Shown piece after piece: positions 1-32,468 of a stretch of DNA of 32,468 bases. The notes under the pieces are model-generated. The model did no database searches, was not told where the DNA came from, and worked only from the letters and a program-made list of their open reading frames with translations. Numbering within the stretch: the first letter of the stretch is position 1; the number at the start of each line of letters is the position of its first letter. Source of the stretch: Bacilli bacterium (GTDB lineage Bacteria > Bacillota_I > Bacilli_A > RF39 > UBA660); the NCBI GenBank assembly GCA_028709545.1, contig JAQVWT010000007.1, positions 1 through 32,468 of the forward strand, written 5' to 3'. Made by a program: the position numbers and the translations under genes.

Positions 1-77
1 TAAATAAGCATCAAGCAATAAAAAGATTGCTTGAAGGCAATCCATTTACCGTAGATGAATTAATTAACAAAAGTTAA
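1..77 (+). CDS. 3' end of an unidentified CDS (truncated by window start)
   Basis: An open frame enters from the left edge and stops at TAA 75-77. The visible C-terminus is about 24 residues and ends TVDELINKS. It is basic and then acidic, looks helical, and has no motif I can name. A second TAA follows directly. The gene upstream cannot be identified from this remnant. Confidence 0.4.
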   Translation, partial: NKHQAIKRLLEGNPFTVDELINKS

Positions 78-136
78 TAATTTTCATATGCAATAATTTA
101 AATTTTACAAATCCCGTGAATAGTTACAAAGATTGA

Positions 137-165
137 TTGAATTCGATCTCTTTTTATGTTAATAT
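137..165 (+). promoter_or_regulatory. Sigma-A type promoter, extended -10, for the tandem lectin-like surface gene
   Basis: TTGAAT at 137-142, a 17-nt spacer and TAATAT at 160-165, with TGT just before the -10 (157-159, extended -10). The predicted start site is near 172, leaving a short leader before the ATG at 189. Read from sequence only. Confidence 0.65.
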
Positions 166-188
166 TTATTTAAGAAAGTAGTAAAAAT

Positions 189-2819
189 ATGAAAACAACT
201 GCTAAACAATATAAAATATATTTAATAATTGGCATAATGGTTTTATTTGCTGCTATCTTTAGTGCTACTTATGCAGTATTTAGAAAAAGCTCATCGCAAA
301 CAAGTGATAATATGATTAGTACTTTAGATTGTATTGATATTTCTATAACTGGTAATACAGATGCTTTATCATTAACTAGTTATCCAATGACAGATATCGA
401 AGGATCAACTCAGCTTCCATATCGTTTTACTGTTCAAAATAACTGTAGTACATATGTTGAATATCAAATAATAATGTCAGTTGAACAATCTTCAACCATT
501 ACAAACAAAGAATATATAAAAATAGATTTAGCTGGCTTAAAATCAAATAAAAGAGTACTACTTAGTGAGCTTACCGAAGAACCACAACCAGCTCTAACTG
601 GTTATAAAAATAACTATACACTCCTTTCTAATTCATTTAGTGGCGAAGAAAGTCATGTCTATAACTTTAGAATGTGGTTAAGTGGAGAGAATGAAAACAT
701 CTGGACCGATGAAACAATAATAGACCAAACCTTATCAGTAAGATTATCTATTATAGGAGTTACAAAAACCGAACCAAGTGATCTTTTAAATGAGAGAATA
801 CTTGCTCAAGGTGGAGGAAAAGTGGCAATTGAGGCCAAAGGAGACCCTGATTTTTCCAAAATAGCTACTTTAGATGATACAGGACTATATGCAGCCGAAG
901 ATGAGTATGGAACTTCTTATTATTATCGGGGAACCAAAGAATTAAATAATAATTTAATTTGGGGAGGCTTCCAGTGGAAGATAGTCAGAATTAATGGCGA
1001 TGGCTCAATAAGACTTCTATATAATGGCACAGAGGCTCAGTTTAATACAAATGGCACAATGAATGATACTGGAGAAGATACTCAAATAGAAGGAACTTCT
1101 AAATTTAATTCAAACCATGCTGATGCAAAATATGTCGGCTATATGTATGGCGGCGCAGTTGGAGAGCACTCTACACAAAGATTTGGGGAAATCTCAGCTG
1201 CCGCAACATATAATGAGACAAACAGTACAATAAAAGATGAACTAGATGATTGGTATGAGGCTAATATATTAGATAAACCATTTGAAACAGATGTTGCCAA
1301 CAATTTATTTTGTAATGACCGCCAGCTTAAAAGCGAGGTTAGCGGAGAAGCTACAGGCCCTGGTTATGGATATACCGCGGAGTCGGGTTATGCCTCGGAT
1401 TATCGATTATACACAAATAAAAAACCAACCTTAAAATGTGGATTAAAAAACGATCGATTTACTACAAGTGCTGATTCTATAATAGGAAATGGTGTCTTAA
1501 CTTATTCAGTAGGATTATTAACAGCTGACGAAGCATCAATGGCTGGATTAGTATATAATACAAATAATAATACTACCAATTATTTATATACCAATCAGAG
1601 TTGGTGGTCGTTTTCGCCGTACTATATGTTCTGCCCGTTTGCTTATTGTACTGCCCGCATGTTGATCGTTAATTCTTCTGGTCACCTGTATATGGACTGG
1701 ACGATTATGCCCCATGGGTCTCGCCCCTCAGTTTCTTTAATATCTGGGGTTCGAGCAACTGGCGAGGGTAGTGCAGCCGATCCATTTGTAGTAGTCACTG
1801 CGCCAACTTTAGGCGAAGCAATACTAGCTCAAGAGGTTGGTGGACCAGCAATGATAGAAGCAAAAGCAACCCCTGATTTTTCTAAAATAGCCACTTCAGA
1901 ATATGCGGGACTATATGCTGCACCAGATGAATATGGTATGTCCTATTATTATCGGGGAACCAAAGAATTAAATAATAACTTAATTTGGGGAGGTTTTCAG
2001 TGGAAAATCGTCAGAATCAATGGTGATGGATCAATAAGACTTGTTTATAACGGAACACAAGCTCAGTTTATCTCAAAAAGTTCTGTGAATGATACTGGAG
2101 AAGATACTCAAATTGGAACTTCTAGATTTAATTCAGCTATTTATGATGCCAAATATGTCGGTTATATGTATGGTGGATTAGAAGGAGAAGCATCTACGCA
2201 AAGAAACGGGTTAACTTCGGCTGCGGCATCTTATAATGAAACATCAAGCACGATAAAAGGAATACTAGATACATGGTATAAGACTAATATATTTGATCAA
2301 GGCTTAGGATCTCAGGTTGTCGATAATCTATTTTGTAACGATCGACAACTTCAAAGTGAAGTGGGGGGAGATGCAACAGGCCCAGGATATGGTGCATGTT
2401 ATTTAAAATGCGTGACCCATTACGCCGCATCTTACCGTATAATTGAAAATAAAACACCAACATTAAAATGTGACCTTAAGAATGATCGATTTACCACAGG
2501 TACAGATATAGAATTAGGAAATGGGTCTCTTACTTATCCGGTCGGATTATTAACATCTGATGAGGCATCAATGGCAGGCTTAGTACATAATACAAATAAT
2601 ACTACCAATTATTTATATACCAATCATGATTGGTGGTTGCTTACGCCGGACTACGTGGACCCGAATGGTTATGCACACGGGTGGCACATTGATTTGTCTG
2701 GTAAACTTTACGACCACTGGGCAAATTACCTCTATGGGGCTCGCCCGTCAGTTTCTTTAATATCTGGGGTTCGAGTAACCGGAATAGGCAGTGCAAACGA
2801 TCCTTTCAAGGCACTTTAA
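189..2819 (+). CDS. Secreted surface protein: TasA-like N-terminal module plus two tandem DUF6273/lectin-like domains
   Basis: An 876-aa secreted protein. Residues 1-30 form a signal/anchor segment (basic start, hydrophobic stretch, then SATYAVF), like the SipW-processed TasA/CalY class. Residues 30-200 are a beta-rich stalk resembling the N-terminus of the secreted protein at 24871. Two homologous domains of about 340 residues follow, starting near residues 202 and 542. Each contains ILAQ, SYYYRGTKELNNN, WGGFQWKIVRINGDGSIR, NLFCNDRQ, TLKC, DEASMAGL and a WW...RPSVSLISGVR ending. The endings resemble the DUF6273 and C-type-lectin-like tails of gut Firmicutes surface proteins. There is no LPxTG or C-terminal membrane anchor. 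It is probably a ligand-binding or fibre-associated surface protein, but its binding partner is unknown. The tail between WW and RPSV is hypervariable between the copies. The start is the ATG after AAGAAAG. Confidence 0.8.
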   Translation: MKTTAKQYKIYLIIGIMVLFAAIFSATYAVFRKSSSQTSDNMISTLDCIDISITGNTDALSLTSYPMTDIEGSTQLPYRFTVQNNCSTYVEYQIIMSVEQSSTITNKEYIKIDLAGLKSNKRVLLSELTEEPQPALTGYKNNYTLLSNSFSGEESHVYNFRMWLSGENENIWTDETIIDQTLSVRLSIIGVTKTEPSDLLNERILAQGGGKVAIEAKGDPDFSKIATLDDTGLYAAEDEYGTSYYYRGTKELNNNLIWGGFQWKIVRINGDGSIRLLYNGTEAQFNTNGTMNDTGEDTQIEGTSKFNSNHADAKYVGYMYGGAVGEHSTQRFGEISAAATYNETNSTIKDELDDWYEANILDKPFETDVANNLFCNDRQLKSEVSGEATGPGYGYTAESGYASDYRLYTNKKPTLKCGLKNDRFTTSADSIIGNGVLTYSVGLLTADEASMAGLVYNTNNNTTNYLYTNQSWWSFSPYYMFCPFAYCTARMLIVNSSGHLYMDWTIMPHGSRPSVSLISGVRATGEGSAADPFVVVTAPTLGEAILAQEVGGPAMIEAKATPDFSKIATSEYAGLYAAPDEYGMSYYYRGTKELNNNLIWGGFQWKIVRINGDGSIRLVYNGTQAQFISKSSVNDTGEDTQIGTSRFNSAIYDAKYVGYMYGGLEGEASTQRNGLTSAAASYNETSSTIKGILDTWYKTNIFDQGLGSQVVDNLFCNDRQLQSEVGGDATGPGYGACYLKCVTHYAASYRIIENKTPTLKCDLKNDRFTTGTDIELGNGSLTYPVGLLTSDEASMAGLVHNTNNTTNYLYTNHDWWLLTPDYVDPNGYAHGWHIDLSGKLYDHWANYLYGARPSVSLISGVRVTGIGSANDPFKAL
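1598..1720 (+). other. Hypervariable, adenine-poor tail of lectin-like domain 1 (possible DGR variable region)
   Basis: By hand count there are 18 A in 123 nt (about 15%) and 59 G+C (48%), in a gene that is otherwise A-rich. The left flank (TATTTATATACCAATCA) and right flank (TCGCCCCTCAGTTTCTTT) match repeat 2 nearly perfectly, but the interior does not. Most changed codons could come from adenines in a common template. Depletion of A in the coding strand is the known signature of DGR mutagenesis. This assignment is inferred. Confidence 0.5.
2627..2740 (+). other. Hypervariable, adenine-poor tail of lectin-like domain 2 (possible DGR variable region)
   Basis: By hand count there are 24 A in 114 nt (21%) and 58 G+C (51%). 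It is bounded by the same flanks as the patch at 1598-1720 and is 9 nt (three codons) shorter. It encodes a different set of Asp, His, Tyr, Trp and Gly residues around a shared frame (PxY, SGxL, W, G-x-RPSVSL). Confidence 0.5.
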
Positions 2820-2884
2820 ATACAGGTTTATCTAATTAAATAAAAACTTATCTAAAATCGACAAAATTTGATTTTGGAAAAATA

Positions 2885-2913
2885 TTGCTTTTTCTAATGG
2901 CATATGTTATTAT
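2885..2913 (+). promoter_or_regulatory. Promoter of the adhesin-sortase operon, with an inverted repeat over the -10
   Basis: TTGCTT at 2885-2890, a 17-nt spacer and TATTAT at 2908-2913 with a preceding TGT (extended -10). An inverted repeat AATGGC (2896-2901) / GCCATT (2917-2922) brackets the -10, so a repressor operator is possible. A strong Shine-Dalgarno (GGAGAGGG, 2928-2935) precedes ATG 2944. Confidence 0.6.
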
Positions 2914-2943
2914 ATAGCCATTCAAAAGGAGAGGGTTTTGATT

Positions 2944-4830
2944 ATGAAAAAGAAAATATTCTTGATAATTACAGGCATCTTATGTTTATTTGGTTTTACG
3001 TTTAATGCTGAAGCTGCACCTAGCACTATTAATGCTGGAAGCATGACTCGTATTACTGATTATGTCGAAGGAGTTCCTGCTTGGGTAAAGACTACTAGTA
3101 ATTTAAGTCACTATTTGTATTGTGAAGTTGCTAATTTAACTTTCCCAAGTAATAAAACATTGACACTAGGAACAGAAGTCGATAAAGGGTTTATTTATAT
3201 TTTAAATAATAAACCAAATACTGGTAATAGCGATAAAGACTATTATATTAAGCAAATAGCTGTTTGGTGGTATAAGGATGTTCTTGCTGGAGGAAATGCT
3301 AATATTTCAGCTAGCACTAAAACATATTGTACTAATAATAGATATACTCATGATGTATGTGGTAAAATATATAACTTAGTAGAAGGTGCAAAAAAACATA
3401 AAGTTGTAAAAGGTGTAATGAGTTTTGACGAAAACAATGTTAAATTTAGTGAAAGTAGTGGATACTATGTATCTGATAAGATTAGTTTCACTTCTTCAAA
3501 TTTAACTTCTTTAGGTAGTTTAAAATTAGTTAATGCACCAGCTGGTTCAATTATTGTTAATAGTACTATAAATTCAACTAATAAAGCAGGAACATTTAAA
3601 ATAAAAGTTCCAATAAGTTCGGTAAGATCAGGAGAAACTATTGAGTTTTCAGTTGAAGTAGATGGAAACTACAATACTTATTCTGTTTATGATTATTTAT
3701 ATACTGCAGCTTATCAAAGAGTTATTTATGATAAAGTATATGTTAATAATCATCCACTAAGAGCATCTAAAATATTTAAAATTACTAAAGCAAGTATTCC
3801 AAATGATACTAACTTATTAACTATTTATAAAGTTGATCAAGATGGAAACTCTTTAAAAAATGCTACTTTAACACTTTATAGAGGAAATTGTTTAAATTCT
3901 ACTTGTTATAGTAGTGATATATATACAACTTGGAAAACAACTACTAATCCAACAATATTTACTAATATTCCAACTGGTTATTATACAATTGTTGAAACCA
4001 GTACGCCAGTAGGATATACTACAGCACCTAAAGGATTAATTCGTGTTAGATATTCAGATGAAAGTTATTATCATACAGTAGTAAATGTTAAAGATACTGA
4101 AGTAAATCCTGTTAGAATAAGTAAAACTGATGTAATTAGTAAAAATGAAATTGCTGGAGCAACATTAGTTATTAAAGATTCTAATAATAATGAGGTAGTT
4201 TCATGGGTAAGTACTAATTCACCTAAATACTTAACTTTAGCTGAAGGAGAATATACTTTAGTTGAAAAATATGCACCGGCTGGTTATAAATTAACTACAA
4301 ATGATATTGATTTTAAAGTTGATGAAGTAGGTAATGTTATGGTTAAATCTAGTGCTGGAAAATATGTATCTACTCAATATATAAATATAGTTAATGAAAA
4401 AACTGATACTATAAATATTAGTAAACTAGATAAAAGCACTAATAATTATTTAACTGGAGCAACGCTTAGAATTAAAAATGAAAAGGGAGAAATTGTCACT
4501 ACTTGGGTAACAACTGGAGAAAGTTATAACACTTTATTAAGTAAAGGGGATTATACGCTAGAAGAGATATCAGCTCCAACTGGATATGATCTAAATAAAG
4601 AAGTTGTTTATTTTAGAGTATTAGAAGATGGAACACTGCTGATAAGAAATAATAGCGGAGTATATGAACTTGCTAACGGAATAATTGTTTATAATATGCC
4701 AGTTCTAGAAGAAGAAACTGTTATTGTACCGAAAACAGGCTTAACAAGTATACTTACTTATACTTTCGGAACACTAACTTTAGCAAGTGGTGCCTATTTA
4801 TTAAAGAAAAATGGACAATTTAGTATCTAA
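2944..4830 (+). CDS. Sortase-anchored thioester-domain adhesin with three Cna-B/SpaA-type domains
   Basis: A 628-aa wall-anchored adhesin. Residues 1-27 are a signal peptide (MKKK start, ending NAEAA). A thioester domain follows: Cys60 (in YLYCEV) and Gln104 (in KQIAVWWY) are the pair expected to form the internal Cys-Gln thioester that binds host surfaces covalently. Three Cna-B/SpaA repeats (about residues 293-385, 386-482 and 485-580) each carry the Lys-rich first strand and a YTxxE...P.GY E-box, which predict stabilising isopeptide bonds. A sorting signal VPKTG (595-599), a hydrophobic segment and a short tail ending KKNGQFSI close the protein. I chose ATG 2944 over the upstream TTG at 2938 because of the Shine-Dalgarno spacing and the canonical signal peptide. 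The 3' end overlaps the sortase gene by 20 nt, so the two are probably co-translated. Confidence 0.88.
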   Translation: MKKKIFLIITGILCLFGFTFNAEAAPSTINAGSMTRITDYVEGVPAWVKTTSNLSHYLYCEVANLTFPSNKTLTLGTEVDKGFIYILNNKPNTGNSDKDYYIKQIAVWWYKDVLAGGNANISASTKTYCTNNRYTHDVCGKIYNLVEGAKKHKVVKGVMSFDENNVKFSESSGYYVSDKISFTSSNLTSLGSLKLVNAPAGSIIVNSTINSTNKAGTFKIKVPISSVRSGETIEFSVEVDGNYNTYSVYDYLYTAAYQRVIYDKVYVNNHPLRASKIFKITKASIPNDTNLLTIYKVDQDGNSLKNATLTLYRGNCLNSTCYSSDIYTTWKTTTNPTIFTNIPTGYYTIVETSTPVGYTTAPKGLIRVRYSDESYYHTVVNVKDTEVNPVRISKTDVISKNEIAGATLVIKDSNNNEVVSWVSTNSPKYLTLAEGEYTLVEKYAPAGYKLTTNDIDFKVDEVGNVMVKSSAGKYVSTQYINIVNEKTDTINISKLDKSTNNYLTGATLRIKNEKGEIVTTWVTTGESYNTLLSKGDYTLEEISAPTGYDLNKEVVYFRVLEDGTLLIRNNSGVYELANGIIVYNMPVLEEETVIVPKTGLTSILTYTFGTLTLASGAYLLKKNGQFSI

Positions 4831-5500
4831 AAGAAAAATAAAAGTAACACTTGGAGTGCTTATAACATTTATTGGTTTATGTATTATATCAAGTACTTAT
4901 TTTAAAGAAAAGAAATTTGAAGTATTTGATGAAATGAATGAATTATATTATGAACAGATAGTTGAATTAGCTAATATACCAGAAGAGATAGATACTCTAG
5001 AATTACCAGAGGAGATAGATACTCCAGTAATAGAAGACCCAGAAGAAATAATTGAGGCTGTAGAGACAGTAGTACCTGTACCTGCACCAGTAATTGATTA
5101 TTCAAAATATTATATTGGTTATTTATCAATTCCAAAAATAAATTTAAAAAAAGGTTTTACAGAAATTAATAGTAAATATAATAATGTTAATCGTAATATT
5201 GAAATTATTAAACCATCTAAATATCCTGATGTTTCTAAAAGTAATTTAATTATTGCTAGTCATTCAGGAAGTAGTTCTGTATCATTTTTTAAAGACTTAT
5301 ATAAATTAAAACTTGAGGATGATGTATTTATAACTTATAATGGTACTGAATATAAATATAAAATAAAAAACATTTATACTGATTTAAAAGACGGTGATGT
5401 TGTTATTAAAAGAAATAAAGATATAACAACACTAACACTTATTACATGTACTAAAGGGGATAAAAACACACAAACTATATATATTTGTGAACTAGTTTAA
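4811..5500 (+). CDS. Sortase (probably dedicated to the adjacent adhesin)
   Basis: A 229-aa membrane-anchored transpeptidase. An N-terminal transmembrane segment (residues 11-30) is followed by an acidic, Pro/Glu-rich linker (about 40-95) and a sortase domain starting near SKYYIGYLSIPKI. The catalytic His is H151 (IIASHSG) and the catalytic Cys is C213 (TLITCT). No arginine follows C213: the tail is TKGDKNTQTIYICELV, where sortases usually have the third catalytic residue, Arg. It either belongs to a subfamily with a substituted residue or has altered activity. It overlaps the adhesin gene by 20 nt and has only a weak Shine-Dalgarno, which suggests coupling. By context it attaches the VPKTG protein to the wall or builds a polymer of it. 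Confidence 0.85.
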   Translation: MDNLVSKRKIKVTLGVLITFIGLCIISSTYFKEKKFEVFDEMNELYYEQIVELANIPEEIDTLELPEEIDTPVIEDPEEIIEAVETVVPVPAPVIDYSKYYIGYLSIPKINLKKGFTEINSKYNNVNRNIEIIKPSKYPDVSKSNLIIASHSGSSSVSFFKDLYKLKLEDDVFITYNGTEYKYKIKNIYTDLKDGDVVIKRNKDITTLTLITCTKGDKNTQTIYICELV

Positions 5501-5517
5501 AAAAGAATAAAAAGGAC

Positions 5518-5604
5518 AAAAGAGGTGATGATTATGGTAGAGTATACTCTCCTAGAAAAGATTAAAACAGTTTTTAATCTTATATATACATCACCTCTTT
5601 TTTT
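5518..5604 (+). promoter_or_regulatory. Structured RNA element: 13-bp stem enclosing start codon, with internal hairpins and T-run
   Basis: AAAAGAGGTGATG (5518-5530) pairs perfectly with CATCACCTCTTTT (5589-5601), followed by T's to 5604. The loop holds a GAGTATACTC palindrome (5540-5549) and a perfect 10-bp hairpin, AAGATTAAAA (5558-5567) with TTTTAATCTT (5572-5581). The outer 5' arm contains the Shine-Dalgarno of the gene starting at 5534. The 3' arm and T-run are inside that gene. This could act as an intrinsic terminator/attenuator or block translation; the function is inferred. Confidence 0.55.
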
Positions 5605-6256
5605 GATTTTACTTTTAGGAATATCTTTAATGGTAATAGATATATTATTTATTTCTAAAAAGGATTCTAAAACAAAAATTGTTTATGGGATAGTATCAAT
5701 TATCTTAATATTCTTCTTTATGTATTCTTATTTAGAATCACTGCTTAGTATCTTTGATACAATAGCTAAAAATATAGTGGCAATTATCTATTTTCCATCA
5801 GTACTTGAATATATATTAATGCTTCTTATTAGTTTAATAATATTAATTGTTAGTGTTGTTAGTAAGAAGATGAATAAAACAGTTAAAAGAATTAACTTAT
5901 TTGTTTTAATTATAAATAGTTTTCTCTTTTTTCTAATTTTAGATCAAATAGCTAAAAGTAATGTTGATTTAACCAATAAAATAAGTATTTATACTAATAG
6001 TACCTTAATGATGCTTTTAGAATTAAGTATAATTATCTTTGTGATTTGGATTACTTTCTTAATATTATATAAAATAATAAAAGCTTTTTTACCAAAAGAA
6101 AATTTAGAAACTTCTAATATAATATTAGATTTTCCAAAAACTATTGAAGAAGTAAAAAAAACAGAGAAAGAAGAAATGTTTACTTTAAAAGAATATCGTC
6201 AGATGAAAGTTTTGCTTGAGTCTATGAAAGAAAATGAAAGCGAAGAAAATAGCTAA
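5534..6256 (+). CDS. Multi-pass membrane protein of unknown function
   Basis: About 240 aa with roughly five hydrophobic segments (around residues 18-38, 49-68, 83-107, 120-140, 157-182). A charged cytoplasmic-looking tail rich in Glu/Lys ends ENESEENS. I do not recognise a family. The start is ATG 5534, six bases after AGAGGTG; the GTG at 5525 and ATG at 5528 lie inside that Shine-Dalgarno. It is the last gene of the adhesin-sortase unit and may help export or anchor that adhesin, which is inferred from position only. Its ribosome-binding site is sequestered in the 5518-5604 structure. Confidence 0.7.
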   Translation: MVEYTLLEKIKTVFNLIYTSPLFLILLLGISLMVIDILFISKKDSKTKIVYGIVSIILIFFFMYSYLESLLSIFDTIAKNIVAIIYFPSVLEYILMLLISLIILIVSVVSKKMNKTVKRINLFVLIINSFLFFLILDQIAKSNVDLTNKISIYTNSTLMMLLELSIIIFVIWITFLILYKIIKAFLPKENLETSNIILDFPKTIEEVKKTEKEEMFTLKEYRQMKVLLESMKENESEENS

Positions 6257-6272
6257 TAAAATAGCTATTTTT
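6246..6272. terminator. Bidirectional intrinsic terminator between convergent genes
   Basis: AAAATAGCT (6246-6254) and AGCTATTTT (6263-6271) form a 9-bp stem with an 8-nt loop and T-rich ends on both strands. It overlaps the stop of the plus-strand membrane protein and sits just before the end of the minus-strand sortase. Confidence 0.75.
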
Positions 6273-6276
6273 AAAT

Positions 6277-7923
6277 TTAATCAACTATTAATTTAGCATG
6301 AACAACTAATCGATCTTGTCCTCGGTTATCACAAGTAGATAACGTTAATATCTTATCATTAGTAGTAATATTTTGATTAAAATTATAAACACTTCTTCCA
6401 ACTATTAGATCTAAGAAATTTTGATAATCTTCTTTAGTATAAAAAGAGGTTGTTAAATAATCAGTTGTATTAGGAATTTTATAAATAGATATTATTTGCC
6501 ATTTATACGCAGAATTTATAGTGTTAAAAGTAATTACTTGATTATTTGTTTTAGCGTGCCATGAACTATTCATCGTATATCTAAGAGTTCCAAACATAAT
6601 ACCAGCAGTTATATTATGTCCATATATTATTGTATTTTGATTTAAAACATCAATACTATTTCGGTAGTCCATAAATATCCAACCCATAGAGTTTTTATAA
6701 CTATTATAATCTCTATTTAGATAATATTCATTATCAGTAGCTTGTACTACTGGATAATCAATTCTCGTATTATTAACTGTCAGCCAACCCTTAGTATCAC
6801 TATTTATTTTAAGTAAGGTATCAAAAACCTTATCATAATTTTTATAATAAGAACTAACATAATTACTTTTAGTAGTAGTAGTGTCTTTTGGAACCACTCC
6901 ATCTATATAATCATATTCAGGATCTTGATCATTAAAATCATATTCATCATCAATTTGTTTAATAATATTCTTAAGTTCAGCTTCTATCTTTTTTATATCA
7001 CTTGCTTGAGTATAGTTTTTATAATAATTAAGCCCCATTAAAGTAAGACTTAAAATAATAACTCCTAAAATACATATTTTTATAAAATTTAAATTAATTT
7101 GTTTAAACAAATTTTTCCTTTTAAATTCTAAACTATAATTTATTTTAAATTTAATATTATTCTCTTTAAAATATTTATCATAATCAAGTTTAATATTATT
7201 TAAAGAATGATATATATCATTTAAGTTATTTCCTTCTTCTAATATCACAATTTTAATATTAACTTTATTATTATCAGATAATAATTTAATAATATATTTT
7301 AAGACAGAACTAGAAAATTTATTTAAATAAATTACTTTTAAATAATTATTAATATTAATAAATATTTCAAAATCATTAATATCTTCTTCAGTAAATAGAT
7401 TATTGATATTAATACTTTTTTTATAATAAATATCACTATAAGTAATAAGATTATTACTACTCATAAACTGACTAATAAAAAATATTTCCGTTCTCGTTTT
7501 AACTACTAAATTTTTATTTAAATCAAGACGTTCTAATAAATACTTAGGTATATCATAAACTTCTAATACTTTAAGGTATTTATTTTCAAGCAGCTCCATA
7601 AATATTTTATAATTAACTTGTTTATCAGGCTTGATATATAACTCTTCAATTGAAGGTATCTCATTAATTATTTTAATAATTAGTGATATTATCGAATAAT
7701 CTCTAATACTTACCTTATTAACTTCTCTTTTAATAATTACAACATTTAAAAATGAAGATACTAAATCTAAATTATCTATTATATAATCTTTACTAAAGAC
7801 AAGTTCTTTAGTATCAATTATATTCGTATTATTTAAATTCTCTTTAATAGTATCTTTTTTTAAAATTGATACAACTAATAAGTTTCTGGTTATTTTAAAC
7901 ATTATTTTATCCAAATATATCAC
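6277..7923 (-). CDS. Class B-type sortase with a large N-terminal cytoplasmic extension
   Basis: A 548-aa protein. Residues 1-280 are an Asn/Ile/Lys-rich region I do not recognise, predicted cytoplasmic. A transmembrane helix (about 284-303) is followed by an extracellular class B sortase domain: GWLTVNNTRIDYPVV, H436 in YGHN, C531 in TLSTC and R538 in QDRLVVHAKL complete the catalytic triad. Usual SrtB enzymes are about 220-280 aa, so the extra half is unusual. The first codon is a GTG (7923-7921) with AGGAT about 11 nt upstream; an ATG at 7902 (MFKITRNL) is an alternative. It is transcribed divergently from the TasA-like gene at 8056 and convergently to the adhesin cluster, so it may be a general sortase for this surface region. 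Confidence 0.85.
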   Translation of the reverse strand: MIYLDKIMFKITRNLLVVSILKKDTIKENLNNTNIIDTKELVFSKDYIIDNLDLVSSFLNVVIIKREVNKVSIRDYSIISLIIKIINEIPSIEELYIKPDKQVNYKIFMELLENKYLKVLEVYDIPKYLLERLDLNKNLVVKTRTEIFFISQFMSSNNLITYSDIYYKKSININNLFTEEDINDFEIFININNYLKVIYLNKFSSSVLKYIIKLLSDNNKVNIKIVILEEGNNLNDIYHSLNNIKLDYDKYFKENNIKFKINYSLEFKRKNLFKQINLNFIKICILGVIILSLTLMGLNYYKNYTQASDIKKIEAELKNIIKQIDDEYDFNDQDPEYDYIDGVVPKDTTTTKSNYVSSYYKNYDKVFDTLLKINSDTKGWLTVNNTRIDYPVVQATDNEYYLNRDYNSYKNSMGWIFMDYRNSIDVLNQNTIIYGHNITAGIMFGTLRYTMNSSWHAKTNNQVITFNTINSAYKWQIISIYKIPNTTDYLTTSFYTKEDYQNFLDLIVGRSVYNFNQNITTNDKILTLSTCDNRGQDRLVVHAKLIVD

Positions 7924-8005
7924 TTACTTTTCTATCCTAATAATATCACAAACTACTAAATATTAAAAAGGTTTCTAGTGAAATTGTCAAACTTTGCATG
8001 ACATA

Positions 8006-8034
8006 TTGCATGAAAATTATAAAAATGATAGTAT
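8006..8034 (+). promoter_or_regulatory. Promoter of the TasA-stalk/lectin pseudogene, with repeated TTGCATGA
   Basis: TTGCAT (8006-8011), a 17-nt spacer and TAGTAT (8029-8034) with TGA just before the -10. The 8-mer TTGCATGA occurs at 7994-8001 and again at 8006-8013, a 12-nt period, overlapping the -35. This could be tandem binding sites for a regulator or a second promoter. Confidence 0.5.
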
Positions 8035-8055
8035 TAATATAGGACGTGAACATAG

Positions 8056-8541
8056 ATGCAGAAAAAAAACATTGTTTTATCAGCAGTACTAAGTATAGCA
8101 ATATTATTACTTATAACAATCGGGCTATCTTTTGCCTATTTTACTGCAAATATAACTGGTAGTGAAGAAACAACTACAATTACAGCTAAAGGTGGTAAAA
8201 TGCTTATTACTTTTAGTGGTGGAAGTGAAGTTGATGTTGATACTCTTGAACCAAGTAGTACTCCATTTGGAACTAAAACATTTACTGTAACCGGATTTAA
8301 TAATACTAATACACCAATGGGTTATAAAATAAGTTTAGTAATAGAAGAAAATACATTCTCAGAAAACGCTATTCAATATAAATTGATAAGCACTAATAAT
8401 GATAATAGTGGAAATGTAGCTACATCTATTAATGTACTTACTAATATAAGAAGTGGTGAAGGAACTTATACTTTAGGTTATGGAAATTTCGAAGTACCAA
8501 CTGATGCTAATAAAACTCATACCTATAACTTAGAACTATAA
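8056..8541 (+). CDS. Fragment 1: TasA/CalY-like N-terminal stalk
   Basis: 161 aa. The signal segment ends SFAYFTANITG, followed by a beta-rich domain (TFTVTGFNNTNTPMGYKISL, then NKTHTYNLEL). It is closely similar to the first 160 residues of the protein at 10029, including at the DNA level. TasA/CalY proteins are SipW-processed fibre subunits; no sipW lies in this window. The Shine-Dalgarno AGGACGTGA precedes ATG 8056. Read alone this frame would be secreted as a stalk without a head. Confidence 0.75.
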   Translation: MQKKNIVLSAVLSIAILLLITIGLSFAYFTANITGSEETTTITAKGGKMLITFSGGSEVDVDTLEPSSTPFGTKTFTVTGFNNTNTPMGYKISLVIEENTFSENAIQYKLISTNNDNSGNVATSINVLTNIRSGEGTYTLGYGNFEVPTDANKTHTYNLEL

Positions 8542-8548
8542 TCAAAAT

Positions 8549-9118
8549 GTGAATCAAGAAAAAGAAATCAAAGCCCATGTTATAGTAGAAAACTTTGATT
8601 ACGATAGTCTTCCTTATAATGAATCAAAAGGCGTAAATAGACCAGTCTTATTTACGGGCATGACTCCAGTCAAGTGGGATGATGAATTTAAGGAAATAGA
8701 AACAACAAAAAAAGACTCTGGCTGGTATGATTATAACAATAAAAAATGGGCGAATGCAAAAACATCTGATGGCTCATACTGGGTCTGGATACCCAGATAT
8801 GCTTATAAAATAACTGACGGTTATTACTCAAATGAAACTGGCACAATCGATATTAAATTTTTAAGAGAAGAAACAAGTGTAAGTGCAGGAAATACTATAA
8901 TAGAAACCACCGGATACAATCCCGGTGTTAAAGATACTTCAATGCATCACTTCCTTCATCCAGCATTTGACGTTGAAGGTTCAGAACTTGGGTTTTGGGT
9001 GGCTAAGTATGAGCCAACTGCTGCCGAAGGAGTTGCCACAATAACTGGCGACTGTGATCCAGCTGATGACGTGTCAACTAAAACAATTAAGGTAATGCCA
9101 AAGGCGATGTATAACTAA
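8549..9118 (+). CDS. Fragment 2: middle of the lectin-like surface protein
   Basis: An open frame of about 189 codons opening at GTG 8549. The frame really continues upstream, reading YNQNVNQEKEIKAHV, which aligns with YDQNIEQDKQIAAYI of the paralogue at 10029. So the GTG is probably not a real start. Visible motifs are GMTPVKWDDEF, SYWVWIPRYAYKI, FLREE and GFWVAKYEPTA, the N-terminal half of the FGE/lectin-like fold seen in secreted proteins of gut Firmicutes. It ends at TAA created by an extra T. Confidence 0.6.
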   Translation: MNQEKEIKAHVIVENFDYDSLPYNESKGVNRPVLFTGMTPVKWDDEFKEIETTKKDSGWYDYNNKKWANAKTSDGSYWVWIPRYAYKITDGYYSNETGTIDIKFLREETSVSAGNTIIETTGYNPGVKDTSMHHFLHPAFDVEGSELGFWVAKYEPTAAEGVATITGDCDPADDVSTKTIKVMPKAMYN

Positions 9119-9146
9119 CAGTAATGCCTTTGATGCTATATTAAGC

Positions 9147-9836
9147 ATGAAAAATAATCCAGTCTATGGATGGGAACCAGAGGAAGTAGATCCACACATG
9201 CTCACCAACCTCGAGTGGGGAGCAGTAGCATACTTATCTAAGTCAATATCCGGAGCCGATACTGAGGAAATATGGAATAATGCATTTTATAAGTATCGCA
9301 CAGGCTGCTCCGGAACTGAAGTTGATGCTGCAAGTGAAAAAACATGCGTAGAATATAATACTCTAAATGGTCAAAAAGCCAGTACTACTCATAATATATA
9401 TGGCGTATATGACATGAGTGGTGGATCATGGGATAGAGTAATGGGTAATTACAATAACTTACCTACCACTAATACAAGTGGGTTTACAGAAGAAACATTA
9501 TTAAATATAAATTCAAAATATATAAATAGATATTTCACAAAAACAGAGGATTTACTCGGTGGTGTTGGAATGGCATATGATACTAATATTTATGGAGATG
9601 CCGTATATGAAACCAGTTACGATGCTGCTAGACATAATGGGTCAAGCTGGGAAGGAACAACAGCTGGTAGCTGGTACGGAGATGCTAGCTACTTACCGCA
9701 AGCCTCAGGTCCTTGGTTCTATCGAGGGGGCGACTCAGGTAATAACACCAATGCAGGACTGTTTAACTTCAGCAACAGCCGTGGGTGTGCTGATATATAT
9801 TACTCGTTTCGTCCTGGGCTGCGGCTAGCGTCTTAA
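9147..9836 (+). CDS. Fragment 3: C-terminal FGE/C-type-lectin-like domain
   Basis: 229 aa. Motifs in order: LTNLEWGAVAYLSKS, HNIYGVYDMSGGSWDRVMGN, then WFYRGGDSGN...AGLFNFSNSRG...SFRPGLRLAS at the C-terminus. The GVYDMSGG and W.RGG...AGLF...FRP pattern is that of FGE-sulfatase/C-type-lectin folds used as receptor-binding heads and as DGR targets. It does not look like an active formylglycine-generating enzyme: I see no obvious catalytic Cys pair. The frame continues upstream of ATG 9147 (NSNAFDAILS), so the ATG is probably an internal codon. Confidence 0.65.
   Translation: MKNNPVYGWEPEEVDPHMLTNLEWGAVAYLSKSISGADTEEIWNNAFYKYRTGCSGTEVDAASEKTCVEYNTLNGQKASTTHNIYGVYDMSGGSWDRVMGNYNNLPTTNTSGFTEETLLNINSKYINRYFTKTEDLLGGVGMAYDTNIYGDAVYETSYDAARHNGSSWEGTTAGSWYGDASYLPQASGPWFYRGGDSGNNTNAGLFNFSNSRGCADIYYSFRPGLRLAS
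9711..9833 (+). other. C-terminal lectin-type tail, GC-rich, resembling a DGR variable region
   Basis: By hand count, 63 G+C of 123 (51%) and 25 A (20%). It encodes WFYRGGDSG..AGLF.FSNSRGC..IYYSFRPGLRLAS, matching the layout of variable C-type-lectin tails: a conserved scaffold with clustered GAC, AAT/AAC, AGC, TAT/TAC and GAT codons that an AAY template could produce. It ends at the stop codon, as DGR variable regions usually do. Confidence 0.45.
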
Positions 9837-9837
9837 A

Positions 9838-9868
9838 AGAGCTTTTCCAAGTTAGAGCTTTTCCAGTT
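9838..9868 (+). repeat. Short tandem direct repeat just after the lectin tail
   Basis: AGAGCTTTTCCAAGTT (9838-9853) is followed directly by AGAGCTTTTCCAGTT (9854-9868), differing by one A. The second copy runs into the palindrome CAGTTAACTG (9864-9873). It lies 2 nt after the stop codon. Function unknown. Confidence 0.65.
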
Positions 9869-9893
9869 AACTGTGTCTGATAATAATAAATTT

Positions 9894-9921
9894 AAATATA
9901 CTTAACTAAGTATATTTTTTT
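9894..9921 (+). terminator. Intrinsic terminator after the lectin-like pseudogene
   Basis: A perfect 11-bp stem AAATATACTTA / TAAGTATATTT (9894-9904, 9907-9917), a 2-nt loop that would open to about 6 nt, and a T-run to 9921. Confidence 0.75.
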
Positions 9922-9971
9922 GAAGTCAAAAACGTTAATAAATATAAATAATTAATAATGTCATGTTTTGT

Positions 9972-9996
9972 CAGATCTATTGAATCTGTTTTTTTT
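9972..9996 (+). terminator. Weak hairpin with T8 tract
   Basis: CAGAT (9972-9976) and ATCTG (9984-9988) form a 5-bp stem with a 7-nt loop, followed by eight T's. It overlaps the -35 of the next promoter. It may be a second terminator insulating the 10029 gene. Confidence 0.35.
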
Positions 9997-10008
9997 AAAT
10001 GTTATGTT
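9980..10008 (+). promoter_or_regulatory. Promoter of the 515-aa TasA-stalk/lectin-like gene
   Basis: TTGAAT (9980-9985), a 17-nt spacer and TATGTT (10003-10008). The predicted start site is about 10015. The Shine-Dalgarno GAGGAC precedes ATG 10029. Confidence 0.5.
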
Positions 10009-10028
10009 TGTCTAGGATGTGAGGACAA

Positions 10029-11576
10029 ATGAAACAAAAAAAAGATATACTAATTTTAGTAAGTGGTTTATTAATTATATTATTAGTAATTATTGGGGTA
10101 TCATATGCTTATTTTACTGCAAATATAACTGGTGGAGATGAGTCAACTACTATTGAAGTAAAGGGTGGTAGAATGACTATTATTTATGATGGTGGAGATG
10201 ATATTGATATTACTAATATCCTTCCCAGTAATAATCCAGTCGCTATTAAAAGATTTACTGTAACTGGTTTTAATAATACCAAAGTACCAATGGCATATAA
10301 AATGAGTTTAGTGGTTGAAAAAAATGATTTTTCAAGTGAGGCTTTAAAATATAAGTTAATTAGTGAGAATACCGATAATAATGGATTGGTGCTTCCGAGT
10401 ATAACAACATTAACAAAGATTCCTTCTGGAGCTAGCACTATTGAGCTAGGAACAGGGTCTTTTGAAGTACCAACTGACGGTAATAAAACTCATACATACG
10501 ATTTAGAAATATATTTTCCAAATGAGGATTATGATCAAAATATTGAACAAGATAAACAAATAGCAGCATATATTTTAACTGAAAACTATAATCCACCGCC
10601 GTTATTAAGTGATTTAATTTTAGCCCAAGGTGGAGGAGCAGAGGCGATTGAAGCTAAAGGAAAACCATTATTTAGTGTTATAAATGGTATAAGTGGAATA
10701 TATGCTGATTCTGATGAATATGGCACTTCATATTACTACCGCGGAATAAAGGATGAGCTTAATAATAATTTAATTTGGGGAGGATTCCAGTGGAAGATAG
10801 TCAGAATAAATGGTGATGGTTCTATTAGACTTATTTATAATGGGACAGAAGCTCAGTTTACTACCAATGGTGTAGTAAATGATGGAAGCACCGATACGCA
10901 AATTGGCACATCAGCATTTAATACAACAAATAATGATGATGCTAAATATGTTGGATATATGTATGGAGGACTAAATGGAGTAGCCTCTACCCAAAGAGAT
11001 GGTACGGTATCAAAAGCTGCAACTTATAACGAAACTTCTCCAGAAATTAAAAACATAATCGATAACTGGTATTCAACCAATATCTCAGGAAAAGAAATTG
11101 AAAATAATATAGTAGATAATTTGTTTTGTAATGATAGGCAAAGTAGTACTGGAACTGGGTATGGTAAATCTGCAACTGACTATCAAGGATTAGTGCGTTT
11201 AAATACTCAAAAAAATCCAACTTTAAAATGTGGAATTAAAAATGATTGCTTTACAGTAGCAGACACAGTTATCGGAAATGGAAATCTTACATACCCAGTT
11301 GGTCTAATTACTGCAGATGAGGCATCAATGGCAGGGTTAGTTAGAAGTTTGGGAGGAGAAAACAATTATTTACTCACTGATGAGGGATTTTGGACAATGA
11401 CTCCTTATCAAATGTATTCAAGTGGAAGTTCATATGCTAATATTTATCTTATTTCTGGTGCTCTAGCTCTTCATACTGCTGAGATGATTCGGGGAGTAAG
11501 ACCAGTAGTTTCTATCTTTGCTGATGCCCGAGTCCAAGGAACTGGTACGGCTAGTGATCCATTTGTCGCATCTTGA
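10029..11576 (+). CDS. Secreted surface protein: TasA-like stalk plus one DUF6273/lectin-like domain
   Basis: 515 aa. Residues 1-30 are a signal segment ending SYAYFTANITGG. Residues 30-190 are the same stalk as the pseudogene at 8056 (VTGFNNTKVPMAYKMSL, NKTHTYDLEIYF). From about residue 196 (SDLILAQGGG) there is one copy of the domain duplicated in the protein at 189: SYYYRGIKDELNNN, WGGFQWKIVRINGDGSIR, NLFCNDRQ, TLKC, DEASMAGL and a GVRPVVSIFADARVQG ending. It thus joins the stalk of one neighbour to the head of another. The tail (FWTMTPYQMYSSG) has ordinary base composition, unlike the A-poor tails at 1598 and 2627. No wall anchor is visible. It ends at TGA, evidence for standard stop usage. 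Confidence 0.8.
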   Translation: MKQKKDILILVSGLLIILLVIIGVSYAYFTANITGGDESTTIEVKGGRMTIIYDGGDDIDITNILPSNNPVAIKRFTVTGFNNTKVPMAYKMSLVVEKNDFSSEALKYKLISENTDNNGLVLPSITTLTKIPSGASTIELGTGSFEVPTDGNKTHTYDLEIYFPNEDYDQNIEQDKQIAAYILTENYNPPPLLSDLILAQGGGAEAIEAKGKPLFSVINGISGIYADSDEYGTSYYYRGIKDELNNNLIWGGFQWKIVRINGDGSIRLIYNGTEAQFTTNGVVNDGSTDTQIGTSAFNTTNNDDAKYVGYMYGGLNGVASTQRDGTVSKAATYNETSPEIKNIIDNWYSTNISGKEIENNIVDNLFCNDRQSSTGTGYGKSATDYQGLVRLNTQKNPTLKCGIKNDCFTVADTVIGNGNLTYPVGLITADEASMAGLVRSLGGENNYLLTDEGFWTMTPYQMYSSGSSYANIYLISGALALHTAEMIRGVRPVVSIFADARVQGTGTASDPFVAS

Positions 11577-11601
11577 AAATTAATTTAAGATGTGGTAGAA
11601 T
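11573..11601 (+). promoter_or_regulatory. thrS promoter (overlaps the upstream stop codon)
   Basis: TTGAAA (11573-11578), a 17-nt spacer and TAGAAT (11596-11601) with TGG before the -10 (extended). The -35 includes the TGA stop of the upstream gene. The start site near 11608 would give a leader of about 215 nt. Confidence 0.7.
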
Positions 11602-11607
11602 CTAATT

Positions 11608-11806
11608 AAATCAAAGAGAAGGACACAATTATTAAATAAAGTTTATAGAGAGTTAGTATTTTGGTGAAAGCTAATAACAATATTTAATAATTACTACCTT
11701 TTGAGAGAAATTAATAATTTACGTGTTACTTTGCGTTAAGAAGTTTAAGAGAAAATAAAGGATGGTACCGTGATTTAATCACTCCCTTGTACTATTCTTT
11801 TTTGTT
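11608..11806 (+). promoter_or_regulatory. T-box leader (threonine) controlling thrS
   Basis: Stem I features AGAGAG and GGTGAAAGC are followed by the specifier side TTACTACCTTTTGAGAG, holding Thr codons ACT (11693-11695) and ACC (11696-11698); ACC is the usual Thr specifier. The T-box core is TGGTACCGTG (11763-11772). The competing terminator pairs GGATGGTAC (11760-11768) with GTACTATTC (11789-11797, with G-U pairs), encloses GTGATT/AATCAC, and ends in T's to about 11803. Uncharged tRNA-Thr would favour the antiterminator and thrS transcription. Confidence 0.9.
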
Positions 11807-11822
11807 TAGAAAAGAGGAATTT

Positions 11823-13586
11823 ATGAAAAATATTAAAGAAGATGAAAGATTAAATGTAATTAATCATAGCTGTGCTCATTTACTTGCAGGGGCTGTTAAA
11901 CATTTATATCCTAAAGCATTATTTTGGGTGGGACCGGTTATCGAGGAAGGCTTTTACTATGACATTGATTTAGGTGATGAAGTTGTAAAAGAAGAAGATC
12001 TTGAAAAAATTGAAAGAGAAATGAAAAAGATTTCTAAAGATGGTAAAAGAATATTTAGAAGAGAAATTACTAAAGAAGAAGCTTTAAAAGAGTTTGCAAG
12101 TGATCCTTATAAACTTGATTTAATTAATAATATGGAAGATGAAGTAATTAGTATGTATACTCAAGGAGACTTTACTGATCTTTGTCGTGGACCTCATGTT
12201 GATACTGTTAAGGAGCTAAAGCATTTTAAACTATTAAAGGTGAGCGGAGCTTACTGGAAAGGTGATACTAATAATAAAATGCTACAAAGAATATATGGAA
12301 TATGTTTTGAAACAGCAGAAGAATTAGATGAGTATTTAAATTTGGTAGAAGAAGCGAAAAAAAGAGATCACCGAAAACTTGGAAAAGACCTTGATTTATT
12401 TTGCTTTTCAGATTTAGTAGGTCCTGGGTTGCCACTTTATACACCAAAAGGAACAATAATAAAAGAAGAATTACAAAAAGAAGTGGAAAGAATTTGTAAA
12501 AGTTATGGTTGGCAAAAAGTGTATAACCCTCATTTAGCTAATGTTAAATTATTTGAAATTTCAGGGCATGCATCAAAATTTTCTGAAGAACTATTTCATG
12601 TTACAAGTAATAAAGGACATAATATGGTATTAAAACCTGTTCTTTGCCCTCATCATACCCAGCTATATGCATCAAAAATGAGATCTTATCGAGATTTACC
12701 AATAAGATATATGGAGTCTGATAAAATGCATAGAGCGGAATTACAAGGAGCTGTAGGTGGGTTAGGAAGGGTTTATGCTATAACTGTTGAGGACGGGCAT
12801 TCATTTTGCACTATTAATCAAGTTAAGCAAGAGATAGTAAACTTAGTAAATATAATTAAAGATTTTTATAGTTCTTTAGGATTATGGGGTAATCACTGGG
12901 TATCTTTATCTGTAAGAGATTATAGCCATCCAGAAAAATATATTGGTGATTCTAAAGACTGGGATATATGTGAGGCAATGCTTGAGGAAATATCAAGCGA
13001 ATTAAAACTAGATGCTAAAAAATGTGAGGGAGAAGCAGCGTTATATGGTCCTAAACTTGATTTTATGTTTAAAGATGCTTTAGGGCGAGAAATACAAATA
13101 CCTACGGTTCAATTAGATTTTGCTACACCAAAAAGGTTTGAATTAGTTTACACTAATGAAAACGGAGATAAAGTAAACCCTGTCATGGTACATAGGGCCA
13201 TTTTAGGTTCCTACGAGAGATTTATTATGCTTTTAATTGAACATTTTGCTGGTGCTTTTCCTGTTTGGCTTGCACCAACTCAAGTAAATATAGTTCCAGT
13301 TAATAATAATTATCATCTAGATTACTCAAAGAAATTAGAAAAACTATTTAGTGAAGCTAATTTTAGAGTAGAACTTGATGCAAGAGAAGAGAAGCTTTCT
13401 TATAAAATTAGAGAGAGTCAAACTAATAAAGTACCAATTACAATTATAATTGGCGATAAAGAAGTTGATGCAAAAAATTTAACTTATAGAGTATATGGAA
13501 GTGAAGAATCTATTTCAATTCCAGTAGATGAGTTTATAAAAAAAGTAAATGAAAATATTCAAAATAAAAAAGTAAATAATATTTAA
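11823..13586 (+). CDS. thrS: Threonyl-tRNA synthetase lacking the TGS domain
   Basis: 587 aa; attaches Thr to tRNA-Thr in the cytoplasm. The editing domain starts almost at once: HSCAHLL (the HxxxH motif) near residue 16, with CRGPH later as the rest of the hydrolytic site. The class II catalytic core has the zinc ligands Cys (VLCPHHTQ), His (VEDGHSFC) and His (VMVHRAILGS), motif 2 around HRAELQGAVGGLGR and motif 3 ending GSYERF. A C-terminal anticodon-binding domain starts near PVWLAPTQV. The typical enzyme has about 640 aa; the missing 55-60 residues are the N-terminal TGS domain. I chose ATG 11823 (after AAGAGGA); the frame is open upstream to a TTG at 11787, but that lies in the T-box terminator. 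Confidence 0.95.
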   Translation: MKNIKEDERLNVINHSCAHLLAGAVKHLYPKALFWVGPVIEEGFYYDIDLGDEVVKEEDLEKIEREMKKISKDGKRIFRREITKEEALKEFASDPYKLDLINNMEDEVISMYTQGDFTDLCRGPHVDTVKELKHFKLLKVSGAYWKGDTNNKMLQRIYGICFETAEELDEYLNLVEEAKKRDHRKLGKDLDLFCFSDLVGPGLPLYTPKGTIIKEELQKEVERICKSYGWQKVYNPHLANVKLFEISGHASKFSEELFHVTSNKGHNMVLKPVLCPHHTQLYASKMRSYRDLPIRYMESDKMHRAELQGAVGGLGRVYAITVEDGHSFCTINQVKQEIVNLVNIIKDFYSSLGLWGNHWVSLSVRDYSHPEKYIGDSKDWDICEAMLEEISSELKLDAKKCEGEAALYGPKLDFMFKDALGREIQIPTVQLDFATPKRFELVYTNENGDKVNPVMVHRAILGSYERFIMLLIEHFAGAFPVWLAPTQVNIVPVNNNYHLDYSKKLEKLFSEANFRVELDAREEKLSYKIRESQTNKVPITIIIGDKEVDAKNLTYRVYGSEESISIPVDEFIKKVNENIQNKKVNNI

Positions 13587-13632
13587 TTTACTTTCGTACC
13601 ACAAAATGTAATAATTGTGGTACGAAAGTAAA
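13587..13632. repeat. Perfect 18-bp inverted repeat after thrS
   Basis: TTTACTTTCGTACCACAA (13587-13604) and its exact reverse complement (13615-13632), with a 10-nt spacer. It begins at the base after the thrS stop. It has T's on the left and A's on the right, the reverse of an intrinsic terminator, so it is probably something else: mobile-element end, protein-binding site or RNA processing hairpin. Confidence 0.8.
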
Positions 13633-13639
13633 AATAAAA

Positions 13640-13834
13640 ATGCCAAGAATATATATTAAAAGACCTAAAAAAAGACTTAAAGTAATAGTTGCTAATCCAA
13701 AAACTCCAAAGGAGTATGCTAAAATGATTGATGATTTGAATAAAACCTTTAGAGAATTGCATTCGGTAAGAGAAGTAAAGTATGGATACTTGTCGAAAAA
13801 TATAGAAAACGAAAGGAGCAGAAATGAATGTTAG
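13640..13834 (+). CDS. Small basic protein upstream of RhuM-like gene
   Basis: 64 aa, Lys/Arg-rich at the N-terminus (MPRIYIKRPKKRLKVIV), then a predicted helical part (KEYAKMIDDLNKTFRELHSVREV). The family is unknown. No Shine-Dalgarno is visible before ATG 13640, which sits 8 nt after the inverted repeat. Its stop overlaps the first codons of the next gene (13828-13834), so translational coupling is likely. A partner or regulator of the RhuM-like protein is possible from position only. Confidence 0.5.
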   Translation: MPRIYIKRPKKRLKVIVANPKTPKEYAKMIDDLNKTFRELHSVREVKYGYLSKNIENERSRNEC

Positions 13835-14835
13835 AAAATATAAAAAATGAAATAGTTATTTATAATGATGACGACAATATAAGAGTAGAAGTTATTTATG
13901 GTAACGAAACAGTATGGTTGCCATTAATGAAAATTGCTGAATTATTTAATAGAGATAAATCTGTAATTTCTAGGCATATAAAAAATATATTTGAAGAAAA
14001 TGAGCTTGATAACTCAGTTGTTGCAAATTTTGCAACTACTGCTACAGATGGAAAAACATATCAAGTAGATTATTATAATTTAGATATGATTATTTCCATA
14101 GGATATCGAGTAAATTCTAAAGTAGCAGTAAAATTTAGAAAATGGGCTACAAAAATATTAAAAGATTATATGATACAAGGCTTTGCTCTTGATGATGAAA
14201 GATTTATGCAGGGGAAAAAAGGCGATCAAGAATACTTTAAAAGATTACTTGAAAGAATAAAATTAATTCGAACAAGCGAGAGAATGTTCTATCAAAAGAT
14301 AACAGATATATTTGCTGAGTGTTCCATTGATTATGATAAAACAAGTGAAATAGCAAGAGATTTCTATGCTACAATCCAGAATAAATTTCATTATGCAATA
14401 ACAAAAAATACTGCTGCTGAAATAATATATACTCGTGCAGATAGTAAAAAAGATAATATGGGGCTTACGAATTGGAGAAAATCTCCAGATGGTAAGATAT
14501 TAAAAAGTGATGTTATTATTGCTAAAAATTTCTTAGATGAAAAAGAACTAAAAGATTTAAATAGTATTGTAAATATATTTTTAGATATTGCTGAAAATAG
14601 AGCTGAAAGACAATTGCCTATGAAAATGGTTGATTGGATAGAAAGGGTTAATATCACTTTATCTACGAACGATTATGATATATTATCTGATAAGGGAACT
14701 ATATCTCATGAACAAGCAAAAGAAAAAGCAGAAATTGAATATGATAAGTTTAAAGTTATTCAAGACAAAAAATATTTATCTGATTTTGATAAATTAGTTG
14801 ATGATGCAAATTTAATTGCTGATAAAAAAGATTAG
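13828..14835 (+). CDS. RhuM-family protein
   Basis: 335 aa, of the family first named for Salmonella RhuM and often found in mobile islands and next to Fic/Doc or restriction genes; its biochemical role is not established. The N-terminus has the family layout: YNDDDNIRVEV, then ETVWLPLMKIAELFNRDKSVISRHIKNIFEE (helix-turn-helix-like) and YQVDYYNLDMIISIGYRVNSKVAVKFRKWAT, then KDYMIQGFALDDERF. The C-terminal half is helical (NFLDEKELKDLNSIVNIFLDIAENRAERQ). The Shine-Dalgarno AAGGAG (13813-13818) lies 9 nt before ATG 13828. It is part of a small insert between thrS and the DUF421 gene. Confidence 0.85.
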   Translation: MLENIKNEIVIYNDDDNIRVEVIYGNETVWLPLMKIAELFNRDKSVISRHIKNIFEENELDNSVVANFATTATDGKTYQVDYYNLDMIISIGYRVNSKVAVKFRKWATKILKDYMIQGFALDDERFMQGKKGDQEYFKRLLERIKLIRTSERMFYQKITDIFAECSIDYDKTSEIARDFYATIQNKFHYAITKNTAAEIIYTRADSKKDNMGLTNWRKSPDGKILKSDVIIAKNFLDEKELKDLNSIVNIFLDIAENRAERQLPMKMVDWIERVNITLSTNDYDILSDKGTISHEQAKEKAEIEYDKFKVIQDKKYLSDFDKLVDDANLIADKKD

Positions 14836-14847
14836 GGTAAAAAAAAA

Positions 14848-14892
14848 CACCCTAGTCCGTTAGGAGATGGCAATGGCAGGGTAGGTAGGGTG
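14848..14892 (+). repeat. Imperfect hairpin / repeated CACCCTA-TAGGGTG after the RhuM-like gene
   Basis: CACCCTA (14848-14854) can pair with TAGGGTG (14886-14892), and also nearly with TAGGGT at 14833-14838 around a poly-A loop. There is no T-run, so it is not a convincing terminator. Function unknown. Confidence 0.4.
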
Positions 14893-14895
14893 ATT

Positions 14896-15041
14896 ATGTT
14901 TAAAGAATGTTTAAAAAATAAAATTATGTCATTTATAATTTCAGATAATGATACACCTTATTATCTTAGAGGCTTAAAAGAATATGATAACGAAAAAGGC
15001 TTTTTAAAGGTACGTGTTTAAATGCCCAGGATGTTTATTAA
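14896..15041 (+). pseudogene. Frameshifted relic resembling the C-terminal part of a Fic-family protein
   Basis: ATG 14896 opens a 41-codon frame, MFKECLKNKIMSFII...YYLRGLKEYDNEKGFLK, that stops at 15021. Changing frame at 15010-15012 (restoring one A: GGTACG to GGATACG) continues as DTCLNAQDVY to a stop at 15039-15041. The pattern FII...FYYRGL.EW..E.G.L.DTCL.AQD is one I recall from the C-terminal region of Fic-family proteins, which often accompany RhuM genes. The identification comes from memory of the family. The surrounding stretch 14836-15154 holds no other gene I can support. Confidence 0.45.
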
Positions 15042-15129
15042 GCTATGTGTACTGAATGATCAAACTTTGAAATAAATGAAGATAATTAACAATAGTATAG
15101 ACCATTATTTTTAAGTTTGATTAAAAATC

Positions 15130-15203
15130 AAGAAGATTGTCCATAATATAGTAGGTGATTAAAATCGAACTAGTATCTATTATATATCGGACAATCTTTT
15201 TTT
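15130..15203 (+). promoter_or_regulatory. Hairpin spanning the start of the DUF421 gene, with T-run
   Basis: AAGATTGTCC (15133-15142) pairs with GGACAATCTT (15189-15198), extendable with G-U/A-U pairs and followed by T7. The 46-nt loop contains the Shine-Dalgarno AGGTGA and the start codon region. The layout mirrors the element at 5518-5604: a terminator-like hairpin whose 3' arm is coding sequence. Confidence 0.5.
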
Positions 15204-15814
15204 ATTTTTTTGTAACTTTATGTTACCGAATAATGGGTAAAAGAGAAATAGGCCAACTTGGTATAATTGATGTAATAGTTTCAATTATGATTGCTGAATT
15301 ATGTGCGATTAGTATTGAAAATATTGAAGGTCCTATTTACTATACAATTATTCCTATTTGTATTTTAGTGGCTTTTGAAATAGCTTTTGCCTATATTTCA
15401 GTTAAATCTAGAACCTTTAGAACTTTTTTTAGCGGTAAAGCTAGTTTAATAATTAATAAAGGAGTAATTAACTATAAAGAAATGATTAAACAAAGATATA
15501 CTCTTGATGATCTTCTTCTTAGTTTAAGGCAGCAAAGTATTAAAAGTATTGAAGAAGTCGAATATGCATTTTTAGAAAATAATGGTAAACTTTCTGTTTT
15601 TAAATATAATTTACTTAAAACTGACGGGAAATATCCACTACCGATTATAGTTGATGGAATAGTTCAAAAAGAAACATTAAAAAATATAAGAAAAAGTCAG
15701 CTATGGCTCCGTTTATATTTAAAAAAACAAGAGTTAAATACAGATGAAGTTTTTTATGCGTTTTATAAAAACAAGAAAGTTTATATTATTAAACATACTG
15801 ACATAAATGTATAA
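15155..15814 (+). CDS. DUF421 (YetF-like) membrane protein
   Basis: 219 aa. Two or three N-terminal transmembrane segments surround the family signature RIMGKREIGQLGIIDVIVSIMIAEL. The soluble domain follows: FFSGKASLIINKGVINYKEMIKQ, LRQQSIKSIEEVEYAFLENNGKLSVF, PLPIIVDG. The family is found in Firmicutes membranes, linked to spore or envelope functions in Bacillus; its mechanism is unknown. The start is uncertain. The open frame begins at GTG 15155, but that overlaps the Shine-Dalgarno AGGTGA, and at the ideal distance there is ATC (not ATG). The N-terminus to MGKRE is clearly coding by family similarity. Confidence 0.85.
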   Translation: MIKIELVSIIYRTIFFYFFVTLCYRIMGKREIGQLGIIDVIVSIMIAELCAISIENIEGPIYYTIIPICILVAFEIAFAYISVKSRTFRTFFSGKASLIINKGVINYKEMIKQRYTLDDLLLSLRQQSIKSIEEVEYAFLENNGKLSVFKYNLLKTDGKYPLPIIVDGIVQKETLKNIRKSQLWLRLYLKKQELNTDEVFYAFYKNKKVYIIKHTDINV

Positions 15815-15823
15815 CATTTGTAC

Positions 15824-15860
15824 ATAAAAGTGTAAATTATATATAAATTTACACTTTTAT
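15824..15860. terminator. Intrinsic terminator after the DUF421 gene
   Basis: A perfect 15-bp stem ATAAAAGTGTAAATT / AATTTACACTTTTAT (15824-15838, 15846-15860) with a 7-nt AT loop. The T-tract is within the 3' arm and continues TATTG. Confidence 0.7.
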
Positions 15861-15862
15861 TA

Positions 15863-15891
15863 TTGTTAGAAATAAAATTATAGCTTATTAT
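15863..15891 (+). promoter_or_regulatory. Promoter of the CPBP gene pair
   Basis: TTGTTA (15863-15868), a 17-nt spacer and TATTAT (15886-15891). The Shine-Dalgarno AGGAGG lies just before ATG 15908, so the leader is very short. Confidence 0.6.
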
Positions 15892-15907
15892 TAATATAGG
15901 AGGCATT

Positions 15908-16615
15908 ATGAAAGAAAATCTAAATGCTTTAATTAAGATTATTTTAGCAGCTTTCTTAATAACCTATGGTGAACACTATTATTATTTAGGCTTAACTAAA
16001 CTGGGAATAAATTTTAGTGATTCTTATCTAGGTGAAAGTATTATAATATTAAGTTTCTATATTTTGGTCTTCTTATTAATTTATTTTCTTTATCGTGATG
16101 ACCTTTCTAGAGATCTTAGAAGATTTAAAAGGAATGTTTTTCCTAATATATTGATGACAATTGTCTTTTTTATCGTTGTTACCTTGCTAATAGCAGTTGC
16201 TAATTATTTAGGTAATACACTGGCAGTATCTTTTAAAGTTAATTATGTAGGTCTAAATAATCAAAATATTTTTAGTGATTCTTTTGATCTTAAATTTATA
16301 GTTAATTTAGTTAAAAATATTTTAATTATTCCGATAATTAAATGTATTATATATGTCTTAGGAGTAAGTGATCTATTTTATTCAAAAAATAAATCAATTA
16401 TTGTAAGTGGACTAGTTGGGGCAGTTATATCTGTAGTAAGCACGGAAACCTCAGTAATTTATATGCTTATTAATGCAATCCCTTTCTTTGTGTTTTATGC
16501 ATCTCTTGCCTATATATATCGTAAGAATAATACTAATATCTGGTTTAGTATTATAACTTGTTTATTTTATAGTTTATTTGGTAATATCTTACTTGTTAAA
16601 CTATTTGGAGGTTAG
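15908..16615 (+). CDS. Degenerate CPBP-like membrane protein (motifs lost)
   Basis: 235 aa, about seven or eight hydrophobic segments. It aligns along its length with the next gene: VNYVGLNNQNIF matches VDFAQSDNQNML, and FYASLAYIYRKNNTNIWFSII matches VSLGVVLAYIYLKEDNIYFVII. The catalytic motifs are replaced: the EExxxR region reads IIPIIKCIIYVLG, and the HV and PHALNN positions read SV and LFYSLFGN. It is probably a catalytically dead paralogue of the downstream protease, perhaps a partner or regulator. This is inferred from the alignment. Confidence 0.65.
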   Translation: MKENLNALIKIILAAFLITYGEHYYYLGLTKLGINFSDSYLGESIIILSFYILVFLLIYFLYRDDLSRDLRRFKRNVFPNILMTIVFFIVVTLLIAVANYLGNTLAVSFKVNYVGLNNQNIFSDSFDLKFIVNLVKNILIIPIIKCIIYVLGVSDLFYSKNKSIIVSGLVGAVISVVSTETSVIYMLINAIPFFVFYASLAYIYRKNNTNIWFSIITCLFYSLFGNILLVKLFGG

Positions 16616-16617
16616 AG

Positions 16618-17319
16618 ATGAAGGAAAAAATAATTAATTCAATTAAATTATTAGTCGTACTATTTATATTTTTTAGTATTGGTTATGTAGTAAGTTTTAT
16701 ATTTACAATATTAGGTTTTGACTTAGAAAATTTTAGCTTTTTAGATTCTGCATATGCTGATGCATTAATAAGTATTATCTTATTCTTAATTATCTTATTT
16801 TTATACTTTAAGTATTTTAAAAAAGATTTTAGTGAGTTTAAACTTGATCTTAATAAAAATATTAAGAAATGTATTAAACTATTTGGAATAATTCTTTTAG
16901 TTAAATTTGGAGCATCAGTTATGACCTCAATATTAGCAGTTATTTTAAATGTGGATTTTGCTCAAAGTGATAACCAGAATATGTTAGAAGATCTAATAAA
17001 AGTAGCACCTATTTTAATGCTAATATCATCAGTTATAATTGCTCCGTTTGTTGAAGAAGGAGTATTTAGATTAGGATTTAGAAAGGTTATTGACAAGCCT
17101 GTATTATATGTTTTAATAAGTGGTCTAGTTTTTGGACTTATTCATGTTTTTCCAACTGAACATAGTCTTATTCTTGGTCTTTTACAATCGATTATTTATG
17201 TATCTTTAGGAGTAGTACTAGCTTATATATATTTAAAAGAAGACAATATTTATTTTGTAATAATACCACACGCCCTTAATAATTTACTGGGAATAGTTGC
17301 AGCATTAATATTACTGTAG
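16618..17319 (+). CDS. CPBP-family intramembrane glutamic protease
   Basis: 233 aa, about eight transmembrane segments. CPBP (Rce1/Abi, PF02517) motifs are intact: EExxxR in APFVEEGVFRLGFRKV, FxxxH in FGLIHVFPTEH and the final HxxxN in PHALNNLLG. Members cleave or modify membrane substrates; some protect against the producer's own bacteriocins. The substrate here is unknown. It starts 3 nt after the upstream gene's stop, with GGAGG at 16606-16610, so the two are co-transcribed with the degenerate paralogue. Confidence 0.85.
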   Translation: MKEKIINSIKLLVVLFIFFSIGYVVSFIFTILGFDLENFSFLDSAYADALISIILFLIILFLYFKYFKKDFSEFKLDLNKNIKKCIKLFGIILLVKFGASVMTSILAVILNVDFAQSDNQNMLEDLIKVAPILMLISSVIIAPFVEEGVFRLGFRKVIDKPVLYVLISGLVFGLIHVFPTEHSLILGLLQSIIYVSLGVVLAYIYLKEDNIYFVIIPHALNNLLGIVAALILL

Positions 17320-17325
17320 TATAAT
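17297..17325 (+). promoter_or_regulatory. Internal promoter at the end of the CPBP gene
   Basis: TTGCAG (17297-17302), a 17-nt spacer and TATAAT (17320-17325), a consensus -10. It lies over the CPBP stop codon and drives the gene at 17348 and probably mtaB. Confidence 0.7.
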
Positions 17326-17347
17326 AGAAAGAAATTTTGGTGAAGAG

Positions 17348-17845
17348 ATGAAAGAAGTAATAGCAAATTTAATAGGTTTTATTTATACATTTAGTATGGG
17401 AGATTATTTTTTCTTTATAGGAACGTTTCTCTTAATTGTTTTATTTATTTATATTTTATATTTAATTAAATTAGGCGAAATAGAAGAACAAGAAAAAACA
17501 ATCGAAAAAGCAGAAGTAGTTGATACTTTTGATATAGAAGAGGTCAGTAAATCTCTTGAAAATTATACGCCAGATGCTATAAAGCTTACTAATTATGAAG
17601 TAGAGCAAGAAGAAAGTGCAATTATTAGTTATGAAGAACTAGTTAAGAATAAAAATAAAGTCGGAATTGATTATGATGAAGAATATTCATCGGATATTCC
17701 TGAACTAAGTATTAAAAAAATAAATTTGACGACCGATGTTAAAACAGTAGAAGAACCAAGATTAGAAGTCAAATTAATGCAGTATGATAAAGAAGAAGCG
17801 TTTTTAAAAGCGTTAAAACAATTACAAGAAAATTTAAGCCGCTAG
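17348..17845 (+). CDS. Membrane-anchored acidic protein of unknown function
   Basis: 165 aa. One transmembrane helix (about residues 19-41, FFFIGTFLLIVLFIYILYLI) is followed by a Glu/Asp-rich cytoplasmic-looking tail ending EEAFLKALKQLQENLSR. I recognise no family. The start follows GGTGAAGAG. It is upstream of mtaB with only a weak hairpin between. Confidence 0.65.
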   Translation: MKEVIANLIGFIYTFSMGDYFFFIGTFLLIVLFIYILYLIKLGEIEEQEKTIEKAEVVDTFDIEEVSKSLENYTPDAIKLTNYEVEQEESAIISYEELVKNKNKVGIDYDEEYSSDIPELSIKKINLTTDVKTVEEPRLEVKLMQYDKEEAFLKALKQLQENLSR

Positions 17846-17854
17846 GCTTTTTTT
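17836..17854 (+). terminator. Short hairpin with T7 before mtaB
   Basis: AAGCC (17836-17840), loop GCTA, GGCTT (17845-17849), T's to 17854. The stop codon lies in the loop. The stem is only 5 bp, so read-through into mtaB is likely. Confidence 0.45.
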
Positions 17855-17865
17855 AAAGGAGGATT

Positions 17866-19137
17866 ATGAAAGTTTGTATTGAAACACTTGGCTGTAAAGT
17901 TAATCATTATGAAAGCCAGGTTATTAAAGAACAATTTGAAAATAATAATGACATAATCGTGACTATTAATGATAACCCAGATATAGTTGTAATAAATACA
18001 TGTACGGTTACTAATCAAAGTGATTCTAAAAGTAGAAAATTAATTAGACAAGCAAGAAGAATTAATCCAAATTCAATCTTAATAGTATGTGGATGTTCAT
18101 CGCAGATGCATCAAGAAGAATTAAATGATTTAGAAATAGATATTTTACTTGGTAATAAAGATAAGAGTAAAATTTTAGAATATCTTCAAGTGTATTTAAA
18201 TGATAAAAATAAAATATCTAAGTTTTATGATTTAAATAAAGTTGATTTTGAAGACATGAATATTAAAAACTTTTCTGGTCGAACAAGAGGTTTTGTTAAA
18301 ATCCAAGATGGATGTAATAATTATTGTTCTTATTGTATTATTCCTTATATTAGAGGGAATATTAGAAATAAGGATTTTAATTCTGCTGTAAATGAAATAA
18401 AAAGTTTAGTAAAACATGGCTATAAAGAAATAGTTTTAACTGGTATTCATACTGGTAGTTATGGAAAAGGTACTGACTATAATTTGGTTTCATTAATTAA
18501 AGAAATAAGTAAAATTAGTGATTTAGAGCATATTAGAATTAGTAGTATTGAAATAACCGAAATAACGGATGAGTTTTTAGAGGAACTTAAAAACAATTCT
18601 AAAATATGTGATCATCTTCATATCCCTCTTCAAAGTGGAAGTAATAAAGTTTTAAAAGAAATGAATCGTAAATATAATTTAGATAAATATTTTAAAATAA
18701 TAAATAAAATAAGAGATATTAGGCCTAATATTAATATTACAACTGATTTAATCGTTGGTTTTCCAACGGAAACTGAAGATGACTTTGGAGAGAGTATAGA
18801 TTCAGTAAAACAATTAAAGTTTGGAAAGATTCATGTTTTTCCATATTCGAAAAGAGATAAAACAGCCGCTGCTAATATGAAAAATATAGTAGCTCCTGCT
18901 ACTAAAAAGTTAAGAAGTAAAGAAATGATTAAAATATCTAATATTTTAGAAAATGAATATTATCAAATATTTTTAAATAAAACTCTTAAAATTTTAATTG
19001 AAGAGGTTAAAGAAGGGTGGTCAATTGGTCATACTTCTAATTATATTAAAGTAAAAATAAATAAAACATTAGAGCCTAATACTTATTATGAAGCGCAAAT
19101 CATAAAAATTGACAAAGAAGATGTTATCGGAGTATAA
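17866..19137 (+). CDS. mtaB: tRNA t6A37 methylthiotransferase MtaB (radical SAM)
   Basis: 423 aa. Converts t6A to ms2t6A at position 37 of tRNAs reading ANN codons. The N-terminal MTTase domain (CIETLGCKVNHYES, INTCTV, CGCSS) provides the three Cys of the auxiliary 4Fe-4S cluster. The radical SAM motif CxxxCxxC is C150, C154, C157 (GCNNYCSYC). A C-terminal TRAM-like RNA-binding region follows residue 365. CIETLGCKVNHYES and the size fit MtaB rather than MiaB. The Shine-Dalgarno AAAGGAGG is strong. Confidence 0.92.
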   Translation: MKVCIETLGCKVNHYESQVIKEQFENNNDIIVTINDNPDIVVINTCTVTNQSDSKSRKLIRQARRINPNSILIVCGCSSQMHQEELNDLEIDILLGNKDKSKILEYLQVYLNDKNKISKFYDLNKVDFEDMNIKNFSGRTRGFVKIQDGCNNYCSYCIIPYIRGNIRNKDFNSAVNEIKSLVKHGYKEIVLTGIHTGSYGKGTDYNLVSLIKEISKISDLEHIRISSIEITEITDEFLEELKNNSKICDHLHIPLQSGSNKVLKEMNRKYNLDKYFKIINKIRDIRPNINITTDLIVGFPTETEDDFGESIDSVKQLKFGKIHVFPYSKRDKTAAANMKNIVAPATKKLRSKEMIKISNILENEYYQIFLNKTLKILIEEVKEGWSIGHTSNYIKVKINKTLEPNTYYEAQIIKIDKEDVIGV

Positions 19138-19163
19138 TTATTCAAAGAGTAGGAGAGATAAAA

Positions 19164-20072
19164 ATGAGAGCAATTGCTGAATATAAAATAAAGGGAACTT
19201 TTGATGATGAACCTGTTAATTTAAGTCTAACAGCTTATCGAGATAATATTAAAAAAAGTAAAGATAAAGGTTTAAGAGCATCTGTTTTAAGAGGCTTTAA
19301 TCTTCCAAAAAACATTACTATTATGTTTAAAAAGAATTCTGAGCTACATAAAAAAGTCGTTGCTGGTGCCTTAACTTTAATGATAGCTACTTCTTTTGCT
19401 GGTTGTAAAATGGAGCCAAAGGCAGAGGTTTTAAGTCCAACCCAAATTGAAGAAGTCGAAGAGTTAGAGCAAAAAGGTGCAATTACTTATACTATAAAGT
19501 TTGGAGATACTCTTGAAGATATCGCCTTTAGGTATACAAGTAGAATTACTTCGGAAGTTGCTAAAATTTGCCAAGATAATAAGATATCGAATGCAAATAC
19601 AATAAATGCTGGACAAACTATTAAATTAGATGTTCCAATTTCTAAGCTTGAATTATTTGGTTATACATTTACTATTGGAGAAGTGAGTGAAATCGAGGCA
19701 AAAACATATTTTGTTGAAAAAGCATTTGCTATTCCAGCATCTGAAGTGGATTCAGGAAATATTAGTTTTTGGCGTGATCAACAACGAGTAGTCGGGTTAA
19801 AAGAAGAAAACCCCCATAACCTAGAACGATCTCACGAGCTTCCGCTACTATATAAAGCCCATAAAGCAATCGAAGAGTTAGAAATTATGCAGAATAGTCA
19901 GACAGGTTTTTATAGTGAAGAGGACATTAAAATAAAAGAAGCGGCGATTTATAATAATTTAAAAGATTCTATATCAATAGCTGAAACAGCTACTGGTAAA
20001 AAATACGGAGAAGACTATATTTTAGAGCCTCCTATTGAAGTAGTGCCTCTAGAGCCCGCAAAAACCAAATAG
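19164..20072 (+). CDS. LysM-domain protein with an N-terminal extension and lipobox-like segment
   Basis: 302 aa. Residues 1-53 are a hydrophilic extension (MRAIAEYKIKGTFDDEPVNL...). A basic and hydrophobic segment follows, ending ATSFAGCK with a lipobox-like Cys81. A LysM peptidoglycan-binding domain lies at about 107-158 (YTIKFGDTLEDIAFRYTS...INAGQTIKL), then a helical C-terminus. The Shine-Dalgarno AGGAGAGAT supports ATG 19164. An internal ATG at 19323 would give a normal lipoprotein precursor but has no Shine-Dalgarno. It is either anchored by the hydrophobic segment with a cytoplasmic N-terminus or made in two forms. Confidence 0.75.
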   Translation: MRAIAEYKIKGTFDDEPVNLSLTAYRDNIKKSKDKGLRASVLRGFNLPKNITIMFKKNSELHKKVVAGALTLMIATSFAGCKMEPKAEVLSPTQIEEVEELEQKGAITYTIKFGDTLEDIAFRYTSRITSEVAKICQDNKISNANTINAGQTIKLDVPISKLELFGYTFTIGEVSEIEAKTYFVEKAFAIPASEVDSGNISFWRDQQRVVGLKEENPHNLERSHELPLLYKAHKAIEELEIMQNSQTGFYSEEDIKIKEAAIYNNLKDSISIAETATGKKYGEDYILEPPIEVVPLEPAKTK

Positions 20073-20080
20073 TAAAGTAT

Positions 20081-20099
20081 AAAAAGCTTTGCTTTTTTT
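20081..20099 (+). terminator. Intrinsic terminator after the LysM gene
   Basis: AAAAAGC (20081-20087), loop TTT, GCTTTTT (20091-20097), T's to 20099. Confidence 0.75.
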
Positions 20100-20118
20100 C
20101 ATCTTTTAAAAGACTATC

Positions 20119-20147
20119 TAGACTTTAGCTTTACTATTTGATACAAT
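20119..20147 (+). promoter_or_regulatory. recD2 promoter (leaderless transcript predicted)
   Basis: TAGACT (20119-20124), a 17-nt spacer and TACAAT (20142-20147) with TGA before it (extended -10). The expected start site, 6-7 nt downstream, is at or next to the A of the recD2 ATG at 20154. There is no Shine-Dalgarno. Confidence 0.55.
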
Positions 20148-20153
20148 TTTCTT

Positions 20154-22334
20154 ATGAGTTTTATTAAAGGAAAATACCGAAAAACAATTTATGAAAGTAG
20201 TACTGGCTATATGGTCGGTCTTTTTAGGGTTCAAGAAACTGATGATCAAGAAATAGAAACTAATAAAACAATTACATTTACAGGTCATTTTAATGAGCTT
20301 ATGACTAATGCTCTTTATATATTCCATGGGGAATATATAGAGCATGAAAAGTATGGCAAGCAGTTTCAAACATCTAGCTATGAAAAAGTAAAACCTGAAG
20401 AAAAAGAAGCAATCATTGAATTCTTAACAAGTAGTTTTGTTAAAGGGTGTGGAATTAAAACTGCTGAAAAAATTGTTGGAGTATTTGGAAGTGAGTCTCT
20501 TGCTAAGATTAAAGAAAATGAAAGTAATCTTTTACTAGTACCTAATTTATCGGCTAAAACGGCTAAAAGTATTTATAATTCAGTTATTAAATATTATGAA
20601 ACCGATGAATATATAGTGTATTTACAAAACTTAGGTTTTACGATTAAAGAAACAATGAAATTAATAAAAATTTATGAAAAAGATATTAAAAATGTAGTTG
20701 AGGATAATATATATCTATTAACAGATTTAATTGAATTTAAAAAACTAGATCAAATATTTTTATTAAATAATAAACTAGATGATGAAAGAAGAATTGAAGC
20801 TTGTATAATTGAATCAATGAAAAGTTTATCTTTTCAAAATGGAGATATATATTTAGATAAAATTGAAATAGTAGAGTATTTAGCTAATCATTTTAAAATA
20901 TATACGCAAGTGGATGAGATCCTTGATCGATTATATTTAAATAAAAAAATCATAATTACTAGTGATGATTATTATTTAATTGATGAATATTTAGATGAAG
21001 TAAATAGTGCTGAGAGTTTAACTAAATTAATTAAAAAACCAGAATTAAAAATTAAATCCCTTGATGAATATTTAATTAAGTTAAATAATGAATTAAATAT
21101 AACTTATAATGATGAACAAAAACTTGCAATTACCAGAGCTTTAAAAAATAATATATCAATTATTACTGGAGGACCAGGTACTGGGAAAACCACGATTATT
21201 AAAGGGATTATTAAAATATATGGCTGGCTTAATAATTTAAATGATGTTGGCCTTGATAAAGAAGTCATGCTTCTTGCTCCGACTGGAAGAGCAGCTAAAA
21301 GAATGAGTGAAACAACGGCAATGCCCGCTAGTACTATTCATCGGTTTTTAAAATGGGATAAAGAAAGAAATACATTTGGAATAAATGAATTTAATAAAAT
21401 GCATTATAAATTAATTATTATTGATGAAACATCAATGATTGATAATCATTTATTATCAGCGTTATTTAAAGGCATTGATTTAAAAACGCAAATTGTCTTT
21501 GTCGGGGATGAGTACCAGCTGCCAAGTGTGGGACCTGGTCTTGTTCTAAGTGACATGATTCAAAGTGATGTAATTACACATACAAGACTAGAAAATATTT
21601 ATCGTCAAAGTGAAAACTCATATATTCCAGTTTTAGCAAAGGATATAAAAGAGGTCAATATCGAAGAAGATTTACTTGTTAAAAGAGATGATTATAACTT
21701 TATTGAAGTTCCAAGTAGTGAGGTTAAAAACATTATAAAACAAGTTATCAATAAAGCCCTTAAAAAGGGTTTAAATGAAACTAACTTTCAAGTACTTGCT
21801 CCTATGTATAAAGGAGAAAATGGTATTGATAATTTAAATGTTTTACTGCAAGATTTATATAATCCTAAAAAACCTAACAAAGAAGAAATATCTAATTTTG
21901 GAGTTATTTATAGAGTAGGGGATAAAATTCTTAATTTAGTAAATGATCTTGATTTAAATATTTCTAACGGTGATATCGGTTATATTAAAGAGATTAATCT
22001 AAATAGTAAAACAGATTTAGTTATAATTGATTATGAAGGTAATCTAGTTTCTTATAAGAAAGATGCAATGAATACTATTACTCATGCCTATGCAATTAGT
22101 ATTCATAAGAGTCAAGGTAGTGAGTTTGAACATGTTATTATTCCTATTACATTTAGTTATGGTAGAATGCTTTATAATAAGCTATTATATACAGGTGTAT
22201 CAAGAGCTAAAAAAAGCCTAGTATTAATTGGAAGTAGCAGAGCTTTTGCATCTTCAATAAAAAATAATTATAGTGAGATTAGAAAAACATCTTTAAAACA
22301 AAGAATACTGAATAATTTAAAAAATGGTGGTTAA
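20154..22334 (+). CDS. recD2: RecD2-type 5'-3' DNA helicase
   Basis: 726 aa; an SF1B helicase acting in DNA repair and replication without RecBC. The N-terminal OB-like region is followed by helix-hairpin-helix-like repeats (FLTSSFVKGCGIKTAEKIV). The helicase motifs are Walker A GGPGTGKTT (about 339-347), motif II IIDETSMID, motif III VGDEYQLPSVGPG, motif V-like HAYAISIHKSQGSEF and motif VI TGVSRAKKSLVLIGS. The N-terminus MSFIKGKYRKTIYESSTGYMVGLF matches the family start, which fixes ATG 20154. Confidence 0.93.
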   Translation: MSFIKGKYRKTIYESSTGYMVGLFRVQETDDQEIETNKTITFTGHFNELMTNALYIFHGEYIEHEKYGKQFQTSSYEKVKPEEKEAIIEFLTSSFVKGCGIKTAEKIVGVFGSESLAKIKENESNLLLVPNLSAKTAKSIYNSVIKYYETDEYIVYLQNLGFTIKETMKLIKIYEKDIKNVVEDNIYLLTDLIEFKKLDQIFLLNNKLDDERRIEACIIESMKSLSFQNGDIYLDKIEIVEYLANHFKIYTQVDEILDRLYLNKKIIITSDDYYLIDEYLDEVNSAESLTKLIKKPELKIKSLDEYLIKLNNELNITYNDEQKLAITRALKNNISIITGGPGTGKTTIIKGIIKIYGWLNNLNDVGLDKEVMLLAPTGRAAKRMSETTAMPASTIHRFLKWDKERNTFGINEFNKMHYKLIIIDETSMIDNHLLSALFKGIDLKTQIVFVGDEYQLPSVGPGLVLSDMIQSDVITHTRLENIYRQSENSYIPVLAKDIKEVNIEEDLLVKRDDYNFIEVPSSEVKNIIKQVINKALKKGLNETNFQVLAPMYKGENGIDNLNVLLQDLYNPKKPNKEEISNFGVIYRVGDKILNLVNDLDLNISNGDIGYIKEINLNSKTDLVIIDYEGNLVSYKKDAMNTITHAYAISIHKSQGSEFEHVIIPITFSYGRMLYNKLLYTGVSRAKKSLVLIGSSRAFASSIKNNYSEIRKTSLKQRILNNLKNGG

Positions 22335-22358
22335 AATATTACTAAGGAGCTGAATTTT

Positions 22359-22511
22359 ATGAAAACGTTTTCTAATGTAATGATGTTTGCTGTAGGAGCA
22401 TGTGCTGGAGTAGGTGCATACCTAGGGTATGAATCTTTAACTAAAAATAAATATCAAGTTAAGAAGAAGATTAATGATACAATTGACCATATGCAAAGTA
22501 CAATGAAATAA
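22359..22511 (+). CDS. 50-aa Gly/Ala-rich membrane peptide (YtxH-like)
   Basis: MKTFSNVMMFAVGACAGVGA, then YLGYESL, then a basic helical tail with KYQVKKKIND, ending TMK. One short Gly/Ala helix plus a charged coil recalls YtxH-type envelope proteins. A strong Shine-Dalgarno AAGGAG (22344-22349) lies 9 nt before the ATG, and a terminator follows directly, supporting a real gene. Confidence 0.7.
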   Translation: MKTFSNVMMFAVGACAGVGAYLGYESLTKNKYQVKKKINDTIDHMQSTMK

Positions 22512-22535
22512 GAAGTGTATAAAACTTCTTTTTTT
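22510..22535 (+). terminator. Intrinsic terminator after the 50-aa gene
   Basis: AAGAAGT (22510-22516), a 7-nt loop, ACTTCTT (22524-22530), T's to 22535. Confidence 0.75.
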
Positions 22536-22549
22536 GATGAAAATATAAT

Positions 22550-23554
22550 ATGAAACAAATTAAAAATAAAAAATTATTAAATATACTATTATTTTTAACT
22601 AATATTTTAATAGCGATAATAATTATTAAAGAATTTAAAATATTAAATTTTTGTCATGTTATTTTAACTTTAATATCTCCTTTATTTATTGGTTATGGAA
22701 TTGCTTGGTTAATTAAACCAGTAATGTTTTATTTTAATAAATATTTTAAAACCATTACTAGTACGGTTATTACTTATACATTACTAGCATTACTTTTTTC
22801 TTTAATTGCTTACTTAGCAGTTCCAGTAATTATTAATGAGATAAAAATTCTTATTCCGCAACTTTCTTCTATGTATAAAAAAATAGATCCTGATATTTTA
22901 AATAAGATTGATTTTAATGGACTTTCTAATAAAGTACTTACTTTTTTAAATAAATTTACAATCAATATAAAAGATTTAACTTTAACTATATTTTATTCAT
23001 TATTTATTAGTTTTTTCTTTTTAACTAATCATAAAGATGTTAGTAAGTTTTTAGGAAGATATGTTCCTAGTAATCTTATATATAAGTTAAGTATTAATTT
23101 AAGAGCCTTTGTAAGAGGAACAATTCTTAATACAATAATATTATTTTTTCTAGCAATTATATCTTTTTTTCTAGCAAGTCTTCCATATGCTTTCTTATTT
23201 GCAATAATTATCTCATTTACTAATATAATCCCTTATATAGGTCCATATATTGGCGGAATCCCTTCGGTAATAGTTGCCTTTAATATAAGTCCTTCTTTAG
23301 GTATAACTATTTTAATAATTATTATATCTCTGCAGATAGTTGAGAGTTCATTTATTCATCCCTATATTATGAGCAAAGCCGTTAAAATAAATCCGATTTT
23401 AATAATTATTAGCTTAATAATTTTTAGTTATTTCTTTGGCATAGTCGGGATGGTTTTATCAACCCCAATAGTAGCAGTTATAAAAACTCTTTATTTATAT
23501 AATAAAGAGTTTAAAATAATTAATTTGCCAGTTCTCGATAAATGGTTTTATTAA
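22550..23554 (+). CDS. AI-2E family transporter / YtvI-type permease
   Basis: 334 aa, about eight transmembrane segments, with the AI-2E (PF01594) layout: two N-terminal helices, a soluble middle (IPQLSSMYKKIDPDIL), then FVRGTILNTIILFFLAI, TNIIPYIGPYIGGIP and GMVLSTPIVAVIKTLYLY. Members export small molecules or act as Na+/H+ antiporters; the substrate here is unknown. No Shine-Dalgarno precedes ATG 22550, and TATAAT abuts the start codon. Its last 35 nt overlap the convergent minus-strand gene. Confidence 0.85.
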   Translation: MKQIKNKKLLNILLFLTNILIAIIIIKEFKILNFCHVILTLISPLFIGYGIAWLIKPVMFYFNKYFKTITSTVITYTLLALLFSLIAYLAVPVIINEIKILIPQLSSMYKKIDPDILNKIDFNGLSNKVLTFLNKFTINIKDLTLTIFYSLFISFFFLTNHKDVSKFLGRYVPSNLIYKLSINLRAFVRGTILNTIILFFLAIISFFLASLPYAFLFAIIISFTNIIPYIGPYIGGIPSVIVAFNISPSLGITILIIIISLQIVESSFIHPYIMSKAVKINPILIIISLIIFSYFFGIVGMVLSTPIVAVIKTLYLYNKEFKIINLPVLDKWFY

Positions 23555-24431
23555 AATCATGATCTGTTATTTCATAACTTTCTAAAGTTGAAGTGTCAAT
23601 TAAATAAAATTTATGAAGTAAAGTATCTTTAGAACGATCTTCACTTACGGGGTCATCCCAAGTCAAATCAAGATGAAGCCACGCATCACCCATAAAAACT
23701 GCGTTCCAAACATGAGTATCTGATGCTACTTTAAAGTTTGGGACATTCCATCTATTTAAAAATAGTGCCATTGCATCAGAATATCCCCCGCATATTCCAT
23801 AACCTTCTATTAATGGTCCGTAGGCTATATTAGATTTATATTTTATTATTCCACTAAGTCTGTCTTCATCATATTTAGTCTTATTGATTATATAATCATG
23901 GATAGTTAAAATCTTATCTTCAAGCTCCATTTCACTATTTAGTTTACTTGCTATTATTCTATCTATTTCCTGATTAATAATACTTATTTCATCAGGAGAA
24001 TATAGCTTATTTACTTTAATTGTTACCTCACCCGTTTCATCATAAACAACTTTTATATTATCAAAGTTATTAAATGGACTAACAAAATTATTAATATGAG
24101 TTAGAAGACTATTATCTGATGAAAAAGAATGAACATCATTTAAACACTCATAATATTCAGCCGGACAATAAAAAGTAAATGTTTCATAACCAGCATTTAA
24201 AGAAGAATAAAAAATATCTTTTAAATCTTGCTGGCTATAGGGAATATAATTAGTACTTTCTTTAACAAATTCAAAACCATTATTTTTATAATAACTATTA
24301 ACTTTACTTATAACAACAGTTGGTTCTCTTCGCAGGACTTTAGCAAGCTTATCAGTTATATCATCAAAATTAAATGCTAAAACCCCTAAACCGATAATAA
24401 AAAAGCTTAATATAATTATTTTCTTTACCAA
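23520..24431 (-). CDS. Transglutaminase-like protein with N-terminal membrane anchor
   Basis: About 303 aa. An N-terminal hydrophobic helix (IIILSFFIIGLGVLAF) anchors an extracellular transglutaminase-core domain. The Cys lies in GYGICGGYSDAMALF, the His in SDTHVWNAVF and the Asp in WLHLDLTWDDP. This protease or cross-linking fold is common in bacterial surface proteins. The frame opens at GTG 24440, but AGGTGA there looks like the Shine-Dalgarno for TTG 24431, which I prefer. It is convergent with the AI-2E gene, overlapping by 35 nt. Confidence 0.8.
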   Translation of the reverse strand: MVKKIIILSFFIIGLGVLAFNFDDITDKLAKVLRREPTVVISKVNSYYKNNGFEFVKESTNYIPYSQQDLKDIFYSSLNAGYETFTFYCPAEYYECLNDVHSFSSDNSLLTHINNFVSPFNNFDNIKVVYDETGEVTIKVNKLYSPDEISIINQEIDRIIASKLNSEMELEDKILTIHDYIINKTKYDEDRLSGIIKYKSNIAYGPLIEGYGICGGYSDAMALFLNRWNVPNFKVASDTHVWNAVFMGDAWLHLDLTWDDPVSEDRSKDTLLHKFYLIDTSTLESYEITDHDFNKTIYRELAN

Positions 24432-24465
24432 TATAATCACCTAGATTAATGATAACCTAAAAAGC

Positions 24466-24495
24466 AAAAAAAAGAAATGGTTTCTACATTTCTTT
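24466..24495 (-). terminator. Intrinsic terminator of rpsT
   Basis: On the minus strand AAAGAAATG, a 7-nt loop, CATTTCTTT, then T8. The stem starts within the last codons of rpsT. Confidence 0.75.
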
Positions 24496-24744
24496 GACGA
24501 TTTTATTTAATCTAGCTTTTTTTCGATTAGCAGTATTTTGTTTAAGAATTCCTTTACTTACTCCTTTATCGATATTCATTATTGCTGTTTTTAACTCCGT
24601 AGATGCTAGTAAATTGTTTTTCTCTTTAACTGCATTTTCTACTTTTTTAATTGAGTTTTTAATTTTTGAAGTGTAAATAGTGTTTTCTATAGTTGTTTTT
24701 TTAGTTGTAATAACACTTTTTTTCGCACTCTTAATATTAGGCAT
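24484..24744 (-). CDS. rpsT: Ribosomal protein bS20
   Basis: 86 aa; binds the 16S rRNA of the 30S subunit. The start MPNIKSAKKSV, the Lys-rich helices and the closing KQNTANRKKARLNKIVKE are the bS20 pattern, at the usual size. The Shine-Dalgarno GGAAGGAG precedes the ATG, and the gene has its own promoter and terminator. Confidence 0.95.
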   Translation of the reverse strand: MPNIKSAKKSVITTKKTTIENTIYTSKIKNSIKKVENAVKEKNNLLASTELKTAIMNIDKGVSKGILKQNTANRKKARLNKIVKEM

Positions 24745-24774
24745 AGATACGCTCCTTCCTTAAATTACTTATAA

Positions 24775-24803
24775 AGTGTACCAAAAGTTCTGGTAAAAAT
24801 CAA
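24775..24803 (-). promoter_or_regulatory. rpsT promoter
   Basis: On the minus strand TTGATT (24803-24798), a 17-nt spacer and TACACT (24780-24775) preceded by TGG (extended -10). Confidence 0.6.
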
Positions 24804-24810
24804 TATAATG

Positions 24811-24840
24811 TTGCTTTTCAGTCAAGTTTAATGTTAGAAT
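24811..24840 (+). promoter_or_regulatory. Promoter of the TasA-like gene at 24871
   Basis: TTGCTT (24811-24816), an 18-nt spacer and TAGAAT (24835-24840) preceded by TGT (extended -10). It is divergent from the rpsT promoter. Confidence 0.6.
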
Positions 24841-24870
24841 AGAGTTATATAGTGGAGAGAGGAAAGTCAC

Positions 24871-25428
24871 ATGTATATTAAAAAATATTTGCATAATCGT
24901 TTATTATTTTCTATTATTAGTGTTGTGCTTATTGCTCTTGGTATAATAGGTTCTTCATATGCTCTTTTTATGGATGTAAAAACTGATGTTGATGCCCAGG
25001 TTTTAACTGTTGGTGATTTGCAAATAACATTTTCAAGTGATCCTAGTATTAGTATTGTGGATTTAGATCCCATGACTGATGAAGATGCCTATGAACAAAC
25101 AGATAATATCTATACATTTACAATTCAAAACTCTGGGAATGTTCCTTATACATATACTATATCGCTTATTGATAATGATGAATATCCATCTGAAACACTC
25201 TTAAATCCAAGTTTTATTAGATTTGATTTTAATAATGTTGGGGTTCGGACTTTAGCTGATATTGAAGACAGAGAAATATTTAAAGGTAACTTAGATGTTG
25301 AACAAACTAAACTATTTACTTTAAGAATATGGTTTGGGGCACCCGATTTAGAAGATATACCAAACGAAGCTTTGGGAAGTGAAGTTCGTTTAAAAATAGT
25401 TGTTGATGGTAAAGCAGGAATATCATAA
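24871..25428 (+). CDS. TasA/CalY-like secreted protein
   Basis: 185 aa. The signal segment ends GIIGSSYALFMD, followed by a beta-rich domain (DLQITFSSDPSISIVDLDPMTDEDA, YTFTIQNSGNVPYTYTISL, LFTLRIWFGAPDLEDIP). It resembles the N-terminal stalk of the protein at 189 but carries no lectin-like head, so it may be the simple fibre subunit. TasA-type proteins are processed by SipW and form biofilm fibres; no sipW is visible here. The Shine-Dalgarno GGAGAGAGG is strong. It is probably co-transcribed with the next gene. Confidence 0.8.
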   Translation: MYIKKYLHNRLLFSIISVVLIALGIIGSSYALFMDVKTDVDAQVLTVGDLQITFSSDPSISIVDLDPMTDEDAYEQTDNIYTFTIQNSGNVPYTYTISLIDNDEYPSETLLNPSFIRFDFNNVGVRTLADIEDREIFKGNLDVEQTKLFTLRIWFGAPDLEDIPNEALGSEVRLKIVVDGKAGIS

Positions 25429-25454
25429 TAAAGAATAAAAAAGGAGAATGGAAA

Positions 25455-25880
25455 ATGGAATACGATATCTTATTTGATAATGAAGAAGAAAGAGGTGCAA
25501 CTGAAAGAGTACTTGCTAGTGTAAGAATTAAAACATTAAGTAAGGAACTTGATTTACTTATTAGTGAAATAATTAAAATAAGTAATAACTTAGATAATTT
25601 ACTTGAAGAAAATAAACTAGGACCAAGATACTTAGAGAGAATAGGTACTATTGAAAATCTAATCCCAGTTCATTTAGATGATGATTTAAATGATATTGAT
25701 TTTAGAGTTAAAGAAATAATTGAAGATTTAATAAAAAGAATCAATACAAGAATAAATCTTGTGAAAAATAGTGAAGTTTTAATAGTAGAACTAAAAGAAA
25801 CATATTCGGTTGATGAGGATAAGATACTTGAAGATATAAACCTTGCAAGGTTAAATAAATCAGATTTTATTGAAGAATAA
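25455..25880 (+). CDS. Coiled-coil protein of unknown function
   Basis: 141 aa, acidic and helical (LSKELDLLISEIIKISNNLDNLLEENK; VKEIIEDLIKRINTRINL), with no signal peptide or transmembrane helix. A strong AAAGGAG precedes ATG 25455. It follows the TasA-like gene by 26 nt, so it shares its transcript. No family recognised. Confidence 0.7.
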   Translation: MEYDILFDNEEERGATERVLASVRIKTLSKELDLLISEIIKISNNLDNLLEENKLGPRYLERIGTIENLIPVHLDDDLNDIDFRVKEIIEDLIKRINTRINLVKNSEVLIVELKETYSVDEDKILEDINLARLNKSDFIEE

Positions 25881-25948
25881 AAGATATGGATGGAGGGAAT
25901 ATTTTTCGACTAAACTATTAATTGTTTGTTAGAAAGTGTTTAATTTAT

Positions 25949-27688
25949 ATGATAAAGAATTATAAAAAAAGTATATTTGATAATCTTATTACTATTATGT
26001 GTAGTTCTTTTTTTGTTTCTTCAATATTTAGTTTAATTTATAATAAACATAGTTTTATAAATTTAAATTTTGTAAGTGAGGTAAATATTATAATGTTTTT
26101 TGGGTTTTTTTTGCTTACATTTATGTCTCTTATTTTTATTGGGAATAAAGATAAGATTAAAACTAGATCTTTATGGTGTTTATTATTATCAGTTATTTTA
26201 TTTTCAGTTCTTTTAGCAATTGATACATATGAAGATATATATTTTGTAATTGGTTTACTTATTTTAAATAGTATTGTAATTTATTATGTGCTAAAAGATG
26301 ATAAGTTAAATTTAGATAAGATAAATATAAGTAATAAATTATTATTTGTTTTAATATGTCTTGGGTTTGTAATATGTACTACTTTAGTAGCGATCTTGAC
26401 TATTTATAGATATAAATCATTTGGGGCAAGTACTTATGATCTTGGTATCTTTGCTCAGATGTTTGAGTATCTTGCCACTACTTTAAAACCGCTTACTACT
26501 TTAGAAAGAGATGGGTTATTATCTCATTTTGCGGTTCATTTTTCGCCTATTTATTATTTTCTTCTTCCTGGGTATTATTTATTTAGATCACCTGAGTATT
26601 TACTTGTTATGCAAAGTATATTTATATTTGCCGGAGTATTTCCTATATATTTACTTTGTAAGCATAAGAAGATTAATAATTTTTATACCTTATTAATTTG
26701 TTTGATCTATTTAACTTATCCAGCCCTTACTGCCGGAGCGTTTTTTGATTTTCATGAAAATAAGTTTTTGACTGTCCTTATTTTGTGGATGCTTTATTTT
26801 TTAGAGAAGAAAAAAGATGTACCTATGTTTATTTTTATGGTTTTAGTTTTAATGGTAAAAGAAGATTCAGCTTTATATATTATGTTTATTGGTTTATATA
26901 AATTGTTTAGCGAAAAGAAAATAAAAAATGGAGGTAAAATATTTTTTAGTGGCATTTTGTATTTTCTTTTCGCTATTTTGATAATCTCTTTATATGGTGG
27001 AGAGATTATGAGTAGTAGATTTGATAATTTCTTTATCGGTGATGGTGGTTTATTTGCTGCTTTTAAAACGATGTTTTTTAACTTTGGATATCTAATTAAC
27101 GAAATTATTAGTACTAAAAAATTAGAATATATATTTTGGATGTTTCTTCCGCTTAGTTTTTTGCCAATTATAAATAAGAAGATATCTAATTTAATTCTTT
27201 TAGTGCCGATGTTAGTTATTAATTTAATGCCAGAATATGGTTATCAATATAATGTTAATTTTCAGTATACTTATGGAGTAGCCGCACTTTTATTTTATGC
27301 TTTTATTAATAATATATCTTTACTTAATAAAAATAGTAAACGTGTATTAATAGTTTTATCGTTAGTAAGTAGTATTTATTTAAATATTTCTTTAAATTAT
27401 AATAAATTTTTGTCATATAGTAGCTATGAATCTAGTTATCATAATGAGACAAGACTTTGTCTTGATAAGATACCTATAGATAAAAGTGTTACAGCAACTA
27501 CTTATCTAACGCCTTATTTAAGTAAATATAAAACTTTATATATGCATCCGTCTAAATATCTTACTGATTATTATGTAGTTGATATGCGTGATAATAATAA
27601 TTTAATTACTTTAAATGAATTAAAAAATAAAGGTTATATAGCTTGGAACAACTGTGGATATATAAATATTTATAAGGTTGGAAATTAA
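25949..27688 (+). CDS. DUF2079 multi-pass membrane protein (GT-C-like)
   Basis: About 579 aa, roughly 11-12 transmembrane segments. Family signature: ASTYDLGIFAQMFEYLA, LLSHFAVHFSPIYYFLLPGYYLF, FPIYLLCK, AGAFFDFHENKFLT, MVKEDSALY. DUF2079 proteins are predicted membrane glycosyltransferase-like enzymes; the substrate is unknown. The frame is open from TTG 25922, but ATG 25949 (MIKNYKKSIF) is a more natural start. Neither has a good Shine-Dalgarno. Confidence 0.8.
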   Translation: MIKNYKKSIFDNLITIMCSSFFVSSIFSLIYNKHSFINLNFVSEVNIIMFFGFFLLTFMSLIFIGNKDKIKTRSLWCLLLSVILFSVLLAIDTYEDIYFVIGLLILNSIVIYYVLKDDKLNLDKINISNKLLFVLICLGFVICTTLVAILTIYRYKSFGASTYDLGIFAQMFEYLATTLKPLTTLERDGLLSHFAVHFSPIYYFLLPGYYLFRSPEYLLVMQSIFIFAGVFPIYLLCKHKKINNFYTLLICLIYLTYPALTAGAFFDFHENKFLTVLILWMLYFLEKKKDVPMFIFMVLVLMVKEDSALYIMFIGLYKLFSEKKIKNGGKIFFSGILYFLFAILIISLYGGEIMSSRFDNFFIGDGGLFAAFKTMFFNFGYLINEIISTKKLEYIFWMFLPLSFLPIINKKISNLILLVPMLVINLMPEYGYQYNVNFQYTYGVAALLFYAFINNISLLNKNSKRVLIVLSLVSSIYLNISLNYNKFLSYSSYESSYHNETRLCLDKIPIDKSVTATTYLTPYLSKYKTLYMHPSKYLTDYYVVDMRDNNNLITLNELKNKGYIAWNNCGYINIYKVGN

Positions 27689-27701
27689 TAAAAATACTCT
27701 A

Positions 27702-27730
27702 TTGAATTTTGCGATATGTCGTGGTAAAAT
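27702..27730 (+). promoter_or_regulatory. Promoter of the 539-aa gene
   Basis: TTGAAT (27702-27707), a 17-nt spacer and TAAAAT (27725-27730) preceded by TGG (extended -10). Confidence 0.7.
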
Positions 27731-27753
27731 TAATATAGCGAGGAGAGGTATAT

Positions 27754-29373
27754 ATGACCCCAGAACAAATAAATAAGCAAAATGAAAATCCAGAAAGAAA
27801 AAGAGGAATTGATTTTATTGATTTAATTGAGAAAGATGGATATGAAATAACTAATTATCAAAAGGTTACAGAAATAGCTGAATTAGTAGCAAGTGGCTCT
27901 AAAGAAACTTTAAGAAAATATTATTCACTAAAAGATTTAGAAAACAAAATGGGTAATATGGAAGAGTTAACCACAGATTTTAGATTTGGAGTAAGGGATA
28001 TACTTACTGAAATAAACGCAGTAGTAAAAAATGATATTAAATTATTAGGAGTGGATAACCATTTCGATAAAATGATTAATGGTGTTAAGTCTAAGTTAGG
28101 TATTTATCAAGCTGAGACTAGGGTGAAGGAAGCTGAGGCTTCTAGAGCTAAAACCCGAGCTGCTATTGCCGCACTTGATTCTAATACTACTATGACTGAA
28201 AAAGCAAAAAATGCTGAATTTAGGAGGCTTTTTAATATATATACAGGTCCTAATGTTAAGGCGATAGAGAATGCTAAAAAAATTGAATCAAAACAAGATG
28301 ATAATTTTAATATAAATTTAGATAATGACTTTTTAGATAAAATTAGTTATGATTTAAAAAATATGTATGATTATTTAATGGTTTCTAGTTTATCTAGTAA
28401 TGCTAAAAAAATACTTATTGATAAGTTTAATAAAATTGTTGCAATGCGTAATGAATATAAAGGAAGATTAAATAAATATGTTTCTAATCTAAGTTTATAT
28501 AAAAAGACTTTATCATCATTAGGTTTAAGTGTAGCAGCCGATAAAAATATTAAAAAATCTGGTAAACCAGAGGTCTCTATAAATGAAGATATGAAACCTT
28601 CTGAAAAAGTAGCTGAAACCAAAGAAGTAGTTGATTTAGATAAAGAACCAATTATTGCTGAAGAGGCTGGATCTAAAGAAGAAATACAAAATATTAATTC
28701 TGCTCCTGATTTAGAAATTGATAAAAAACCTGATTATCAATTTGCAAATGATGAAGAAAAACTAAATAGTGAATCTCTTGATTCGAAAATAAATACAATT
28801 AATCAAGAAGAACCAATTAAAGATTCACCTAATTTAACCCCCGAGATTAAACCTAAAAGAGGGAAGAAAGTAATAGCGTTTAAAAAAGCAATTGGTAAGC
28901 TTGCTAAACCAGCAAGATTAACTGCAGTGCTATTTATAACTGGTTCTTTCTTGCTACCAGCCTTAGGATCTCCATTTGGTCTTGTAGCTGGAGCACTTAT
29001 TGCTGTTGCTTTAGAAAAAACAATTGCTAAAAAGAAAAATATGGAAAACAATAAAGATCGTAAAACTATTAAGGAAAGTTTATTTAATTTAAAAGATGAA
29101 ATAGTTAAAAAAGCAGGTCTTTCAATTATACTGCCAGAGGAAAAAAATGAGTTAGATGATTTTATAGTTGAAATTGATTCTCATTTAAAAGAAGAATTAG
29201 CAAAAGACAAAGAAGCAGAGTTATTAGTAGCAAGTGATGATAAACTTGATGAAGAAGTTAGACTTGCTCAAGAAATAATGAAAGAGGATGGATTAACTCC
29301 TGATGTAGCTGCTAATAAAGCAGTTGAAATGCAAGAAGAAAAACCGGCTGATTTTAAGCCATTTAGACGTTAA
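27754..29373 (+). CDS. Large helical protein with one or two central-C-terminal membrane segments, unknown function
   Basis: 539 aa. The N-terminal 280 residues are charged and helical (ETRVKEAEASRAKTRAAIAA). Residues 290-370 are a low-complexity acidic linker. A hydrophobic hairpin follows at about 388-425 (LTAVLFITGSFLLPALGSPF, then VAGALIAVALEKTI), then an acidic C-terminus ending PADFKPFRR. There is no signal peptide. The Shine-Dalgarno GAGGAGAGG is strong. I recognise no family. It is 17 nt upstream of the DUF1292-like gene, so the two are co-transcribed. Confidence 0.7.
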   Translation: MTPEQINKQNENPERKRGIDFIDLIEKDGYEITNYQKVTEIAELVASGSKETLRKYYSLKDLENKMGNMEELTTDFRFGVRDILTEINAVVKNDIKLLGVDNHFDKMINGVKSKLGIYQAETRVKEAEASRAKTRAAIAALDSNTTMTEKAKNAEFRRLFNIYTGPNVKAIENAKKIESKQDDNFNINLDNDFLDKISYDLKNMYDYLMVSSLSSNAKKILIDKFNKIVAMRNEYKGRLNKYVSNLSLYKKTLSSLGLSVAADKNIKKSGKPEVSINEDMKPSEKVAETKEVVDLDKEPIIAEEAGSKEEIQNINSAPDLEIDKKPDYQFANDEEKLNSESLDSKINTINQEEPIKDSPNLTPEIKPKRGKKVIAFKKAIGKLAKPARLTAVLFITGSFLLPALGSPFGLVAGALIAVALEKTIAKKKNMENNKDRKTIKESLFNLKDEIVKKAGLSIILPEEKNELDDFIVEIDSHLKEELAKDKEAELLVASDDKLDEEVRLAQEIMKEDGLTPDVAANKAVEMQEEKPADFKPFRR

Positions 29374-29390
29374 AAGAAAGGGTGTAGGCT

Positions 29391-29663
29391 ATGGAAATAG
29401 ATACTATTGTAACACTTGAAGGAAATGAAAAATATTATTTAGCAGATGTTACTATTCAAAACGATGTTAAATACTTTTTAGCAAATAAACTTGATGAAAA
29501 AGAAGAGTTAACAAAAGAATCATGTATTTTTGAAGAAGTTAAAGATGGTGATGAAATATATTTAGATGAAGTCTTAGATCAAACTAAACTTAAATATATA
29601 ACTACTGTTTTTACTTCTAGTTTAATTAGTGATTTAGAAGATGAAATTAATGAAGAAGCTTAA
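29391..29663 (+). CDS. DUF1292-like small protein
   Basis: 90 aa, acidic: EIDTIVTLEGNEKYYLADVTIQND...YFLANKL...EEVKDGDEIYLDEV. The layout (short beta-strands, IVTL start, acidic tail) fits DUF1292/YrzB-type cytoplasmic proteins. Role unknown. GGGTGTAGG precedes the start, and a terminator overlaps its end. Confidence 0.65.
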   Translation: MEIDTIVTLEGNEKYYLADVTIQNDVKYFLANKLDEKEELTKESCIFEEVKDGDEIYLDEVLDQTKLKYITTVFTSSLISDLEDEINEEA

Positions 29664-29676
29664 AGGCTTTTTTTTT
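29654..29676 (+). terminator. Terminator of the DUF1292-like unit
   Basis: AGAAGC, loop TTAAAG, GCTTTT (one G-U pair), T's to 29676. It includes the stop codon. Confidence 0.65.
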
Positions 29677-29678
29677 CT

Positions 29679-29702
29679 AAAAAAAAGAAGATTAATATCT
29701 TC
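29679..29702 (-). terminator. Terminator of trpS
   Basis: On the minus strand GAAGAT, loop ATTA, ATCTTC, then T8. The stem includes the trpS stop codon. It sits back-to-back with the plus-strand terminator. Confidence 0.7.
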
Positions 29703-30681
29703 CTAGTCCAAGCTTCTTATAAACTTCTAACATTTTATTTTTAGATATCTCTTCTACTTTTTTTAGACCTTTATCAAGGATATTATCTATATAATCTGTT
29801 TTTATTATTTCATTATATTTATTTTGAATATATTCTAAAAGTTTTATTACTTCATTAGCTACTTTAGTCTTAAATTCACCATAATTAGAATTTTTAAATT
29901 CTTCTTCAATAGTTTTAATATCTTTATTTGTAAGACATGAATATATAGTTATTAAATTTGATATTCCCGGTTTATTTATAATATCATATTTAATAATATT
30001 ATCTGAATCGGTGACAGCACTCATTATTTTTTTGCGAGCAACTACTAAGTCATCTAAGAGATTAATTACCCCTTTTTGATTATCATCAGTTTTACTCATT
30101 TTTTTAGTTGGATCTTGAAGATCCATAATTCTAGCACCTTGTTTAGCAATTACTGGTATTGGGACTTTAAAAGTAGTTCCGTAGCGGTTATTAAATCTTT
30201 CAGCAAGTGTCCTCGTAAGTTCAACATGTTGTTTTTGGTCATCACCCACTGGGACAACATCAGCATCATATATTAAAATATCAGCGGCCATTAATACTGG
30301 ATAAGTAAATAATCCGGAGTTAATACTTTCATTTTTTTGCCCTAGAGATTTATCTTTATATTGAGTCATTCTATTTAGTTCACCCATATAACTATGGCAA
30401 GTAAGTGCCCATGAAAGGGCTGGATGATAAATGTTTTCTGATTGATTAAAAATCGTTGTATGTTTAGGATCTAGTCCACAAGCTAGATATAAACCTAGCA
30501 TTTCTTTTATATTATTTCTTAGCTCTTTAGGGTCGGGATTAATAGTTAGAGAATGAAGATCGGCAACAAAGACAAATGATTCATAATCTTTTTGCATTTC
30601 TATAAAATGTTTTATTGCACCTATATAATGTCCGATATGAAGTTCTCCTGTTGGTTTAATACCAGATAATAATCTTTTCAT
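29692..30681 (-). CDS. trpS: Tryptophanyl-tRNA synthetase
   Basis: 329 aa, class I synthetase joining Trp to tRNA-Trp. HIGH motif at residues 15-18 (GELHIGHYIG), KMSKT near residue 195 (the KMSKS loop), and DADVVPVGDDQKQHVELTR and YPVLMAADILIYD in the Trp pocket. Normal length. The Shine-Dalgarno AAGGTGA precedes the ATG, and a TATAAT lies at 30704-30699 with a poor -35. The leader is too short for a T-box. Confidence 0.96.
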   Translation of the reverse strand: MKRLLSGIKPTGELHIGHYIGAIKHFIEMQKDYESFVFVADLHSLTINPDPKELRNNIKEMLGLYLACGLDPKHTTIFNQSENIYHPALSWALTCHSYMGELNRMTQYKDKSLGQKNESINSGLFTYPVLMAADILIYDADVVPVGDDQKQHVELTRTLAERFNNRYGTTFKVPIPVIAKQGARIMDLQDPTKKMSKTDDNQKGVINLLDDLVVARKKIMSAVTDSDNIIKYDIINKPGISNLITIYSCLTNKDIKTIEEEFKNSNYGEFKTKVANEVIKLLEYIQNKYNEIIKTDYIDNILDKGLKKVEEISKNKMLEVYKKLGLGRY

Positions 30682-30761
30682 TTAATTCACCTTCTAAAAT
30701 TATATCACAATATGTATAAATTTTAAATAACTATCCATAATTATAACAGAGGAGAGAAGTC

Positions 30762-31301
30762 ATGAAAAAAAGGTATTTGTTAGGGCTTTTACTTTTAATA
30801 TTCTTTACTGCTGGTTGTTCTTTAGGTAATACGCCAACATCAAAAGTAGAAGAGCTTTTAAAAAGATATAACAGCAATGCTGATGTGGTTAAAACTGAAT
30901 TAGGAGATTATTTAAGTTCCCTTAATTTAGATGAGGAAAATCAATCAGGCTATGAAGCAGTATATTTAAGACAATATTCGGATTTAACATATGAAATTAA
31001 GGATGAAAAGATTGACGGTGATGAGGCAACTGTTACAGTCCAAGTAAAAGTTTATGATTATTATAAGGCTGAGCAAGATATTAATGATTATGTGAGTGCC
31101 CATCAAAATGAATTTTATGGAGATGATAATGTTTATAGTTCAGAAAAAGCATTAAAATATCGCATAGAAGAACTAAAAAAGGTTAGTAATAAGGCAGAAT
31201 ATACAGTAGATTTTACTTTAACTAAAGTAAATGATGTCTGGACAGTTGATACAATGACAAATGAACAATTAGAAAAAATCCATGGGACTTATGCATATTA
31301 A
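30762..31301 (+). CDS. Putative lipoprotein
   Basis: 179 aa. The signal peptide MKKRYLLGLLLLIFFTAGCS has a lipobox (TAGC, Cys19). The mature part is an alpha/beta domain (YEIKDEKIDGDEATVTVQVKVYDYY; YTVDFTLTKVNDVWTVDTMT), the cystatin/NTF2-like layout of Firmicutes lipoproteins. Function unknown. The Shine-Dalgarno GAGGAGAG is strong, and a terminator overlaps its stop. Confidence 0.75.
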   Translation: MKKRYLLGLLLLIFFTAGCSLGNTPTSKVEELLKRYNSNADVVKTELGDYLSSLNLDEENQSGYEAVYLRQYSDLTYEIKDEKIDGDEATVTVQVKVYDYYKAEQDINDYVSAHQNEFYGDDNVYSSEKALKYRIEELKKVSNKAEYTVDFTLTKVNDVWTVDTMTNEQLEKIHGTYAY

Positions 31302-31320
31302 GTCTTTTTTATTTTTTTTT
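31286..31320 (+). terminator. Terminator after the lipoprotein gene
   Basis: GACTTA (31286-31291), a 7-nt loop, TAAGTC (31299-31304), then T6-A-T9. Confidence 0.7.
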
Positions 31321-31344
31321 GAATAGATTTTTATAGGTGAAGTT

Positions 31345-32468
31345 ATGAAAAAAATATTAACATTCTTATTAATCTTATTAATGCCAACTATGGTATCAGC
31401 AAGTGAACTTGCAGGTGGGGCAGTATCTAGCATTTTAATGGAGGTTAGCACTGGTAAAATACTCTATGAGTATAATAGTGATGATCAGCTAGCACCAGCT
31501 AGTATGACAAAGCTAATGACGATGCTTTTAATTATGGAGGCTTTAGAGTCTGAAAAAATCACTTTAAATGATGATGTCCTGATTACAAATAATGCAGCTA
31601 GTATGGGTGGTAGTCAAGTTTTTTTAGAAGCTGGTAGTCAAATGAAAGCCGAAGAACTTTTAAAAAGTATTGCCATTGCTAGTGCTAATGATTCATCAGT
31701 TGCAATGGCCGAGCATATATCAGGAACCGAAGGAGCCTTTTTAGCCCAGATGAATAATCGCTGCAAAGAGCTCGGGTGTCAAAATACTAACTTTATGAAT
31801 GTTCATGGACTTGATGCCAATAACCATTATTCATCGGCAAGAGATATGGCACTTATTGCCAGAGAATTATTAAAACATGAAAAAATTTTAAATTATACCA
31901 ATATATATGAGGAATATTTAAAAAAACCTGATGGAAGTTCAACTTGGATGGTAAATACTAATAAACTGATTAAATATTATACTGGACTTGATGGTTTAAA
32001 GACCGGTTTTACTGATAATGCTGGTTACTGTTTAACTGCAACTGCTAAGAGAAATAACATGCGTTTTATTAGTATCGTTATGAAAGAACCAACACCTACT
32101 TCGCGAAATAATGATATAATCGAACTTCTTAATTATGGATTTAGTAATTATAAACTTAAAATAATTCTTGATACAACTAAAGAACTAGGAGAGCTTGAAG
32201 TAATAAAAGGTAAATCTAAAACCGTAAAAATAGCTTTAGTAGAAAATGCCACTAATTTAGAAAATATTAATGAAGAGAAAAAATATACTTATAATATTAT
32301 CGCATCACCTATAAAAGCACCGGTAAAACCTGGTGATATAGTAGGTAGTCTAGATATAATAGAATCAGGAAAAGTAATTTCTAGTTTTGATATAACGGTT
32401 AAAAATAAAGTTTTAAAAGCCAATGTTTGGGATTTATATAAAAGAAATTTAAATAGTATTTTAATTGG
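31345..32468 (+). CDS. D-alanyl-D-alanine carboxypeptidase, DacF/PBP5 type (3' end beyond window)
   Basis: 374 codons are visible with no stop. The signal peptide (MKKILTFLLILLMPTMVSAS) is followed by an S11 peptidase domain with all three motifs: S53-x-x-K56 (ASMTKL), S113-A-N115 (IASANDSS) and K219-T-G (GLKTGFT). A PBP5-C-like beta domain follows (IASPIKAPVKPGDIVGSLDI). It trims the terminal D-Ala of peptidoglycan stem peptides outside the membrane. The C-terminal amphipathic anchor seems to be starting (VWDLYKRNLNSIL) at the window edge. AGGTGA lies 6 nt before ATG 31345. Confidence 0.93.
   Translation, partial: MKKILTFLLILLMPTMVSASELAGGAVSSILMEVSTGKILYEYNSDDQLAPASMTKLMTMLLIMEALESEKITLNDDVLITNNAASMGGSQVFLEAGSQMKAEELLKSIAIASANDSSVAMAEHISGTEGAFLAQMNNRCKELGCQNTNFMNVHGLDANNHYSSARDMALIARELLKHEKILNYTNIYEEYLKKPDGSSTWMVNTNKLIKYYTGLDGLKTGFTDNAGYCLTATAKRNNMRFISIVMKEPTPTSRNNDIIELLNYGFSNYKLKIILDTTKELGELEVIKGKSKTVKIALVENATNLENINEEKKYTYNIIASPIKAPVKPGDIVGSLDIIESGKVISSFDITVKNKVLKANVWDLYKRNLNSILI

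What the first reader, a model, noticed from the sequence alone, without database searches (positions are those of the whole stretch)
5518..5604. Branched RNA structure covering a start codon and ending in a T-run inside the gene
An 87-nt stretch folds into a 13-bp perfect outer stem, a GAGTATACTC palindrome and a perfect 10-bp inner hairpin, with T7 after it. The outer stem hides the Shine-Dalgarno, and its other arm is coding. This much pairing within the first 25 codons is very unlikely by chance. It could be a self-attenuating terminator or a regulator-controlled switch for the third gene of the adhesin cluster.
Basis: partly seen in the sequence, partly recalled or inferred. Interest (0 to 1): 0.6.

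Follow-up and report, generated by a model that had tools for sequence, protein, structure and literature searches.

The report
Gene masks its own ribosome site
In an uncultured Bacilli bacterium, the messenger RNA of a membrane-protein gene next to a sortase (an enzyme that anchors surface proteins) folds so that its own codons 19-23 cover its ribosome landing site, and the same masking has co-evolved in many relatives, which points to a real built-in control of translation rather than chance.

Summary
The structure is real. A 13-bp stem (5518-5530/5589-5601) pairs the Shine-Dalgarno (SD) of gene 4 (ATG 5534) with its own codons 19-23 and encloses two hairpins (MFE -28.3, z -6.0). It is the strongest SD masking among 165 genes sampled from this genome. 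All 8 species of the genus and 3 of a sister genus have the gene; ten of these 11 keep the long stem, with the SD-ATG spacer and coding arm changing together. In the eleventh (L003), with no sortase directly upstream, it is weakened.

Family-wide (109 homologues, nearly all about 22 nt behind a sortase), each gene's SD region pairs better with its own codons 17-26 than with other members' (z -10; still -4.4 among 16 proteins under 35% identical). Sortase starts and other genes show nothing. About 40% of members carry the pairing, with very different sequences.

The T-run is kept in the genus but absent in most other masked lineages, so the shared function is SD masking, not termination. Best explanation: a cis-acting translation gate keeping the membrane protein low or coupled to sortase translation. 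Folding of partial transcripts leaves the SD open until about 5592, then shut. Coupling is inferred, not tested.

The parts
5518..5530 (+). P1 5' arm AAAAGAGGTGATG (holds the SD)
   Evidence: conserved pairing
5520..5529 (+). Shine-Dalgarno AAGAGGTGAT of gene 4
   Evidence: anti-SD duplex energy -11.8 kcal/mol
5534..5536 (+). start codon ATG of gene 4
   Evidence: aligned start in homologues
5540..5549 (+). P2 palindrome GAGTATACTC (codons 3-6)
5558..5581 (+). P3 hairpin, 10 bp, loop CAGT
5589..5601 (+). P1 3' arm CATCACCTCTTTT (codons 19-23), anti-SD inside the ORF
5598..5604 (+). T7 run after and partly inside the 3' arm; invariant in the genus and sister, mostly absent in other masked lineages
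5534..6256 (+). gene 4: 240-aa membrane protein of unnamed family
4811..5500 (+). sortase gene directly upstream
   Evidence: Pfam PF04203; NCBIfam; neighbour in nearly all homologues

Best explanation
The element is a cis-acting translation gate. After the sortase stop, the growing mRNA first exposes a strong SD for gene 4 while two small hairpins (P2, P3) form. Once RNA polymerase has passed codons 19-23, that coding arm pairs with the SD (P1) and shuts the start site by about 15 kcal/mol. Gene 4 is then translated mainly by a ribosome that arrives during the short open window or keeps the stem open, most plausibly the ribosome finishing the sortase (translational coupling), so that the membrane protein stays low and tied to sortase synthesis. 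Shown here by computation: the structure, its selection at RNA level, its co-evolution and its place behind a sortase. Inferred: repression of translation, and coupling to the sortase.
For: Stem and SD masking unique in rank among 165 genes of the genome. Own-arm pairing excess, 109 homologues -13.7 against -11.3 +/- 0.24 permuted, and z -4.4 among 16 proteins under 35% identity; matched sortase starts show none. Signal confined to coding +36..+89, peak +48..+77. Synonymous shuffles: 37 of 110 homologues at or below 10/200 against 8 of 165 controls. Excess synonymous conservation in codons 13-24 (0.25) and 1-12 (0.15). Sense-strand G-U pairs and better folding in sense on average. SD open until the transcript reaches about 5592, closed by 5600. 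Sortase ends a median 22 nt upstream.
Against: No expression data. Only about 40% of homologues have it, so the protein does not require it everywhere. In this species the stem starts 18 nt behind the sortase stop, at or beyond the usual reach of a terminating ribosome, so direct melting is less obvious here than in relatives with gaps of 10-22 nt. The amino-acid motif Ser-Pro-Leu-Phe is itself anti-SD-like, which may have seeded the pairing.
Confidence: 0.62

Rival explanations
1. Self-attenuating intrinsic terminator: when gene 4 is not translated, P1 plus T7 stops transcription near 5604, and translation prevents it.
For: Stem followed by T7 in all 11 species of the genus and sister.
Against: The 3' arm closes a 58-nt branched loop, unlike ordinary terminators. 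The T-run is absent in most P1-bearing lineages outside the genus and is what the codons of Pro-Leu-Phe-Leu give. The pattern scan did not list it, though its loop limit of 8 nt could not.
Confidence: 0.13
2. Insulator (ribosome termination structure): P1 blocks ribosomes that finish the sortase from re-initiating, so gene 4 is translated only by fresh initiation at a low rate.
For: Stable structure shortly behind a stop codon, as described in PMC7518266; gap of 33 nt here.
Against: It masks an apparently excellent SD of a real downstream gene. That paper reports such structures as depleted where neighbouring genes are under 25 nt apart, and most masked homologues have gaps under 25 nt.
Confidence: 0.13
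3. Regulated switch: P1 is opened by a protein, small RNA, temperature or RNase III processing rather than by sortase translation.
For: Three-way junction with P2 and P3 conserved in the genus.
Against: P2 and P3 are not recognisably shared beyond the genus and sister; no Rfam match at gathering score; about 15 kcal/mol is very stable for a thermosensor.
Confidence: 0.1
4. By-product of the protein motif: codons for Ser-Pro-Leu-Phe resemble the anti-SD and pair with any SD by accident.
For: Permuted partners already pair well in this region.
Against: Own arms beat permuted arms, synonymous shuffles are beaten, and lineages with other residues there also pair.
Confidence: 0.02

Closest known systems
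RBS-masking structures of translationally coupled genes (for example E. coli rpmI-rplT, phage MS2 coat-lysis; review PMC12548453)
   Same: Downstream gene of a close pair with its ribosome site held in mRNA structure.
   Different: Here the masking arm is the gene's own codons 19-23 rather than the upstream gene, the pairing recurs with unrelated sequences across a family, and coupling is not shown.
SD-sequestering hairpin inside the aapA3 toxin ORF of Helicobacter pylori (PMC6733600)
   Same: An anti-SD inside the ORF pairs with the SD.
   Different: There the hairpins are transient steps in a type I toxin mRNA with an antisense RNA; here the stem is the stable state and the gene is an operon member.
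Ribosome termination structure (PMC7518266)
   Same: Stable mRNA structure shortly behind a stop codon.
   Different: [quoted passage not shown] this one is built around a strong SD of a real gene.
Rho-independent attenuator
   Same: Stem followed by T7 in this genus.
   Different: Long branched loop, T-run not kept in most masked relatives, no alternative antiterminator shown.

Membership tests
SD-masking translational control element | SD or start codon held in stable structure in the gene's own mRNA | tested here: met
SD-masking translational control element | masking conserved through compensatory or co-varying change | tested here: met
SD-masking translational control element | opening the stem raises translation | not testable with these tools
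   needs reporter assays
Translationally coupled gene pair | downstream gene close behind the stop of the upstream gene on the same strand | tested here: met
   33 nt in the window; median 22 nt in homologues
Translationally coupled gene pair | translation of the downstream gene depends on translation of the upstream gene | not testable with these tools
   no expression data
Intrinsic terminator / attenuator | compact G+C-rich hairpin directly followed by a T-run | tested here: inconclusive
   T7 follows P1, but P1 closes a 58-nt branched loop; the scan only allows loops of 3-8 nt
Intrinsic terminator / attenuator | T-run conserved together with the stem | tested here: not met
   kept in the genus and sister, absent in most other masked lineages
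Known riboswitch or other Rfam element | match at the family's gathering score | tested here: not met
RNA thermometer | melts within the growth temperature range | not tested
   about 15 kcal/mol opening energy at 37 C argues against

The most novel reading that the evidence does not exclude
A one-shot, timing-based gate: the SD is open only while RNA polymerase covers about 65 nt, so about one pioneer ribosome per mRNA (the one finishing the sortase) can start gene 4. If it misses, P1 shuts the SD and, in this genus, the T7 also ends transcription. The dose of the membrane protein would then follow mRNA number rather than ribosome supply.
Probability: 0.15. Interest if true: 0.7.

Novelty: new member of a known kind. 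Interest (0 to 1): 0.45.

Why it matters
It is an apparently undescribed, widely conserved translation control in a sortase-linked gene pair of a large uncultured family of Bacilli. It flags an unnamed membrane protein (no Pfam or NCBIfam match) as a sortase partner whose dose seems to be held down. The natural set of masked and unmasked homologues gives a ready comparison for how a gene evolves to mask its start site with its own codons under protein constraint.

Tried and rejected
Rfam at gathering score and at E up to 5: nothing credible. AlphaFold2 model of gene 4 (pLDDT 73, all-helical) and Foldseek against the PDB: no match at E 0.001, so no function from fold. Pfam and NCBIfam: none for the window protein; single weak Pfam hits in other members judged spurious. 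Consensus folding of the genus alignment counts few both-side changes because the inner part of P1 shifts register and holds bulges, so the arm-swap test was used instead. One pair-count call failed on string length and was not repeated. An antisense-strand element was rejected: folding is better in sense on average and G-U pairs are kept in sense, although the window's own sequence folds equally well on both strands.

Full report
Observation. The sequence at 5518-5604 is as described: a 13-bp outer stem P1 (5518-5530 with 5589-5601), a palindromic hairpin P2, a 10-bp hairpin P3 (5558-5581) and T7 at 5598-5604. The fold is far more stable than dinucleotide shuffles (z -6.0). The 5' arm holds the SD AAGAGGTGAT of an ORF starting at ATG 5534; the 3' arm is codons 19-23 (Thr-Ser-Pro-Leu-Phe). 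Among 165 SD-bearing genes from the window and 20 contigs of the same genome, this gene has the strongest SD-to-own-coding pairing and the highest SD opening energy.

Context. The gene lies 33 nt behind a sortase (4811-5500, Pfam PF04203), which follows a SpaA-type surface protein (2938-4830). The product is a 240-aa membrane protein with no Pfam or NCBIfam match. Homologues occur in 148 of 386 sampled genomes of the same family and, in a class-wide sample of 395 genomes, only in that family. In nearly all of the 110 start regions examined an ORF with a sortase-like C-terminus ends just upstream, median gap 22 nt.

Genus-level test. All 8 species of the genus and 3 of 4 genomes of a sister genus carry the gene. 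Ten of the 11 keep a long P1. The SD core and the CCTCTTTTTTT arm are invariant or nearly so, while the SD-ATG spacer and codons 17-20 vary together: for example GATG/CATC in the window, GATTCA/TGAATC in L004, TTAGT/ACTAA in L006. Own arms pair better than arms swapped among species (14 of 20000 permutations as good). Synonymous conservation in excess of saturation is 0.25 in codons 13-24 and 0.15 in codons 1-12, against at most 0.10 in codons 25-180; two sparsely filled later windows reach 0.15-0.17. The low-use codons GAG (codon 3), CCT (21) and CTT (22) are fixed in 11 of 11. One species (L003) has no sortase directly upstream on its short contig, and there the 5' arm has changed and the pairing is weaker; this is a single case near the end of a short assembly contig.

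Family-level test. With 109 homologues the own 5' region (-25..+2) pairs with own codons 11-31 at -13.7 kcal/mol on average against -11.3 +/- 0.24 when partners are permuted. Among 16 representatives below 35% identity the excess is still 4.4 sd, and sortase starts from the same loci show no excess. Genes of the own genome show none. Scanned along the coding region, the signal is confined to +36..+89 with its peak at +48..+77, z -7.5, and is absent elsewhere. Synonymous shuffles that keep the protein place 37 of 110 homologues at or below 10 of 200, against 8 of 165 control genes, about the 5% expected. Not all members have it: 43 of 109 were scored positive, clustered on the protein tree, with at least 12 changes forced by well-supported branches. 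Pairing sequences differ completely between lineages, such as GGGGGTGGGAGTT with AACTCCCA in L098 and GTGAAGATGATG with CATCATCTTCA in L054.

Termination or translation. The T-run is present throughout the genus and sister but lacking in most other P1-bearing lineages, and it is what Pro-Leu-Phe-Leu or Pro-Phe-Phe codons give in an AT-rich genome. The shared property is therefore SD masking. Folding of growing transcripts shows the SD free (opening 0.4-1.4 kcal/mol) until the 3' end reaches about 5592, then closed at about 15 kcal/mol by 5600, leaving about 65 nt of transcription with the SD exposed.

Mechanism. I judge a cis-acting translation gate most likely, probably coupling gene 4 to sortase translation. 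The unfolding and re-initiation models of coupling, and the frequent silencing of the downstream gene by structure at its ribosome site, are reviewed in PMC12548453. An anti-SD inside an ORF that masks the SD during transcription is known from aapA3 (PMC6733600). The main rivals are insulation against re-initiation (PMC7518266) and attenuation. Coupling, repression and termination have not been measured. A search for papers joining sortase or pilin with translational coupling and SD found nothing on this arrangement.

Limits. Most genomes are probably metagenome assemblies; start codons were assigned by rule; energies are for naked RNA at 37 C; related sequences are not independent, although the test on distant representatives and the matched sortase control address this.

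Noticed in passing
window 189-2819 (+): 876-aa ORF with an N-terminal hydrophobic segment and a tandem internal repeat of several hundred residues (two copies of ...FSKIA...NNLIWGGFQWKIVRINGDG...GARPSVSLISGVR...); no Pfam or NCBIfam match.
   Followed up: partly
window 6277-7923 (-): Class B sortase (TIGR03064) with a long N-terminal extension, convergent to the cluster with a different sortase, so two sortase classes lie side by side.
   Followed up: partly
L003 / L023, 1-131: Close homologue of gene 4 without a sortase directly upstream; the sequence departs at the SD and the masking stem is weaker, a possible natural test of the coupling idea, on a short contig.
   Followed up: partly
L092, L094, L106, L120: Where the sortase and gene 4 overlap or nearly touch (gap -1 to 2 nt) no SD masking is seen; too few cases to test.
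   Followed up: no
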